From the NCBI RefSeq assembly GCF_900167935.1, contig NZ_FUYL01000002.1, positions 62,001 through 126,000 on the forward strand: a stretch of 64,000 nt of DNA, read 5' to 3'. The position numbers and the translations under genes were made by a program. This DNA is from Maribacter arcticus (lineage in GTDB: Bacteria; Bacteroidota; Bacteroidia; Flavobacteriales; Flavobacteriaceae). The notes under the pieces are model-generated. The model searched no databases, was not told the origin of the DNA, and saw nothing but the letters and a program-made list of their open reading frames with translations. Positions 1-64,000 of the stretch are shown piece after piece. Position 1 is the first letter of the stretch. Each line of letters opens with the position of its first letter.

Positions 1-1510
1 TAACCAACATGATTACAATATTGGTCACAAAGAGAATTGCCATAATATGCAAGTAATGTGGGTAAGCCTCTGCTTCAATCAACTTAAGATTATTTGCATC
101 CGTAATTCCAGCACTTTTTGCTTCGGCCAATGCATCGCTTACAAACCTACCTTTTAACCAAAATTGACTAACGCAATATAATACTGACCCTGAAAAGATT
201 CCAATTTTCGCAGCAATTGCAGGTACCCTTTTAGTTAGATAACCAATTACAATAATTGTGAAGATCGGAATACTATAAATTCCGTTTATTTCTTGCAGGT
301 AATTAAACAAACTGCCTGCATTTGCTATTAATGGAGCAATAAACATTGCTGCCAAAGCCAAACAGATACCAAAAATTTTACCATATTTAACAACGGTAGT
401 TTCAGAAGCTTCCTTATTAATATGTTGCTTATATATATCTATTCCAAAAAGTGTTACTGAACTATTAAGAACACTATTAAAAGAACTTAATATTGCACCA
501 AAAAGTACAGCTGCAAAAAAACCGACCAAAGGCTTAGGCAGAACAGCACGAACCAATTCTGGATACGCTAAATCACTAGAATCCAATCCTCCTTCAAAAT
601 AATGATATGCTATCATACCAGGTAACACTAAAATTAATGGCCCCAATATTTTAAGAAATGAAGCCAATAACAATCCCTTTTGGCCCTCTGCCAAATTCTT
701 GGCCCCTAATGCCCTTTGTATAATTTGTTGATTGGTTCCCCAATAGAACAACTGAACCAACATCATACCAGTAAAAATGGTAGAAAACGGCACTTCCTGT
801 CCTGGATTGCCCGTTGAATCAAAACGTTCTGGATTTGCACTTATCAAATTCTCCAATCCTTCAAAAACACTACCATCCCCAATAGCCATTAAGCCGAATA
901 CTGGAATTAACAAACCTCCTATCAACAAGCCAATAGCATTTATCGAATCTGAAACTGCTACTGCCTTTAAACCTCCAAAAACAGCATATATAGAACCTAT
1001 AATTCCAATTCCCCAAATACAAATAATTAAAGCTGTTTTATCCGATACATCCAACAATGTGGGAACATCGAACATTCCACTGATTGCGACGGAGCCAGAG
1101 TATAAAATAACCGGTAACAATACTACTACATATCCCGTTAAAAAAAGGCCCGATGTAATTGTTTTGGTCGCTACATCAAACCGTTTCGCCAAGAATTGTG
1201 GAACAGTCGTCAAACCACCTTTTAAATATCTTGGAAGTAAAAATATTGCAGCTACAACAATCGCTATAGCGGCCAATGTTTCCCATGCCATTACAGACAA
1301 CCCATCTGTATAGGCACTACCATTTAGTCCAACAATCTGCTCTGTAGACAAGTTGGTCAACAACAGGGATCCGGCAATAACACCTGCAGTGAGACTCCGC
1401 CCTCCTAAAAAATATCCGTCAGAAGATTTTTCATCCGTTTTACGTGTTGCTAAATACGATATCACCGCCACCAAAATTGTAAATCCTAAAAAAGAGAGTA
1501 TCCCTATCAT
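1..1510 (-). CDS. Sodium:solute symporter (SSS/SLC5 family), 3' end cut by window edge
   Basis: An open frame runs from an ATG at 1508-1510 leftwards off the window, giving about 503 residues without a stop. Translated by eye it begins MIGILSFLGFTILVAV, with successive hydrophobic segments and the motif TNLSTEQIVGLNGSAY near residue 55. This resembles the sugar/solute branch of the SSS family (vSGLT, YidK). The family uses the inward sodium gradient to bring in sugars or other small solutes across the inner membrane; the substrate cannot be read here. Members are usually 500-600 residues, so only the extreme C-terminus is missing. An upstream TTG and TATATTTA pair could be its promoter. Plus-strand frames inside this region are antisense shadows. 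Confidence 0.9.
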   Translation of the reverse strand, partial: MIGILSFLGFTILVAVISYLATRKTDEKSSDGYFLGGRSLTAGVIAGSLLLTNLSTEQIVGLNGSAYTDGLSVMAWETLAAIAIVVAAIFLLPRYLKGGLTTVPQFLAKRFDVATKTITSGLFLTGYVVVLLPVILYSGSVAISGMFDVPTLLDVSDKTALIICIWGIGIIGSIYAVFGGLKAVAVSDSINAIGLLIGGLLIPVFGLMAIGDGSVFEGLENLISANPERFDSTGNPGQEVPFSTIFTGMMLVQLFYWGTNQQIIQRALGAKNLAEGQKGLLLASFLKILGPLILVLPGMIAYHYFEGGLDSSDLAYPELVRAVLPKPLVGFFAAVLFGAILSSFNSVLNSSVTLFGIDIYKQHINKEASETTVVKYGKIFGICLALAAMFIAPLIANAGSLFNYLQEINGIYSIPIFTIIVIGYLTKRVPAIAAKIGIFSGSVLYCVSQFWLKGRFVSDALAEAKSAGITDANNLKLIEAEAYPHYLHIMAILFVTNIVIMLV

Positions 1511-1540
1511 TATCTGAAAATTGAAAAAATATATAGTCGA

Positions 1541-1572
1541 TAAATATATTGGATATTTTAAGATTACAACAA
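1541..1572 (-). promoter_or_regulatory. Candidate promoter of the SSS symporter
   Basis: On the minus strand TTGTTG (1567-1572) is followed, 18 bases after its second TTG, by TATATTTA (1541-1548). This is one base off the Bacteroidota -7 consensus TAnnTTTG and lies about 30 bases upstream of the ATG. Inference from motif and position only. Confidence 0.4.
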
Positions 1573-1696
1573 TCAAATGTTAGATTTATCTTAAAATTAT
1601 TCATGAAAAAAGCAAGAATAAGTGAAATATCATCAAAATATTGTATTAATACTAATCTTAAAGGCTTGATGAACACATAATAGTCTCAAATTTATT

Positions 1697-1704
1697 TAGT
1701 TTTG
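1697..1704 (+). promoter_or_regulatory. Candidate -7 element for the haloperoxidase gene
   Basis: TAGTTTTG matches the Bacteroidota -7 consensus TAnnTTTG exactly and ends 19 bases before the ATG at 1724. No convincing -33 TTG sits at the usual distance, so the assignment is weak. Confidence 0.35.
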
Positions 1705-1723
1705 TTCCTTTACCAGAAGTCAC

Positions 1724-3094
1724 ATGAAAAATCTTATTACAAAGCCCAAAGCATTTTTGAACAAATTTTTTGGCTTTCTATTTATTGCCTTTCTAATCTC
1801 TTGTACGAAAGAAAAAAAGGAGGAACCTATTGTTATTTCCTCAGAGGTATTACACAATTCAATTGACAAAATTGTGGAAATCATGATTCATGATATTTTC
1901 TCCCCTCCTGTGGCTAGTAGAATATTCGCTTACCCGAATATTGCTGCGTATGAAATAATAGCACAGGTGAACCCTGATTATCAATCATTATCAGGTCAAA
2001 TTACAGACTTAAAACCTGTACCAAAATTAGATACTGTTCAAGGGGTCAATCCGCAGCTAGCCGCTTTAATTGCACACATGAACATCAGTCGACAGTTAAT
2101 TTTCTCAGAAGATAAATTCGATGTTTTGCAAGACAGTTTATTCAATGTATGGAAAACTAAAAATGAAACTGAATTCGAAGCTTCTAAAGCTTATGGATTA
2201 AAAGTGGCAGAACATATAAAAGGATGGATGAGTAAGGATAATTATAGCCAAACTCGTACCATGCCAAAGTTTACGGTAAACACCGATGAAGCTTCTAGAT
2301 GGCAACCTACACCACCTGCATATATGGATGGTATTGAACCACATTGGAGCAAAATACGCCCATTTGTATTAGATTCAGCATCACAATTCAAGCCAATACC
2401 ACCACCACCTTTCTCAATGGAAAAAGATTCAGATTTTTATAAAGAGCTGATAGAGGTATATGATATAAGTAACAAGATAACCGAGAACGGAGACGAGTCT
2501 GAAGAAGTTGCGATAGCAAAATTTTGGGATTGTAATCCGTATGTATCGGTTACACGGGGCCATTTAATGTTTGCTACCAAAAAAATTACCCCTGGCGCAC
2601 ATTGGATTGGTATTACTAAAATAGCCTGTAAACAAACAAATCTTAATTTTGATGACACTGTATTTGCTTACACCAAAACTTCTTTAGCCATAGCAGATGC
2701 CTTTATAAGTTGTTGGGATGAAAAGTATCGAAGTAATTTAATTAGACCAGAAACTCTGATCAACCAACATATAGACGAAAATTGGAAACCAATTTTACAA
2801 ACTCCACCATTTCCTGAATATACCAGTGGGCATAGTGTAGTTTCGGGAGCTGCAGCTACTGCTTTAACGAGTATTTTCGGAGAAGATTTCAGCTTTTCTG
2901 ATGATACTGAAACGCCATACGGACTCCCAATTAGAAAATATACTTCCTTTAATAAAGCAGCAGATGAAGCCGCGATAAGTAGAATGTATGGAGGTATTCA
3001 TTATAGAGCTGCTGTAGAAGTAGGAGTTGGACAAGGTAGAAAAATAGGTGCCCTTTTGAATTCAAAAATTAAAATGGCAGAAAAAATAAAATAG
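1724..3094 (+). CDS. Vanadium-dependent haloperoxidase family lipoprotein (PAP2 superfamily)
   Basis: A 456-residue lipoprotein with lipobox LISC and Cys27. The C-terminal half carries the complete vanadate pocket of vanadium haloperoxidases and PAP2 phosphatases: K334 and R341 in a K-x6-RP motif, S368-G369-H370 in TSGHS, and R420/H426 in SRMYGGIHYR. The K-to-R (7) and R-to-H (6) spacings equal those of the fungal chloroperoxidase. Known members oxidise halides with hydrogen peroxide, and marine Flavobacteriia encode iodo- and bromoperoxidases; others act as acid phosphatases. Halide choice cannot be read from sequence. The protein should be membrane-anchored facing the periplasm or the surface. 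The next gene is another lipoprotein 67 bases downstream on the same strand, possibly co-transcribed. Confidence 0.92.
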   Translation: MKNLITKPKAFLNKFFGFLFIAFLISCTKEKKEEPIVISSEVLHNSIDKIVEIMIHDIFSPPVASRIFAYPNIAAYEIIAQVNPDYQSLSGQITDLKPVPKLDTVQGVNPQLAALIAHMNISRQLIFSEDKFDVLQDSLFNVWKTKNETEFEASKAYGLKVAEHIKGWMSKDNYSQTRTMPKFTVNTDEASRWQPTPPAYMDGIEPHWSKIRPFVLDSASQFKPIPPPPFSMEKDSDFYKELIEVYDISNKITENGDESEEVAIAKFWDCNPYVSVTRGHLMFATKKITPGAHWIGITKIACKQTNLNFDDTVFAYTKTSLAIADAFISCWDEKYRSNLIRPETLINQHIDENWKPILQTPPFPEYTSGHSVVSGAAATALTSIFGEDFSFSDDTETPYGLPIRKYTSFNKAADEAAISRMYGGIHYRAAVEVGVGQGRKIGALLNSKIKMAEKIK

Positions 3095-3161
3095 GTAGCT
3101 TAAAAAATTTCCTTAACCACATAAAAATCAATGATTAACTCAAAATTGAGATAAGCCCTCC

Positions 3162-4013
3162 ATGTTAAAAATTTTTTTCTACTGTTTACCTATCATTTTT
3201 ACTTCTTGCACTAATTATGGACAATTAAAGGTAGTTACTGACTTACCATCAAGTTTAGAAGAAATTTCTGGTATGGCCTCCTATAACGATTCTACTATTT
3301 GGGCACTTGAAGACAACGGGAACAAAGATGAAATTTACCAAGTTAACTTTAAAGGCGATATTGTGAAAAGCCTTAAAGTTAAAAATGGGGATAATGATGA
3401 TTGGGAAGATATGGCGATGGACCAGGCAGGTAACCTCTACATTGCCGATATAGGCAACAATGATAATTCTCGAAAAAACTTAGTCATTTATAAAATTCCA
3501 AACCCAACTATTGAACCTGGTGACAAAGTAGATGCTGAACATATTGAATTTAACTATCCTGATCAAACAGAATTTCCGCCTAATGAAGACGGACTTTTAT
3601 TCGATGCTGAAGCACTATTCCATCATGGAAATTCCCTTTATATAGTTACAAAAAATAGGTCTAAACCATTTAAAGGAGAGGCTCATATTTATTCTGTTCC
3701 AGATACTGCTGGCAAATATGAAGCTAATTTAGTTGGGTCATTTACACCTTGTACAGATTGGAAAACATGTCAAATTACCTCAATTGATCTTTCTCCCAAT
3801 GGAGATAAAATAGTAGCTCTTAGTTATGGTAAACTTTTTGTGTTTACTGATTTTACGTGGAATGATTTCTCTAAAGGCAAGCTTCAGGAAATTGATTTAG
3901 GCGCCAGAACGCAGTTAGAATCTGTATGTTTTCTAAATGACAACACACTACTTATTTCCGATGAACGCTCACATGGTACTGGTGGCAATCTCTACTCCTA
4001 TTCTTTAAAGTAA
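3162..4013 (+). CDS. Beta-propeller lipoprotein, SdiA-regulated/esterase-like-phytase type
   Basis: A 283-residue protein with a short signal and probable lipobox FTSC (Cys16). The mature part has repeated strand motifs such as SGMASYNDSTIWALEDNG, DNDDWEDMAMDQAGNLYIAD and IDLSPNGDKIVALSYG, the look of an NHL/SdiA-regulated beta-propeller. DWEDM with an acidic neighbourhood resembles the calcium/substrate site of esterase-like phytase propellers. No enzymatic function is established. Its stop lies 9 bases before the end of the convergent fusion gene. It may share a transcript with the preceding haloperoxidase gene. Confidence 0.75.
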   Translation: MLKIFFYCLPIIFTSCTNYGQLKVVTDLPSSLEEISGMASYNDSTIWALEDNGNKDEIYQVNFKGDIVKSLKVKNGDNDDWEDMAMDQAGNLYIADIGNNDNSRKNLVIYKIPNPTIEPGDKVDAEHIEFNYPDQTEFPPNEDGLLFDAEALFHHGNSLYIVTKNRSKPFKGEAHIYSVPDTAGKYEANLVGSFTPCTDWKTCQITSIDLSPNGDKIVALSYGKLFVFTDFTWNDFSKGKLQEIDLGARTQLESVCFLNDNTLLISDERSHGTGGNLYSYSLK

Positions 4014-4022
4014 TTTTCGCTT

Positions 4023-7000
4023 TTAAAAACCGAAACCTAACCCAAAGGTAAATCTAGGGCCATCTTCACTTGCAAATAGGGCTGTATTGATAGATATAAT
4101 ATCAGAGGCATTCAAAAAGAATCCGCCGCCATATGACGTATGCCATCTTTCAGAACTCAACCCTGGATACCAAACTCTACCATAATCAAACCCTCCAAAT
4201 AGACCCAAGGCCATTGGTAGTAATCTCGTCCGCTTTTTATTTAGGCTAAATCTGATATCCGTATTTTGATAGTATGATGTTTTACCCGTAAATCGTTGAT
4301 TTCTAAAACCTCGTAAACCATCTAAGCCACCAATACTAGCTGCTTGGTAAAACTCATAACCATTACCCATATTAAAATGGGCTTTCCATTTGGTAGCGAA
4401 CACTAATCGTCCGCTAGGAATCAATTTATAATCAAAACTTATTGAAGGAATAATGTATCCATAATTACCTCCATTTGTCGAAATATTGTCTTTAAAACCT
4501 ACTTGTAAAGAGGTTGCCATACCTAAGGTAGGGAAAGCTTCATTATCTCTATTTTCATATGAATATCCTGCATGAGCACCGATAAAATCGCTATTGGTCT
4601 CTTCCCCATTTTGTTGGTAAAATGTATTTATAAATCTATCGTCTGTTTCTTCAACACTAATATCTTGATATGATAGACCTAACTTTACTTTTGCCCCTAA
4701 CTCTCCTCTCCAAACCAAAGAAGGCGAAAATTCCATTTGCCTAAGTTTTACTCGATTGTAATCAAGTTCTAGGTCATCATCTAAATTTATCGTGTTATTA
4801 CCATATCCAAAAAAGTTGACGGCAAAATTAGGACTAGTAAATAGAGCGGTTAATTCTCCGTTCCAATTCTCAAACAAATGTGCAAACTCACCTTGGTATT
4901 TAAAATCAAAACCACTGGTAGCAAAATAATAAGATGCACCAAAAGTATGCTGTTGGGTAAATGGATTCTGTCTAAAACCGTTATAGGTATATGTATTCAA
5001 AAAACCAATTCGCATGCCATCATCAGGATTGAAGCCAAAAGTTGGGATAATTTGATTAAAACTATTTCTAAGTTTAAGCGGCTGATAGGTGTTTAGCTGA
5101 TAATCATCAGACAATTTAACTTTTGCCCCTCCCCTTTTTTCAAATGTATTTTTTTTGCTTTTGTAATCATACAGCGTAATATTCTTACCATTTTCAACTC
5201 TGTAGATATCATTATTATGTCCACCTATAATTCTAACTTTCACCCCATTGAAATTTGATGGATTATTAACTTCAAAGATGTCATCATCATCCAAACCAAA
5301 TACCCATATTTCTTTCGTATCCTCCTTTGTAAAAACTTTATAAAAGAATAGATTGTCTTTCTTATCATTAATGTTTCTAAAGACTTTTACTTCAACTTCT
5401 TTGTCATTAAGTCTGTTTATTTCAAACCAATCGTCCTTATCGGTACCTGCGACAATAGCATACTTATTCAATATTTTATAATATTCTTCAGCAGTTTCTT
5501 GAATATGACTTAAACGTGCTAACAAAATATTCTTTATCTCTACGACGGTTTCATCGTGAACCTCTTTAGGAAAGGCTTTAAATGCCTTGTCAATGGCACT
5601 AGCAGTCAAATTTTCTTGCAAATACTTTGCTTGAGCCAACCATTGACTTTTTTCAGTCTCCCCTAGTAATGTCAAATCTAAAACATAAGTCATTGGTGAA
5701 GAATTGAAACCTTTTACGCTTCTAATATCTTCTTTAAAACCTTCCATAAGTCTTAAACCAGGTATAATACGTGTAGCAATGTTCATTAAAGCTCCGTCTC
5801 CCATTTTAGAATATACTTGGTCACGATCTCTAGGTATTGGTCTATAAACTATTTTTCCCGTTTCCTTATCTTTAAATTCTGCCCATCGCCATTGGTCTAC
5901 GTGCCTATCCCAATCTCCCAAGACCATATCAAATAGCCTAGACCTTAGATATAAATCTTTATCGACTTCATACTTTTCATCATCACGCAAATCTTCAAGC
6001 ATACCATCGGTACTTTTTAATTCATTTGCATAACCGAAACTAGCCAAATTACCATGACCGTCTCCCGTATGTTCTTCTATCATATATAATTCATCACCAA
6101 ATGACTCATTAAATTCTTTTAATGCAGGTTGTTTAGGCACATAATACAAAACAGGATTTGTATGGTAAATACCCACTGCATCTGAGAGAATACCTATGGT
6201 AAAAGGACCGTACGGATGTGACCCGGTATAAAAATCTTGTAATATTTCTTGGGTATAGGTTTCTTTTAAATCCTCAAGTACATATTGATCTTGAAATGCC
6301 ATAGACTGCAAATAAAGCTCAGCACTTTTTTTCAAAGCCCTCATTACATATTCTTTGCCGTCTTTATGCCGAAGCCGCAATGATTTAGATTGGTGCCCAC
6401 CTCCTTTTTTCACAGGCACTAAGCCTCCCTTTAACGTATCAAGATTTACGGTTGGCACCTTCACCTCAGCGCCATAATATTTACGATAACGTTCGCCCCA
6501 AACTCCTTTAAAAAAACCACTTTTATCAATTTCTTTTTTAGTGTAGACCGATGCTTTTACCGAATCGGTAAAATTTGTAGTAAAATCACCTGCATAATCA
6601 ATTTGAGTTGGAGGTAATACTACATTGGTAAATAAAAATTCTTCCTTTTCATCTTCACCTACACCATAAAACCGAACTCTAGAAGAGCCATCAGTATACA
6701 CTTCTAAAGTAGCGTATCCCATTTTACCTGTATTAAATCGTGATCCGTTCAATAGCTTAGTTGTACCTTCTTTTGCTCCAGAACCACTAACAATTTGGGG
6801 CGTATTATTTTCAACTATGTACTGTAATGTATGCTCGTGACCCGATGCAAATATCACTCGGTCAGAAAATTGGGCCAACGTAGTTACCCTCTTCATTAGT
6901 TCTCTATACCGTTTATTATTCAAATCTTCGATTGATGCACCAGATGTATTTCTTAATACATTAATGAACGTACCCAAAACAGGAATTGGAAAGGGTAAGG

Positions 7001-7739
7001 ATTTAGGATAGAATTGCTTTTTTAATGAATATTGCCCACCATGTTCGCCATAACTAATTGTTGGATGGTGCATAGCAATTACAGTGGTTCTATCTCGGTA
7101 ACCTTTTATGGCATCTTCAAGTTCTAATAAAAACTTTTCCCTGCTTTTAATATCGCATTTGTCATTTATGTCCGCCAGCTTATCCCAATTGGTCAAATAC
7201 CACTCTGTATCTATGGTTATAATTGCCACATCATCTCCTATTTCTACCACATCGAGAGGACATCCATTTTCTGGTAGAAAAGGATTTTTTTCCTTTAATA
7301 AATTTTTGATATAATCTTCCTCTCGCTCCAACCCTATCAAACCTTCTGTATACCAATCGTGATTACCTGGAATAAAAAGTGGTCTTCCTTTAAAATTGTC
7401 GAGTGTTTTTAACTGTGCATCTAAATGATTTTTAGCGGTCAAATAGGCCACTGTTGAATCCTTTGGATCCGGCAAACCTGCCGGATAGATATTATCACCT
7501 AGAAAAATAGCAGTACTATTTTTATCTGCAACATCTAATTTATTCTTGAAAATTTTAAGCGCTGGGTTCATACCGTCCATTGGGGATAAGCCGGCATCCC
7601 CTATTAAATAAAAGGTATGTGAAATCTCTTTTAACTCTTTAACATCTACGGCATATTTTTCATCTAAATACTTTGTACCATAAGTAGCACAACCAGTAGC
7701 AAACAATAAAATCAATAGATATGCATAATATTTTTTCAT
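4023..7739 (-). CDS. Purple-acid-phosphatase-like domain + kinase-like middle + Omp85-type outer-membrane barrel
   Basis: A 1238-residue lipoprotein (lipobox TGC, Cys17) in three parts. Residues 40-370 carry all metallophosphoesterase motifs in the purple-acid-phosphatase pattern: GDAG at 47-50, GDNIY at 81-85, GNHD at 125-128, MHH at 223-225 and GHEH at 300-303. Residues about 440-750 are unassigned but look kinase-like: a glycine-rich stretch (GGGHQSKS, 446-453), VMRALKK at 465-471, GDWDRH at 608-613 and RDRD at 637-640. Residues 815-850 include IIGGHNND, which is RTX-like. From about 890 to the end is a beta-barrel of BamA/TamA type with GGLDGLRGFRNQRF and a C-terminal FGLGFGF. It should sit in the outer membrane. 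POTRA domains are absent, so substrate secretion or anchoring of the enzyme domain are both possible. Phosphatase and barrel parts are solid; the kinase-like call is my inference. Confidence 0.85.
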   Translation of the reverse strand: MKKYYAYLLILLFATGCATYGTKYLDEKYAVDVKELKEISHTFYLIGDAGLSPMDGMNPALKIFKNKLDVADKNSTAIFLGDNIYPAGLPDPKDSTVAYLTAKNHLDAQLKTLDNFKGRPLFIPGNHDWYTEGLIGLEREEDYIKNLLKEKNPFLPENGCPLDVVEIGDDVAIITIDTEWYLTNWDKLADINDKCDIKSREKFLLELEDAIKGYRDRTTVIAMHHPTISYGEHGGQYSLKKQFYPKSLPFPIPVLGTFINVLRNTSGASIEDLNNKRYRELMKRVTTLAQFSDRVIFASGHEHTLQYIVENNTPQIVSGSGAKEGTTKLLNGSRFNTGKMGYATLEVYTDGSSRVRFYGVGEDEKEEFLFTNVVLPPTQIDYAGDFTTNFTDSVKASVYTKKEIDKSGFFKGVWGERYRKYYGAEVKVPTVNLDTLKGGLVPVKKGGGHQSKSLRLRHKDGKEYVMRALKKSAELYLQSMAFQDQYVLEDLKETYTQEILQDFYTGSHPYGPFTIGILSDAVGIYHTNPVLYYVPKQPALKEFNESFGDELYMIEEHTGDGHGNLASFGYANELKSTDGMLEDLRDDEKYEVDKDLYLRSRLFDMVLGDWDRHVDQWRWAEFKDKETGKIVYRPIPRDRDQVYSKMGDGALMNIATRIIPGLRLMEGFKEDIRSVKGFNSSPMTYVLDLTLLGETEKSQWLAQAKYLQENLTASAIDKAFKAFPKEVHDETVVEIKNILLARLSHIQETAEEYYKILNKYAIVAGTDKDDWFEINRLNDKEVEVKVFRNINDKKDNLFFYKVFTKEDTKEIWVFGLDDDDIFEVNNPSNFNGVKVRIIGGHNNDIYRVENGKNITLYDYKSKKNTFEKRGGAKVKLSDDYQLNTYQPLKLRNSFNQIIPTFGFNPDDGMRIGFLNTYTYNGFRQNPFTQQHTFGASYYFATSGFDFKYQGEFAHLFENWNGELTALFTSPNFAVNFFGYGNNTINLDDDLELDYNRVKLRQMEFSPSLVWRGELGAKVKLGLSYQDISVEETDDRFINTFYQQNGEETNSDFIGAHAGYSYENRDNEAFPTLGMATSLQVGFKDNISTNGGNYGYIIPSISFDYKLIPSGRLVFATKWKAHFNMGNGYEFYQAASIGGLDGLRGFRNQRFTGKTSYYQNTDIRFSLNKKRTRLLPMALGLFGGFDYGRVWYPGLSSERWHTSYGGGFFLNASDIISINTALFASEDGPRFTFGLGFGF

Positions 7740-7796
7740 AGCAATGTAACCCGCTTTAAATTTTCGTAATTTGGGTAATCCTAACCAATAATTTCT

Positions 7797-9014
7797 ATGT
7801 CATATATATTAGATAAGACACAACAGTTTGTGGTCGAATTACTTACCAATCAATTGGATAAAAACTTTTTATACCACAACTTAAGACATACTCAACGAGT
7901 AGTTAAAAGTACTAAAGAATTATCGGAATCATGTTCTCTATCAGATCAAGAAAGAGAGTTATTAGAACTTGTTGCTTGGTTTCATGACACGGGTTATACC
8001 AAAGGAAATAAAGACCATGAAGAGAGTAGTTGTGAAATAGCTGAAGAGTTTTTAACAAAAGAAAGTTATGACCCTAAAGGAATCGAAAAAATTAAAGAAT
8101 GCATTAGGGCCACAAAATGGAATACCAAGCCGACTAATTTAATGGAAGAAATAATTAGAGATGCCGATTCTTCTCATTTTGCACAAACCAGTTATATCGA
8201 AACCACAGAATTATTACGAGAAGAACTAAAGCTTTTAGGTGTTAAAAATTACAGCCAAAAAGAATGGTTACAGGTAAATATACAAGTTTTTAGAACCGAT
8301 CATCAGTACTACACAGATTACGCAAAAAAGTATTGGCTTGAAAAGAAGGATAAAAACTTAAGAAAATTAATCAAGGATAAAAAGTCTGAAAAAAAGATAG
8401 CCAAAAAAGAAAGGCTGAAAGCCAAATTTAAAAGCGAAAGTCCGGATCGAGGTATACAGACACTATATCGTGTAACTTTAAAAAATCACATAGCACTAAG
8501 TGATATAGCAGATACAAAGGCAAACATTTTATTGTCTGTAAATGCAATTATAATCTCATTGGCACTATCTAATCTTATTCCTAAATTAGATAATCCTTCA
8601 AATGACTATTTAATTTACCCTACGGTAATATTCGTATTATTTGCTGTTGTTTCAATGATTCTTGCTGTTTTGGCAACTAGGCCCAATGTAACCAGTGGTG
8701 AATTTACCAAAGAAGATGTTGAGAACAAAAATGTCAACTTATTGTTCTTTGGTAATTTTCATAAAATGAAGTTAGGAGAATATGAGTCGGCAATACAAGA
8801 AATGCTAAAGGATAAAGACTACATTTATAATTCTTTGACCAAAGACCTTTATTTTCTCGGTGTTGTATTGAACAGAAAATATACACTCTTACGATGGACT
8901 TATACTATCTTCATGATTGGTATGATATTATCGGTAATTGCATTTGCAATATCCTTTAAATTCTATGGCCCAGATCGTAAATTAGAGTTATTAAGTCAGG
9001 TGTTATTCTTTTAA
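7797..9014 (+). CDS. HD phosphohydrolase fused to Pycsar-type transmembrane effector domain
   Basis: A 405-residue protein. Residues 20-180 are an HD domain with H31, H63-D64 (WFHDTGYTKG) and D122/D124 (RDADSSH), the metal ligands of this superfamily. A lysine-rich linker (about 181-215) leads to a C-terminal module starting RVTLKNHIALSDIADTKAN, with hydrophobic helices near 244-262, 272-294 and 365-388. That module matches the transmembrane effector of Pycsar anti-phage systems (PycTM-like), which damages the membrane on sensing cCMP or cUMP. HD enzymes often hydrolyse nucleotides, so the fusion could pair a nucleotide-degrading and a nucleotide-sensing part. No pyrimidine cyclase gene is adjacent. 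The gene is divergent from the barrel fusion (57-base gap) and its 3' end overlaps the convergent GAF gene by 12 bases. Confidence 0.88.
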   Translation: MSYILDKTQQFVVELLTNQLDKNFLYHNLRHTQRVVKSTKELSESCSLSDQERELLELVAWFHDTGYTKGNKDHEESSCEIAEEFLTKESYDPKGIEKIKECIRATKWNTKPTNLMEEIIRDADSSHFAQTSYIETTELLREELKLLGVKNYSQKEWLQVNIQVFRTDHQYYTDYAKKYWLEKKDKNLRKLIKDKKSEKKIAKKERLKAKFKSESPDRGIQTLYRVTLKNHIALSDIADTKANILLSVNAIIISLALSNLIPKLDNPSNDYLIYPTVIFVLFAVVSMILAVLATRPNVTSGEFTKEDVENKNVNLLFFGNFHKMKLGEYESAIQEMLKDKDYIYNSLTKDLYFLGVVLNRKYTLLRWTYTIFMIGMILSVIAFAISFKFYGPDRKLELLSQVLFF

Positions 9015-11375
9015 AGCCTCCATCAAATCCTCATAAGTATATGTCTTTTCAGGTTCTTGATCTCTTTTATATAGAATTTCGGCACGTATCGCTTTTAAAC
9101 CAGAAACGCCTTGTAATCCTTCTAATTCTACAATTTCAATCTTATCGGTGAAACAGCCTTTTGACCTTAAGAATTTGATGTATCTTAAATATTCTAACTC
9201 ATCTTTTTTCTGAGAATAAACTATTGAAAGCAATCCTTTTTGAGTAAGACGTTGATTAGTCCCTTTTATAAAAGACTTATCAATTCGCTTTTTAATAACC
9301 TCGTAACGGGCATTATATGTGCCATCAACATCAAATTGTTTTTCATCCATTCTAAAACGGATAGATAATGATGTATTATAAACCAAAATCAATGATGTGG
9401 CATCTAGTGGTACAGGTAATTTTGGTTTTAATGCGTAATGCACATTCTCCATTTCACACATCACCTGCAATTGCCACAATCTAAGATTGTTTAGATATAA
9501 ATTATTGTAGTCTGTATTTTCTGAAATAGAAGCACCTATATACATATTATGCTCTACTCCATCGGTTTTGTAGCGCTCATAATAATGAGGAAACATAGCT
9601 TGGGCACTTTCTTGCCTTTTATCAATTACTGAAGACAACTTTTTATTAATTAACGTAACACTTTCGTCGTAATTCTTTCTATGATCGTAATAGGAATCAG
9701 TACCTATATCAATTTTAGCCTCATAGGTCAAAATATGTTTTTCTAAAACGACATCTGACTTTTTAAGGTGCTCAAAAATTGGAAAAATCTCATCTTTAAC
9801 AAAGTCGAAAATGGATTGCTCACTATTTGTGTACAGCATTTCCTTAATACTTTCAAGATGATTGTTCACTCTAAAAATTAATTCTTCATAGATAGGTAAA
9901 TTCCATTTTTTCAATGCAATTACCAATATGTCATTAATTTCAGAAAGTTGAATCATCAAATCTCTTTGAATAGCCAAATTTCTAGCCTTAGAGGAGTCTT
10001 TAATATCAATTTGTCCAAATAATGGGTATACATCCTTAAAAACAATTTCCCTAAAAGTAGGTGATTTACCTTCTAGCTGGTCGTTCATAAATCGTTTGGC
10101 TTCCTCTTGAAATTTCCAATAAACAGATGAGTGTACAGAAGTACATTCATTTTGAATTATAGCGTCTATTCTATTATTCTCTTCATTACTATTTCGTACT
10201 AATGCCGATACAATATATGGCAAAACATCATCAAGCTTTTGAGCATTTACTCCATTAAGAACCCCCTTTTTCTCAGAAACTATTTCCAAAATCCCTAAGA
10301 GTTTATTTTCATAGGCAATAGGTGCGAAAATTGCACTTTGAACTCCTTGCCTTTTCAACCCTTCATAAGGTTCCATACCACCAGCTAAATCGGCCATGCG
10401 ATTAACATCGGTAATCGCAAAATATGAATTTTCCTTAATTAATTTTCTATAAGACTCTTCACAAAGCGCACTCTTACAACCTACTATTACCTCTCCGTTT
10501 AAAAGATAACTTTCAAACCCCATGCCTGCAACTGCTTCGAACTGATCTTTTCTAGCGTTGAACGTTGCGAACCCCACTCTAATATTTGGCAACTTAAAGA
10601 ACGACTTAAAAGTCTCTTGAAGTTCTTCCGTAAAATTATCTGGAGCTAAATGGTCCTTAGAAATCAATTTTGACTTTATGTCAGAAATTGCCTGTTCCAT
10701 AGTAACATCGAACAAGTTCGCAATTACAAACCCTTTAGATATAAAACTTTCAGGTGGAATTTTATCCATCCAAAGTTTAACATCATTTGGATTTTCTAAC
10801 AATTCATTGATATTTTCTTGTGTTATCTTTTTAGATTTTTCGGTAGGAATTATCTTTATAAAATCAGCATTATATAAAACGCGATAGTGACGCATTACTC
10901 CATTAGCATCTGGTATATCATAAAAGTATGGACGACTAAAGTCTAAGTGAAAACCATAATAGAAATTTAATATGACCACACAGCTCATAATATAATCCAT
11001 ATCGTCGCCAAGACTTCGCAATTCTGGCTCATACTCCTTACCCGCTTCACTAATAATTTTCTGAAAGCGTTTCGAAGATTTTATGATAGTATCTTGATAA
11101 GGTAACGTAGCCACCTTTATTTCATTAGTACTTAAGGCTTCGGTAAATGTATCTTGTAAAATACGATCAATTACTTCTTTATATTTTTCTAATAATGTAA
11201 AATCTGAAAATCCGTCACGTAGTTCTGGATAATCGATTTGAGCATTTAATATTCTCTCGGCAGTAGCGGCTAAAAATGGATCATCACCTTCTAAATGTTC
11301 ATCGTACTTCTTCAGAAGTTCTTCAAAACTAATGAGGTGCTTTACCGGCATTATCTTTCTCTCGTGCTGATTCAT
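9003..11375 (-). CDS. Large GAF-domain protein of unknown function
   Basis: A 790-residue soluble protein with no signal peptide or membrane helix. Residues about 245-395 form a GAF-like sensor domain, with TFNARKDQFEAVAGMGFESY and APIAYENKLLGILEIVSEKK as typical strand motifs. The N-terminal 240 and C-terminal 390 residues are helix-rich and not recognised. I see no kinase, cyclase or diguanylate cyclase motif. A second ATG at codon 9 (MPVKHLIS) follows GAGAAAG at a ribosome-binding distance and may be the true start (then 9003-11351). Its 3' end overlaps the HD/Pycsar-effector gene, and a metallophosphoesterase gene starts divergently 112 bases away. It may sense a small ligand for this neighbourhood, but that is inference from position. 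Confidence 0.8.
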   Translation of the reverse strand: MNQHERKIMPVKHLISFEELLKKYDEHLEGDDPFLAATAERILNAQIDYPELRDGFSDFTLLEKYKEVIDRILQDTFTEALSTNEIKVATLPYQDTIIKSSKRFQKIISEAGKEYEPELRSLGDDMDYIMSCVVILNFYYGFHLDFSRPYFYDIPDANGVMRHYRVLYNADFIKIIPTEKSKKITQENINELLENPNDVKLWMDKIPPESFISKGFVIANLFDVTMEQAISDIKSKLISKDHLAPDNFTEELQETFKSFFKLPNIRVGFATFNARKDQFEAVAGMGFESYLLNGEVIVGCKSALCEESYRKLIKENSYFAITDVNRMADLAGGMEPYEGLKRQGVQSAIFAPIAYENKLLGILEIVSEKKGVLNGVNAQKLDDVLPYIVSALVRNSNEENNRIDAIIQNECTSVHSSVYWKFQEEAKRFMNDQLEGKSPTFREIVFKDVYPLFGQIDIKDSSKARNLAIQRDLMIQLSEINDILVIALKKWNLPIYEELIFRVNNHLESIKEMLYTNSEQSIFDFVKDEIFPIFEHLKKSDVVLEKHILTYEAKIDIGTDSYYDHRKNYDESVTLINKKLSSVIDKRQESAQAMFPHYYERYKTDGVEHNMYIGASISENTDYNNLYLNNLRLWQLQVMCEMENVHYALKPKLPVPLDATSLILVYNTSLSIRFRMDEKQFDVDGTYNARYEVIKKRIDKSFIKGTNQRLTQKGLLSIVYSQKKDELEYLRYIKFLRSKGCFTDKIEIVELEGLQGVSGLKAIRAEILYKRDQEPEKTYTYEDLMEALKE

Positions 11376-11487
11376 GAATTATTTAGTCTACTAATTCGAT
11401 GTAAAGTTACAAAACAATACAATTTTTTTTGTGGGACTCACCCCCTATGGTTAACTGGATTTTCGGATATTTAACGAAAAATAGCCC

Positions 11488-12387
11488 ATGTCATCGGATA
11501 GTAGACTAAATAGAGCTTATGAAAATGCCAAGATTATTCCGTTTGACAACAACTCTAAATTTATACTTTTTAGTGATTGTCACAGAGGTGACAACAGTTT
11601 TGCCGATGAATTCGCCAATAATAGAAACATCTATTTTCACGCGCTAAAATTTTACTTTTCAGAAGGATTTCAATATTGCGAGCTTGGTGATGGTGATGAA
11701 CTTTGGGAGAATATTAATTTTGCATCCATATTTGAAGCCCATAAAAATATTTATAAACTTTTAAAGCAATTTCATTTAGAACATAGACTACATATGATTT
11801 GGGGAAACCATGATATGGTCTATAAAGATGAAGACTACGTAAAGAAACACTTGTCAAGTTATTTTGAACCCATAGAAGACAAAGACAAATCACTTTTTGA
11901 AGGCATAAAATACCATGAAGCCCTAATTTTAAAACATTCAGACACTCAGCAAGAAGTTTTTCTAACCCACGGCCACCAAGCAGATTGGTGGAATTATACC
12001 TTTTGGCGTTGGGGTAGATTTTTAGTGAGGGTACTCTGGAAACCATTACAGGTTTGGGGTATTGCTGACCCAACTTCACCGGCAAAAAACTATACTGAAC
12101 TCATAAAAGTTGAACGTCGTATAAAAAAATGGATTCTTAAAAATAGCTTAAAAGTAACGGTGGTTGGCCATACCCATAGGCCCCGTTTTCCCGAACCAGG
12201 CGATATTCCTCTTTTCAACGATGGTAGTTGTGTGCACCCAAGAAGTATTACAGGTATTGAAATAGAAAAAGGCAATATTTCTTTGATTAAATGGCAGATA
12301 AATACCACCGACGATGGTACACTTCGTGTTGTTCGTATTCTTTTAGAAGGGCCACAAAAATTAGAAGATTACTTAGAAAAGTTATAG
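11488..12387 (+). CDS. Calcineurin-like metallophosphoesterase
   Basis: A 299-residue cytosolic protein with the full dimetal phosphoesterase motif set: SDCH (D30, H32), LGDGDE (67-71), WGNHDM (105-110), LTHGHQ (159-164) and VGHTHRP (226-232). The arrangement is closest to UDP-2,3-diacylglucosamine pyrophosphatase-like and related nucleotide phosphoesterases. The hydrophobic/aromatic insert WWNYTFWRWGRFLVRVLW (167-184) could bind a lipid or the membrane. The substrate is unknown. It is divergent from the GAF gene and is the second phosphoesterase in this neighbourhood. Confidence 0.88.
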   Translation: MSSDSRLNRAYENAKIIPFDNNSKFILFSDCHRGDNSFADEFANNRNIYFHALKFYFSEGFQYCELGDGDELWENINFASIFEAHKNIYKLLKQFHLEHRLHMIWGNHDMVYKDEDYVKKHLSSYFEPIEDKDKSLFEGIKYHEALILKHSDTQQEVFLTHGHQADWWNYTFWRWGRFLVRVLWKPLQVWGIADPTSPAKNYTELIKVERRIKKWILKNSLKVTVVGHTHRPRFPEPGDIPLFNDGSCVHPRSITGIEIEKGNISLIKWQINTTDDGTLRVVRILLEGPQKLEDYLEKL

Positions 12388-12558
12388 GTACTAAACATTA
12401 CTATTTTCAAAGTTTAGCCTCTACAGTAAGTATTCTATCATTTTAGATTTTATTATCGATAAATGGTGATTCTCTATAAATTCATACAATTTATTAGTGA
12501 TAAATTAATGAAATCTATATGTTTTTTAAACATTATCTAAAATAATTGTGACTTTTTT

Positions 12559-12601
12559 GGTTATTCCGTTTCTAAATAAATAGAAACAAAATAACCTTTT
12601 T
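12559..12601 (+). promoter_or_regulatory. Long inverted repeat abutting the aqpZ start
   Basis: Two 16-base arms (12559-12574 and 12581-12596) pair across a 6-base AATAAA loop with only two mismatches (CC opposite AA). A run of five T (12597-12601) follows, and the aqpZ ATG is at 12605. The shape is that of an intrinsic terminator or attenuator, or an operator dyad. It could end read-through from the phosphoesterase gene or control aqpZ translation. The rest of the 12388-12604 gap is AT-rich with nothing else recognised. Confidence 0.5.
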
Positions 12602-12604
12602 AAA

Positions 12605-13293
12605 ATGAAAAAATTAATAGCAGAATTTATTGGCACCCTTTGGTTGGTGCTAGGTGGCTGCGGTAGTGCCGTACTTGCCGCTGGATTTCCTGAATTAGGA
12701 ATTGGCTTTGTTGGGGTTTCCCTTGCCTTCGGTTTAACTGTAATTACAATGGCTTATGCCATTGGCCATATCTATGGTTGTCACTTAAATCCCGCAGTCT
12801 CTATAGGCCTTTGGGTAGGTGGTCGTTTTGACGGCAAAGATGTGTTACCATATATTATTGCACAAGTGATTGGTGGTATTGCAGGGGCCGGTATACTTTT
12901 CCTTATTGCATCTGGTAAACCAGATTTTGCCCTTGGTGGTTTTGCCGCAAACGGATATGCCGAACACTCCCCAGGCGGATTCAGTATGACATCAGCTTTA
13001 ATTATTGAGGTTGCTATGACTTTCATTTTCCTATTCGTTATTTTAGGATCAACCTACACAAAGGCACCAAGAGGTTTCGCAGGCTTGGCAATAGGCCTTT
13101 GTTTAACGCTAATACATTTATAAGTATACCGGTTACAAATACTTCTGTAAACCCTGCAAGAAGTACTAGTCAAGCGCTATTTGTAGGCGATTGGGCAATA
13201 GATCAACTTTGGTTGTTTTGGTTAGCACCGATTGTTGGCGCCATTTTAGCAGGACTCCTTTATAAAATTATCTCACCAGAAATAACCGATTAA
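12605..13293 (+). pseudogene. aqpZ: Aquaporin Z broken by a one-base frameshift
   Basis: Two overlapping frames together make one aquaporin of about 229 residues. The first (12605-13123, 172 residues) contains [20 protein letters not shown] and the first NPA box ([16 protein letters not shown]), then stops after GLCLTLIHL. The other frame continues at once with [16 protein letters not shown], the second NPA box, and a final transmembrane segment. Family sequence reads [21 protein letters not shown], so one A appears missing in TTTATAAG at about 13118-13123. AqpZ forms a tetrameric water channel in the inner membrane, and both NPA boxes are needed for the pore. The break may be a real recent mutation, a sequencing error, or a recoding site. 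Confidence 0.88.
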
Positions 13294-13309
13294 TTTGGTA
13301 TTTATATGG

Positions 13310-13354
13310 AATAGGCTCAACGTGTTTAGATAAAATACGTTGAGCCTATTTTTT
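13310..13354 (+). terminator. Intrinsic terminator after aqpZ
   Basis: AATAGGCTCAACGT and ACGTTGAGCCTATT are perfect 14-base complementary arms around a 13-base loop, followed by a T run. It ends transcription after aqpZ and separates it from the D-amino-acid operon that starts at 13397. Confidence 0.85.
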
Positions 13355-13396
13355 ATGGTATATTTAGGTTTTAAACGTATCATATAAAACCAACCT

Positions 13397-14713
13397 ATGC
13401 CTTTATTCATTGTTATTTTAGGAATCTTACTCCTATTTATTCTCATCGCTAAGTTTAAACTCAATGCCTTTATTACTTTCATAATTGTATCGCTATTCGT
13501 TGGTATCGCAGAAGGAATGGAACCTTTATCAGTGGTAGACTCTATTCAAAAAGGAATTGGCAGTATACTTGGGTTTCTAGTGATAATACTGGGTCTAGGA
13601 GCCATGTTAGGTAAACTCGTCGCCGATAGTGGTGCGGCACAACGTATCACTACCAAATTGGTCGATAAATTTGGGAAGAAGAATATTCAATGGGCCGTTG
13701 TACTTACAGGTTTCATCGTAGGTATTCCTATGTTTTATTCTGTTGGATTCGTAATCTTAGTGCCATTAGTATTTACTATTGCAGCCGCAACCGGACTACC
13801 TCTTTTATATGTTGGCTTACCTATGTTGGCATCCCTTTCTGTAACGCATGGATATTTACCACCACACCCTGCGCCAACGGCAATTGCAGCAACCTTTAAT
13901 GCCGATATCGGCAAAACATTATTGTACGGAATAGTTGTAGCAATACCGGCGATTATTGTTGCAGGACCCCTTCTCTCCAGAACACTTAAAGGCATAAATG
14001 CAACGCCACTTAAAGAATTTATAAATCCTGTTATTTTAAAGGAAGAAGAAATGCCTAGTATGGCCAACAGCATCATAAGTGCACTTCTACCTGTAATTCT
14101 AATTGCCATTGCTGCTTTAGCCGAGTTTGCATTACCAGATTCATTCTTCCTAAAGAAGACTTTAATTTTTATAGGAAATCCGGCGATTGCTATGTTAATT
14201 TCTGTCTTGGTAGCAATTTACACGCTAGGCTTAGGTCGTGGTAAAAAAATGAAAGAGGTTATGGATTCTGTAGGTAGTGCCATTACAGGTATTACCATGG
14301 TTTTATTAATCATTGCCGGTTCTGGCGCATTAAAACAAGTTCTTATCGATAGTGGCGTAAGTGAGTACATCGGTGCCATGCTACAAGAATCATCTATTTC
14401 TCCTTTAATATTAGCTTGGTTAATTGCAACTGTTATTCGAGTTTGCGTTGGTTCTGCCACTGTTGCAGGTTTAACCGCTGCAGGAATTGTTTTACCCCTT
14501 ACCCAAGGAACGGGAGTAAGTCCAGAATTAATGGTTTTAGCCATAGGATCCGGTAGCTTAATGTTATCTCATGTAAATGACAGCGGATTTTGGTTATTCA
14601 AAGAATATTTCAACCTTTCAGTTAAAGACACCCTAAAAAGTTGGACCGTTATGGAAACTACCGTTGGTGTAATGGGCTTATTAGGTGTTTTGATAATTAA
14701 TGTTTTTATTTAA
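13397..14713 (+). CDS. GntP-family permease (gluconate/D-serine transporter type)
   Basis: A 438-residue integral membrane protein with about a dozen hydrophobic segments. GntP family hallmarks are GIPMFYSVGFVILVPL (109-124) and HGYLPPHPAPTAIA (151-164), and a late HVNDSGFWLFKEY matches the C-terminal half of the family. The family imports gluconate and related sugar acids by proton symport; the paralogue DsdX imports D-serine. Three enzymes acting on D-amino acids, enamines and dipeptides follow in the same operon with gaps of 2-11 bases, so a D-amino acid such as D-serine or D-threonine is a likelier cargo than gluconate. That substrate is inferred from context. First gene of the operon, just after the aqpZ terminator. 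Confidence 0.9.
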   Translation: MPLFIVILGILLLFILIAKFKLNAFITFIIVSLFVGIAEGMEPLSVVDSIQKGIGSILGFLVIILGLGAMLGKLVADSGAAQRITTKLVDKFGKKNIQWAVVLTGFIVGIPMFYSVGFVILVPLVFTIAAATGLPLLYVGLPMLASLSVTHGYLPPHPAPTAIAATFNADIGKTLLYGIVVAIPAIIVAGPLLSRTLKGINATPLKEFINPVILKEEEMPSMANSIISALLPVILIAIAALAEFALPDSFFLKKTLIFIGNPAIAMLISVLVAIYTLGLGRGKKMKEVMDSVGSAITGITMVLLIIAGSGALKQVLIDSGVSEYIGAMLQESSISPLILAWLIATVIRVCVGSATVAGLTAAGIVLPLTQGTGVSPELMVLAIGSGSLMLSHVNDSGFWLFKEYFNLSVKDTLKSWTVMETTVGVMGLLGVLIINVFI

Positions 14714-14724
14714 AATTAAAAAAT

Positions 14725-15192
14725 ATGCAAAAGAAACCTTCTGAAAGAATTAAGGAGTTAGGACTGATTTTACCACCAGCACCACCTCCTGCAGGCCTTT
14801 ACAAACCTATTTTAGTTGTTGACCACTTTTTATACATTTCCGGTCAAGGTCCTATGCAGAATGATGGCTCATTGATTATTGGTCGTGCAGGTCATGATAT
14901 GACCATGGAAGAGGCTAAAATAGCCGCAAGGCAAGTTGCCTTGACTATGCTATCTACTATACAAACTCATTTCGGCGATATCGATAAAATCAAGCGAATT
15001 GTAAAAACTTTGGGCATGGTGAACTCTACCCCAGATTTTGGTCAGCAACCACTTGTCATAAATGGTTTTAGTGAATTGATGGCCGATATTTTTGGTGCAG
15101 AAAATGGTGTAGGTGTGCGGAGTGCAGTTGGTATGATTCTACCAGGTGGCATCCCTGTTGAAATAGAAGCTCATTTCGAACTACATCACTAA
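14725..15192 (+). CDS. RidA/YjgF-family enamine/imine deaminase
   Basis: A 155-residue protein spanning one Rid domain: LILPPAPPPAGLYKPILVVD near the start, then YISGQGP and GVGVRSAVGMILPGGIPVEIEAHFEL at the end. The Arg of GVRSAVG is in the position of the conserved substrate Arg of RidA. RidA enzymes hydrolyse reactive enamines/imines such as 2-aminoacrylate released by PLP-dependent serine/threonine dehydratases. Finding it 6 bases before a PLP enzyme of the D-serine dehydratase/D-threonine aldolase family fits a clean-up role. This branch is longer than E. coli RidA (128 residues). Confidence 0.9.
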   Translation: MQKKPSERIKELGLILPPAPPPAGLYKPILVVDHFLYISGQGPMQNDGSLIIGRAGHDMTMEEAKIAARQVALTMLSTIQTHFGDIDKIKRIVKTLGMVNSTPDFGQQPLVINGFSELMADIFGAENGVGVRSAVGMILPGGIPVEIEAHFELHH

Positions 15193-15198
15193 GCAAAT

Positions 15199-16311
15199 AT
15201 GCAAAACGAAAGTTGGTATTCTTTAAAAAATCATGAGGAAGTTATATCTCCCTCTTTGTTGGTCTATCCAGATAGAATTCAACATAATATTGAATTAATG
15301 ATTTCTATGATTGGCGATGTAAATCGTCTGCGTCCACATGTGAAAACATATAAGAACGCGAATATCATAAATATGCAGATGGCACGCGGAATTAAGAAAT
15401 TCAAATGCGCTACCATCGCTGAAGCAGAATTACTTGGTAATTGTAATGCTCCAGATATTTTGTTGGCAATGCAACCTATAGGTCCAAATGCTCAACGGTA
15501 TATTGAATTGACAAAAAAATACCCGAATTCAAAATTCTCTACTATAGTCGATAACGAGACAATGCTTTCTATTTTAGGAGAATTAGCAGAGGTCAATGAT
15601 ATCAAAATTCATCTTTGGGTTGATATTAACAACGGCATGAATAGAACTGGTATTGCTCCAGATAAAAAAGCCTTAGAGCTGTATATACAATTATATAACC
15701 ATCCCCATTTAGTAGCAGAAGGCCTACATGTTTATGATGGTCATTTAAGAAATACCAACTCAAAAATAAGAGAGGCAGAATGCAATACTGCTTTTGAAGA
15801 GGTCGAATTATTAAAAAAATCTATTGAAGATCAAGACATCCCTAGCCCAAAAATTGTTGCTGGTGGGTCTCCGACTTTTCCATTTCACTGCAAACGCAAA
15901 AATGTAGAATCGAGTCCAGGCACAACCTTATTATGGGATATAGGTTATGGTGCCCAATTTCCTGAAATGAATTTTTTACCTGCTGCCATTTTAATTACTA
16001 GAATAGTAAGTAAACCTACCACAGGTATTCTTTGTTTCGATTTAGGTCACAAATCAATAGCGCCAGAAATGCCTTTTCCACGAATTGAATTTTTAGACCT
16101 TGAGCACAGTAACCAAATTAGTCAGTCAGAAGAGCATTTAGTAGTAGAATATGATGATTTGACGATACCAGAGGTTGGTGATGTTCATTATGCAATACCA
16201 AAACATATTTGCCCAACCGTCGCAAAGTATGACACCTTAACGGTTGTAAAAGATGGAGCTATTATCGACCATTGGAAAGTAACTGCCAGAACCCATAAAT
16301 TAACTATTTAG
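15199..16311 (+). CDS. D-threonine aldolase / D-serine dehydratase-like PLP enzyme
   Basis: A 370-residue fold-type III PLP enzyme with an N-terminal alanine-racemase-like TIM barrel. K49 in RPHVKTYK is the expected PLP lysine. Near the C-terminus PKHICPTV gives H336 and C338, the zinc ligand pair described for eukaryotic-type D-serine dehydratases and related D-threonine aldolases. Such enzymes cleave D-threonine to glycine and acetaldehyde, or D-serine to pyruvate and ammonia; sequence alone does not decide between these. It sits between the RidA gene (6 bases) and the dipeptidase gene (2 bases), supporting a D-amino-acid catabolic operon. No signal peptide, so cytosolic. Confidence 0.9.
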   Translation: MQNESWYSLKNHEEVISPSLLVYPDRIQHNIELMISMIGDVNRLRPHVKTYKNANIINMQMARGIKKFKCATIAEAELLGNCNAPDILLAMQPIGPNAQRYIELTKKYPNSKFSTIVDNETMLSILGELAEVNDIKIHLWVDINNGMNRTGIAPDKKALELYIQLYNHPHLVAEGLHVYDGHLRNTNSKIREAECNTAFEEVELLKKSIEDQDIPSPKIVAGGSPTFPFHCKRKNVESSPGTTLLWDIGYGAQFPEMNFLPAAILITRIVSKPTTGILCFDLGHKSIAPEMPFPRIEFLDLEHSNQISQSEEHLVVEYDDLTIPEVGDVHYAIPKHICPTVAKYDTLTVVKDGAIIDHWKVTARTHKLTI

Positions 16312-16313
16312 TC

Positions 16314-17381
16314 ATGTTCATATTTGATGCCCATTTAGACCTTTCCATGAATGCTATGGAATGGAATCGAGACCTTACTTGGTCTATAGAAGAAATAAGA
16401 AAAAGTGAACAAGGTTTAACCGATAAACCAGGCCGTGGCAACAATACTGTTACTTTAGATGCTATGCGAAAAGGTAATGTTGGACTATGCATGGCTACCC
16501 AAATTGCACGATATGTGCATAAGGACAATACCCTACCGGGATGGAAGTCACCACAACAGGCTTGGGCACAAACCCAAGGTCAACTTGCTTGGTACAAGAG
16601 CATGGAAGATTTAGGTGAAATGGTACAGATTACCAACAGAACTCAACTATATGCACACCTAGAACTTTGGAAGTCTGATGAAGAAAAAAAGCCAATTGGT
16701 TATGTACTAAGTCTAGAAGGCGCCGATTCTATAGTCGATATCTCGTACCTACAAAAATCTTACGACCTTGGCCTTCGTGCTATTGGGCCAGCACATTATG
16801 GACCCGGCACATACGCTCACGGCACAAATTCTGTTGGTGGTATAGGCACAAAAGGAAGAGAACTACTAAAGGAAATTCAACGATTAGGAATTATTTTAGA
16901 TGTTACCCATTTATGTGACCTTAGCTTTTGGGAAACTATGGTGAATTATGACGGACCTCTTTGGGCAAGTCATAATAATTGTAGAGCATTGGTTGACCAT
17001 CATAGGCAATTTACTGATGAGCAGCTAAAAGAAATTATCGCTCGAAAAGGTGTAGTTGGTGTCGTTTTAGATGCTTGGATGATGACCCCAACCTGGGAAA
17101 GAGGAGTTTCGACACCAGAATCTGCTAAAGTAAGTTTACAGCAAATACTTGATAATATTGACCATATATGCCAATTGGCAGGCAACGCCGACCATGTTGG
17201 CATCGGTTCTGATTTAGATGGTGGTTTTGGTAAAGAACAAGGGCCGGCAGATGTTGACACTATTGCCGACCTGCAAAAAATAGTAGGTTTGTTGAAAAAT
17301 AGAGGATACGCTCAAGCTGATATTGAAAAAATAATGAATGGTAATTTTATCAACTTTCTACAGAGAAATCTTAAGAAGTAG
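16314..17381 (+). CDS. Membrane-dipeptidase (M19, renal dipeptidase) family
   Basis: A 355-residue dizinc peptidase with the M19 ligands in order: H7 and D9 (DAHLDLS), E135 (LSLEGAD), H199 (DVTHL) and H220 (WASHNN), nearly the numbering of human renal dipeptidase, plus GIGSDLDGGFG near the end. M19 enzymes hydrolyse dipeptides and tolerate a D-amino acid at the C-terminal position. That fits the operon: the enzyme would release D-amino acids for the upstream PLP enzyme. No signal peptide is visible, so it is probably cytosolic. Its ATG is 2 bases after the preceding stop. Last gene of the four-gene operon. Confidence 0.92.
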   Translation: MFIFDAHLDLSMNAMEWNRDLTWSIEEIRKSEQGLTDKPGRGNNTVTLDAMRKGNVGLCMATQIARYVHKDNTLPGWKSPQQAWAQTQGQLAWYKSMEDLGEMVQITNRTQLYAHLELWKSDEEKKPIGYVLSLEGADSIVDISYLQKSYDLGLRAIGPAHYGPGTYAHGTNSVGGIGTKGRELLKEIQRLGIILDVTHLCDLSFWETMVNYDGPLWASHNNCRALVDHHRQFTDEQLKEIIARKGVVGVVLDAWMMTPTWERGVSTPESAKVSLQQILDNIDHICQLAGNADHVGIGSDLDGGFGKEQGPADVDTIADLQKIVGLLKNRGYAQADIEKIMNGNFINFLQRNLKK

Positions 17382-17486
17382 CACTCCATTCGTCGAATAA
17401 ATACAGTATCGAAATTAATTTAACGAAGCCTTAAGTACGCATGGCAGGGTATTTGTTATCTTTATTTCATCATTATTGATAACCAA

Positions 17487-18134
17487 ATGAGGAAACATTT
17501 TTTTCTTTTTATTGCCTTATGCTTTTCTACTGTGGCTACAATTCATGCCCAGACAGAATTCCCCACCCCTAAACCAATAAAGATAGAAGCGGCAAATCCG
17601 ATAGAACCAAAAGGTACGCCTAGCGCAGGACCTGTTTTAAACATGCCCTCTTTAATTAAAGAACAGCCCAATCTTAATATGAGAGATCCTAATACCGTAA
17701 AGATGTTACGCGATGAGGAATTGGTTCAAGCTGGCACAGGTATGAAAATTGACCCTCGTATTGGGCCAGGTGAGCGTTTGGGAGGTTCTGGACAATTCTT
17801 TGCTGACCAGTATTTAGGTGATGTGAAAAGCAGTGGTAAGTTTATAGGTATTGTTTGTAGAGATCATGAATATGTAGATGGGGATCGTGTTAAAATTTAC
17901 ATGAACGATATGGTTGTTGAACCGAACTTGCTGTTAACAGGAGCATTTAAAGGTGTTAATGTTGATTTACAAGAAGGCTTTAACCGTCTAGATTTTGAAG
18001 CTTTAAATCATGGGTCTTCTGCACCTAATACAGCACAAGTAGATGTTTATAATGATAAGGGCCAATTAATATATTCGAACAAATGGCTTTTATCTGCAGG
18101 ATCTAAAGCTACGTTGATTGTGACGAAAGAATAA
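17487..18134 (+). CDS. Secreted protein of unknown function
   Basis: A 215-residue protein with a clear signal peptide (MRKHFFLFIALCFSTVATIHA, cleavage before Q22). The mature N-terminus is rich in Pro/Asn/Lys, followed from about residue 110 by a beta-rich domain (GKFIGIVCRDHEYVDGDRVK, NRLDFEALNHGSSAPNTAQ) that looks like a small carbohydrate- or ligand-binding sandwich. I do not recognise a named family. It stands alone, ahead of a strong bidirectional terminator, and is probably periplasmic. Confidence 0.8.
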   Translation: MRKHFFLFIALCFSTVATIHAQTEFPTPKPIKIEAANPIEPKGTPSAGPVLNMPSLIKEQPNLNMRDPNTVKMLRDEELVQAGTGMKIDPRIGPGERLGGSGQFFADQYLGDVKSSGKFIGIVCRDHEYVDGDRVKIYMNDMVVEPNLLLTGAFKGVNVDLQEGFNRLDFEALNHGSSAPNTAQVDVYNDKGQLIYSNKWLLSAGSKATLIVTKE

Positions 18135-18332
18135 CAGTACTGTAATTCAATTTTTTCTTTTTATCCAAAAGTCTATATTTCAATTTACAACTCTCTTCTT
18201 ATAATTGCTTAATATAGTTATAGTTCGTTACTACTACTGCAGATAATTAATGAATATGCTTGGATTGAATAAAGTAGCCAACTATTATCTTAAAGTGATA
18301 TTCAGCATATCAATCTAAGAAGGCACCGAAAC

Positions 18333-18368
18333 AAAAAAACCCTAATTATATATAATTAGGGTTTTTTT
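18333..18368. terminator. Bidirectional intrinsic terminator
   Basis: AAAAAAACCCTAATTA and TAATTAGGGTTTTTTT form a perfect 16-base stem with a 4-base loop, flanked by A and T runs on each side. It lies between the convergent secreted-protein gene and the ABC-permease/peptidase gene and can serve both. Confidence 0.9.
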
Positions 18369-18381
18369 ATTTCGACTTATT

Positions 18382-21300
18382 TCATTCTAACTCGTCCAAA
18401 CTTTTCAAATTATCATCTGGTATCCTATCAATCATTTTATTATAAGGGTCGATCCCTGCCTTAATCGGTTCTTTATTAGTTACAAACGTAAAAGTGCTTT
18501 TCCCTGGTTTGATCCACTTTTTCTCTAAAATCAACGGAACTTTTTTTGTTTTCCCATCGATGATGGTATCATTCTGAAATACAGCGATATCCAATAAATT
18601 AGATTGTGTAGGAGCACTTAATTCTTTGCCATTACCATCATAATAATTCTTCGCACTTTCAACAGTAAGTTGAACTTCAAACGTATTATTGTCAAGTTTT
18701 TTAAATGTTGCTTCACTTACCTTGTTGGTATATAAAGTGATTTTCTCAAAACTATCTTCTAAATAGTATTGCAATGAATCTGGGGTTACTTCCTTTATAT
18801 AGCCATACCATTCATTAGAAGTTGCAAAAGGAGCTTTCGGTCTAAAAGCCGCATTATCAATAAATTTTTTGAATCCTTGGTTTAAGGTTTTCTCACCTAT
18901 ATAGTCTTGAAGACCATATAAAACCAACCCCCCTTTTCTGTACCATACATAAGCCTGTGTATCATTATCAAGCAATGTCTTTTCAAATTTATTTTCACCG
19001 GCCCTACCTCTAAGATAACTGTCTAGTTCACGCTTTAAAAAATCTTGCATAGCATCAACACCATATTCCTTTTTCATTACCATTAATGAAGAATATTCTG
19101 CCATGGACTCTGAAATTTGGTTTGCGCCCCTTGTAGCTGAAGGTGTTATCTGATGTCCCCACCATTGATGGGCTACCTCATGAGATGTTACCATATAGGC
19201 ATAATCCAAATCTTCGGGATCGCTAAAATCGGCGGTCCAACCAAAACTTTCAGCATATGGAACCGTATTTGGAAAAGACTGGGCAAATGATTGGTATCTT
19301 GGAAATTCAATGATTCGCATTTGACGATATTGATATGGTCCATAATTTTCAGAAAAATAATCAAATGAATGTCTGACGGCCTTGGCAAAACGTTCTACAT
19401 TATAACTATGACTAGGATGATGGAAAATCTCAATTGCTACGTTATTACCATCTTTATCCTTCCAATCTTCTTTATAGATATCATATCGGGCAGATGAGAC
19501 GTTGAAGAAGTAATCCATCTCACCTTCCATTTTATAATGGTAGAACTTTCTGCCATTATCCTCCCATTCCTTTTGCAGGTACCCTGGCATAATAGCAATT
19601 TGGTCAGGAGCCGTACTTACAGTTCCTTCAAAAGTCACATAATCTGCATCATCATTGAACAATAGATTACTGAGTCCCCATTTATCATCTTGAGGTGGTG
19701 CAACATATTCCTTTTCTGGTAAATCATACTCCTTTCTATATTTATCACTAGTGATTTCTCCTTGAAGGTTATACCCAAATGATGGGAAAAAGCTATCATT
19801 TAAAAACGTACCATTATAAACAATATCAGAACCACTACCCTCATTTGGAAAACCCTTATACCCTCGCTTAAGAGCCAATTTCATTGTGACCGTATCGCCA
19901 GGCATCATTCTATTAGGGAGCTTATAAATTTTATATCCAAAATTTACAAACACCTTACCTTCTTTTAATTCTATATCATTAACGGCCAATTTCATTAGCT
20001 CGGTCTGTAACAACTCATTATTCCCCCAATTAATATGTAGAGAATCTATTGGCGTATCACCTTTATTGACCATTTCAAAAGTTCCAGACATTGTAGCATA
20101 GCGCTCTTCAGGAACCAAATCTACGTCTACCTTTATATCAGTAAATTTTGGTTGATTTATATAATTGTATTTGCTCAGTTCCTTCTCATAATTAGCCGAC
20201 AATACCCTTCCTTCCTTGACTGTTCTATATGAGTTTATAACACTTACGTTATTATAAACATACGCTCCCGCACCTATCCATATCAATGCACCAAATACCA
20301 TTGCAATTTTAACCTTGCCCCCTAAACGTTGTCGCGCTTCTTTCCACCTGGCTTTCATACCAGAATCCGTTCCACGTTTCCAGAACAGGAGTCCTATTAC
20401 CGTTAGAAGTACCCCAAATCCTAACCAATACAATCGAAACCAATTTTGTGCAGCTAAAAAATGACCAAAACCATTCATATCAGAAATGGTATAGCCTGGT
20501 GCATACCCATATAATGCCATGTTATAATCAATATCGGCTAAGCTATTTATAGCAAAGAGTCCGGCCCAAATAGCAATTGTAATTACATGGCCTAAAAACT
20601 TTTTCGCTATAAGGGCATGAACAAAAAATGCCAACATAACGTAGGTAATATACTTCGGAAACTCAATTAAGTAGAGATCCGTAAAGTACATATCAAATTG
20701 AAAATTGAAATATCCTTGGAGTACTTGGTTAAGTACACCACTAACGAGAATCATATTTACCAAAATGAAACAGATAAACACTAATGCCAAAAATTTAGAA
20801 CCATAGATTACCCAATTTGGTAATGGAAGCGCCCCATAAATCTGTTCATATTTTACACCTCTTTCTCTGTGTAGTACTTCACCTGTCATAAAAACAATAA
20901 GGATAAAAATGAGGATAACATAGGTAAAGTCCTTTATCTCTAACATATAATACGTCATAGGTAACATTGGCGTACCATATGTAGGGTTGCCAAACCATCC
21001 ATCAAAAAACAGAAATGCCACAGCCGCTATTAGAATTGCCTTAAAGAATAGATCTTTTGTGATATTTCTAAACTCCATCCAAGACAAACTGAAAAGTAAT
21101 TTGAGATAATGGGTTCCACTAAAAACTTGGGAAACTTTGGGTATTTTGGTAAATACAGCAGCAGTGGAAATTTCCTTTTCGTCTACCATACTCTTCTTTT
21201 TTGAACCCAGTTTTTTATTTAGAAAGCGTTGAAAATCGAATCTAAAAACCGTAAACAGAAAAATCAAAATACCTATACCTAACCATAATATGCGATTCCA

Positions 21301-22023
21301 TAGAACTGTATCTTTAAAAGGTATGGTTAGTGTATTTTGTTCTTCTGGTGTCCAATATTGGATGGTATTATTTAGTGCTCCAAAACCAAATGGGTCTAAC
21401 AAACTTACCAATTCCTTATTTTCAATATCCTGGGTCAAGGTCAAGGTTACCAAATAAATAATAAATAATATTGCACCACCAGCGTAGGCTAACATGATAC
21501 GTTTTGTAAGGGCAACTAGGGCGAAAAATATACAACCTGTAAAGAAAAAATTAGACCAGTAGAATATTAAGGAAGGTTGTAAATAATGCCATAAATTAAA
21601 ACTCGCATAGCGCTCGGCTGGCTCATACCCAGCATATGGCCCAATTGCATAACCAATCATAAAACCAAGAATAAGGCCTAAACTTACTAAAAACAAAGTA
21701 GCCATAGAGCCCGCAAATCGACCTAAAATATAGCCCTTTTCACTAATTGGATAACTGAACAAATAGTTTTGGGTTCCATGTTCAATATCTCTATAAACAG
21801 GCACTCCCATAATTGCACTCGCAAGCATAATACCAAATATGCTTATAACATTCAACGTTGAAGCCAAGGATGCAGGCGAATTTAAAAAGACCTTTTCGGA
21901 TCCACCGCTAAGCCCTCCAATAGAAAGAATTAATGCGTAAATAAAAAGTATTCCAAAATAAGCCCAAGTAGCAGGCCTTCTAAGTCGGTAATTTAATTCA
22001 AATAAAAATATTTCAATGAACAT
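18382..22023 (-). CDS. ABC transporter permease fused to M1-family aminopeptidase
   Basis: A 1213-residue protein. The N-terminal half (about 1-600) is an ABC-2-type permease in two blocks of six or so membrane helices (ELNYRLRRPATWAYFGILF at the start, a second block from about 300). The C-terminal half is a periplasmic gluzincin: HEVAHQWWGH with H948, E949 and H952, and the third ligand in ISESMAEYSS (E972), the counterpart of the M1 NEGFAEY motif. M1 enzymes remove N-terminal amino acids from peptides. With the ATPase encoded 30 bases downstream this makes an exporter with a tethered peptidase. Many Bacteroidota carry this fusion; its substrate is unknown. The first gene of the operon seems to be further upstream, at 26273. 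Confidence 0.93.
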   Translation of the reverse strand: MFIEIFLFELNYRLRRPATWAYFGILFIYALILSIGGLSGGSEKVFLNSPASLASTLNVISIFGIMLASAIMGVPVYRDIEHGTQNYLFSYPISEKGYILGRFAGSMATLFLVSLGLILGFMIGYAIGPYAGYEPAERYASFNLWHYLQPSLIFYWSNFFFTGCIFFALVALTKRIMLAYAGGAILFIIYLVTLTLTQDIENKELVSLLDPFGFGALNNTIQYWTPEEQNTLTIPFKDTVLWNRILWLGIGILIFLFTVFRFDFQRFLNKKLGSKKKSMVDEKEISTAAVFTKIPKVSQVFSGTHYLKLLFSLSWMEFRNITKDLFFKAILIAAVAFLFFDGWFGNPTYGTPMLPMTYYMLEIKDFTYVILIFILIVFMTGEVLHRERGVKYEQIYGALPLPNWVIYGSKFLALVFICFILVNMILVSGVLNQVLQGYFNFQFDMYFTDLYLIEFPKYITYVMLAFFVHALIAKKFLGHVITIAIWAGLFAINSLADIDYNMALYGYAPGYTISDMNGFGHFLAAQNWFRLYWLGFGVLLTVIGLLFWKRGTDSGMKARWKEARQRLGGKVKIAMVFGALIWIGAGAYVYNNVSVINSYRTVKEGRVLSANYEKELSKYNYINQPKFTDIKVDVDLVPEERYATMSGTFEMVNKGDTPIDSLHINWGNNELLQTELMKLAVNDIELKEGKVFVNFGYKIYKLPNRMMPGDTVTMKLALKRGYKGFPNEGSGSDIVYNGTFLNDSFFPSFGYNLQGEITSDKYRKEYDLPEKEYVAPPQDDKWGLSNLLFNDDADYVTFEGTVSTAPDQIAIMPGYLQKEWEDNGRKFYHYKMEGEMDYFFNVSSARYDIYKEDWKDKDGNNVAIEIFHHPSHSYNVERFAKAVRHSFDYFSENYGPYQYRQMRIIEFPRYQSFAQSFPNTVPYAESFGWTADFSDPEDLDYAYMVTSHEVAHQWWGHQITPSATRGANQISESMAEYSSLMVMKKEYGVDAMQDFLKRELDSYLRGRAGENKFEKTLLDNDTQAYVWYRKGGLVLYGLQDYIGEKTLNQGFKKFIDNAAFRPKAPFATSNEWYGYIKEVTPDSLQYYLEDSFEKITLYTNKVSEATFKKLDNNTFEVQLTVESAKNYYDGNGKELSAPTQSNLLDIAVFQNDTIIDGKTKKVPLILEKKWIKPGKSTFTFVTNKEPIKAGIDPYNKMIDRIPDDNLKSLDELE

Positions 22024-22053
22024 GGCAGATGGTTTTAGGTTGGTGAAATTGAA

Positions 22054-22941
22054 TTATACCGTTACTTCATTTAGACGTGCTGCTATTTCAGTGAAATACA
22101 CATCTTCTAAATTAGCCGGACTTGGTTCAAAAGTTTCATCGGGCCTAGTCTCATTATATACATGAATTACCGTACTACCAGCTTTTAAATGAGTCGATAT
22201 AACCTGAAAATTAGATTTATAATTATCTAACTCTTTCTTGTCAATCATTTTCTTCCAAATCTTGCCTTGAACACGTTGTATCAGTTCAGTTGGGTTTCCT
22301 TGGGCCACCACTTCACCTAAACAGATAATTGCCATATTCTTACATAGGTTGGCAACATCATCTACAATATGTGTGGATAGAATAATAATCGTATTCTCAC
22401 CTATTTCGCTTAATAAGTTGTGGAACCGAACTCGTTCTGCGGGATCTAAACCTGCAGTGGGTTCATCTACTATAATTAATTTAGGTGATCCTATCAAAGC
22501 CTGGGCGATACCAAAGCGTTGTTTCATACCACCAGAATACGTACCTAGACTCTTATTGCGAACATGCCATAAATTTGTTTTGTTCAAGAGGGCCTCTACT
22601 AGTTCTTTCCGTTCACCTTTATTGGAAACTCCTTTTAGAGATGCTATATGATCTAGCATTTTATAGGATGTAACTTTAGGGTAGACCCCAAATTCTTGTG
22701 GTAAATATCCTAACATCTCCCTTACTTTATCTGTATCCTTAAGGATATCTATATCACCCATGGTAATAGACCCAGAATCAGCCTGCTGTAATGTAGCCAT
22801 TGTACGCATAAGCGAAGATTTTCCTGCACCATTTGGTCCTAAAAGACCAAACATTCCTTGAGGAATAGTCAATGTTATATCCTTTAAAGCATTAACACCG
22901 TTTGAATAGGTTTTGCTTAGATTTTCAATTTTTAGTTCCAT
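22054..22941 (-). CDS. ABC transporter ATP-binding protein, partner of the permease-peptidase
   Basis: 295 residues from the ATG at 22939-22941 (MELKIENLSKTYSNGV). A longer frame reaching 23079 overlaps the acylase gene and its extra 46 residues are unlike any ATPase, so I reject it. Walker A is GPNGAGKSS, signature YSGGMKQR, Walker B LIIVDEPTAG, and the H-loop LSTHIVDD. This is the ABC-2/drug-exporter ATPase pattern. It lies between the acylase gene (upstream, 59-base gap) and the permease-peptidase gene and should energise that permease. Confidence 0.95.
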   Translation of the reverse strand: MELKIENLSKTYSNGVNALKDITLTIPQGMFGLLGPNGAGKSSLMRTMATLQQADSGSITMGDIDILKDTDKVREMLGYLPQEFGVYPKVTSYKMLDHIASLKGVSNKGERKELVEALLNKTNLWHVRNKSLGTYSGGMKQRFGIAQALIGSPKLIIVDEPTAGLDPAERVRFHNLLSEIGENTIIILSTHIVDDVANLCKNMAIICLGEVVAQGNPTELIQRVQGKIWKKMIDKKELDNYKSNFQVISTHLKAGSTVIHVYNETRPDETFEPSPANLEDVYFTEIAARLNEVTV

Positions 22942-23000
22942 GCTTGGTTGGTTGGTTTTAGGATTAATACACTTACTATACTGACTACTAGCTAAATATA

Positions 23001-25181
23001 CTACTTTCTTTTTCCAGGTAAATATGTTTCTTGCGCTCTTTTTAATACATCTTCGCGATAAAAAGCCACATCTTTCCAATCTATATTCAAATACTTTTCG
23101 ATTTGGTCGTTAAAATGTGGTGAAGTTGGGTCGCCACTTTGCCCCCCGGCTAATATTGTTTTTGCTTGTACTTTATCCCCAAATTCAACTACAGCCACAA
23201 AACTATTACCTCGTGTACCGTATATTTTCTTAGCACCTGGCGCCGTATATCTAGCACCATAAGCTGCAAGCGCACCCCAAGTTCCTGATGCAAATCCTAC
23301 CCCAACACTTGGCAAACTATCATTAAAAGGTTGCATAACATCTCCTGTTAAACGTTGGTATCGATTGACTTCACCCCATGGCATTTTCCATGTTCCAAAA
23401 TCATCATTTAAAATTTTTATAGCTTCTTCAAATACCGCTAGCTTTTCTGTATTTGGAGAATCACTTCCCCAATATTCTACCAACTCCATACTATTAAGTC
23501 CCGTTGGTCGAACTGCTTTTTGGTAACATAAAGTACCATAAAAATTTGCTAACGTCATCGCTACAGATTCTTTTGAAGTTTTATAGTCCCAATTGCGAAT
23601 CACCTCAATCGCTTCTTTTAATTCTTCTTTTGGGCTAGCGTCATATGCTTTTACCAACCCAGGAATCAAAGCCTTAAAAGCAGGTAAATATGGGTCATGC
23701 GCTAATTGAATTAAACTATCAATGGTATACCCCTTTTTATCTGTCAACAATTCAATGGCATGCACTCCTCTAAAATTCTCTTGGTCTTTCGACATATAAT
23801 TAGGGTAATCTTCCTTTTTCGGACTAAACTCCAATGCTGAAGTATAGGGTGTGGAGTTACAATTCTGAATCCATCCATTTTCTGGATTCAAGACCAAAAT
23901 ATTTTCATCGACAGTATGCAACCCTTGCCAATCTGTTTTAGGATTACTCCCATCTACAGGTACTTCATAATTAAACGTTACATCTCTTTTAGGAACAAAA
24001 TTTCCGTGGAAATAAGCAATATTCCCTTCTGCATCGGCGTACACCGTATTGTTACTTGAATTGGTGCGGATATCCATCATCTCGCGAAATCCTTTATACC
24101 CACTTTGCTTAGTTCTAATAAAAGATTGCTCAAGTGCCTTTATAGGTTCCCACATCATAGCTGAAGCTGTCCATTGGCCATCAGCTACATGAGTTATAGG
24201 TCCGTGGTGTGTTCGATAAGCGGGATAGGTTTTTTCTTTTAATTGGTCTCCAACCAAATATTTCAAACTAATCTCATCAGATTTCACCTCTCTTAGCTCT
24301 TCCCCATATTGATAAAACAAATTCTCATCATTCTTAACAATCGTTTCCTTGAATTCATCCATCACATCGGTATAGGTTGATGTATGCATCCATCCAGTTT
24401 TTTCATTGAACCCTTGGTATACAAAAAATTGTCCCCAGGTTACTGCGCCATACGCATTCAATCCTTCCTCTGAAACCACATGAACTTCTCCCCTAAAATA
24501 AAATGAGGTATGCGGATTAATCAATAACATCGAATTCCCAGACTGTGTCAATTTTCCAGAGATAGCAATACCATTTGAACCTTGCGGCTCTTCAGCTTCT
24601 TTTTCCTTTTTTAATTGCAATTGTTCCATTTCTGGAAGCGCCATATCACTTTCATAAAAAGCAGCAATCTTCTTTGTAGAAATTCGCTCTATATCACCAC
24701 CTATAGAACCTTCACTAAAGTACATAGGCATCCACGGCTCAAAATGTGTTAGTAATTTTGGTTTTACCTCAGGATGGGTATACAGGTAATAATTTACACC
24801 GTCAGCAAAAGCATCACACAATTTCTTTAACCAAGCGGGACTCCTCTCATAATTTGCCTTTGCTTCTTCTTCGCTCATGAACAATTTTGCACGCAAATCA
24901 CTGTACAACGCTTCTTCACCTTCCACTTCTGCCAACCGACCAATAGCCCAAATATAGTTTTGCTCTACCCGATTAAAATCATCTTCACATTGTGCATATA
25001 ACAACCCAAAAACGGCATCAGCATCGGTTTTACCGTAAATATGAGGCACTCCGTAATCATCTCTTATAATTTCAATATTTGCCGCTTGCGCTTCCCATTT
25101 CTCGACCTCTGGGGCTTTCGTGTTCTCAGCCTTACAGGCCATAATCAATACAAAAACTAACAAGTAAATAATTCTATTCAT
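23001..25181 (-). CDS. Penicillin-acylase-family N-terminal nucleophile hydrolase, lipoprotein
   Basis: 726 residues with a lipoprotein signal (Cys16). EIIRDDYGVPHIYGKTDADA opens the alpha chain. The precursor is expected to cleave itself before S202 in GSNGIAISG, making that Ser the nucleophile, and the following LINPHTSFYFRGEVHVV and GWMHTSTYTDVMDEF match the beta chain. Family members cleave amide bonds of acyl side chains: penicillins, aculeacin-type lipopeptides or acyl-homoserine lactones. Specificity cannot be told. It lies in an apparent operon with the ABC exporter/M1 peptidase, which suggests joint processing of an acylated or peptide compound. Confidence 0.93.
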   Translation of the reverse strand: MNRIIYLLVFVLIMACKAENTKAPEVEKWEAQAANIEIIRDDYGVPHIYGKTDADAVFGLLYAQCEDDFNRVEQNYIWAIGRLAEVEGEEALYSDLRAKLFMSEEEAKANYERSPAWLKKLCDAFADGVNYYLYTHPEVKPKLLTHFEPWMPMYFSEGSIGGDIERISTKKIAAFYESDMALPEMEQLQLKKEKEAEEPQGSNGIAISGKLTQSGNSMLLINPHTSFYFRGEVHVVSEEGLNAYGAVTWGQFFVYQGFNEKTGWMHTSTYTDVMDEFKETIVKNDENLFYQYGEELREVKSDEISLKYLVGDQLKEKTYPAYRTHHGPITHVADGQWTASAMMWEPIKALEQSFIRTKQSGYKGFREMMDIRTNSSNNTVYADAEGNIAYFHGNFVPKRDVTFNYEVPVDGSNPKTDWQGLHTVDENILVLNPENGWIQNCNSTPYTSALEFSPKKEDYPNYMSKDQENFRGVHAIELLTDKKGYTIDSLIQLAHDPYLPAFKALIPGLVKAYDASPKEELKEAIEVIRNWDYKTSKESVAMTLANFYGTLCYQKAVRPTGLNSMELVEYWGSDSPNTEKLAVFEEAIKILNDDFGTWKMPWGEVNRYQRLTGDVMQPFNDSLPSVGVGFASGTWGALAAYGARYTAPGAKKIYGTRGNSFVAVVEFGDKVQAKTILAGGQSGDPTSPHFNDQIEKYLNIDWKDVAFYREDVLKRAQETYLPGKRK

Positions 25182-25229
25182 AATTGTTCTATTAACGATT
25201 TTTTGAAGGTATATAAAAGTAGTTGAATT

Positions 25230-26273
25230 TTACCAGCTTCCACTAGAGCCACCACCACCAGAACTTCCACCTCCACCAGAAAATGAGCTTGAGCTTCCGC
25301 CAGAGGAACCTGAGCCAAATGAGTGTGATCCCGATGATGAAAAAGTTTTTCTATAATAGGTTTTATCATTTTTAATCCATGAAATATTCAAATTTTCCTC
25401 ACCCATTATTCTAATCTTTACGAAAGCAATGAATGCTGCAATCACGAAAAATGGTACCAACACCCATAACAATTCAATTGGGCGGTCAACAATGTTAGTC
25501 ATTATGTTATGGTCTGATGCGTAGACACTATAAGCCACTGCTAACGGTATTATCATAAAAAGAAGACCGAATAATGAGGACAAAGAGCCGCTAATAAGCA
25601 TAAACAGCCCAGGTAGCACCCCAAGCTTTCCAATAAAAATACCTCTAAAAACCTCAATGATATTTCTATAACTTCTGAAAAAGAAGAAACCACCTACTAC
25701 AATAAAAACTAATAGAAAAAGGCACAAAAAAGCAAAGCCAATCATATCATCTTTACGTTCACTCTCTTCAATTTCTTGTTTGAATTCTGCGAGCGCCTCA
25801 GGATTATTTAAAAATTCAATAATTTGATTTATAGCCTCATTAATTCCTTCAAAATAGCGTTCCTCCTTAAAATTGGGAATCATGGTATTTCGAATAATTC
25901 TAGAAGAAACGGCATCGGTTATGTAGGGCTCCAAACCATACCCAACCTCAATACGGACTTCCCTGTCTAATTCTGAGAATACTATTAGTAAGCCATTATC
26001 CTTATCTTTTTGACCAATACCATTTTGATTAAAAATGCCATTCGCATAGGTTTCAATAGTTTCAAAACCTAACTGCTCAATTGTAACAATTACAATCTGA
26101 TTTGTAGTTTTCTGTTCAAAATCTACAAGTCTTTCGTTTAAATCTTGAACTTGATTATTATTAAATATTTGGGCACTATCCGTCACAAACTCATGTAACT
26201 CATAATATTGTTGCTGTGCATGAGCTAATAGGGACGCAAATAATAAAAGAAGTACGTGTATTTTTTTGAGCAT
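25230..26273 (-). CDS. TPM-domain membrane protein (YgcG type)
   Basis: 347 residues: signal peptide (to about HAQ20), a periplasmic TPM domain (about 22-160, with VTDSAQIFNNNQVQDLNERL, IGQKDKDNGLLIVFSELDRE and GYGLEPYITDA), two or three membrane helices (about 178-280), and a Ser/Gly-rich tail ending GGGGSSGGGGSSGSW. TPM domains occur in thylakoid PSII-repair proteins and bacterial membrane proteins; function in bacteria is poorly known. First gene of the minus-strand run leading to the acylase and ABC genes; a -7-like element is at 26294-26301. Confidence 0.9.
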   Translation of the reverse strand: MLKKIHVLLLLFASLLAHAQQQYYELHEFVTDSAQIFNNNQVQDLNERLVDFEQKTTNQIVIVTIEQLGFETIETYANGIFNQNGIGQKDKDNGLLIVFSELDREVRIEVGYGLEPYITDAVSSRIIRNTMIPNFKEERYFEGINEAINQIIEFLNNPEALAEFKQEIEESERKDDMIGFAFLCLFLLVFIVVGGFFFFRSYRNIIEVFRGIFIGKLGVLPGLFMLISGSLSSLFGLLFMIIPLAVAYSVYASDHNIMTNIVDRPIELLWVLVPFFVIAAFIAFVKIRIMGEENLNISWIKNDKTYYRKTFSSSGSHSFGSGSSGGSSSSFSGGGGSSGGGGSSGSW

Positions 26274-26293
26274 AAATAAATAGTCGGGTTTAT

Positions 26294-26301
26294 CAAATAT
26301 A
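26294..26301 (-). promoter_or_regulatory. Candidate -7 element for the TPM/acylase/ABC run
   Basis: TATATTTG on the minus strand matches TAnnTTTG and lies about 20 bases upstream of the ATG at 26273. A TTG lies upstream but at a rather long spacing (24 bases). Confidence 0.4.
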
Positions 26302-26402
26302 AAAACCTTTATCTAGACTCGGCATCAATTTCAAAACCTTGCTAAGAAACCATCAAATCTTTAGATTTAAAGTAACTTGCAGACTTTTAAAATCAACTTT
26401 TC

Positions 26403-28139
26403 ATGTCCGAAAATAAAGTAACTATACTTTCTGCATTCAAAACAATAATTTGGCCCAGGCGAAAGCTAGTATTTATAGGTCTTCTATTAATAGTTATTAG
26501 CAAAGCAGCGAGCTTTGTTGCTCCTCTATCCCTTAAATACTTAATGGATGATATTATTCCTAATAAAAACATTGAACTATTAAAATTATTGGTTGGTGCT
26601 GTAGCAATAGCCATATTAGTTCAATCGGTAACTTCATTTTTATTGACCAAAATATTAAGTGTTCAAGCACAATATTTAATTTCTGAATTAAGGGCTCAGG
26701 TACAGAAAAAAGTGCTTTCCCTTCCTATTCGTTTTTTCGATAACACAAAATCTGGAGCTTTGGTTTCCCGTATCATGAGCGACGTAGAAGGAGTTAGAAA
26801 CCTAATTGGCACAGGATTAGTTCAATTGGTAGGTGGTACTATTACAGCGGTAGTTTCGCTGATTTTACTTTTACGTATTAGTTGGACAATGACCATTTTC
26901 ACTTTAGTGCCCCTCGCTATTTTTGCCTTGATTGCATTAAAAGCTTTTAAAATAATTCGCCCCATATTTAGAAATAGAGGTAAAATCAATGCCGAGGTAA
27001 CAGGCAGGTTGACCGAAACTTTAGGTGGCGTTAGAGTTATTAAGGGTTTTAACGCTGAGGAGCAAGAAAATAAAATCTTTGAGGAAGGTGTGGAGCGGCT
27101 TTTTTTAAATGTAAAAAAGAGTTTGACAGCCACCGCATTTATGACTAGCTCCTCTACTTTTTTATTGGGATTAGCAACAACGGGTATTATGGGTATAGGT
27201 GGTTATAAAATTATGATGGATGAATTGACCATTGGTAATTTCTTGACCTTCACATTTTTGTTGGGGCTAATGGTAGCTCCAATTGTTCAAATGAGTAATA
27301 TTGGAAGTCAACTGACCGAAGCCCTAGCCGGTTTAGACCGTACAGAAGAATTGATGAATATGACCCCGGAGTCTGATGAAGAGAACCGAACCAAATTCTT
27401 AAAAAACTTGGAAGGCAATATTATTTTCGATGATGTTTCTTTTGCTTATGAAGAGGATAAAGAAGTGCTTCACAATATTAGTTTTGAAGCTAAATCTGGC
27501 GAAGTCATAGCCCTTGTAGGGAGTTCCGGATCTGGAAAAAGTACCATTGCAGGTTTGGCGGCTACTTTTTTGAATCCGCAGTCGGGTATGATAACCGTTG
27601 ATGGAGAAGACATTGCAAAGGTTAACTTAGGTAGTTTCAGAAAACATTTAGGTGTTGTTTTACAAGATGAATTTCTTTTTGAAGGTACAATTCGCCAGAA
27701 CATTCTTTTTCCTAGACCAGATGCTACCGAAGAAGAATTGACCGCAGCAGTAAATGCTGCTTATGTAAATGAATTTACAGACCGGTTTGAAGACGGATTA
27801 GAAACATTAATTGGTGAACGCGGCGTTAAATTATCTGGTGGACAACGACAACGTATCGCAATTGCCCGAGCTGTTTTGGCCAACCCAAGAATTTTAATAT
27901 TGGATGAAGCTACTTCTAACCTTGATACAGAAAGTGAAGCGCTGATTCAGAAAAGTTTGGCAGAACTTACTAAAGGGAGAACTACTTTTGTAATTGCTCA
28001 CCGTTTGAGTACCATTAGAAAAGCAAATCAGATTTTAGTCATAGAAAACGGACGCATTGCAGAGCAAGGTACGCATGATGAATTAATTGCTACAGAGGGC
28101 AGGTACCATAATTTATTTACATATCAAGCGAGAATTTAA
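26403..28139 (+). CDS. MsbA-like ABC exporter (permease + ATPase)
   Basis: 578 residues: an N-terminal six-helix type-1 exporter domain (about 15-310) and a C-terminal ATPase with Walker A GSSGSGKST, Q-loop GVVLQDEFLF, signature LSGGQRQR, Walker B ILILDEATSN and the H-loop IAHRLST. As a half-transporter it should homodimerise. Homologues flip lipid A core (MsbA) or export drugs, and lipid or drug export is the likely role. It is divergent from the TPM gene and single on its strand. Confidence 0.93.
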   Translation: MSENKVTILSAFKTIIWPRRKLVFIGLLLIVISKAASFVAPLSLKYLMDDIIPNKNIELLKLLVGAVAIAILVQSVTSFLLTKILSVQAQYLISELRAQVQKKVLSLPIRFFDNTKSGALVSRIMSDVEGVRNLIGTGLVQLVGGTITAVVSLILLLRISWTMTIFTLVPLAIFALIALKAFKIIRPIFRNRGKINAEVTGRLTETLGGVRVIKGFNAEEQENKIFEEGVERLFLNVKKSLTATAFMTSSSTFLLGLATTGIMGIGGYKIMMDELTIGNFLTFTFLLGLMVAPIVQMSNIGSQLTEALAGLDRTEELMNMTPESDEENRTKFLKNLEGNIIFDDVSFAYEEDKEVLHNISFEAKSGEVIALVGSSGSGKSTIAGLAATFLNPQSGMITVDGEDIAKVNLGSFRKHLGVVLQDEFLFEGTIRQNILFPRPDATEEELTAAVNAAYVNEFTDRFEDGLETLIGERGVKLSGGQRQRIAIARAVLANPRILILDEATSNLDTESEALIQKSLAELTKGRTTFVIAHRLSTIRKANQILVIENGRIAEQGTHDELIATEGRYHNLFTYQARI

Positions 28140-28166
28140 TTTGGTTAATGGTTAAATTCTATTTTC

Positions 28167-28448
28167 TCAATCCATTAATGGAACAGTCAATAATAGCCAT
28201 AGCACAAACAATACCCAGATTAAACCTAAACCATTAATTACAAGCAACAATAAACTTTCACTAAACCTATGTTTAAATGTAAGTACGGCAGTAATTAGTA
28301 AAATATTAATTGAAATAGTGATAGGAATAATTGAATATCCATATTCAATTGGACCTTCAATATTTTTAATAATGATAATCGTATAAGGGAAAAAGTAAAG
28401 ATTCATGGTAATTATTAAAATCGATACAACCCTATTTGCAACTTTCAT
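28167..28448 (-). CDS. Small three-helix membrane protein, unknown
   Basis: 93 residues with three hydrophobic segments (about 8-27, 38-58 and 69-90), and no other motif. The frame has plausible composition and no competing frame, and sits in a gap otherwise lacking genes. I do not recognise a family. It could be co-oriented with the ferredoxin operon, but an interspersed repeat lies between. Confidence 0.6.
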   Translation of the reverse strand: MKVANRVVSILIITMNLYFFPYTIIIIKNIEGPIEYGYSIIPITISINILLITAVLTFKHRFSESLLLLVINGLGLIWVLFVLWLLLTVPLMD

Positions 28449-28470
28449 TCTATAAAGTGGTTTCTAGGTT

Positions 28471-28590
28471 ACTTCTCGCAAGGACGGAGTAAAAATTCTT
28501 ATTTTCTTAGTTAGCGCAGCACGTCTAACTGGCAGTTTTAAACACGAATTAAACAGATTATTTCGTTGCTACAATGCTCCTCGCAATGAA
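28471..28590. repeat. Interspersed intergenic repeat (about 120 bases)
   Basis: The ends are near-identical direct repeats (TTCTCGCAAGGACG and TCCTCGCAATGAAG), and the inside has a short stem AGTTAG/CTAACT (28509-28530). The sequence read as CATTGCGAGGAGCA on the other strand resembles a dispersed non-coding repeat common in Bacteroidota genomes. It fills the gap between the small membrane protein and the ferredoxin gene. Confidence 0.5.
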
Positions 28591-28595
28591 GCGTA

Positions 28596-28928
28596 TTAAG
28601 CTTCTTCTGGAGCTAATTCTACCTCTAAGCCATCCATATCTTCAGAAATATGTAGTTGGCATCCTAATCTTGAATTATCTTTTACATTAAATGCTTCAGA
28701 AAGCATTGCTTCTTCATCATCAGACATTTCTGGTAGTTCATGATTAGACTTTATATAACATTGACAAGAAGCACACATTGCCATACCGCCACAGATACCT
28801 ATGGTGCCTTCAGGAGCTAGTTCATAAGAACGAACAACCTCCATCAAGTTCATGTTCATATCGGTCGGGGCGTCTATTTCATGTAACACTCCGTCTCTAT
28901 CTATGATTTTTAATTTTACATCTGTCAT
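28596..28928 (-). CDS. 2Fe-2S ferredoxin (adrenodoxin type)
   Basis: 110 residues with C46-x5-C52-x2-C55 (CGGMAMCASC) and C90 (LGC), the four cluster ligands of vertebrate-type [2Fe-2S] ferredoxins, in a chain rich in Asp/Glu. The C-terminus LEVELAPEEA is acidic. It passes electrons, probably from the ferredoxin-NADP reductase encoded just upstream, to iron-sulfur assembly or other acceptors. It is the last gene of the minus-strand operon. Confidence 0.93.
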   Translation of the reverse strand: MTDVKLKIIDRDGVLHEIDAPTDMNMNLMEVVRSYELAPEGTIGICGGMAMCASCQCYIKSNHELPEMSDDEEAMLSEAFNVKDNSRLGCQLHISEDMDGLEVELAPEEA

Positions 28929-28950
28929 TTAAGTAACAATTTTTTAATTT

Positions 28951-28990
28951 CCATCTCCTAAGTCGCTCGACTTAGCTCAGAATGACATTT
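28951..28990. repeat. Short palindromic interspersed repeat
   Basis: CTAAGTCG and CGACTTAG (28958-28975) form a perfect 8-base stem with a 2-base loop, followed by CTCAGAATGACATTT. Read on the other strand it resembles the dispersed intergenic element that begins GTCATTCTGAGC in many Flavobacteriia. It lies between the reductase and ferredoxin genes, where a hairpin could tune relative expression. Confidence 0.6.
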
Positions 28991-28999
28991 CATACTATT

Positions 29000-30058
29000 T
29001 TATTCTATTGCCTTTACAACTGCTTTAGGCGCTTCTTTTTTACTTCCATCAAAACCACTGACACCACCTACGGTAGTATACTTCATAACATATTTCTTAT
29101 CTGGGAATATTTTTTGAAAAGCACTTTGGCACATTAATGTTGCTTCATGAAAGCCACATAGTATTAATTTTAATTTACCCGGATATGTGTTGACATCTCC
29201 AATTGCATAAATACCGGGTATATTGGTTTGATAATCAAATGTATCAACTTTGATTGCATTTTTCTCTATCTCCAAACCCCAGTCACCAATAGGCCCTAGT
29301 TTAGGAGAAAGTCCGAATAAAGGAATAAATGCATCTACAGCTAAAGTGATATCTTCTTTGGCATCAGTAGTCTTACGAATTAAAACAGACTCCAGTGAAT
29401 TGATACCATTTAACCCTATAATTTCTCCTGGGGTCACTAGATTGATCTTCCCTTGATTTTTTAATTCTTGAACTTTTTCAACAGAATCTAATGCCCCTCT
29501 AAATTCATTTCTTCTATGTACCAAGGTTACTTCTGATGCAACATTAGCTAAGAAAATACTCCAATCGAGAGCAGAATCACCTCCGCCTGCAATCACTACT
29601 TTTTTATCGCGATACACCTCAGGATCCTTAATCATATAAGCAACGCCATTATCTTCAAATTTTGCCAAATTTTCCAATAATGGTTTACGGGGTTCAAAAC
29701 TCCCTAAACCACCTGCAATTGCTACTATTGGAGCATGGTGCTCAGTACCTTTATTGGTGGTAACCACAAAAGAACCATCGGTTAATTTCTTAATAGTTTC
29801 AGCACGCTCACCCAAGGTAAAACCGGGTTGAAATGGCTTAATCTGTTCCATAAGATTATCTACCAAATCGCCTGCCAAGACTTCTGGAAAACCAGGAATA
29901 TCGTAAATAGGTTTTTTAGGATAGATTTCAGAACACTGCCCACCTGCTTGAGGTAGCGCATCAATTAAATGGCATTTTAATTTTAATAGTCCTGCTTCAA
30001 AAACTGCGAAAAGACCCGTAGGTCCCGCGCCAATTATTAGTATATCGGTCTTAATCAT
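29000..30058 (-). CDS. Ferredoxin-NADP reductase, thioredoxin-reductase-like
   Basis: 352 residues. FAD-binding motif IIGAGPTGLFA (8-18), second nucleotide motif VIAGGGDSALDWSIFLA (about 155-171), and TNIPGIYAIGDVNTYPGKLK with the FAD-binding GD near the C-terminus. The redox CxxC of thioredoxin reductase is absent, as in the YumC-type ferredoxin-NADP reductases. It should transfer electrons between NADPH and ferredoxin; the ferredoxin gene follows 71 bases downstream. Confidence 0.92.
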   Translation of the reverse strand: MIKTDILIIGAGPTGLFAVFEAGLLKLKCHLIDALPQAGGQCSEIYPKKPIYDIPGFPEVLAGDLVDNLMEQIKPFQPGFTLGERAETIKKLTDGSFVVTTNKGTEHHAPIVAIAGGLGSFEPRKPLLENLAKFEDNGVAYMIKDPEVYRDKKVVIAGGGDSALDWSIFLANVASEVTLVHRRNEFRGALDSVEKVQELKNQGKINLVTPGEIIGLNGINSLESVLIRKTTDAKEDITLAVDAFIPLFGLSPKLGPIGDWGLEIEKNAIKVDTFDYQTNIPGIYAIGDVNTYPGKLKLILCGFHEATLMCQSAFQKIFPDKKYVMKYTTVGGVSGFDGSKKEAPKAVVKAIE

Positions 30059-30129
30059 TAAAAAAATTTATTTTTAAAACCCTTCAAAATTATCAATCTA
30101 TTGAGTTAAAAATAATGATATTCATCAGG

Positions 30130-30375
30130 TTATATACCTGCTACATTAATCACTTTCTCTATTTGCGGAGCGTATTTTTTTATAGTCATTTCCACACCAC
30201 TCTTAAGAGTCATTTGATTAACACTACATCCTACACAGGCGCCTTCCAATCTGACTTTTACAGAATTATCATCATCGATAGAAATCAACGTAATATCCCC
30301 TCCATCACTTTGTAAAAAAGGTCTGATTTCCTCTAATGCTTTTTCAACATTTAATATTAGTTCTTCCGAAGTCAT
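30130..30375 (-). CDS. NifU-like iron-sulfur scaffold protein
   Basis: 81 residues, a stand-alone NifU C-terminal domain (EEIRPFLQSDGGDITLISID, then GACVGCSVNQMTLKSGVE) with C47 and C50 as cluster ligands. Such Nfu proteins bind a [4Fe-4S] cluster and pass it to target proteins. It starts 2 bases after the stop of the Mrp ATPase gene, so the two are translationally linked. Confidence 0.95.
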   Translation of the reverse strand: MTSEELILNVEKALEEIRPFLQSDGGDITLISIDDDNSVKVRLEGACVGCSVNQMTLKSGVEMTIKKYAPQIEKVINVAGI

Positions 30376-30377
30376 AT

Positions 30378-31523
30378 CTATTTTTTCTTAACGGCAGAAC
30401 ATCCTGCCATTGTTGTAATCTTTATTGCTTCGGTCGGGGGCAGTGTCTTATTTCTTCCAACAACCTCACTTACTACTTGCCTGGTGATTTCTTCAAAAGC
30501 AGCCTCCACCGGTGTGCCACTTTGTAATGCCGCAGGTCTACCTACATCTCCTGCCTCTCGTATACTTTGAACCAAAGGTATTTCACCAAGAAAAGGTACT
30601 TTTAAATCTTCTGCAAGATGTTTCGCTCCTTCTTTACCAAATATATAGTATTTATTTTCTGGCAACTCTGCTGGTGTAAAATAGGCCATATTTTCTATGA
30701 TACCTAAAACCGGCACATTTATAGAATCTTGTTGAAACATTGCTACTCCCTTTCTAGCGTCTGCAAGAGCAACTTCTTGTGGTGTACTTACCACAACTGC
30801 CCCGGTAATTGGCAAAGCTTGCATAATACTTAAATGTATATCGCCCGTACCTGGTGGTAAATCGATTAACATAAAATCTAAATCGCCCCAATGTGCATCA
30901 AATATCATTTGATTTAGTGCTTTAGAAGCCATTGGCCCTCTCCAAATCACCGCTTGATCTCTTTGCGTGAAAAAGCCTATTGATAATAGTTTTACCCCGT
31001 AACTTTCAACAGGTTTCATTTTAGATTTACCAGCTATATTTACAGCAAGGGGTTTTTCATTTGGCACATCAAACATAATCGGCATTGACGGACCATAAAT
31101 ATCGGCATCTAATAAGCCTACCTTAAAGCCCATTTTAGACAAAGTAACCGCTAGGTTTGCCGTAACAGTTGATTTACCAACCCCACCTTTACCAGAAGCT
31201 ACCGCGATTATATTAGAAATACCAGGAATAGCTTTCCCCTTTATTTCATTAACTTTATTAGGCTTAGTATCTGGAGCTTCTACTTTTACGTTAATCTTAA
31301 TTTTCGCTTTCGCATAAACCTCTTTATGGATTATTTTTAAAATCTCGACCTCTGTCTTTTTTCGGGCTTGTAGACTAGGATTTTTAATGGTAATATCAAT
31401 TTCAACCTCATCGCCAAAAATTTGAATATTGGTAACTGCACCACTATCTACCATATTCTGACCCTCACCAGGAACCGTAATATGTTCCAAAGCCTTCAAA
31501 ATGTCCTTTTTATCTATCTTCAT
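30378..31523 (-). CDS. mrp: Mrp/ApbC/NBP35-family P-loop ATPase, iron-sulfur carrier
   Basis: 381 residues: an N-terminal MIP18-like (DUF59) domain (about 1-85) and the deviant Walker A GKGGVGKST at 111-119, with LLDADIYGPSMPIMF and DFMLIDLPPGTGD. This class loads iron-sulfur clusters onto apoproteins. The usual CPxC after ENMAYF is missing here (ENMAYFTPAELPENKYY); the only late Cys is in TMAGCSAVKKK. The gene is first in the operon with NifU-like, reductase and ferredoxin genes. Confidence 0.94.
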   Translation of the reverse strand: MKIDKKDILKALEHITVPGEGQNMVDSGAVTNIQIFGDEVEIDITIKNPSLQARKKTEVEILKIIHKEVYAKAKIKINVKVEAPDTKPNKVNEIKGKAIPGISNIIAVASGKGGVGKSTVTANLAVTLSKMGFKVGLLDADIYGPSMPIMFDVPNEKPLAVNIAGKSKMKPVESYGVKLLSIGFFTQRDQAVIWRGPMASKALNQMIFDAHWGDLDFMLIDLPPGTGDIHLSIMQALPITGAVVVSTPQEVALADARKGVAMFQQDSINVPVLGIIENMAYFTPAELPENKYYIFGKEGAKHLAEDLKVPFLGEIPLVQSIREAGDVGRPAALQSGTPVEAAFEEITRQVVSEVVGRNKTLPPTEAIKITTMAGCSAVKKK

Positions 31524-31545
31524 TATATAAATTCATTCTAAACAA

Positions 31546-31553
31546 CAAAGATA
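31546..31553 (-). promoter_or_regulatory. Candidate -7 element for the Mrp operon
   Basis: TATCTTTG on the minus strand matches TAnnTTTG, 22 bases upstream of the mrp ATG. No clear -33 TTG. In the same 196-base gap, TTCTTGT (31638-31644) and ACAAGAA (31660-31666) form an inverted repeat nearer the amidase gene; its role is unknown. Confidence 0.4.
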
Positions 31554-31719
31554 ATCCTTAGATGGGAGATTATGAAGTTCGTGTATTGAAAATGAAGATG
31601 TCATTATAAATAGAACCTCTTATTACTAGAAAATCATTTCTTGTTTAATTATAATTCAGACAAGAATAGATACTAAACAAAAATCGTAATTTAGAACACT
31701 ATTAAAAATTGTATCAACC

Positions 31720-33393
31720 ATGTCCCTACCAACCAAAAAAACAATTCAACTATTAGTTTTAAGTTCAATCGTAATAATGACCTTAGCTTGCTCAAGTTCA
31801 AAATCTGAGTTTTCTAAAAAAGATGTTGTTCGGTCACAAAAATTATTAGGCCTCGATTTTGACAAAAAATATATCGACACACTTTACCCTTATCTAAAAC
31901 GTAATAAAGAAGGCTTCGATTCTTTACGAAAATATACGTTGGACAATGACGTTTTTCCAGCGATTCAATTCAATCCTTTACCAACAAATTTTTCACCAAA
32001 ACCCCAAGCTGGATTTCCAGATTGGGAAATTCCGGAAAATGTACAATTACCAGAAAAAGAAGCTGATTTAGCTTTTTATTCCATCCCTCAACTTGCTTCA
32101 TTAATTAAGAATAAAAAAATAAGTTCTTTAAAATTGACTGAATTTTTCATAGAACGTTTAAAAAAATATAATCCTGTTTTACAATGTACCATTACCATTA
32201 CCGAACAAATGGCTTTGGACCAGGCAAAGAAATTAGATAATGAACTCGCCACCGGTAATTACCGAGGCATTTTACATGGTATACCTTACGGAGTTAAAGA
32301 TTTAATGGCGGTTGAAGGATACAAAACTACTTGGGGTGCTGAACCTTATCGAAACCAACAAATTGAAATGACTGCAACCGTAGTTGAAAAATTACAAAAT
32401 GCCGGTGGCGTTTTAATTGCTAAACTGGTTTCTGGTTCTTTGGCACGTGGTGATGTTTGGTTCGATGGAAAAACAAAAAATCCGTGGGATACTGCACAAG
32501 GAGCGACAGGGTCTTCTGCGGGTTCTGGATCTGCCACCTCTGCCGGGTTAGTACCTTTTGCGCTTGGAACAGAAACATTAGGCTCTATAACCTCGCCAAG
32601 TACTAGAAACGGAATTACAGGTTTACGGCCCACCTACGGAAGAGTAAGTAGACATGGGGTAATGAGTTTGAGTTGGTCTATGGATAAAGTTGGCCCTATG
32701 GCAAGAAGTGCAGAAGATTGCGCGATAGTTTATAGCATTATTACCGGAAAGGACTTAAAAGATGGTACGACAACTGATTACCCTGATGGTTTTGAACCGA
32801 AAAAAGATTACAAATCTCTTCGGGTAGCCTATCTAAAAAAGGACATTGAAAAAGATACTTCGCTAAGCAAAGCCAATTTGGAAAAAGCATTGGAAACTTT
32901 TAAGAAAATGGGAATAACACTAAATGAAGTTGAATTACCAGAAGATGTGCCCTACTCAAGTTTTGATGTGATTTTAAGAGCAGAAGCAGGTGCATTCTTT
33001 GACGACTTAGTTCGCTCCAGAAATGTTGATAAAATGGTAGAGCAAGACCAAAGTTCAAGAGCCAATTCATTACGCCAAGCACGTTTTATACCAGCTGTAG
33101 AATATTTACAGGCCAATAGACATCGACAAGTTCTTATTGAAAAAATGGAAGTAATCATGAAAGATTATGACATTCTTATTTCTCCAACTTTCGGTAATAG
33201 ACAATTGATTATTACAAACCTTACTGGTCACCCCGTGATTTCTATTCCTACGGGATTGGATAAAGAAAAACACCCAACCAGTATTACTCTTGTTGGCAAT
33301 CTATATGATGAGGCCAGTATTCTTTTATTGGCAAAAGCTTTTCAGGAAAATACCGATTTTGATGAAATGCACCCTGAAGGATATACTGATTAG
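31720..33393 (+). CDS. Amidase-signature family lipoprotein
   Basis: 557 residues with lipobox TLAC (Cys24). Catalytic Ser-cisSer-Lys triad visible: K193 (YGVKDL), S269 (TGSSAGSG) and the nucleophile S289 (TETLGSITSP). The family hydrolyses amide bonds, e.g. of peptides, fatty amides or glutaminyl-tRNA. As a lipoprotein it should act in the periplasm or on the surface, unlike GatA. Unlinked single gene, convergent with the ABC cluster. Confidence 0.93.
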   Translation: MSLPTKKTIQLLVLSSIVIMTLACSSSKSEFSKKDVVRSQKLLGLDFDKKYIDTLYPYLKRNKEGFDSLRKYTLDNDVFPAIQFNPLPTNFSPKPQAGFPDWEIPENVQLPEKEADLAFYSIPQLASLIKNKKISSLKLTEFFIERLKKYNPVLQCTITITEQMALDQAKKLDNELATGNYRGILHGIPYGVKDLMAVEGYKTTWGAEPYRNQQIEMTATVVEKLQNAGGVLIAKLVSGSLARGDVWFDGKTKNPWDTAQGATGSSAGSGSATSAGLVPFALGTETLGSITSPSTRNGITGLRPTYGRVSRHGVMSLSWSMDKVGPMARSAEDCAIVYSIITGKDLKDGTTTDYPDGFEPKKDYKSLRVAYLKKDIEKDTSLSKANLEKALETFKKMGITLNEVELPEDVPYSSFDVILRAEAGAFFDDLVRSRNVDKMVEQDQSSRANSLRQARFIPAVEYLQANRHRQVLIEKMEVIMKDYDILISPTFGNRQLIITNLTGHPVISIPTGLDKEKHPTSITLVGNLYDEASILLLAKAFQENTDFDEMHPEGYTD

Positions 33394-33452
33394 TTTTATT
33401 GAATAGTGGGCAATCTAGATTTATGTTATTTACCAAACAAATGTTCTCGATA

Positions 33453-33476
33453 CAATTTTTATCCAATAAAAAATTG
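33453..33476. terminator. Weak AT-rich hairpin between convergent genes
   Basis: CAATTTTTAT and ATAAAAAATTG pair around CCA between the amidase gene and the second ABC ATPase gene. The stem is almost all A-T, so its strength is doubtful. Rest of the 124-base gap unremarkable. Confidence 0.3.
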
Positions 33477-33517
33477 GAGACAAATCACTAGAACTGACAT
33501 TCAGCCATTACTAAAAA

Positions 33518-34183
33518 TCAAATCTTCCTACCATCTAAAAGGTTGATGATTCTTGAGCCATATTCTGCATTCTTTTCTGAATGTGTAACTTGAATAATGG
33601 TAACGCCATCTTCTTTATTCAATTTTTGAAAAAGTTGCATAATTTCCTCACTCTGTTGAGAGTTTAGATTCCCTGTAGGTTCATCTGCTAAAATCAACTT
33701 AGGTTTTCCTATCAGTGCTCGAGCTACGCCGACTAACTGTTGCTGACCACCGCTCAATTGAGTTGGAAACAAATCTTTCTTCCCAACAATATTGAACCTA
33801 TCTAGCATATCTGCAACCAACGCTTTTCGTTCCGAGCCCTTTACTTTTTTATACAATAAGGGCATTTCTAAATTTTCTTCTACTGTAAGCTCATCTAATA
33901 AATGATAGGATTGAAAAACAAAACCAATATATTCTTTGTACAAATTAGAACGGTATTTCTCTTTTAAGGTATGAACCGATTCACTCAAAAATTCATACTC
34001 TCCTTCATTAAAAGTATCTAACATGCCAATTACATTAAGTAATGTTGATTTCCCCGAACCTGATGGCCCCATTATGGAAATAAACTCTCCTTCTTCTACT
34101 TCAAGATTAACATCTTTAAGTAAGAATATGCGCTGACCGCCTTGTTGTACCCATTTGAAAATATTATTTAATTGTAGTAACAT
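33518..34183 (-). CDS. ABC transporter ATP-binding protein (MacB/LolD type), distal copy
   Basis: 221 residues with Walker A GPSGSGKST, Q-loop GFVFQSYHLL, signature LSGGQQQ, Walker B LILADEPTGNL and H-loop VTHSE. After the signature it reads LVGVARAL where the family usually has RVAIARAL. It closes the five-permease array and is 38 bases downstream of permease 5. It and the ATPase at the other end probably energise the MacB-like permeases; which serves which cannot be told. Confidence 0.95.
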   Translation of the reverse strand: MLLQLNNIFKWVQQGGQRIFLLKDVNLEVEEGEFISIMGPSGSGKSTLLNVIGMLDTFNEGEYEFLSESVHTLKEKYRSNLYKEYIGFVFQSYHLLDELTVEENLEMPLLYKKVKGSERKALVADMLDRFNIVGKKDLFPTQLSGGQQQLVGVARALIGKPKLILADEPTGNLNSQQSEEIMQLFQKLNKEDGVTIIQVTHSEKNAEYGSRIINLLDGRKI

Positions 34184-34221
34184 TATTTTTAGTTTTTGGT
34201 TGTTCGTTAAAATTTGAGCTA

Positions 34222-36672
34222 TTACTCTGTTCGTAAACTTTTTACTGGGTTTGTATTAGCAGAGTTTATAGTTTTAATCGTCATTGTTAAAAGTGAAATC
34301 ACAATCATTGACAAACCACTTAAGGCAAAGATCCACCAACTTAAAGTCGTTTTGTTAGCAAAACCCTCTAACCAATTATTAAGCCCATACCATGCGATAG
34401 GAGTAGCGATTAAAAAAGCTATCAACACTAATTTTAAAAAATCTTTCGATAGTAAAAAATTTAATTGAAATAGGTTTGCACCAAGTATTTTACGAATTCC
34501 TATTTCCTTTGTTCTACGCTCTGTAGTATGTATAACCAACCCAAACAATCCTAAACAACTTATAAGAATCGCAAGACCAGTAGCCCATTGTAAAAGAATA
34601 GAGGTTTTTTGCTCACTTTCATAAAACTTTTTTACGGTATCATCCATAAAACTATACTCAAAATCAGATTCTGGATATAGGTCTTTCCATATGGTTTCTA
34701 CACGAGAAATAGTAGTTGGCCAATCAACAGTATCCAAACTATTCAATTTAAAATGAATGGTTCTAAATTGCGTCCATTTTCCACTGTAAGAACCTCCTGT
34801 AAATGCCATTGGAGCTACTCCATATTTTAGGGAGTGTTGGTTAAAATCTTCCATCACACCAACAATGGGTAAATTCTCATTGTCATTCTTTAAAATTTTA
34901 CCAACTACATCTCCAGGGTTCTCAATTCCAATTACTTTTAAATACGATTTGTTGACTACAAATTCTCTTATTGAATCATTTAAAGGCATTCGACCTGCAA
35001 CTAATTTTAAATTGTATAAATCAAAATAGTTAGCATTACCATACATTAATTGTAAATCTGAATTTACTTCCTTTTCTCCATCTACAAACAAAGCGCCCAT
35101 ACTCATTGTTGAAAATGATGCTGGTGGATTTCCAGAAAGAACAACCTGTTTAATTCCTGGCAATTCTTCCATTTGACGTACAAACCTTGCTCGTTTAATA
35201 GCTGATGTGTCTCGCCAAGGAGTTCGTAAATACGCAATGGCCTCTGTCTTAAAGCCCATGTCCTTTTTCATAATATAGTTCAACTGCTTACCTACCATCA
35301 GCGTAGCTATTATAAATACTTGAGCAATTACAAATTGAAATACGGTTAAATACTTTCTTAAAGAGCCTTTATTAGAATTGGGTAGAATCTGCTGCTTAAG
35401 CACTGAAACTGGTTTGTATTTCGACATGACCAAAGCAGGATAAAAACCTGATAAAACCGTTACTAAAATTAGCAATACAGCTATACCTACCATAATCCAA
35501 GGATTCCAAAAAAGCTCAAAGGTGAGTCCTGTTGGAATAAAATCAGAAAATAATATGAGTAACCATTTCGAAAGAAAAAAAGAAAGAATAGCGGCAGCCA
35601 AAGTCAATATAAATGTTTCTCCTAAGAACTGAAATATCAATTGTTTTCTTGAACTGCCTAAGGTTTTTCTAATACCAATTTCCTTTGCTCGTTGTATAGC
35701 TTGGGCAGTATTTAAATTGATGAAATTTATACATCCTAGAAGAACTAAGATGGCAGCCAAAAACAATAAACTTTTTAGCGCTGACATTGTTGTTCGACTA
35801 TCATTAAAATCGAACGTGCCATAATCAGGATTCAAATGAATATCAGTAAGCGGCTGTATGGCATATGTATTACTTCTACCAATGGCAACCATTTCTGGCT
35901 CATCATGTTCTATTGCAATTTGGGCAAGTGTTTCCTGAACTTTTATAGGGTCTGCATTCTGTGAAAGTTTAATGAATAATTGAGAGGCAGAGTTGGTGTT
36001 GTTCCAATTTGCTTCGTTTACAGCATTGGTCATATCTTGAGTCGCTGCAGTTTTTAAAGAGATAAATTCTTCAAAAACAATATCTGTTCTTTTATTAAAA
36101 TTGGCTACAATGCCAGATACTGTTGCTGGTATTGTATCATTATACATTACAGACTTCCCTAAAATGCCCTCTAACTCTTTATTAGGGAAATATTTTCTAG
36201 CACGTTCTTCAGATAAAACTACCTTATTAGGTTCCTCCAACGCACTTTCCTTATTTCCTGCTAACCAATTATATTCAAAAGTCTTAAAATAGGATGGCTC
36301 GGTATAGATTACAAATTCAGGATTTTTAAATCGATCGCCTGTTTCCTGATTTTCAACATGTAAAGGATACGTGGTGAAAAATGGCGCTACCGTTTCCAAT
36401 TCTTCCATGTTAAGATCCACGAGTGCTTGCGCCAGAGGTACCGTTACCCCTGCATTGTAAAAATCACCATCCGGACTTTTAAAAGCTGTAGTAACTCTAT
36501 AGATTCTATCGCCATCTGGGTGAAACTTATCAAAAGAAAGGTCATAAAAAACCATAGCCCCAATTACAAAAGCAGCACTTAGACCAATGGAAAGACCCAA
36601 GATGTTTATCAATGAAAACACCTTGTTTTTCCAAACATTACGAAAAGCAGTTTTTAAATAATTACGTAGCAT
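34222..36672 (-). CDS. MacB/FtsX-type ABC permease, array member 5
   Basis: 816 residues: an N-terminal membrane helix (about 20-40), a periplasmic MacB_PCD-like domain, a first FtsX block (about 285-420), then a second periplasmic domain and a second FtsX block (about 680-816) holding ERRTKEIGIRKILGANLFQL. This doubled FtsX design is typical of Bacteroidota. It works as a mechanotransmission-type exporter or lipoprotein/antibiotic extruder rather than moving substrate through the membrane core. Most divergent N-terminus of the five (MLRNYLKTAFRNVWKNKVFS). 12 bases downstream of permease 4. Confidence 0.94.
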   Translation of the reverse strand: MLRNYLKTAFRNVWKNKVFSLINILGLSIGLSAAFVIGAMVFYDLSFDKFHPDGDRIYRVTTAFKSPDGDFYNAGVTVPLAQALVDLNMEELETVAPFFTTYPLHVENQETGDRFKNPEFVIYTEPSYFKTFEYNWLAGNKESALEEPNKVVLSEERARKYFPNKELEGILGKSVMYNDTIPATVSGIVANFNKRTDIVFEEFISLKTAATQDMTNAVNEANWNNTNSASQLFIKLSQNADPIKVQETLAQIAIEHDEPEMVAIGRSNTYAIQPLTDIHLNPDYGTFDFNDSRTTMSALKSLLFLAAILVLLGCINFINLNTAQAIQRAKEIGIRKTLGSSRKQLIFQFLGETFILTLAAAILSFFLSKWLLILFSDFIPTGLTFELFWNPWIMVGIAVLLILVTVLSGFYPALVMSKYKPVSVLKQQILPNSNKGSLRKYLTVFQFVIAQVFIIATLMVGKQLNYIMKKDMGFKTEAIAYLRTPWRDTSAIKRARFVRQMEELPGIKQVVLSGNPPASFSTMSMGALFVDGEKEVNSDLQLMYGNANYFDLYNLKLVAGRMPLNDSIREFVVNKSYLKVIGIENPGDVVGKILKNDNENLPIVGVMEDFNQHSLKYGVAPMAFTGGSYSGKWTQFRTIHFKLNSLDTVDWPTTISRVETIWKDLYPESDFEYSFMDDTVKKFYESEQKTSILLQWATGLAILISCLGLFGLVIHTTERRTKEIGIRKILGANLFQLNFLLSKDFLKLVLIAFLIATPIAWYGLNNWLEGFANKTTLSWWIFALSGLSMIVISLLTMTIKTINSANTNPVKSLRTE

Positions 36673-36684
36673 ATTAGTTTAGTT

Positions 36685-39084
36685 TTACTCTGTTCTCAAA
36701 CTCTTTACAGGATTAGCTTTTGCTGCTTTAATTGCCTGAAAACTAACAGTTAAAATTGTCACCAACATCGCACCAACCATGGCCAAGGCGAATATCCACC
36801 ATTTTAGGATTACCCGGTAAGGATACTCCTGTAACCATCCGTTCATAATGAAGTATGCTATGGGCACTGCTATAAAACAAGAGATGATTACTAGCTTTAA
36901 AAAGTCTTTTGATAGCATATTCCATACATTAAAAATTGATGCTCCCAATACCTTTCTTACGCCTATTTCTTTCTTTCGTTGTTCTGCCACAAATGAGGTA
37001 AGTCCAAATAGTCCTAAACAACTAATTAATATGGCAAGTGCTGTAAAAACACCTGAAAGCGTACCGATTCGTTCTTCTGAAGCAAATTTTTGGCCATATT
37101 CACTATCTATAAATTCATACTCAAACGGTATATCTGGAAAATGCTCTTTAAAAACCCTCTCGATTGTAACAATGTTTTTACTGGCACTCTCATTTGGGTT
37201 TAATCTCAAATTATAATAGCTAGCGTTATTTTGCCTATCATATACATAAACACCTTGTTTTACAGGTTCGTAAGGTGATTGGGTTATCATATCTTGTACT
37301 ACTCCAATAATTTTCAAAGGTGGTCCTGGGTCTTCATCATTATCATCTTTCAATAACATACCTACCGGATTTTCCAATCCCAAATATTTCTTTGCAGATT
37401 CATTAATCAATACACCTAAAGAATCTGTTGCAAATTCTCTAGAAAAATCTCTACCTTCTAAAATTTTAAGGTTCAATGATTTTGCGTACTCTGATGAAAC
37501 CTCTGTCCATGCCAAATCTTCTTGAAATCCTTCTGGCTTACCTTCCCAAGTAAAGCCACTTCTGTTTGACCAAATTTGCGTAGTAGGACTACTAGAAGTA
37601 GACATTTCTACCACTGCATTTGACCCTAAAAATTCAGAACGCATCAAATCATATTTACCTACAAAATCTTGACTAAACGTGGGTATCTGTATCAACCCCT
37701 CTTTGTCATACCCTACAGGACGATTCTTGGCATGATTTATTTGTTGCATCACTATTACTGTACCTATAATGAAAGCTACCGAAACAGTAAACTGTACCAC
37801 AACTAATATTTTTCTTGGCAAGCCAGCATATTTACCTGACTTAAAAGTTCCCTTTAAAACGTCTACCGGTTTAAATGAAGATAGATAAAGAGCGGGATAA
37901 CTACCTGCTAACAATGAAGTGAATAAAATAAATGCCAAAGAAATCAACCAAAATATACCATTATCCCAAGGGAAAGTAATTTCCTTTTTTGACAATTCAT
38001 TAAATCCGTTTAAAGATAATACCACCAATAACATTGCTAAGAAAAAAGCAAAAAGAACTACTAAGAAAGATTCACTTAAAAATTGATAGATCAATTGTCC
38101 TCTTTGTGATCCTATTGATTTTCGAATACCAACTTCTTTACCGCGTTTTTCTGACCTAGCTGTACTTAAGTTCATAAAATTAATACACGCCAAAAGCAGA
38201 ACAAATGCACCGATTATACCGAAAAGCCAAACATATTTTATGCGTCCCCCGTTTTGCTTACCATTCTCAAAACTACTACGTAGGTACCAGTCTTCCATTG
38301 GAAAAAGAAAAAGCTGGGGATTAAATTCAGATGAATCGGGATTAAGATTTTTCTTTACATCTTTAATAGTATTGGTGATTTTCTCGAAAGATGTATTGTC
38401 GGAAATTTGCACAAACATTTGAAAAGAATTGTTGCCCCATTGGTCTTCTGCATTTCTTATCCATTCGTTATTCGCCAAATATTTTTCCCAAGGAATTATA
38501 AAGTCAGTGTCGTTGAAGGAATTATTTACGGGAATATCCTTATAAACCGAACTTACATTTAACTTGTGCTCGTTACTTACGGTAACCGTTTTACCGATTG
38601 GATCTTCGTTTCCAAATAAGGCATTGGCCGTAGATTCAGATAACATGATGGAGTTGATTTCTCGAAGTCCGTCTTTCTCCCCTTTTATAATTTCTAGACC
38701 AAAAAGCTCTGGCCCTACTTGCTGCATATAATTACCTGGCCTAGATATACTCTTGTCTCCATATTTTAAGTAATGATTATTTGTCCAAGAACACATAATC
38801 AAATGTTTAAAGTTATCGCTGTATCCATCGCGCAAGCCTTTTTCTAAAGGTCTAGGAATCGCTGGTCCGGTTCCTGTTTCTCCATTGAATGTCTGAGATT
38901 GAAAGACTTGGGCTATTTTATCCTTATTCTTGAAATAACTGTTATAGGAAAGCTCATCTAAAATCCAAAGTCCTATAATCAGCGTAACCGCCATACCCAA
39001 AGCGAGACCGCCCACATTTATAATGGTATACCCTTTGTTCTTCCAAAGATTTCGCCAAGCGATTTTTAAATAGTTCTTGAACAT
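36685..39084 (-). CDS. MacB/FtsX-type ABC permease, array member 4
   Basis: 799 residues, same doubled MacB_PCD-FtsX layout. It begins MFKNYLKIAWRNLWKNKGYT and holds EQRKKEIGVRKVLGASIFN near the second FtsX block. By N-terminus it groups with member 1 (both WKNKGY). It ends VKSLRTE, like members 1 and 5. Preceded by the shared leader at 39085-39109. Confidence 0.94.
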   Translation of the reverse strand: MFKNYLKIAWRNLWKNKGYTIINVGGLALGMAVTLIIGLWILDELSYNSYFKNKDKIAQVFQSQTFNGETGTGPAIPRPLEKGLRDGYSDNFKHLIMCSWTNNHYLKYGDKSISRPGNYMQQVGPELFGLEIIKGEKDGLREINSIMLSESTANALFGNEDPIGKTVTVSNEHKLNVSSVYKDIPVNNSFNDTDFIIPWEKYLANNEWIRNAEDQWGNNSFQMFVQISDNTSFEKITNTIKDVKKNLNPDSSEFNPQLFLFPMEDWYLRSSFENGKQNGGRIKYVWLFGIIGAFVLLLACINFMNLSTARSEKRGKEVGIRKSIGSQRGQLIYQFLSESFLVVLFAFFLAMLLVVLSLNGFNELSKKEITFPWDNGIFWLISLAFILFTSLLAGSYPALYLSSFKPVDVLKGTFKSGKYAGLPRKILVVVQFTVSVAFIIGTVIVMQQINHAKNRPVGYDKEGLIQIPTFSQDFVGKYDLMRSEFLGSNAVVEMSTSSSPTTQIWSNRSGFTWEGKPEGFQEDLAWTEVSSEYAKSLNLKILEGRDFSREFATDSLGVLINESAKKYLGLENPVGMLLKDDNDEDPGPPLKIIGVVQDMITQSPYEPVKQGVYVYDRQNNASYYNLRLNPNESASKNIVTIERVFKEHFPDIPFEYEFIDSEYGQKFASEERIGTLSGVFTALAILISCLGLFGLTSFVAEQRKKEIGVRKVLGASIFNVWNMLSKDFLKLVIISCFIAVPIAYFIMNGWLQEYPYRVILKWWIFALAMVGAMLVTILTVSFQAIKAAKANPVKSLRTE

Positions 39085-39109
39085 GATTCTCGTTATTTGA
39101 TTGATTGAT
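39085..39109 (-). repeat. Leader repeat before permease 4
   Basis: A sequence read on the minus strand as TCAATCAATCAAATAACGAGAATC immediately precedes the ATG. Close copies precede permeases 2 and 3. It probably reflects duplication of the gene together with its leader. Confidence 0.6.
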
Positions 39110-39160
39110 ATTTCTTATTAATTCATTCTAGTATAAAGAGTGATTTAATATTTAAATGTT

Positions 39161-41593
39161 TCATTCTGAACGTAAACTTTTAACCGGGTTTACAATTGCC
39201 GCTTTTATGCTTTGATAACTTACCGTTACAATAGCTACCACAATTGACAAAACGGCTGCAAGTACAAATACACCAACACCCATATCTATTCGGTATGAAA
39301 AATCTTCTAACCATTTATTCATGGCAAACCAACCCAATGGCAAAGAAACCAATATTGCTATCCCTACCAATTTTAGAAAGTCTACCGTAAGTCGATACGA
39401 AATCTGACTTACAGTAGCTCCCAACACTTTTCTAACGCCAATTTCTTTGGTTCGCTTTTCAGCATTGAAGGCAGCTAATCCAAATAATCCCAAACAAGCA
39501 ATGAAAATGGATAGAATAGTAAAAATGAAAAATATTTGACTCAGCTTTAGTTCCGCTTCGTAGGTGGTATTAAAAGCCTCATCCATAAACTGATAATCAA
39601 ATGGTTGACCGGGTGCCATTTCGTTCCATTTGTTTTCGATCTCCGCAATTGAATTTGAATAGTCCCCGCCACTTAATCTTACCGCCATATTTTCAGCAGT
39701 TTTGTTTACATGCAATCCTAATGCACCTATATTTTCCCGAAGCGATTTAAAATGAAAATCCTTTACCACCCCGATAACGGTGTAGTAGGTAGGATTCTCC
39801 AATTCTATTTCCTCTGAAATTCTCATACCCAAAGCTTCTTCGGCAGTAACGTTCAAAATTGGCAAGGTGGCTTCATTTATAATTACCGCTGTTGAATCTG
39901 TAGCATACTGTTTGTTGAAATCGCGCCCAGCTACAATATTCATCTGTAACGTTTTTAAATAATCCGTGTCTACACCCCAGGTCTGCATTTGAATTGCACT
40001 TTCTTGACTGCTAGCACCTTCTTGAAAGAAGGAACTATCCGATCGCCATGATGGAGTAGGATAAAAATCACTTAAGGTGACATTTTCAACATTGCCCATT
40101 TTAAGAATTTCCTCTTTAAATGCATTTGTTTTAGACCCCAACGGACTAATCTCATTAATCAGCAACACTTGGTCTTTTGTAAAGCCTAAATCTTTACTCT
40201 GTATATAATTTAATTGCTGAAATACCACCAGCGTACTTACTATAAGAAAAACGGAAATTGAAAATTGAAATATCACCAAGGCATTTCTTACCCTGCCATT
40301 GCCTACACTTTCTGATGCTCCGCCTTTAAGAGTTTTAACGGGAGTAAATCTAGACATGAAAAAGGCAGGATAGCATCCAGAAAAAAGACCCAACACAATA
40401 GTAGCAGCCAATAGTATTAGCCAGAACAAAGGCTGTGTAAATGGAATTGTAATGACCTTTCCGGTAAATCCGTTAAAAAATGGCAGTGTGATCATTGTGA
40501 TCAACAACGCCGCTATCAATGAAATAAAAGCTATTAAGCCAGATTCTGTCAAAAATTGAAAAATCAAATTCAATTTATTAGAACCCAAAGTTTTTCGCAC
40601 ACCCACTTCTTTGGCTCTTTTTAATGAATGTGCCGTAGACAGGTTCATGAAATTGACACTTGCCAGAATAATTAAAAATAGCCCAATGAATGAAAGTATA
40701 TAAATATTTTGTATGCTGCTGGTTGCATTCATTTCCGAGTTTCTATCGGAATGTAAATGAATATCTGTCAACGCCATGGTGTGGTAGCGTATATAATTAC
40801 CTGATGCCGCAAAGGATTCTGCCGTCATTCCCGGAAAATACTTTTGTGCCCATGGCAACATATATCTTTCTAGCATGCCTTGTAACGGTGCTTGAAAATC
40901 TTCAACCCTTGCTTCTGGTATTAATTTTATGAATGTAAAATAGTTATTACTGCCCCATAATTCTTCTCTAGATGCAACATTCCCTGCCATTGCCAAAAAA
41001 ACACTGTACTCATTAAAATAAGAGTTTTTGGGCATATCTTCTATTACCCCTGTTACCGTATAGGTATCGGAATTATTTAGAAGTAAGTCTTGTCCTAGAA
41101 CATCTGTTGATCCGAAATATTTTTCTGCGGCTGTTTTTGTTAGCACTAAAGAGTTTGTTCCTGTTAAAGCTGTTTTTGAATTCCCCACCAATAAATCAAT
41201 ACCGAAGAATTCAAAGAAAGTTGAATCGGCATAGGTTACTTTATTTTCTTTAGAACTTGTTTCTCCACCTACTTTTTTCACGTACATGCTACCCAAAGTT
41301 CTAAAACGCACCGTAGACTCTACTTGTGAGTAATCTCTTTTCAAGGCTCCTGCCATTGGCGGGGCAGATTCTGCAGCTTTAATTTCTGCACCTCCAAATT
41401 TTATATCGGCATCTATTCTATGAATACGGTCTGCATCGGCAAACATTTTATCATAACTCAGCTCATCATAAATGTATAATGAAATTATTAGAGCACCGGC
41501 CATACCTATTGCAAGGCCAAATGTATTCAAGAAGGTAAAAAAGGCTTGCTTCTTTAAGCTTCTCCATGCGATTTTAATGTGATTCTTAAACAT
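39161..41593 (-). CDS. MacB/FtsX-type ABC permease, array member 3
   Basis: 810 residues with the doubled MacB_PCD-FtsX layout. It starts MFKNHIKIAWRSLKKQAFFT and contains EKRTKEIGVRKVLGATVSQ, ending VNPVKSLRSE. It is the closest relative of member 2, sharing long runs across both halves (for instance NTFGLAIGMAGAL and AHSLKRAKEVGVRKTLGSN). The two look like a recent tandem duplication. Confidence 0.95.
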   Translation of the reverse strand: MFKNHIKIAWRSLKKQAFFTFLNTFGLAIGMAGALIISLYIYDELSYDKMFADADRIHRIDADIKFGGAEIKAAESAPPMAGALKRDYSQVESTVRFRTLGSMYVKKVGGETSSKENKVTYADSTFFEFFGIDLLVGNSKTALTGTNSLVLTKTAAEKYFGSTDVLGQDLLLNNSDTYTVTGVIEDMPKNSYFNEYSVFLAMAGNVASREELWGSNNYFTFIKLIPEARVEDFQAPLQGMLERYMLPWAQKYFPGMTAESFAASGNYIRYHTMALTDIHLHSDRNSEMNATSSIQNIYILSFIGLFLIILASVNFMNLSTAHSLKRAKEVGVRKTLGSNKLNLIFQFLTESGLIAFISLIAALLITMITLPFFNGFTGKVITIPFTQPLFWLILLAATIVLGLFSGCYPAFFMSRFTPVKTLKGGASESVGNGRVRNALVIFQFSISVFLIVSTLVVFQQLNYIQSKDLGFTKDQVLLINEISPLGSKTNAFKEEILKMGNVENVTLSDFYPTPSWRSDSSFFQEGASSQESAIQMQTWGVDTDYLKTLQMNIVAGRDFNKQYATDSTAVIINEATLPILNVTAEEALGMRISEEIELENPTYYTVIGVVKDFHFKSLRENIGALGLHVNKTAENMAVRLSGGDYSNSIAEIENKWNEMAPGQPFDYQFMDEAFNTTYEAELKLSQIFFIFTILSIFIACLGLFGLAAFNAEKRTKEIGVRKVLGATVSQISYRLTVDFLKLVGIAILVSLPLGWFAMNKWLEDFSYRIDMGVGVFVLAAVLSIVVAIVTVSYQSIKAAIVNPVKSLRSE

Positions 41594-41638
41594 GATTCTC
41601 GTTTTTGATGATTGATTGATGACCAGATGAAATTCACC
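41594..41638 (-). repeat. Leader repeat before permease 3
   Basis: The minus strand reads GGTGAATTTCATC, then ATCAATCAATCATCAAAAAC and GAGAATC, directly before the ATG. It matches the leader of permease 2 nearly base for base, with GATGAAATTCACC in place of the palindrome GGTGAAATTCACC. Confidence 0.65.
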
Positions 41639-41650
41639 TCAAATTTTATT

Positions 41651-44086
41651 TCATTCTGAACGTAAACTTTTAACAGGGTTTACTATAGCGGCTTTTATAC
41701 TTTGATAGCTTACCGTTAGCACAGAAATTAAAACCGCCAAGAATGCAGCCAGTAGAAAAACCCACCAAGGAATGTTTATACGATATGTAAAATCTTCTAA
41801 CCACTTATTCATGACATACCAACCCAATGGTAAAGAAATTAATATGGCAATACCTACCAGCTTTAAGAAATCTATCGTAAGCCTCATAGATATTTGACTT
41901 ACACTGGCACCCAAAACCTTGCGCACCCCAATTTCTTTAATTCGCTTTTCTGCGTTAAATGCAGCCAAACCAAAGAGACCCAAACAGGCAATTAACAGGG
42001 AAAGGACTGTGAAAATGATGAAAATATTACCTAACCTTCGCTCACTTTGATACGTGTTATTAAAGGCATCCTCCATAAAATAGTAATCAAATGGTTCACC
42101 AGGCACTATGGTATTCCAAACACCTTCTATTCGTGCAATGGCGTTAGTGAAATCACCTGGCTGTATTTTTACAGCTAAAGCATATGCTCTGTCTCCTAAA
42201 TGAAGACTTACTGCATCTATATCTTCTTTCAAAGAAGCGATATGAAAGTCTTTAACAACCCCTATTATGGTAAAATATTCTGGATTATTTGAATCAAAAC
42301 CGGGTGTGTACCTTTTACCGATGGCTTCTTTCGGACTTAATTTCATTATTCTTACCGCCGCTTCATTGACAATAATTGTAGTAGAATCATTTCCAAAATT
42401 TTTATCAAAATCACGGCCAGCTACCAGTTCAAAATCCATCGTAGAAACATAATCATAGTCAACTGCCCATGTCTGCATGCTTACCGCATTTTCTTGATCA
42501 GTTCCTCCTTCTTCAGGACTAAAAGTAGAATCACTTCGGCTAGATGGTGTTGGAAAAAAACTACTTAATGTAGCGTCTTTTACAAAGCCCAATTGTTTTA
42601 CCTGTTCTTTAAAGGAGGTGACCTTGTCACCTGCTGTATATACATCATTAATAATCAAGACCTGGTCTTTGGAGAATCCTAGATCCTTACCTTGTATATA
42701 CTTTAATTGTTGGTAAACAACCAAAGTACTCACGATTAAAAAGACTGAAATGGCGAACTGAAAAACAACTAGGGAATTTCTTATCGTTCCACCACCAACA
42801 CTACTTCCGCCACCCCCTTTTAACACTTTAATAGGCATAAATCTTGACATGAAAAATGCGGGATAACTTCCTGAAAATAAACCTAAAATTACTACCGAAC
42901 CTAAAAGTGTGACCCAAAAAACCGGACTAGTAAATGGTATGGAAACGTCCTTATTCGCTAGTGTATTAAAAAAAGGTAATGCAATAACGGCAAAAATAAG
43001 GGCGAGTAGTAAGGACAGAAAAGATATTAACCCAGACTCTACCAAAAACTGCCGCACCAAATCTATTTTATTAGAACCTAATGTTTTTCGTACCCCAACT
43101 TCTTTAGCTCGTTTTAGAGAGTGCGCCGTAGAAAGGTTCATAAAATTAACACTGGCCAAGACAATTAGAAAAACTGCTATAAATGACAGAATATAAATAC
43201 TTTGAATATCATTGTTAGCACTAATCTCGGCCACTCTATGCGATTTCAAATGAATATCGGTCAATGGCATCGTGCTATAAACCAAGTAGCTGCCAGATTT
43301 TTTTAACTGTTCTTCAGTTATACCTGGCATATACTGTTGTACACCAGGAATCACATATTTACCTAAAAATCCACGTAATTGTTCTTGTATATCAGCAGCA
43401 TTGACCGTGGGTATTAGCTTAATAAAAGTCTGATAGTTATTACTGCCCCAATTAATCTCTTTGGCATCACCATTCCCTTCCATTGATTCAAAAACAGAAT
43501 GGTCTCTCAAGAAAGAATTCTGCGGAAAATCATCAATAACCCCGACTACGGTATACGTTTCCTCATTATTAAGAACTAAATTTTGTCCTACGGCATTGCC
43601 GATTTCAAAATGTTTTTCAGCAGCCGTTTTAGTTAGTACTAACGTATTTGGATTTTTTAATGCAGTTTTTACATCGCCTGCCAATAATTCTAAACCAAAC
43701 ATTTCAAAAAAGCTAGCGTCTACAAAAGTGGTCTGCTCTTCTTTTACATTAGCTTGATCATCTGCTTTGCGAACCAATGCACTACCCCGTGTTCTAAACC
43801 TAGTGACCAATTCAATTTCAGAAAAATCATTTTTTAATGCTTCTGCCATAGGTGCTGGAGTTACGGCAAATTCACGTGCATCGCCTCCAAATTTAATATC
43901 TGCATGTATTCTATGAATGCTATTGGCATCAGCGAACATTTTATCATAACTCATTTCATCATAGATGTACAATGCTATAAGTAGTGCCCCAGCCATACCA
44001 ATAGCTAGACCGAATGTATTTAGAAATGTAAAAAAAGGTTGCTTTTTTAGACTTCTCCAAGCGATTTTAATATAGTTTTTAAACAT
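41651..44086 (-). CDS. MacB/FtsX-type ABC permease, array member 2
   Basis: 811 residues from the ATG at 44084-44086 (MFKNYIKIAWRSLKKQPFF). A frame open to 44128 would add 14 residues encoded by the leader repeat, so the internal ATG, which aligns with the other members, is preferred. Doubled MacB_PCD-FtsX layout, with EKRIKEIGVRKVLGASVSQ near the end. Closest to member 3. Confidence 0.95.
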   Translation of the reverse strand: MFKNYIKIAWRSLKKQPFFTFLNTFGLAIGMAGALLIALYIYDEMSYDKMFADANSIHRIHADIKFGGDAREFAVTPAPMAEALKNDFSEIELVTRFRTRGSALVRKADDQANVKEEQTTFVDASFFEMFGLELLAGDVKTALKNPNTLVLTKTAAEKHFEIGNAVGQNLVLNNEETYTVVGVIDDFPQNSFLRDHSVFESMEGNGDAKEINWGSNNYQTFIKLIPTVNAADIQEQLRGFLGKYVIPGVQQYMPGITEEQLKKSGSYLVYSTMPLTDIHLKSHRVAEISANNDIQSIYILSFIAVFLIVLASVNFMNLSTAHSLKRAKEVGVRKTLGSNKIDLVRQFLVESGLISFLSLLLALIFAVIALPFFNTLANKDVSIPFTSPVFWVTLLGSVVILGLFSGSYPAFFMSRFMPIKVLKGGGGSSVGGGTIRNSLVVFQFAISVFLIVSTLVVYQQLKYIQGKDLGFSKDQVLIINDVYTAGDKVTSFKEQVKQLGFVKDATLSSFFPTPSSRSDSTFSPEEGGTDQENAVSMQTWAVDYDYVSTMDFELVAGRDFDKNFGNDSTTIIVNEAAVRIMKLSPKEAIGKRYTPGFDSNNPEYFTIIGVVKDFHIASLKEDIDAVSLHLGDRAYALAVKIQPGDFTNAIARIEGVWNTIVPGEPFDYYFMEDAFNNTYQSERRLGNIFIIFTVLSLLIACLGLFGLAAFNAEKRIKEIGVRKVLGASVSQISMRLTIDFLKLVGIAILISLPLGWYVMNKWLEDFTYRINIPWWVFLLAAFLAVLISVLTVSYQSIKAAIVNPVKSLRSE

Positions 44087-44129
44087 GATTCTCGTTTTTT
44101 GATGATTGATTGATGCGGTGAAATTCACC
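44087..44129 (-). repeat. Leader repeat before permease 2 with palindrome
   Basis: The minus strand carries GGTGAATTTCACC (44117-44129, a perfect 6-base-arm palindrome), then GCATCAATCAATCATC and AAAAAACGAGAATC, immediately before the ATG. The palindrome could be a protein-binding site or a small hairpin over the translation start. Confidence 0.65.
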
Positions 44130-44144
44130 TTATATTTTTTTACT

Positions 44145-46493
44145 TCATTCGGTACGTAAACTTTTTACAGGGTTAGCTTTAGCTGCTTTTAAAGCTTGAA
44201 AGCTTATGGTTAACAATGCAATGGCTATAGCAATTGTACCAGCTATAACAAAAGTCCAAGCGTTTATAGAAATACGGTATGCATAACCTTCAAGCCAATT
44301 TTGCATTAATAACCATGCAATTGGGCTGGCAATTAAAATGGCTATCAAAACCAGGTTCATAAAATCTTTTGACAACAAGCCTACAATACTTGATATACTA
44401 GAACCTAAAACCTTTCGTACGCCAATCTCTTTTCGGCGCTGGTCTGCAGTAAATGCTGACAACCCAAATAAACCTAAGCAAGAAATAAGAATGGCAAGCA
44501 AGGCAAAGATTTGAGAAAGACTACCTATTAATTTTTCACTTGTGAACTTGGCATTATAAGCGTCATCTACAAACTCATATTCGAAAGGAAAAGCTGGGTT
44601 ATACTTTTTTAATACCGTTTCCATAGCTGACAATGCAGTAGTGGTTGCCATTCCTACCTTTGCTTTCACATATAGAAAACGTGCTTCGCCATGGTAATTG
44701 AAAAATATTACTGGATCACTAGACCCATACATATCGTCATATAAATAGTCTTTGACTACACCGATTACAGCATAGTCATTCTCAATTGTTTTTCCAATTG
44801 CGCTGCCGGTTCCCATTAATTTTGCAAAAGACTCACTTACTATTAGATTTGTACTGTCTTGTGCAGGATTCGTACTAAAACCTCTACCCTCAAGAATTTT
44901 CATTCCGGCTGTATCAAAGAAATTTGAACTTATATACCTCGTGGATACTAGCACATTTTCTGTATCTACACCACCCTGCCATTCTAAACCTGATGTATTA
45001 TTGCCCCCTGATAAAATATCTGAATTATTCAATCCTACACTTTCAATCATACCCGATGCAATCATTTCTTGCTCTATAGGATTGAAATTTTTAATCATAT
45101 CTCCCTTAACAGGTATCTTGACCAGATTTTCTTTATCATACCCTAAATCTCTTCCTTTAACATGCTGAACTTGTTGATAGACAATTATGGTACTGATGAT
45201 AAATACAATGGAAACCACGAATTGGGTAGCTACCAGTCCTTTTCGAATTAATGATGCACTACCCTTTGCTCTGGGCGCACCCTTTAGCACTTCTACAGGC
45301 TTAAAAGAAGATAAATAGAATGCTGGATACCAACCAGCAATAAGGCCACAAAACAACATTATACCCAATAAGGTTAAAATATGTACCGGGTTCACTAAAC
45401 TAAAATCTAATTGTTTATCAATGAGTAGGTTGAATTTCGGAATAAGAAGCTTCAATAGTACTACGCTCAACACTGCCGAAAAAGCTGCAGTAATCACTGC
45501 TTCTGCCATAAACTGAGATATCAGTCCTTTTCTACCAGAACCTAATACTTTTCGAACTCCGACTTCATTGGCTCTCTTTTCGCTTCTTGCCGTAGCAAGA
45601 TTCATAAAATTTACGCAGGCAATCAATAATATAATGATGGCAATGAGACTAAAGAGTCTTACATATATAATTTGCCCTCCAACTTTTTTACCACCTTCAA
45701 AGGTTGACCTTAAATGCCAATCTTTCATCGAATGTAGAAATGCATAGACCTCAGCATCTTCAGTTTTTTGAGGGAGTATTTTTTTTACCTTATCATTTAC
45801 AGAGTTAAAATCTGTCTCTGGCGAAAGCTCAACAAATGTATCTGAGAAAAGGGAACCATACTCTAGCATCCAATCTTTACCTACCGCGTATCGCTCAAAT
45901 GGAGCAACCCAATCAAAATTATAAGTTGCATTATTGGGCAAATCTTCAAAAACCCCAGAAATGGTATAGTTTGTATCATTATTTACTTTAATAACCTTAC
46001 CAATCGCCGAACCATTTTCTCCGTAAAGTTGTGTGGCCGTTTTCTGTGAAATAATAATGGCATCTACATCTTTGAAAGCCGTCTCTAAACTACCTTCAAC
46101 AAACGAAAGACTGAACATGTTTAAAAAATCAGGGTCGGCATATCGACCTTGCTTACTAATAGATTTATCATCTACTTGAAACATTAAATCTTCCCCTTTG
46201 GTTCTAGCCGCACCTATGACACCGGGAACTTCGTCTTTTAATACTTGTGCTAACGGCCCAGGTGTTGCTTGAAAAAATGTTCTCCATTCTCCATCATATT
46301 GTTGGTTGGTAGGCACATAATAAACTACATCTTGCTTCGAAAAATTACTATCAAAACTTACCTCATCCTCTACCCAAAGTAAAATCATTGCGGCACAGGT
46401 AATACCAATGGCCAGGCCAAAAATATTTAGCAGGCTATATCCTTTATTCTTCCAAAGATTTCGCCAAGCGATTTTGATATAGTTTTTGAACAT
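44145..46493 (-). CDS. MacB/FtsX-type ABC permease, array member 1
   Basis: 782 residues, the shortest of the five and nearest the MacA/ATPase genes. Begins MFKNYIKIAWRNLWKNKGYS and has DQRRKEIGVRKVLGSSISS near the second FtsX block. Doubled MacB_PCD-FtsX layout as in the others. A shortened leader (GAGCACC in place of GAGAATC) precedes it. Confidence 0.95.
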   Translation of the reverse strand: MFKNYIKIAWRNLWKNKGYSLLNIFGLAIGITCAAMILLWVEDEVSFDSNFSKQDVVYYVPTNQQYDGEWRTFFQATPGPLAQVLKDEVPGVIGAARTKGEDLMFQVDDKSISKQGRYADPDFLNMFSLSFVEGSLETAFKDVDAIIISQKTATQLYGENGSAIGKVIKVNNDTNYTISGVFEDLPNNATYNFDWVAPFERYAVGKDWMLEYGSLFSDTFVELSPETDFNSVNDKVKKILPQKTEDAEVYAFLHSMKDWHLRSTFEGGKKVGGQIIYVRLFSLIAIIILLIACVNFMNLATARSEKRANEVGVRKVLGSGRKGLISQFMAEAVITAAFSAVLSVVLLKLLIPKFNLLIDKQLDFSLVNPVHILTLLGIMLFCGLIAGWYPAFYLSSFKPVEVLKGAPRAKGSASLIRKGLVATQFVVSIVFIISTIIVYQQVQHVKGRDLGYDKENLVKIPVKGDMIKNFNPIEQEMIASGMIESVGLNNSDILSGGNNTSGLEWQGGVDTENVLVSTRYISSNFFDTAGMKILEGRGFSTNPAQDSTNLIVSESFAKLMGTGSAIGKTIENDYAVIGVVKDYLYDDMYGSSDPVIFFNYHGEARFLYVKAKVGMATTTALSAMETVLKKYNPAFPFEYEFVDDAYNAKFTSEKLIGSLSQIFALLAILISCLGLFGLSAFTADQRRKEIGVRKVLGSSISSIVGLLSKDFMNLVLIAILIASPIAWLLMQNWLEGYAYRISINAWTFVIAGTIAIAIALLTISFQALKAAKANPVKSLRTE

Positions 46494-46514
46494 GGTGCTC
46501 GTTTTTTGATTGAT
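46494..46514 (-). repeat. Shortened leader repeat before permease 1
   Basis: The minus strand reads GAAATCAATCAAAAAACGAG then CACC before the ATG, a shorter and diverged copy of the leader found before permeases 2, 3 and 4. Confidence 0.45.
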
Positions 46515-46587
46515 TTCTAAAATAAAATCCGTGATTAAGGGATAAGTTTGGTTGGTTTGGTGTTGATTGATGAATAAACTCTACCTA

Positions 46588-47283
46588 TTAAATCATTGCG
46601 CCGATAGCCCTATTTTGACTTTCGGTAACTATTTGTCCATCGAAAAGATTAACTATTCTATGAGCAAAATGAGAATCGTGGTCTGAGTGTGTTACCATTA
46701 CTATTGTGGTTCCTTCCTGGTTTAATTCTGTTAATAAGTTCATTACTTCCAAACCATTTTTAGAATCTAAATTACCCGTAGGCTCATCGGCTAATATTAA
46801 TTTCGGATTCGTAACAACTGCTCTTGAAATGGCAACACGTTGCTGTTGACCACCTGATAATTGCTGTGGAAAATGTTTTTCTCTATGTGCAATTTTCATA
46901 CGTTCAAGTACTTTCATTACCTTTTCTTTACGCTCTGCCTTGCCCATTTTCAAATAGATTAACGGCAGCTCTACATTTTCAAATACGGTAAGTTCATCTA
47001 TTAGATTAAAGCTTTGAAATACGAAGCCAAGATTTCCTTTACGCAATTGTGTACGTTGGCTTTCTTTTAAACCACCTACCTCATTTCCGGCAAAATTATA
47101 ACTGCCATCGGTAGGGTTATCTAACATACCTATGATATTCAAAAGTGTTGATTTACCACAGCCTGAAGGCCCCATTATAGCGACAAATTCACCATCCTCT
47201 ACTTTTAAGTTGACATTGTTCAATGCCAATGTTTCTACTTCTTCTGTTCTAAAACTTTTTTTAAGATTCGTAATGGTTATCAT
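46588..47283 (-). CDS. ABC transporter ATP-binding protein (MacB/LolD type), proximal copy
   Basis: 231 residues: Walker A GPSGCGKST, Q-loop FVFQSFNLID, signature LSGGQQQR, Walker B LILADEPTGNLD and H-loop VTHSD. A canonical LolD/MacB-type ATPase. It lies between the MacA-like adaptor gene (64-base gap) and permease 1, as in macAB operons. Confidence 0.96.
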   Translation of the reverse strand: MITITNLKKSFRTEEVETLALNNVNLKVEDGEFVAIMGPSGCGKSTLLNIIGMLDNPTDGSYNFAGNEVGGLKESQRTQLRKGNLGFVFQSFNLIDELTVFENVELPLIYLKMGKAERKEKVMKVLERMKIAHREKHFPQQLSGGQQQRVAISRAVVTNPKLILADEPTGNLDSKNGLEVMNLLTELNQEGTTIVMVTHSDHDSHFAHRIVNLFDGQIVTESQNRAIGAMI

Positions 47284-47347
47284 TTTCGATTGATTTTAAT
47301 TGTTATTTAAAAGACACCTCAACTATGCTAGATGTGACAGTTTATTT

Positions 47348-48598
47348 CTATTTTAATATGATTCTTTCAGCCTCACCGAAATTATCATAGTTACTGGTAA
47401 TTACTTTTTCTCCGGCTTGTAAACCTTCTAATACTTCGTAGTATCTAGAATTTTGTTTACCGATTCTTATATTTCTTTTTATCGCCTCTCCTCCATCAGG
47501 TCCTACTACAAAAATCCATTGTCCGCCAGTACTTTGAAAAAAGCTTCCTTTTGGTAATAATAATGCGTCATTAGATTCACCTAATTGTAATTTGATGTTA
47601 TAACTCTGACCTGAACGTATCGTTTCTGGTTTGTTATCTGTAAATACCAAATCAACTTTAAAACGGCCATTTCTAACTTCTGGATAGACTTTTCTTAATC
47701 GTAACGGAAATTCAGTGCCGTTACGCTCCAATACTGCAACCAAATCTCTTTTTACACGATCTATATAATGCTCGTCAATATCAGCTTCAATTTTATAATC
47801 GGTTAACACATTTATCTGTCCTATTCGCTGCCCTTGTGCAATATTCTGACCTATTTCAGCATCTAAAAAGCCCAATTGGCCATCTGCCGGGGCACGAACA
47901 TTTAAATGATCTAAACGTTGGTACACCATACCCAAAGTTTTCTGCATACGGTCTAAATCAGTATCTAATCCTTTAAGAGAAGTTTCGCGTAATTCATCAT
48001 CTTGTATGGTTTGCACCTTAATGATTTCATGCTGCTTTTGAGATAATTCGTAATTTTCTTTTGACAGTTGATACGCTTCTTTTGATATTAGTTCATCATC
48101 ATACAACGCTTTGTTCTGCTCATAGTTTCTTTTAAGTCGCTGTAAATCTGTTGATGCCGTTGCCAATGATCTTCTACCTTCTACCTGTCTTGAATCAAAA
48201 TTCATTTTTGTAGACCTTAGATCGTTTTGTTTCAATGCCAAATTACTTTCGCTCGCTAGAATCTGTTCATATAGGTTCATGTTTTCTAATTTTAGAATGA
48301 TGTCTCCTTTTTTGACAATTGCACCTTCTTCTATTAGTTTTTCGCTCACACGACCACCTTCATAAGCATCCATATAAATAGTAGCGATGGGAGCTACATT
48401 ACCATTAATAGTAATATAGTCATCAAATTTACCAGCCGATACTTCTGCAATTGACAACTTATCTTTTTCTGTTCTAAAGGTTGAAACAGAACTTGAGAAT
48501 AAAAGTTGATACCCTACAAATAGTACTAAAATACCAATTGCGATGTACCCGTAATGCTTGGGTTTAAGTCCTTTTTTCTTTTCTAGTTTTATATCCAT
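47348..48598 (-). CDS. MacA/HlyD-like periplasmic adaptor
   Basis: 416 residues: one N-terminal membrane helix (about 16-34), a lipoyl/barrel-sandwich half (VSEKLIEEGAIVKKGDIILK), a coiled-coil hairpin (about 110-215, rich in Gln/Leu/Arg), the other lipoyl half (LNVRAPADGQLGFLDAEIGQ) and membrane-proximal beta domains. It bridges the inner-membrane permeases to the outer-membrane TolC encoded next to it, in the same direction. Confidence 0.94.
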   Translation of the reverse strand: MDIKLEKKKGLKPKHYGYIAIGILVLFVGYQLLFSSSVSTFRTEKDKLSIAEVSAGKFDDYITINGNVAPIATIYMDAYEGGRVSEKLIEEGAIVKKGDIILKLENMNLYEQILASESNLALKQNDLRSTKMNFDSRQVEGRRSLATASTDLQRLKRNYEQNKALYDDELISKEAYQLSKENYELSQKQHEIIKVQTIQDDELRETSLKGLDTDLDRMQKTLGMVYQRLDHLNVRAPADGQLGFLDAEIGQNIAQGQRIGQINVLTDYKIEADIDEHYIDRVKRDLVAVLERNGTEFPLRLRKVYPEVRNGRFKVDLVFTDNKPETIRSGQSYNIKLQLGESNDALLLPKGSFFQSTGGQWIFVVGPDGGEAIKRNIRIGKQNSRYYEVLEGLQAGEKVITSNYDNFGEAERIILK

Positions 48599-48682
48599 TA
48601 TTTCGTTGTTCTTTGATAGTTGTTGGTAATTCGTATTATGTTATTCTATTTTTTCCTAGAACTTTACATTCCTTTTTATAGT

Positions 48683-50032
48683 CTAAGAGCCTATATTAAA
48701 AACGGGTAATCCTCTGTAAAAATCTAAAGTACTTTTATTGATTTCTGAACGCAGTTTAACTTGTAAATTTTCATTCTGTGCACTTGCGAATAAATTTTTT
48801 GCTGTGAATAATTCCAGCGCATTTATCATCCCTTTTTCATAGCGTTTTTGAGCAATCGTGAATGCTAAGTTTTGAGCCTCCATTTTTTGGTTACTTTGTA
48901 CCAATTCTACTAAAAGTGAATTATAATCTTGCACCAATTGCTGAATAGCCTGAAAAAGTACTTGTTCTTGTGTCTTTAAATTATTCTCTGCTCTTAGACG
49001 TTCTATTTTAGATTGCTTTACTCTAGATCTTGCAGACCAGCCATTACTAATAGGAACATTTATATTTATACCTACATATTGTGAAGTGTTATCTCTAAAC
49101 TGCTCTCTAAAAGGTAATGTATTGCCCAAGGTATCTCTTGTAGTTTCAAAATAACCTGTGCCAATACCTGCAAATAATGATAGTGATGGATAAAGTCTGC
49201 CTCTTGAAACTGCTACCTGCTTTTTGGCTGCTTTAGCTCTCAATTCTTGAGCTTTAATCATAGGTAAAAATTCACGTGCTTCACTATATATAGAGTCGGA
49301 TGCAATCTCTTCATGGTCTAAATCATTGGTGATTTCTGCCAAATCTTCCTGTATTAAAATATCGGAAACATTCTCTAAATTCATTTCTTGTATTAAGGCT
49401 AGCTTAGCTGCAGCTAATTGATTCTTACTCTGCGTTACATTCAACTTATCTGTCAATAACAGAGACTCAGCTTCATATAAATCAGCGCCTGCCTTTAAGC
49501 CCAATTCTATCTGCTTTCCTACTAAATCATAGTTCGATTGAGAAACATTCAATTGCTCGTTTGAAATTTCAACTAAGCCTTTAAAAAACTGGATGTCATA
49601 AAAAGCTTGCATCACCCTAAATGCCAACAAATATTTTTGCTGCAACACTTCTTCTTGTGTAGCCTGATATAAAAACTTTGATGCTTTAATGGAATTAATT
49701 TTCTGAAATCCTTGAAATAAATCAATCGACGATTCAAGAGAATAGTTATTCGAATAAAAATCTTGATTAACGAATGTACCTGTATTCGGATCTTCTGCTC
49801 TACCAAAACTGATATTATAATTGGCATTGGCGTTCACCGAAGGCAATAAATTGCGAATCGATTGTCTGTACGTCTCTCTATTAGATTGGTCTGTATATTC
49901 AAAATCATTAAGCTGTAAATTATGCTCTAAAGCAAAGGACACACACTCATCTAATGTCCAAGTTTCTTGGGCAATAATAGAACCCCAAATGGAGAAGAGT
50001 AAAATGGTTGTTATTTTAATTTTTTGATTCAT
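48683..50032 (-). CDS. TolC-family outer-membrane efflux protein
   Basis: 449 residues with a signal peptide (cleavage after SIIA) and two long alpha-helical repeats around beta strands (for example AINQLVQDYNSLLVELVQSN-like helical stretches and ISFGRAEDPNTGTFVNQDFY). First gene of the array operon. It forms the trimeric exit duct for the adaptor/permease complex. Start lies 26 bases downstream of the -24/-12-like sequence. Confidence 0.94.
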   Translation of the reverse strand: MNQKIKITTILLFSIWGSIIAQETWTLDECVSFALEHNLQLNDFEYTDQSNRETYRQSIRNLLPSVNANANYNISFGRAEDPNTGTFVNQDFYSNNYSLESSIDLFQGFQKINSIKASKFLYQATQEEVLQQKYLLAFRVMQAFYDIQFFKGLVEISNEQLNVSQSNYDLVGKQIELGLKAGADLYEAESLLLTDKLNVTQSKNQLAAAKLALIQEMNLENVSDILIQEDLAEITNDLDHEEIASDSIYSEAREFLPMIKAQELRAKAAKKQVAVSRGRLYPSLSLFAGIGTGYFETTRDTLGNTLPFREQFRDNTSQYVGININVPISNGWSARSRVKQSKIERLRAENNLKTQEQVLFQAIQQLVQDYNSLLVELVQSNQKMEAQNLAFTIAQKRYEKGMINALELFTAKNLFASAQNENLQVKLRSEINKSTLDFYRGLPVFNIGS

Positions 50033-50057
50033 TTCTATATTGGTATGCCATTCTATA

Positions 50058-50073
50058 TACTATATGCGTGCCA
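50058..50073 (-). promoter_or_regulatory. Candidate sigma-54 (-24/-12) promoter of the tolC-led operon
   Basis: On the minus strand TGGCACGCATATAGTA matches the sigma-54 consensus TGGCACGNNNNTTGCA at all seven -24 bases and at T, G and A of the -12 box (TAGTA for TTGCA). The -12 box ends 26 bases before the tolC ATG. An NtrC-type activator is encoded divergently from 50234, which makes this placement plausible. Confidence 0.5.
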
Positions 50074-50135
50074 TAACCATAAGATATTGATAATCAGTCT
50101 TATAAATAAAAATACTATTAAATTATTTCTAATGA

Positions 50136-50192
50136 CTGTAAAAATGTTGTACAGATATTGTAAAATATTTTGACACTACAGTGAAAATACAA
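50136..50192. promoter_or_regulatory. Candidate enhancer dyads in the tolC/activator divergent region
   Basis: Two inverted repeats: CTGT-N11-ACAG at 50136-50154, and CACTACAGTG at 50174-50183 inside a wider imperfect dyad (50158-50192). They lie about 65-125 bases upstream of the -24/-12-like element, where NtrC-type activators bind. The rest of the gap is AT-rich. Confidence 0.35.
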
Positions 50193-50233
50193 TCTTCTAT
50201 ATGTAGTTTTAAATAAGTTAATTGATTTCTAAA

Positions 50234-51598
50234 ATGAACGAAGCCAAAATCTTAGTAGTTGATGATACCAAAAGTGTACTAAGCGCTTTAGAAATATTAT
50301 TGCAGTTCGAATATAAGAGTGTTCAAACTATTTCAAATCCAAATCTACTTTCCTCATTTCCCAATCTCGCAGAAATAGATATCATATTATTAGATATGAA
50401 TTTTTCGGCAGGTGTCAATACTGGCAATGAGGGTCTTTATTGGTTACGAGAAATTAAAAAGAAAGCACCACATATATCGGTAATTATGATGACTGCCTAC
50501 GGTGCTATAGAGCTTGCTGTAGAAGCGTTGAAAGAAGGTGCTACAGATTTCGTTTTAAAGCCTTGGAATAATGAACGCCTGTTAACTACAGTAAAATCGG
50601 CCTATGAACTTCGTAAATCACAGAAAGAAGTACAACACTTAAAACAGAAAGAGAACAATCTTAAGCAGGTTATTAATCAGAATAAAAATTATATCATTGG
50701 GAATTCAAAAGCCCTTAACAGTGTGCTAAGTCTTGTTCAAAAAGTTGCTAAAACCGATGTCAATATTTTGGTTACTGGTGAAAATGGCACTGGAAAAGAG
50801 TTAATCGCGAGAGAACTACACAAATCATCTGCTCGAAATAATGAAGTCTTTATATCTGTGGATATGGGTTCTATTTCTGAAAATTTATTTGAAAGTGAAC
50901 TTTTCGGACATGTAAAGGGATCCTTTACCGATGCAAAAGAGGATCGAGCGGGTAAGTTTGAAGCAGCCAACGGAGGTACTTTATTTTTAGATGAAATAGG
51001 AAACCTCTCTTTACAAATGCAAGCGAAGTTATTATCTGTTATTCAAAACAGGGTCGTCGTTCGTGTAGGCTCCAACAAAACAATCGCTGTAGATATTAGG
51101 CTTATATGTGCCACCAATTGTAATTTGGATCAAATGGTAGCAGATGGCTTATTTCGAGAAGATCTTTTATACAGAATCAACACTATTCAAATAGAAGTGC
51201 CAGCACTAAGAGACCGAGATGGAGATGTTTTAACTTTATCTGACTTCTTCTTGAAAAAATTTGCACATAAATACGGTAAATCGAGTTTGAAAATTAATCA
51301 ATCTGCACAAGAAAAATTAATGGAATATGCTTGGCCAGGCAACGTTAGAGAGTTATTACATACTATGGAACGTGCTGTAATTCTTTCAGAAGCGAACGTG
51401 CTAAAACCCATGGATTTTCTTTTGGAAACCAAAACATCTTTTTCTGTTGAAGACGGACCAAAAACTTTAGAGGAAATGGAGTTGATTATGATTACAAAAG
51501 CATTGAATGAAAATGAAGGTAATTATAGTGCGGCAGCAGAACAATTAGGAATTTCTAGACAGACACTCTATAATAAATTAAAAAAATCAGGTAAGTAA
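50234..51598 (+). CDS. NtrC-type sigma-54-dependent response regulator
   Basis: 454 residues from the ATG at 50234 (a frame from TTG 50222 adds MISK; not needed). Receiver domain with phospho-acceptor D54 (IILLDMNFS), then an AAA+ domain with Walker A GENGTGKE, Walker B GTLFLDEIG and the sigma-54 contact loop GSFTDA (a variant of GAFTGA), then a C-terminal Fis-type helix-turn-helix (NYSAAAEQLGISRQTLYNKL). It activates sigma-54 promoters, most likely that of the divergent tolC-led operon. Its stop overlaps the kinase ATG (TAATG). Confidence 0.95.
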   Translation: MNEAKILVVDDTKSVLSALEILLQFEYKSVQTISNPNLLSSFPNLAEIDIILLDMNFSAGVNTGNEGLYWLREIKKKAPHISVIMMTAYGAIELAVEALKEGATDFVLKPWNNERLLTTVKSAYELRKSQKEVQHLKQKENNLKQVINQNKNYIIGNSKALNSVLSLVQKVAKTDVNILVTGENGTGKELIARELHKSSARNNEVFISVDMGSISENLFESELFGHVKGSFTDAKEDRAGKFEAANGGTLFLDEIGNLSLQMQAKLLSVIQNRVVVRVGSNKTIAVDIRLICATNCNLDQMVADGLFREDLLYRINTIQIEVPALRDRDGDVLTLSDFFLKKFAHKYGKSSLKINQSAQEKLMEYAWPGNVRELLHTMERAVILSEANVLKPMDFLLETKTSFSVEDGPKTLEEMELIMITKALNENEGNYSAAAEQLGISRQTLYNKLKKSGK

Positions 51599-52944
51599 TG
51601 GTCAGCAAAAATATATACTACCAACTTATTTTTAGAATAGTTCTAATTGCAATTTGTGCTCTTCTAGTGGCTTTCCTCTTTTTTAAAGAACACTATATTC
51701 TTTGCGGAATTTTTAGTTTAGTATTTTTTGGATTGTCATATAGCTTAGTATTTTATGTAAACCAAACCAACAGAAAGATTGCTTATTTCTTTGATGCCAT
51801 TAAAAATGAAGATTTCACCTTACGTTTTCCTGAAAAGCTAAGTGTGAAATCGATGGAGGAACTTAATCATAGCTTGAATATGTTGAACAGTATGATTCAA
51901 GATATTCACTTAAAAAAGCAAGCACAAGAACAGTATTACCAAGAAATTCTAAGGCAGGCAGATATTGGTATTTTTACCGTAAATGAAAAAGGTCATATAC
52001 TTTATGCTAATCCTACGGTACAGAATCTCTTAAATTATAGACCTCTAAATCATATTAAACAGCTAAAACAAATTGACCCTATTCTATATGGGCTTTTTGA
52101 ATCTCTAGAACCTTTTCAAAGCACTTTATATTCATTAGGTAACGAACGGGGTAAAAAAGAGCTTACCTTAAAATGTACGCCCATTACCATTGAAGGAAAG
52201 AAACTTTTGCTGGTAATTGTGCACGATATACAAAAGGAATTGGATGATAAAGAAACGGATTCTTGGGTGAAATTGATACGTGTTCTCACCCATGAAATCA
52301 TGAACACAATAACGCCCATTACCTCTATATCAGAATCTATTCTAAAATATTTTAAGAAGGGAAATCAACTATCAACGCCAGAAGAGTTTGGTGAAATACA
52401 GATTAAAAATTCTGCTAAAGGTTTAGAGGTGATAAAAGAACAGGGTAATGATTTAATGAGTTTTGTACAGTCGTACCGAACTTTTTTAAGTGTTCCTGAA
52501 CCTGATAGGGAATTGATTCCTGCTAAAAAAATTCTAGAAAAAGTGAGGTTACTTATACAAGAGTATACCAATGTTCACAATATTACTTTAGAGGTTATTT
52601 GTGAGCCAGAAGATTTAGAGCTTTATATTGATGAGAAACAGCTAACCCAAATATTATTGAATTTAGGTAAAAACGCACAGCAAGCTATTGAAGAACAAGA
52701 CGAGGGTAGCATCATCATAAAGGCAGGTATTGACCAGCAAGAAAAAAAATATATTACGGTTACCGACAATGGCCCTGGAATTTCACCTGAACTTTTAGAT
52801 GAAATTTTTGTTCCTTTTTTCACCACCAAAAACACAGGGACAGGAATAGGCTTAAGCCTTAGCAAACAAATTATGCGGCTGCATGGTGGTTCTATTCGGG
52901 TAATTTCTAATGAAATGACCACCTTTACCTTAACCTTTGAATAA
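51598..52944 (+). CDS. Sensor histidine kinase, NtrB/NtrY type
   Basis: 448 residues: two membrane helices (about 9-29 and 33-53) with little periplasmic sequence between them, a PAS-like region (about 110-215), the H-box LTHEIMNTITPI with H232, the N-box LLNLGKNAQQAI, and G-boxes TDNGPGI and GTGIGLSL. It should phosphorylate the NtrC-type regulator with which it overlaps. Since it has almost no extracytoplasmic part, it may sense a membrane or cytosolic signal. Confidence 0.95.
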   Translation: MVSKNIYYQLIFRIVLIAICALLVAFLFFKEHYILCGIFSLVFFGLSYSLVFYVNQTNRKIAYFFDAIKNEDFTLRFPEKLSVKSMEELNHSLNMLNSMIQDIHLKKQAQEQYYQEILRQADIGIFTVNEKGHILYANPTVQNLLNYRPLNHIKQLKQIDPILYGLFESLEPFQSTLYSLGNERGKKELTLKCTPITIEGKKLLLVIVHDIQKELDDKETDSWVKLIRVLTHEIMNTITPITSISESILKYFKKGNQLSTPEEFGEIQIKNSAKGLEVIKEQGNDLMSFVQSYRTFLSVPEPDRELIPAKKILEKVRLLIQEYTNVHNITLEVICEPEDLELYIDEKQLTQILLNLGKNAQQAIEEQDEGSIIIKAGIDQQEKKYITVTDNGPGISPELLDEIFVPFFTTKNTGTGIGLSLSKQIMRLHGGSIRVISNEMTTFTLTFE

Positions 52945-52946
52945 AA

Positions 52947-53291
52947 CTACATATCTGCTTGTAGTTCAATAAAAGGGTCCCAAAAATATTTTTCAAGGTT
53001 TACTATTTGAAGATTTTTTATAATAACACCCTCACCTTCTAATAGCTGTTGCATAAGATTGGTGCCGTCAAAATGATGTTTTCCGGTAAGAAGTCCGGCT
53101 TTATTAACCACTCTATGTGCTGGTATATCTTCCATATTATGCGAAGCGTTCATTGCCCAACCCACCATTCGTGCACTTCGAGCAGCACCTAAATATTTTG
53201 CGATTGCCCCATAAGAAGTTACTCGACCCTCAGGTATCAATCGAGCTACTTGATACACTTTTTCAAAGAAATTTTCATTTTCAGGTTTCAT
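52947..53291 (-). CDS. Alkyltransferase-like protein (MGMT family) with Ala in place of catalytic Cys
   Basis: 114 residues covering the DNA-binding domain of O6-methylguanine-DNA methyltransferase: IPEGRVTSYGAIAKYLG, then RMVGWAMNAS and IPAHRVVNKAGLLTG. The active-site PCHRV is PAHRV (A58), so it cannot accept an alkyl group. Alkyltransferase-like (ATL) proteins of this kind bind O6-alkylguanine and hand lesions to nucleotide excision repair; most have Trp or Ala at this spot. Convergent with the histidine kinase gene with a 2-base gap. Confidence 0.9.
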   Translation of the reverse strand: MKPENENFFEKVYQVARLIPEGRVTSYGAIAKYLGAARSARMVGWAMNASHNMEDIPAHRVVNKAGLLTGKHHFDGTNLMQQLLEGEGVIIKNLQIVNLEKYFWDPFIELQADM

Positions 53292-53304
53292 GTTTACTTC
53301 AGCT

Positions 53305-53931
53305 TTAATTAAATAATCTAAAGCATGTAATAATAAACAAGAGTACCATTAATCCACTTAAAATATAATTACTGTTTTTAGAGAATGCATTTGTTTTATG
53401 CTCCATCCTATTAAAATAGAAAACGTATAGATACATAGCCAAGAATGTTCCGCTACCTGCCGCAATTATAAATATAATTTCGTCAATAATCTTGTAGCTA
53501 ATTAACCCTTGTGTATGAAAAACGGTGTTCAAACCACTGTAATAAGGTATCGCTAAAAGATTGATTAAAGCCAAAAAGACTCCTTTCGAAAAGCTGTTGC
53601 GTTTCTTTGCTTCTACAACTACGAAAGCCTCTCTATGCTGTTTCTTTGCTTTCACAAAAAAATAAATTGCCAACACAAAAAACAGCACTAAGGCTATTTG
53701 CAATAAGACTTCTATAAAATGTTGGTTTCTAGATATATATTTAGCAATACGAACTGCAAGATATGTTTGCAACATAACAGCTACCGCAACACCTAAACCA
53801 AAAATAACTCCGTTTGCCTTACCCTTCTCAACACCAGTTTTGGCTACATTTAAATTGAGTAACCCAGGTGGCAATGAAGCAAAAAAAGCAGCCCCAAAAG
53901 TGAAAACAAATAAAGTTGCTAATTGTTGCAT
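53305..53931 (-). CDS. LysE-family amino-acid/metabolite exporter
   Basis: 208 residues with six hydrophobic segments and an N-terminal ASLPPGLLNLNVAKTGVEKG, the position of the LysE/RhtB-family PGP motif. Such proteins export amino acids or related small molecules. Substrate unknown. Lies 4 bases after trmB stop and 13 bases before the ATL gene, so it is part of a short minus-strand run. Confidence 0.85.
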   Translation of the reverse strand: MQQLATLFVFTFGAAFFASLPPGLLNLNVAKTGVEKGKANGVIFGLGVAVAVMLQTYLAVRIAKYISRNQHFIEVLLQIALVLFFVLAIYFFVKAKKQHREAFVVVEAKKRNSFSKGVFLALINLLAIPYYSGLNTVFHTQGLISYKIIDEIIFIIAAGSGTFLAMYLYVFYFNRMEHKTNAFSKNSNYILSGLMVLLFIITCFRLFN

Positions 53932-53935
53932 TTAA

Positions 53936-54604
53936 TCAGTTTACCTTGAACCTAATAAAGGTAATAGGTTTTCCCTTTTCAAGATACTGATTTTCGTAGA
54001 AAGTCTGTATTTCAAGTACTTCTTTCGGACTCCCCTCATTCTTGTATACGTCATGATTGGCGTAAACCACCTCTAAACCTAGCCCATGAAGCAAGCCCAA
54101 TGTATACCCATGCATAAACTCACTATCGGTTTTTAAATTGACGGTACCGTTTGGTTCCAAAACCCGTTTATAGCGCTTTAAAAACTCTTGGTTTGTCATG
54201 CGGTGTTTAGTACGCTTATATTTTATTTGAGGGTCCGGAAAAGTAATCCAGATTTCTGAAACCTCTTGCTCACCAAAAATATAGTCGACTAATTCAATTT
54301 GTGTACGAATGAATGTTACATTGGGTAAATTTTCTTCAATGGCAATTTTAGCGCCTTTCCAAAACCGAGCACCTTTTATATCAATACCAATAAAGTTCTT
54401 TTTAGGAAATCTTTTTGCCAAGCCGACAGTATATTCTCCTTTACCACAACCTAATTCTAACACAATCGGATTATCGTTTTTAAAATGGGTATTCCATTTA
54501 CCTTTCAAAGGAAACCCGCTTACAATCTCTTCACGACTTGGCTGAATAACGTTCGAAAAAGTTTCGTTCTCCTGAAATCGTTTTAATTTATTTTTACTTC
54601 CCAC
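53936..54604 (-). CDS. trmB: tRNA (guanine-N7-)-methyltransferase TrmB
   Basis: 222 residues. S-adenosylmethionine motif VLELGCGKGEYTVGLAKRFP and the TrmB hallmark WITFPDPQIKYKRTKHR. Methylates guanine 46 in the variable loop of tRNAs. The start is GTG (54602-54604), giving MGSKNKLKRF, the usual beginning of flavobacterial TrmB, so it is preferred over a downstream ATG. Confidence 0.97.
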   Translation of the reverse strand: MGSKNKLKRFQENETFSNVIQPSREEIVSGFPLKGKWNTHFKNDNPIVLELGCGKGEYTVGLAKRFPKKNFIGIDIKGARFWKGAKIAIEENLPNVTFIRTQIELVDYIFGEQEVSEIWITFPDPQIKYKRTKHRMTNQEFLKRYKRVLEPNGTVNLKTDSEFMHGYTLGLLHGLGLEVVYANHDVYKNEGSPKEVLEIQTFYENQYLEKGKPITFIRFKVN

Positions 54605-54656
54605 AATTATTATATCTAAACTGCGGCAAAGCTAAGAAAAAAGAGAAGGTTAGCGA

Positions 54657-55727
54657 TTATTCAACTTCTTCAATTTGAACAGTACTTTTTTCGAGTGTAA
54701 AAGAAAACTCTGAGCCTACCTCAACAGCACTTTCCACGTAAATTTTTTCGCCGTGAGCCTCAATAACATGTTTTACTATGGCCAAGCCCAAGCCTGAACC
54801 ACCTTCACGTCTACTGCCACTTTGGTCAACCCTATAAAAACGTTCAAAAAGTCTCGGTATATGCACTGCGGGTATACCTTCTCCATTATCGGTTACCCTA
54901 ACGATAACCTTATTCTTCACTAAATTTTCAACGCTTACTTCAGTAGTCCCATTTTCGTTACCATACTTAATAGAATTAACCAATAAGTTCGTAAGCACCT
55001 GTTGTATTTTTTCTTTGTCGGCATACACAAAAATTGGTTTTGGGTAAACGATGTCAAAAGTGAGCGTGATATTCTTTTTGGCTGCCTTCATTTCTAAAAG
55101 ATCGAAGACACTCTGTATCAACTCTATGATGTTAAAAGACTTCTTCTCTAAATTAAGATCACCTACCTCTAATTTAGTAATAAGATCCAAATCTTTAACG
55201 ATATAAATTAATCGATCAACTGCTTTGTTTGCTCGAATTAGATATTTTTTTCTAACGTTCTTATCATCTATTGCACCATCTAACAACGTCTCTATATACC
55301 CTTGCACGGTAAATAATGGTGTCTTTAACTCATGAGAAACATTGCCTAAAAAATCTTTTCGATATTCTTCTCGTATTTTAAGAGTATCGATTTCAATCTT
55401 TTTATCTTTCGCAAATTTCTCTATCTCAGCAGTTAAACTTCTCATATCGGTCGAAACCGGATATGATGGTAAAGTACTAGATTCTAGCAACTCAACATCA
55501 TCATAGATTTTTTTAATTCTCTTGTAAATGAACTTCTCTATTCTTATCTGTAGGGTGACAAAAGAAATTATAAAGAATAAAATCGCTGCTGAAACAAGAA
55601 CGCCCCAATTTAATGTACTAAATCGCCATTGCATAATGGCCAATAGTACGGTACCTATAACTACTATGTAGATAGATGACCGAAATGCAAAACGATATGA
55701 TTTTTTTGAACGTAATGAAGCTGCCAT
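54657..55727 (-). CDS. Sensor histidine kinase, PhoR type
   Basis: 356 residues: two membrane helices (about 18-36 and 41-60), HAMP-like stretch, then H-box NVSHELKTPLFTVQGYIETL (H132), N-box LTNLLVNSIKYG, and G-boxes TDNGEGIP and GGSGLGLAIVKH. No clear PAS domain, unlike E. coli PhoR. Its ATG directly follows the stop of the regulator gene. It forms a two-component pair with the PhoB-type regulator. Confidence 0.93.
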   Translation of the reverse strand: MAASLRSKKSYRFAFRSSIYIVVIGTVLLAIMQWRFSTLNWGVLVSAAILFFIISFVTLQIRIEKFIYKRIKKIYDDVELLESSTLPSYPVSTDMRSLTAEIEKFAKDKKIEIDTLKIREEYRKDFLGNVSHELKTPLFTVQGYIETLLDGAIDDKNVRKKYLIRANKAVDRLIYIVKDLDLITKLEVGDLNLEKKSFNIIELIQSVFDLLEMKAAKKNITLTFDIVYPKPIFVYADKEKIQQVLTNLLVNSIKYGNENGTTEVSVENLVKNKVIVRVTDNGEGIPAVHIPRLFERFYRVDQSGSRREGGSGLGLAIVKHVIEAHGEKIYVESAVEVGSEFSFTLEKSTVQIEEVE

Positions 55728-56414
55728 TTATAGCACAAACTTATATCCTACTCCCTTTACCGTTTTAAAATGGTCTTCGCCAATTTTTTCTCGAAGTTTT
55801 CTAATGTGAACATCAATAGTACGACCACCTACAACAACTTCATTACCCCAAACCTTATCAAGAATTACTTCTCTTTTAAAAACCTTGCTAGGTTTTGAGG
55901 TCAAAAGTGCAAGAAGTTCAAATTCTTTTCTAGGCAAAATAATCTCTTTACCTTTTTTTATGATTTTATATTCTTCTCTGTTGATTACAATATCTCCTAC
56001 CTGAACAATATCTTCTTGGGTATTTTCCTCGTTTTTAACTCGTCTTAATAGGGCATTCACCTTACTCACCAATACTTTTGGCTTAATAGGCTTAGTAATA
56101 TAGTCATCTGCTCCTGCGTCAAAACCAGCTACCTGCGAATAATCTTCCCCCCTAGCTGTCAAAAAAGTGATAATGGTATTCTCCATACCGGGTGTTCTTC
56201 GTAAAATTTCGCAGGCCTCAATACCATCCATCTCTGGCATCATCACATCTAATATTATAAGATGAGGCATTTTCTTTTTTGCCTTGGCTACACCGTCTGC
56301 ACCATTCTTTGCGGTATATACATCATAACCTTCAGCAGAAAGATTGTAAGCTACAATTTCAAGAATATCTGGTTCATCATCAACTAAAAGTATCCTAATG
56401 TCCTTCTTTTTCAT
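55728..56414 (-). CDS. OmpR/PhoB-family response regulator
   Basis: 228 residues from the ATG at 56412-56414 (MKKKDIRILLVDDEPD). A frame from a TTG at 56423 adds three residues; ATG preferred. Receiver domain with D56 (LIILDVMMPEMDG) and K in KPIKPKVL, then a winged-helix DNA-binding domain ending TIDVHIRKLREKIGE and VKGVGYKFVL. PhoB/PhoP-like. The kinase gene abuts downstream. Divergent from the TonB-dependent receptor gene, with candidate direct repeats between. Confidence 0.94.
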   Translation of the reverse strand: MKKKDIRILLVDDEPDILEIVAYNLSAEGYDVYTAKNGADGVAKAKKKMPHLIILDVMMPEMDGIEACEILRRTPGMENTIITFLTARGEDYSQVAGFDAGADDYITKPIKPKVLVSKVNALLRRVKNEENTQEDIVQVGDIVINREEYKIIKKGKEIILPRKEFELLALLTSKPSKVFKREVILDKVWGNEVVVGGRTIDVHIRKLREKIGEDHFKTVKGVGYKFVL

Positions 56415-56439
56415 GGTTTTCAAATTAGATTGATTCAGT

Positions 56440-56447
56440 CAAAAGTA
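56440..56447 (-). promoter_or_regulatory. Candidate -7 element for the regulator/kinase operon
   Basis: TACTTTTG on the minus strand matches TAnnTTTG and lies about 25 bases upstream of the regulator ATG. No perfect -33 TTG. Confidence 0.45.
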
Positions 56448-56493
56448 AAGATAATACCATTACAGAAACGTCTGTTAACATTGATTTAATGTA

Positions 56494-56515
56494 GTAACAA
56501 TTACGTAACACTAAG
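56494..56515. promoter_or_regulatory. Tandem 11-base direct repeats, possible PhoB-type box
   Basis: GTAACAATTAC and GTAACACTAAG are adjacent 11-base repeats sharing GTAACA, the spacing of PhoB-family boxes. They lie between the regulator and the TonB-dependent receptor gene. A further GTTAACA is at 56474, out of phase (20 bases upstream of the first unit). Confidence 0.35.
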
Positions 56516-56597
56516 AAAATAAAGGTTTAACATGTAGGTAACTCGACCTTTACAGCTACTAACGTCCTTTGCACAAAATTTAAGACCATAGAATATA

Positions 56598-59405
56598 ATG
56601 AAAAATTTAATCACATGTTTATTCTTAATTTGTGTATCATATCTAAGTGCTCAGGATACGGGCAGCATTGCAGGAAAATTAATAGATAAGGAATATAATG
56701 ATGAACCTTTAGCTTTCGCCAACATCCTTATAAAAGGAACAACTAAAGGAACAACTTCTGATTTTGATGGATTATATGAAATTTCAAATTTAACCCCAGG
56801 TAGCTATATACTACAAGTTAGCTATTTAGGATATGAAACTGTTGAAATACCGGCAGTAGAAGTAATTGCCGGAAAAGTAACCACCATAAATGTACCATTA
56901 AGCGCATCGGCAGGAGTTTCTTTAGATGAAGTAACTGTTACAACGGTTGCTCGTAAAGATTCTGAAACTGCTTTGTTGCTGGATCAGAAAAAAGCTATAG
57001 AAATCAAAGAAAGTATCGGCGCCCAACAATTAGCAAAAATAGGGGTGACGGATGTAGCGACAGCAACAACAAAAATCTCAGGAGTATCTAGCAGTGAAGC
57101 TTCAGGTGATGTTTTTGTTAGAGGTTTAGGTGACCGTTACCTAAGTACCACATTAAATGGTTTACCTGTACCTTCTGATGACGTTGAAAAGAAGAACATA
57201 GATTTAGGTCTTTTTCCAACAAGGGTAATTCAAAATGTAAGTGTAAGCAAGACCTATTCTGTACTTTCTTCAGCAGATCAAGCATCTGGTAACATCAACA
57301 TAACTTCTAGAGAGTTGCAAGGCTCAGAAGAATTAAGCGTTTCTATTCGTTCAGGTGTCAATACTAATGTTGCTAAAAGTGGAGTTTTTGACAATTTCAA
57401 AGTGTCTCCCAATCAACGAAATGTAGATTTTGGATTTTTTGACCAGAATGCCTCTACAAGAGATTTAATTACCATTCAAGGTTGGAACCCTAAAGTTCAA
57501 AGCACCCCTATTGATTATACTTATTCAATATCTGCCGGTAAGCGAATTAAAGAAAAACTTTCAGCGTTCATTACTGCATCTCAATCTGAATCATATGAAT
57601 ACGGACAAGGTCTTTTTAGACAATTTCGGTCGAACTTCGTTGATGACACTATTACAGATGCTACAGTATATAGCAAGAAAGTGACTACTAGTGGCCTTTT
57701 AGACCTTTCTTACTTTATCAATGACAAAAACAAAATAAAGTCTAGTACCTTTTTTGTAAACAAATTGACTGATCAAGTTTATGAAGGAGGTAGAAATGGC
57801 GAAGGAACCATTTTTGAAGAAACTGACCCTGCAGAAGGACTTTCGCAGTTTGTTCGTGACCAAAATATTAAACAAACAAGATTATTAGTATCTCAGCTTT
57901 TGGGAACTCATAAACTCAGTGAAAAGAATTCTTTAGAATGGGCTAGTGGCTACAATTTGGTAAACGCTAATGAACCTAACCGGATTAGAAATGAAGTGAA
58001 CTTTGACTCAGAAGGTAACTTAGTACAATTAGGACGTACTGGAGGATTTCAACAAAGAAAATCTAAACAACTAATTACCGACAATGAATTCAATGGATAT
58101 TTAAAAGATGTTATTGAGGTTTTAATTGATGAGGAGAATGAAAAAACATTTAAAATAGAGCTTGGAGTAAATTATAGAAACAAAAAAAGAGATTTTGAAT
58201 CGCTATTTGTTGGTGTAGAAGAAACGAGAACCAATACTATTAACCCTACTGACATTGATAATTTAGGCTCTATTTTTCAAGCATCTAATTTCGTAAGTGG
58301 AGACTTAGAATTAAATGAACTTCAAACAGATTTATATAACGGTAAATTGACTTCAAAAGCAGCATTTGCAGATTTCAATGTCGGCTTGAAAAAATGGAAT
58401 TTTAATGCCGGTCTTCGTTTTCAAAAAGATGACCTAAATGTAACATATGATGTAGGTAACATACCAGGCAGAATTGGCGAAGCCAATAAAAACTACAATA
58501 ACCTATACCCAAGTTTAAATGTTAAGTATAGTTTGAGCGAAAATCAAGCCTTACGTTTAGCTGTAAGCAATACTATTACATTACCAGAATTTAAAGAAGT
58601 TTCTCCTTTTGAATATGTATCACAAACAGGACAAGTCACTAGAGGTAACCCAGATTTAGATGCATCTAAAGATATTAATTACGACCTAAAATGGGAGTAC
58701 TTTCCTTCCAACGGTCAGCTTATATCCCTAGCAGGTTTTTATAAAGAAATTAAAGATCCAATAAATAAAGTACAGGATCGTGGTTCTGCTGGTGTATTCT
58801 CATATTTCAATTCTGGAAACAAGGGTGAGGTGTACGGCTTTGAATTAGAGACTAAAGTAGATTTAGTGAAAGCTAACGACGAAGGTGATACACCAAAAGG
58901 CATTAACCTTGATCTTAATTTAAATGCTACTAGAATGTGGCACTCACAAGACCTAAAAGAGGTTCGTGATGCCGATGGAAACTTCATGAGAACATTTCGT
59001 TACAAAGGCTTAACACAGACGGGCTTACAGGGCGCTTCTGACTGGATTGTTAACACAAGCTTAAACTTTTCAACACCTTCAGACAATCCCTTTTCCGCAT
59101 CTTTGACTGCGAATTATGCTTCTGACAAGATATATGCTCTTGGGGCCCCAGAGGTACAAAGTCAAAGCGAAACCTTCTATAACGATGCAATTATTGAAAA
59201 AGGATTTGTGGTTTTCGATGCCACCTTAACTAAAGAGTTAGACGAACATTGGACCTTGCGTTTTCTAGGTAGAAACTTATTGAATCCAGATATAAAGAGA
59301 ACACAATTAGTGAAGCCTAGTACAACCAATGTAGAAACAGAAGAAATAGTACGCTCGTATACTAGCGGTACTACTTTAAGTTTAGGATTGAATTACAGCT
59401 TTTAA
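56598..59405 (+). CDS. TonB-dependent outer-membrane receptor
   Basis: 935 residues: signal peptide (cleavage before QDTG), a carboxypeptidase-regulatory-like domain (about 22-105, GSIAGKLIDKEYNDEPLAFA and FDGLYEISNLTPGSY), a plug (about 130-230, DVATATTKISGVSSSEASG and DVFVRGLGDRYLSTTLNGLP), and a 22-strand type barrel ending SLGLNYSF. Imports a large or scarce substrate using TonB energy. The beta-helix lipoprotein gene follows 19 bases downstream and the PhoB-type regulator is divergent, so regulation by that pair is plausible. Substrate unknown; phosphorus-related cargo is only inference. Confidence 0.95.
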   Translation: MKNLITCLFLICVSYLSAQDTGSIAGKLIDKEYNDEPLAFANILIKGTTKGTTSDFDGLYEISNLTPGSYILQVSYLGYETVEIPAVEVIAGKVTTINVPLSASAGVSLDEVTVTTVARKDSETALLLDQKKAIEIKESIGAQQLAKIGVTDVATATTKISGVSSSEASGDVFVRGLGDRYLSTTLNGLPVPSDDVEKKNIDLGLFPTRVIQNVSVSKTYSVLSSADQASGNINITSRELQGSEELSVSIRSGVNTNVAKSGVFDNFKVSPNQRNVDFGFFDQNASTRDLITIQGWNPKVQSTPIDYTYSISAGKRIKEKLSAFITASQSESYEYGQGLFRQFRSNFVDDTITDATVYSKKVTTSGLLDLSYFINDKNKIKSSTFFVNKLTDQVYEGGRNGEGTIFEETDPAEGLSQFVRDQNIKQTRLLVSQLLGTHKLSEKNSLEWASGYNLVNANEPNRIRNEVNFDSEGNLVQLGRTGGFQQRKSKQLITDNEFNGYLKDVIEVLIDEENEKTFKIELGVNYRNKKRDFESLFVGVEETRTNTINPTDIDNLGSIFQASNFVSGDLELNELQTDLYNGKLTSKAAFADFNVGLKKWNFNAGLRFQKDDLNVTYDVGNIPGRIGEANKNYNNLYPSLNVKYSLSENQALRLAVSNTITLPEFKEVSPFEYVSQTGQVTRGNPDLDASKDINYDLKWEYFPSNGQLISLAGFYKEIKDPINKVQDRGSAGVFSYFNSGNKGEVYGFELETKVDLVKANDEGDTPKGINLDLNLNATRMWHSQDLKEVRDADGNFMRTFRYKGLTQTGLQGASDWIVNTSLNFSTPSDNPFSASLTANYASDKIYALGAPEVQSQSETFYNDAIIEKGFVVFDATLTKELDEHWTLRFLGRNLLNPDIKRTQLVKPSTTNVETEEIVRSYTSGTTLSLGLNYSF

Positions 59406-59424
59406 AAACCTTAATAAAACTAAA

Positions 59425-61449
59425 ATGAAAAAAATAATAAAAATTTCGATGATTTTTGCTGCAGTTTGCGCTCTAATGTTGGCAAGTTGTAGTGGTGATG
59501 ATAATGATGGTGGTGACCCCATACCTGATGCAACTTGCACTGATGGCAAACAAAACGGAGATGAAACCGGTGTTGATTGTGGTGGTACTTCATGTAATAC
59601 GTGTCCGCCATTAGAAAGTACTGACCTTAACGGTAGTTTAGCAGAGGATCGCACTTTAGATAGTTCTAAAGAATATTCCTTAACAGGAACTTTTAGTGTA
59701 GAATCTGGTGCAACTTTAACGATACCCGCTGGTACTAAAATTATCTCGCAGTCAGGAACCGACAAATATATTGTTGTACAAAAAGGAGGTATGATTGATG
59801 TTCAAGGAACTGCTTCTGCTCCAGTAACGATGACTTCTTCTAATGAATCTCCAGGTGATTGGGGAGGTTTAGTTATCGCGGGTAACGCAACTACAACAGA
59901 AGGTGTTGATGCTACAGCTGAAGTGGGTGGTATTAAATATGGTGGATCTGTTGATACCGATAACTCAGGATCTATTGAATATTTAATAATCAATTATGCA
60001 GGTGCTCAAATCAATGCTGAATCACAATATAATGGTCTTACATTATATGCAGTTGGTTCGGGAACAACCATTGAAAATGTGGCCATGTTAAATGGTACTG
60101 ACGATGGTGTTGAGTTTTTTGGCGGAACCGTGAGCGTAACCAACATGTATTTAGAAAACAACGAAGATGATGCTGTAGATTGGACTGAAGGTTGGAACGG
60201 TACTATTACAAATACATATGTACTACATAGTATAGAAGGATTCTCTACTGCTGCTGAAGGCGATGGCATTAACAATAATCCTAAATTCATAAACTTTACT
60301 GCAGTTTCGTCTGTAGGAGGTACTGCAATGCAATTCAAAAAAGAATCTGGAGCAACAATTACAGGTTTTTCTTTAGCGGGATATGAAACCACCATCGATA
60401 TGAAAGATGCTGGTCCACTATCAAATATAAAGATTGATGGTGTAGATGCTAACCCGGCAAACACTTACATTGCCGCCCCATCTGTAGATGTATCTATTTT
60501 TGCTTGGGTAAATTCTAGTACCGAAGTTACTACTAGCATTCTTTCTGGAAGCATTACTTCAAACTTAACATTAGATGCTGCGATTACGTATTACCTAAGC
60601 AGCACTTTCAGTGTAAATTCTGGTGCAAAATTAACTATCCCTGCAGGTACAAAAATTATTGCAGATGTTGAAACTGGTGATGCTACTCAAACTTATATAG
60701 TAGTTCAGAAAGGAGCGCAGATAGATATACAAGGTACAGAAGCAGCACCAGTGGTATTTACATCAACTGGCGAAAGCCCTGGAGATTGGGGAGGTCTAGT
60801 AATTGCAGGTAATGCTGTGACTACTGAAGGTGTTAATGCAACTGCCGAAGTTGGTGGAATTCTTTACGGCGGCAATGATGACACAGATTCTTCTGGATCT
60901 ATCAACTACCTAGTAATCAATTATGCAGGTGCTCAAATCAATGCCGAGTCGCAATATAACGGTCTTACCTTATACTCAGTTGGTTCTGGAACTACCATCG
61001 AAAATGTTGCAATTCTTAACGGTAAGGACGATGGTGTTGAATTTTTTGGCGGAACCGTAAGTGTTACCAATTACTATGCTGAAAATAACGAAGATGATGC
61101 TGTAGATTGGACTGAAGGTTGGAGTGGAACTCTTACCAATGCCTATTTATTACATTCTATTATAGGTTTTTCAACTGCCTTGGAAGGTGATGGTTTAAAC
61201 AACAATCCGAAATTTGTTAACCTAACAGCAATCTCAACAGTTAACGGTACAGCTCTTCAGTTTAAAAAAGAATCTGGCGCAACGATAACAAATCTTTATG
61301 TAGAAGGTTATGCCACATTAGTAGACATGAAAGATAACGGCCCTTTGGCGAATGTTCAAATAGACGGTGCTGCTGCTACTATAGCCGGTCCATACAATTC
61401 TGGTACACAAGTAGATGTTGCTTCTTTTACTTGGGCAACAGAAAACTAA
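59425..61449 (+). CDS. Surface lipoprotein with duplicated beta-helix repeat
   Basis: 674 residues. Lipobox LASC (Cys22) followed by SGDDNDGGD, an acidic run like the flavobacterial lipoprotein-export signal, so probably displayed on the cell surface. A Cys-rich module CTDGKQNGDETGVDCGG (about 37-53) comes next. The rest is two copies (about residues 80-350 and 385-660, about 309 apart) of a right-handed beta-helix-like unit with TIPAGTKII, GDWGGLVIAGNA, DDGVEFFGGTVSVTN and NNEDDAVDWTEGW. Partner of the TonB receptor just upstream, probably capturing its substrate. No catalytic motif recognised. Confidence 0.88.
   Translation: MKKIIKISMIFAAVCALMLASCSGDDNDGGDPIPDATCTDGKQNGDETGVDCGGTSCNTCPPLESTDLNGSLAEDRTLDSSKEYSLTGTFSVESGATLTIPAGTKIISQSGTDKYIVVQKGGMIDVQGTASAPVTMTSSNESPGDWGGLVIAGNATTTEGVDATAEVGGIKYGGSVDTDNSGSIEYLIINYAGAQINAESQYNGLTLYAVGSGTTIENVAMLNGTDDGVEFFGGTVSVTNMYLENNEDDAVDWTEGWNGTITNTYVLHSIEGFSTAAEGDGINNNPKFINFTAVSSVGGTAMQFKKESGATITGFSLAGYETTIDMKDAGPLSNIKIDGVDANPANTYIAAPSVDVSIFAWVNSSTEVTTSILSGSITSNLTLDAAITYYLSSTFSVNSGAKLTIPAGTKIIADVETGDATQTYIVVQKGAQIDIQGTEAAPVVFTSTGESPGDWGGLVIAGNAVTTEGVNATAEVGGILYGGNDDTDSSGSINYLVINYAGAQINAESQYNGLTLYSVGSGTTIENVAILNGKDDGVEFFGGTVSVTNYYAENNEDDAVDWTEGWSGTLTNAYLLHSIIGFSTALEGDGLNNNPKFVNLTAISTVNGTALQFKKESGATITNLYVEGYATLVDMKDNGPLANVQIDGAAATIAGPYNSGTQVDVASFTWATEN
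59674..61418 (+). repeat. Tandem internal duplication in the beta-helix lipoprotein gene
   Basis: Two units of about 0.9 kb, offset 915-927 bases; for example AATTATGCAGGTGCTCAAAT recurs from 59992 and 60919. The offset grows by 12 bases over one short insertion in the second copy. High identity at DNA level indicates a fairly recent duplication or gene conversion. Confidence 0.9.
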
Positions 61450-61471
61450 AAATATAGAGTGTAAGTTTAAG

Positions 61472-61499
61472 AAAAAGCCCGCAAATTGCGGGCTTTTTT
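61472..61499 (+). terminator. Intrinsic terminator after the receptor/lipoprotein operon
   Basis: AAAAAGCCCGC and GCGGGCTTTTTT form a GC-rich stem around AAATT, followed by a T run, 23 bases after the lipoprotein stop. Confidence 0.92.
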
Positions 61500-61538
61500 G
61501 CATTTCATCGAAAAATTTAAAAGAATAGGGCTATCACC

Positions 61539-61570
61539 TTGACATTCAGGAATCAATATTCATATATTTG
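61539..61570 (+). promoter_or_regulatory. Promoter of the first sorting-domain mini-gene
   Basis: TTG at 61539-61541 and TATATTTG at 61563-61570, spaced 21 bases, match the Bacteroidota -33/-7 pattern. The -7 ends 28 bases before the ATG at 61599. Confidence 0.6.
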
Positions 61571-61598
61571 TGGTATACAATTTGTATTGTAGTAGCGT

Positions 61599-61907
61599 AT
61601 GAAGCACCTTTACCTAATCATCTTTTTTCTTTTTATCTCCTTCAGCTATGGGCAAAGCACCCAAAGCAATGGAGATATTGATGGTTTCAGTATGTACCCA
61701 AACCCGGTTACTACTGGTAAAGTTTATATATCTACGAATCTCAATGCGCCTAAAGAAATATTCATCTACGATGTTTTCGGCACCCTTTTAATTAAAACAA
61801 CAATATTAGGTAAGGAATTAAACCTTTCAGATTTAGATGCTGGTGTGTATGTTTTACGTGTCTTTGAAAAAGACAAAATGTCTACTCGAAAACTAATCGT
61901 TAAGTAG
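61599..61907 (+). CDS. Mini-protein: signal peptide plus type IX secretion sorting domain
   Basis: 102 residues: signal peptide (to about SYGQ19), a short linker QSTQSNGDIDG, then a type A C-terminal sorting domain from MYPNPVTTG to the end, with YDVFGTLLIK, LDAGVYVLRVFE and the terminal STRKLIVK. In normal cargo this domain sits at the end of a large protein, is recognised by the type IX secretion machine and removed. Here no cargo precedes it. It has its own promoter; a paralogue follows. Role unknown: a decoy, a surface filament/adaptor piece or a remnant. Confidence 0.88.
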   Translation: MKHLYLIIFFLFISFSYGQSTQSNGDIDGFSMYPNPVTTGKVYISTNLNAPKEIFIYDVFGTLLIKTTILGKELNLSDLDAGVYVLRVFEKDKMSTRKLIVK

Positions 61908-62087
61908 TATATTCCTTTATTCAACTTACCCCTGAACTACTTAATAGCAATCGGTTAAATACACATATTTCCGATGAATGGCTTCACGTATCGTATTGAC
62001 CTACAAAATCTTAGCTTTCACAACATTTTCAGACTCCCAGTATAGCTTATAAGTACCTTTATCTCGTTGATCCCAAATCAATTAGAA

Positions 62088-62411
62088 ATGAAAAAAATCT
62101 ACTTTTTGCTATTTATGGTTCTATCTTTTGGTATTTATGCCCAAGACACAATAGATATCAATAACCTACGTAAAGATGAAATTGCCGGATTTAAATTGTA
62201 TCCGAACCCTGCACTTGCAGATGTCGTCTATGTCACTACTGAAAAGAACAACTTAAAAGAAGTTAGAATCTATGATGTATTTGGCGAATTGGTATTAACC
62301 GATAAATTAACGGGCAAAGCAATGAACATCTCACGACTGTCACCTGGCGTTTATGTTGTTCAAGTAACTGAGAACGATAAATCGATTACTCGAAAATTGG
62401 TTGTAAAATAA
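62088..62411 (+). CDS. Second mini-protein: signal peptide plus type IX sorting domain
   Basis: 107 residues from the ATG at 62088; a frame from TTG 62067 would add seven residues before the signal peptide and is rejected. Signal peptide MKKIYFLLFMVLSFGIYAQ, linker DTIDINNLRKDEIAGF, then LYPNPALAD, IYDVFGELVL, LSPGVYVVQVTEN and terminal TRKLVVK. Same layout as the preceding gene, about half identical in the sorting domain. The 180-base gap between holds nothing recognised beyond a TACCTTTA (62054-62061) near-consensus -7. Confidence 0.88.
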   Translation: MKKIYFLLFMVLSFGIYAQDTIDINNLRKDEIAGFKLYPNPALADVVYVTTEKNNLKEVRIYDVFGELVLTDKLTGKAMNISRLSPGVYVVQVTENDKSITRKLVVK

Positions 62412-62459
62412 TACGCATACTTAATTTGGTTACCAAACCTTTAAAATAATTTGGTTCAG

Positions 62460-62467
62460 TACCTTTG
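62460..62467 (+). promoter_or_regulatory. Candidate -7 element for the LuxE-family gene
   Basis: TACCTTTG matches TAnnTTTG 18 bases before the ATG at 62486. Because it overlaps the alternative TTG start (62465), it favours the downstream ATG. No clear -33 element. Confidence 0.4.
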
Positions 62468-62485
62468 CTTCAACCGGAAAAATTC

Positions 62486-63463
62486 ATGGAGCAAAATGCT
62501 ATTTTCGATATACGTACAGAAAATGAATTTCTTATTCAAGCACTGCGTATTTTTAAGTTTCAGTATGCAAATAACAGCGTTTACCGTACTTTTTGCGACC
62601 ACTTACATGTTGACCCAAATACAGTCAAATCTTTAGAGCAAATACCATTTCTACCTATAGAATTTTTTAAATCGAAAAGTGTAGTAAGCTCCCCCAAGCT
62701 TGAAGAAATTATTTTTACAAGCAGCGGAACAACTGGCAGTGAAACCAGCAAACATTTCGTTACAGACTTAGGCCTTTACAAAGAAAGTTACTTACAAGCT
62801 TTCAAACAGTTTTACGGGAGTATTGAAGACTATTGTATACTAGCTCTTTTACCTTCCTATTTAGAACGAACAGGCTCTTCCCTTATTTATATGGTTGAAG
62901 ATTTAATAGTAAAATCTAATCACCCTAAAAGCGGATTTTTCTTAAACGAATATGAACAGCTACACCAACTTCTACTTGAGCTTCAAAAAACAGATACTCA
63001 AATTTTAATTATCGGCGTTTCCTTTGCCTTATTAGAATTTACAGAGCAATATCAGCTATCTCTAAAGAACACCATAGTTATGGAGACTGGTGGGATGAAA
63101 GGTCGCCGTAAAGAGATTGTACGACAAGAATTACATCAATTACTAAGTGCTGGTTTCGGAGTAAACGAAATACACTCGGAATACGGAATGACGGAATTAC
63201 TATCTCAGGGATATTCTAAAGGAAACGGAATATTCGATTGCCCTACTTGGATGCAGATTTTGGTTCGCGACACCGAAGACCCACTAACCTATCAAAAAAC
63301 CGGAAAAACAGGCGGAGTTAATGTTATTGATTTAGCAAATATTAATTCTTGCTCTTTTATCGCTACTCAAGATTTAGGTAAGATTAATGAAGATGGTACT
63401 TTTGAAATTATTGGAAGATTTGACAATTCTGATATTAGAGGCTGTAACTTAATGGTGCTTTAG
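62486..63463 (+). CDS. LuxE-family acyl-protein synthetase/acyl-activating enzyme
   Basis: 325 residues from ATG 62486 (MEQNAIFDIR); the alternative TTG 62465 lies in the probable promoter. AMP-binding motif FTSSGTTGSETSKH and HSEYGMTELLSQGYS, followed by VIDLANINSCSFIATQDLG and a C-terminal GRFDNSDIRGCNLMV, are the LuxE/ANL pattern. LuxE proteins activate a fatty acid with ATP and hold it as an acyl-enzyme for reduction. No luxC/luxD nearby, so the acyl acceptor is unknown; many Flavobacteriia have this stand-alone gene. Its stop overlaps the end of the convergent lipoprotein gene by 4 bases. Confidence 0.88.
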   Translation: MEQNAIFDIRTENEFLIQALRIFKFQYANNSVYRTFCDHLHVDPNTVKSLEQIPFLPIEFFKSKSVVSSPKLEEIIFTSSGTTGSETSKHFVTDLGLYKESYLQAFKQFYGSIEDYCILALLPSYLERTGSSLIYMVEDLIVKSNHPKSGFFLNEYEQLHQLLLELQKTDTQILIIGVSFALLEFTEQYQLSLKNTIVMETGGMKGRRKEIVRQELHQLLSAGFGVNEIHSEYGMTELLSQGYSKGNGIFDCPTWMQILVRDTEDPLTYQKTGKTGGVNVIDLANINSCSFIATQDLGKINEDGTFEIIGRFDNSDIRGCNLMVL

Positions 63464-63900
63464 TTTTTACTCAGCACATAATCTAAACCAGGTCCGTCAC
63501 AGGCTTGCCATGTACTAGAGATTTTAGTGGCCGATTTGTAAACCAACAATTCATTCAACCCATCTCCGCAATTACCAACCAATTCCTCACCAGATTCAAA
63601 AGTTAAGAGCAAATAATGTTCTGTATCATTTTCAAATTCCACTACCTCAAATGTGCCATTAGCAACTGTAACAACCTCATCTCTTGTTCTAGATTTCTCA
63701 AATGTACCAGCTGGATTCAACACATAATATTCTTGCCAAGCCATGTCATCACCAGTAGTTTTAGAACCTTTATAATTTCCGGTCATTTGAATTAATTCCC
63801 ATTTTTGTTCAGAAAAAACAAATTGAGTAGATTCTAAACCGAAGTCATCTTCATTAGAACATGAGAACAACACTAGTGCAAAAGCGGCAAGTTTTCTCAT
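63460..63900 (-). CDS. Lipocalin-like lipoprotein
   Basis: 146 residues: short signal with lipobox LFSC (Cys14) followed by SNEDD, an acidic run like the flavobacterial surface-export signal. The mature part has WELIQMTGNYKGSKT, YVLNPAGTFEKSRTRDE, NGTFEV and YLLLTFESGEELVGNCGDG, strands and turns typical of small Bacteroidota lipocalin-like proteins. Function unknown. Beyond it, 63901-64000 is AT-rich with no gene recognised. Confidence 0.78.
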   Translation of the reverse strand: MRKLAAFALVLFSCSNEDDFGLESTQFVFSEQKWELIQMTGNYKGSKTTGDDMAWQEYYVLNPAGTFEKSRTRDEVVTVANGTFEVVEFENDTEHYLLLTFESGEELVGNCGDGLNELLVYKSATKISSTWQACDGPGLDYVLSKN

Positions 63901-64000
63901 AAAATACTAATTAAAATCTATTAAGAAGATACCATAAGACCAAAGCGTTGCGTTTAATCGGCAACGAAATTTAAAGTCCTAATATCTTGGCATCCACAAA

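Follow-up and report, generated by a model that had tools for sequence, protein, structure and literature searches.

The window analysed here is a stretch of 64,000 nucleotides from the marine bacterium Maribacter arcticus, in which a minus-strand open reading frame at 4023-7739 encodes a protein of 1238 amino acids. As modelled, this one outer-membrane protein joins a phosphatase-type domain, a predicted kinase-type domain that belongs to no named family, and a barrel (Table 1). The three-part gene described in the original prediction is real, and every motif quoted for it was found at its residue: GDAG (starting at 47), GDNIY (81), GNHD (125), MHH (223) and GHEH (300) in the phosphatase-type domain, KKGGG (444) in the middle domain, and the remaining three middle-domain motifs as listed in Table 1. 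A loose lipobox pattern occurs within the first 35 amino acids in 47 of 78 long relatives. The kinase-like domain was also found alone, and with a barrel but without the phosphatase. Relatives of the protein were looked for in viral contigs and none were found.

Table 1: Features of the locus, in window coordinates.
Feature	Position	Strand	Remarks
SdiA-regulated/YjiK-like propeller lipoprotein	3162..4013	+	convergent in the window
Whole gene	4023..7739	-	1238 aa; signal followed by phosphatase and kinase-like domains, beta linker and barrel of 16 strands
Omp85-type barrel, residues 893-1238	4026..5063	-	16 strands
Beta linker, residues 760-876	5112..5462	-	short, repeated beta strands between kinase-like domain and barrel
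Predicted kinase-fold domain, residues 395-757	5469..6557	-	without Pfam match; from predicted structure and profiles
RDRD, residues 637-640	5820..5831	-	position of DFG and of the CotH DxD; follows a beta hairpin
GDWDRH, residues 608-613	5901..5918	-	catalytic-loop position, followed by Q616
VMRALKK, residues 465-471	6327..6347	-	within the third strand
GGG, residues 446-448	6396..6404	-	glycine-loop position, turn joining strands 1 and 2
Metallophosphoesterase domain, residues 41-378	6606..7619	-	calcineurin-like/purple-acid-type; metal-ligand motifs complete
Signal, residues 1-17	7689..7739	-	lipobox-like ATGC with Cys17 (our reading)
HD-PycTM protein (HD domain and Pycsar-effector transmembrane domain)	7797..9014	+	divergent neighbour, linked gene
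790-aa protein	9003..11375	-	of a family with GAF domain

The N-terminal domain matched Pfam Metallophos at residues 43-240 (E 1.1e-5, above the cut-off), and its five metal-ligand motifs together with the GDxxY tyrosine place it, as judged from its sequence, among the calcineurin-like metallophosphoesterases/purple acid phosphatases. In 34 homologues, none of them picked through motifs, the ligands D48, D82, N126, H224, H301 and H303 were kept in 29, 33, 31, 34, 33 and 30, respectively, and the tyrosine Y85 in 30. Foldseek matched the N-terminal part of the full-length AF2 model, which spans residues 39-1238, to GAP50, a protein with a metallophosphatase fold; human TRAP/purple acid phosphatase gave the best, although weak, PDB sequence matches (E 0.009).

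The C-terminal part of the same model forms 16 long strands and matches the barrels of BamA, TamA and the SAM complex; the loop that connects strands 11 and 12, modelled at low confidence, carries an L6-type motif, GLRGF. Based on this 16-strand barrel with L6 motif, membership in the Omp85 superfamily is predicted; the Pfam Omp85 match at residues 988-1168 (E 3.8e-5) reached 23.8 bits against a cut-off of 24, and NCBIfam Omp85_fam 66.7 bits against a cut-off of 200. Both the phosphatase and the BamA/TamA-type barrel of the original prediction were confirmed, the phosphatase by its Pfam match and motifs and the barrel by the AF2 model. No Pfam match to a POTRA domain was found in the protein, and Omp85 architectures without POTRA are already on record (PMC4104836). 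The further notion of a surface protein, however, was not supported: because of the 16-strand barrel, the loop lengths and the precedent of PlpD, reported to be periplasmic (PMC11116518), the analysis favours an orientation in which both predicted enzyme domains face the periplasm, and a surface location appears doubtful.

For the middle domain, an AF2 model of residues 395-770 (pLDDT 87, pTM 0.88) shows a predicted two-lobe kinase fold, with strands and helices following the protein-kinase order. The best Foldseek matches in the PDB were CtkA (E 6.2e-4), HipA (6.9e-4), PI4K-II alpha (6.9e-4), COQ8A (8.8e-4) and Rio2 (1.1e-3). Among the best 50 of 364 matches, five had E <= 1e-3, and all were kinases or kinase-like proteins, save two pre-40S ribosome entries with unnamed chain; TM-scores were low, 0.26-0.49 (rmsd 9.5-17 Å) in the best five and 0.13-0.49 across these 50. 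Sequence profiles gave CtkA as best PDB match (E 0.0078, aligned at GNFDRHNGNW) and a relation to CotH (E 1.4e-4, HHalign probability 52%, 224 columns), the score of which was 40.1, whereas 100 column shuffles reached at most 26.3 and the reversed profile 14.7. The CotH alignment pairs W610-D611 with the WD of CotH and D638/D640 with its DxD; it begins past the third strand of the domain, so that the glycine loop lies outside the comparison. Among 18 family members no Pfam kinase model gave a useful E-value: the CotH model PF08757 was absent from all 18 at a maximum E-value of 10, and the HipA model PF07804 appeared in only one (E 0.15). HipA membership was rejected at sequence level, where the profile, built from 25 of 27 HipA_C loci with two broken loci left out, scored 16.0 and shuffles reached 25.9. 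The expected kinase fold, rather than an unrelated one, is thus supported for residues of about 395-757 by AF2 model, Foldseek and profiles, whereas the relatives originally named fared differently: CotH stands by profile, HipA by fold but not by profile, and Fam20 is weak (Fam20C/Golgi casein kinase, 4kqa, rank 44, E 0.03). On the model, residues 395-757 represent an unnamed family of atypical kinase fold, with CotH as its nearest relative in sequence profiles and CtkA/HipA the nearest in fold.

Conservation was judged on 54 of the 132 unique middle domains, since the remaining 78 came from loci found by DNA patterns for these motifs. D502, D609, W617 and D638 were kept in all 54, R467 and K471 in 52 each, GGG in 51-52 and H613 in 51; the refuting outcome named in the original prediction, homologues lacking D611 and D638/D640, did not occur: D611, D638 and D640 were retained in 49, 54 and 52. 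At the position of the usual catalytic Asn, Gln (Q616) is present in 49 and Asn in the other five, four of which are without D611. Two of the five homologues lacking D611 carry the full three-part architecture, and in the five regions concerned (L174, L177, L178, L195, L199) an HD-PycTM gene was sought and none found. The glycine loop and the catalytic and metal-binding Asp residues are conserved, which points, at the level of residues, to a protein-kinase-like domain. We regard catalysis by this predicted domain as fairly probable, an estimate slightly lowered because conservation was recounted on the 54 homologues not found through motifs.

The kinase-domain gene was present in 22 of 247 Bacteroidia genomes, a patchy distribution. 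Within 10 kb of it, an HD-PycTM gene was located in 18 of the 22 genomes (0.15 expected by chance) and a PPK1 gene in eight (0.21 expected). HD-PycTM co-occurred in 19 of the 22 genomes with the kinase domain compared to 4 of the 225 without it; these four belong to families f10 and f70, and the reverse was seen in three genomes. As the genomes are related, linkage and co-occurrence counts are not independent. HD-PycTM also adjoins the stand-alone kinase-like form in four of six loci (L023-L026). PPK1 is linked in four families, and three regions (L197, L198, L200) display the one-strand order HD_PycTM-PPK1-SdiAreg-(MPE)KIN-barrel; it was not near the kinase-domain gene in 13 of the 22 genomes, including all seven of the taxonomic order to which the window belongs (Flavobacteriales), and one of these 13, genome G155, gave no match at all to the PPK1 model. 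In several distant relatives the propeller lipoprotein gene lies directly upstream in the same orientation. A GAF domain was detected in six of nine scanned members of the family of the 790-aa protein and not in the window's own copy. These neighbour genes recur across many Flavobacteriia species. The gene linkage to HD-PycTM and PPK1 in Bacteroidia is new here, and in the open-access literature searched, neither the gene group nor an Omp85 protein with a kinase domain was found described. A VCPO/PAP2 neighbour was seen in 29 of 80 close relatives but in none of 20 distant regions and was for this reason left out of the group. A lipid-phosphate theme, suggested by APP1 genes near kinase-domain genes (L174, L175), was dropped, both genomes being of one genus.

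From the domain make-up, the conserved residues, the kinase fold in the model and the gene linkage, which were computed directly, we infer, with a confidence barely above even, a periplasm-facing outer-membrane phospho-enzyme that acts on an envelope target and is functionally tied to phosphate or polyphosphate. The barrel, probably together with an N-terminal lipid, would hold two soluble enzyme domains beneath the outer membrane, and the protein would be the outer-membrane member of a group that also comprises HD-PycTM, the propeller lipoprotein and the GAF protein, joined by PPK1 in four families. This group would most probably handle phosphate or polyphosphate across the envelope. PPK1 as adjoining gene in some relatives hints at phosphate chemistry in the cell envelope. 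The kinase-like domain would transfer phosphate to the envelope target and draw it from polyphosphate or from leaked ATP. The periplasm is not expected to contain ATP, and for this reason kinases acting there are, to our knowledge, hardly known. The phosphoesterase would take phosphate off or trim polyphosphate, the cleavage of which was reported for human ACP5 (PMC6973038). The opposition of the two domains described in the original prediction is putative. A fuller scheme, to which we give only a small chance, is a periplasmic kinase/phosphatase pair using polyphosphate as donor for envelope targets, in which PPK1 would make polyphosphate inside, HD-PycTM would connect it with the inner membrane, and the phosphoesterase would trim it or reverse the mark; if true, this would constitute a polyphosphate-driven phosphorylation system of the envelope.

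The kinase-like domain could instead be an inactive scaffold, which binds a phosphate compound (nucleotide, polyphosphate or phospholipid head group) and controls phosphatase or barrel. The Gln replacing Asn at the metal-binding position, a periplasm without ATP and the absence of a Pfam kinase match are consistent with this, and since D611 is lost in 5 of 54 homologues, dead variants may exist; with D609 and D638 invariant and D611, H613, D640, R467 and K471 kept in 49-52 of the 54, a set that includes stand-alone forms, we nevertheless consider such a scaffold rather unlikely. Far less credible is a chance resemblance of some other alpha/beta fold with a DRH motif: the TM-scores of the best five matches and the abundance of kinases in the PDB would allow for it, yet the best matches are atypical kinases of HipA/PI4K type, independent profile evidence leads to CtkA and CotH, and motif order and secondary structure fit kinases.

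Attention may also be shifted to the barrel as the working part, assembling or exporting an envelope component, while the N-terminal domains only process or gate cargo. The clear Omp85 barrel and its L6-type motif, GLRGF, suit this reading, and an assembly role is given as the most conservative hypothesis for unknown Omp85 subfamilies (PMC4104836); however, barrel-less forms of the kinase-like domain exist and HD-PycTM adjoins most of them, which suggests that this domain has an independent role, and we think it unlikely that the barrel alone does the work. A defence system, with HD-PycTM as Pycsar-like effector and the outer-membrane protein as sensor or receptor block, is very improbable. 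HD-PycTM does match PADLOC models for PycTM and 2TM effectors (E down to 1.9e-21), and presence in the class is patchy, but none of outer-membrane protein, GAF protein and propeller had a PADLOC match, the neighbours recur in many Flavobacteriia species, and PPK1 is a partner elsewhere.

If the protein is the periplasm-facing phospho-enzyme that we prefer, the question whether an envelope kinase can run without ATP becomes directly testable, by means of a kinase-fold family of many Bacteroidia which seems periplasm-facing and phosphatase-fused, and is linked to PPK1 in several families. It also adds a kinase-fold family without any Pfam match. Compared with known systems, TRAP/ACP5 has the motif set including the GDxxY tyrosine in common with the phosphatase, but possesses neither barrel nor kinase domain. 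CotH kinases share catalytic-loop and DxD-type motifs, whereas the GDWDRHxxQW and PRDRD signatures and the barrel anchoring distinguish the present protein. HipA and CtkA are the best fold matches, CtkA being aligned at the DRH loop by profile, but both are without a barrel. Fam20C, a weak match, is a eukaryotic secretory kinase. New Legionella kinase families were grouped with FAM20/CotH, with no mention of Omp85 in the passages on them (PMC9758233). PlpD-type Omp85 proteins likewise carry an enzyme domain N-terminal to the barrel, in their case a patatin lipase, and differ in their POTRA domain and homodimeric state (PMC11116518). The protein was assigned, by domain content only, to the ‘Metallo’ subfamily of Omp85 proteins (Heinz and Lithgow 2014, PMC4104836). 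This subfamily also unites N-terminal PF00149 with an Omp85 barrel, so that the phosphatase-barrel pair of the three-part protein was already published in 2014; the ‘Metallo’ section of the census names no kinase-like middle domain. There PF00149 is called a metalloprotease, while Pfam describes it as calcineurin-like phosphoesterase, and a subfamily labelled protease thereby gains a concrete working hypothesis.

The gene under study is a single ORF on the minus strand (1238 aa), a strand that the original prediction does not name, and each motif quoted in the original prediction of a three-part outer-membrane protein was found at its given residue by a sequence check. Pfam searches recognised Metallophos and, slightly below the cut-off, Omp85, and in the region between these matches no model exceeded the cut-off. 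The nearest named relatives returned were Maribacter and other Flavobacteriaceae. AF2 modelling of residues 39-1238 with 78 sequences (pLDDT 85, pTM 0.83) delimited four parts, and a loose lipobox pattern was present within the first 35 residues in 47 of 78 long relatives.

Coordinates of the protein's features (residues) and of genes and clusters (nucleotides)
Feature	Position	Basis
Gene under study (-)	nt 4023-7739	ORF
Metallophos	43-240	Pfam
Omp85	988-1168	Pfam
Phosphoesterase domain	about 41-378	AF2 model
Middle (kinase-like) domain	about 393-758	AF2 model
Short-strand run (linker)	760-876	AF2 model
Barrel, 16 long strands	893-1236	AF2 model
Middle domain: two strands, GGG in between	440-445, 451-458	AF2
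Middle domain: strand bearing R467 and K471	463-471	AF2
Middle domain: helix bearing D502	495-506	AF2
Middle domain: strand ending in E555/E556, helices next	550-556	AF2
Middle domain: helix, GDWDRH immediately after	594-607	AF2
Middle domain: two strands, RDRD next	within 617-636	AF2
PAP2/vanadium-haloperoxidase-type protein	nt 1724-3094	
Propeller, SdiA-regulated/YjiK-like lipoprotein (+)	nt 3162-4013	
HD-PycTM, HD plus Pycsar-effector transmembrane domain (+)	nt 7797-9014	
790-aa protein of the GAF protein family (-)	nt 9003-11375	
Second calcineurin-like phosphoesterase gene	nt 11488-12387	
Locus L174, three barrel-less kinase-domain genes	nt 6129-11148	
Locus L175, two barrel-less kinase-domain genes	nt 5436-8775	
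Locus L206, site of an HD-PycTM gene near a PPK2 gene	nt 10135-10875	

Modelled by itself with 81 sequences (pLDDT 87, pTM 0.88), the middle domain displays the element order of protein kinases. Foldseek returned 364 matches at E <= 10, five of them at E <= 1e-3, with CtkA, HipA, PI4K-II alpha and COQ8A at the top; the best 50 of the 364 were kinases or kinase-like, by title or presumably so, except for two pre-40S ribosome rows with unnamed chain, and TM-scores in the best five were low (0.26-0.49, rmsd 9.5-17 A). With a sequence profile of 18 members, too, CtkA was the best PDB match (E 0.0078), with the alignment at the CtkA DRH loop; the six further matches listed were weaker and unrelated. 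Compared with a profile of 29 CotH domains, taken from 30 fetched loci of which one had no usable ORF, the middle-domain profile scored 40.1 (E 1.4e-4, probability 52%), against 26.3 for the best of 100 column shuffles and 14.7 for the reversed profile; the alignment begins just past the third strand, and D611 and D638/D640 fall on CotH aspartates. Sequence kinship with HipA was rejected, the score against 25 HipA proteins (16.0) lying within the shuffle range. The domain is not within the Pfam CotH or HipA models. Because of these Foldseek and profile results, together with the AF2 element order, the predicted kinase fold is highly probable, and CotH is, judged by sequence, the nearest kin among those compared here.

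Of 132 unique middle domains aligned, partial ones excluded, 78 came from loci found via the DNA patterns WDRHxxQW and PxPxDRDxxF and were thus picked by motif; therefore their perfect motifs prove little, and residues were counted over the remaining 54. D502, D609, W617 and D638 were invariant there (54/54), followed by R639 (53), R467 and K471 (52 each), GGG (51-52), E555 and H613 (51 each) and R612 (50); position 616 was Gln in 49 and Asn in five. The predicted retention of catalytic aspartates held throughout for D638, in 52/54 for D640 and in 49/54 for D611, which is absent in L174, L177, L178, L195 and L199 (L numbers denote loci or regions). L195 and L199 have the complete three-part architecture, L177 and L178 lack D640 too, and four of the five domains carry Asn at 616. 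No HD-PycTM gene was found in these five regions, nor by profile search anywhere in the genomes of L177 and L178 (G092, G126), a pattern suggestive of joint loss of catalysis and this partner. Each phosphatase ligand was kept in 29-34 of 34 homologues not chosen by motif. That the middle domain is catalytic seems fairly probable.

Proteins with the domain as their only recognised part are about 400-425 aa long (L021-L026, L180). Joined to the linker, it occurs in proteins of about 500-560 aa that look secreted, several of which have starts resembling a lipobox by eye (three in L174, two in L175, one of which was shortened by choice of start, and L179). With linker and barrel, lacking the phosphatase, it occurs in L176, L177, L178, L181, L182, L194, L200 and L201; other proteins have all parts. 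Genes for topoisomerase IB and for APP1 phosphatidate phosphatase lie close to the L174 and L175 clusters. Of 247 genomes sampled from the class, 22 carried the middle domain, and 16 of 21 near genomes gave a whole-protein match, the window's own included in both. Five of 72,556 plasmid records carry the domain (Hymenobacter three, Persicobacter and Parabacteroides one each), annotated as hypothetical protein in four and not at all in one.

The predicted Omp85-type barrel was borne out by Foldseek, in which the 39-1238 model matched the barrels of BamA, TamA and the SAM complex; the fifth-ranked match was GAP50, a metallophosphatase fold. GLRGF in the strand 11-12 loop, partly low-confidence, resembles the Omp85 L6 motif in position and appearance. 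If strand 1 begins in the periplasm, outer loops total 96 residues and inner turns 39 on the AF2 strands, and both termini would be periplasmic. In PlpD, an Omp85 protein with N-terminal patatin, the enzyme was located in the periplasm by protease and disulfide tests, and a passage of the same source describes the periplasm as being without ATP (PMC11116518); by analogy, the enzyme domains studied here may be placed in the periplasm.

The fetched flanks of the 80 loci found via the DNA patterns, short contigs included, held the propeller in 60, HD-PycTM in 54 and the GAF protein in 49. Surroundings were fetched for 32 of the 34 middle-domain matches, all but the window's own and one at the end of a contig, and comprised 29 regions: 20, all with barrel, had HD-PycTM in 16, propeller in 13 and GAF protein and a PPK1 (polyphosphate kinase) cluster in 10 each, and nine further ones had HD-PycTM and propeller in L176 only. 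Full-length HD-PycTM occurred in 23 of 247 genomes, a 24th match (G073) covering the HD part alone, namely in 19/22 genomes with the kinase domain versus 4/225 without (Fisher 1e-21, relatedness ignored); it lay <= 10 kb from the kinase-domain gene, measured between match starts, in 18/22 (chance 0.15 genomes), and on a separate contig in G122. HD-PycTM is a frequent companion across several architectures. It adjoins the stand-alone kinase gene in 4/6 loci (L023-L026) with HD motif residues altered and PycTM kept; in L023, the one scanned, Pfam recognises PycTM only. A GAF domain was found in 6/9 scanned members of the GAF protein family, and the 790-aa protein itself had no Pfam match at E 0.1. 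The PAP2-type gene was present in flanks of 29/80 close relatives; for the second phosphoesterase gene, 3.7 kb off, the flanks of these relatives, which seldom extend that far, gave no match.

One PPK1 cluster member was checked by Pfam, and positions in nine of ten regions were consistent with PPK1 model matches (L196 inconsistent); the nine further regions held no PPK1. L197, L198 and L200 share the one-strand order HD_PycTM, PPK1, propeller, (phosphatase-)kinase-barrel, and the PPK1 gene of L201 runs into that of the propeller; PPK1 is in the gene group of these four and six more loci. It lies <= 10 kb from the kinase-domain gene in 8/22 genomes (chance 0.21 genomes), or 9/22 in four families with G122, where it adjoins HD-PycTM, and is not near it in the remaining 13, among them all seven of the window's order. 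In G099, G194, G222 and G250 the group includes a single one of the two PPK1 copies, and in G077 and G207 it includes both. In G161, a genome without the kinase domain, one HD-PycTM gene and a PPK2 gene are about 2.3 kb apart (L206). Human TRAP was the best, albeit weak, PDB match of the phosphatase domain by sequence. ACP5, a human purple acid phosphatase, is reported to cleave polyP, and yeast PPN1 to be a calcineurin-like protein (PMC6973038). In view of PPK1 in the locus in four families, these enzymes and the TRAP match, polyP could be a phosphate donor for the kinase-like domain, and a functional link of the gene to polyP is a tentative possibility.

Searches of an open-access library listed no paper that deals with a kinase domain in Omp85 proteins of this type or with the gene group. 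By domain content, the phosphatase-barrel pair corresponds to the Omp85 'Metallo' subfamily (Heinz and Lithgow 2014, PMC4104836), in whose section PF00149 is called a metalloprotease; the Pfam description of PF00149 is calcineurin-like phosphoesterase. Because of this match and the literature result, the parts are of known kinds, the kinase-fold family is without a name, and the combination and gene context are new. The 'Metallo' section of that census names no third domain, whereas the 1238-aa protein has a kinase-like middle domain.
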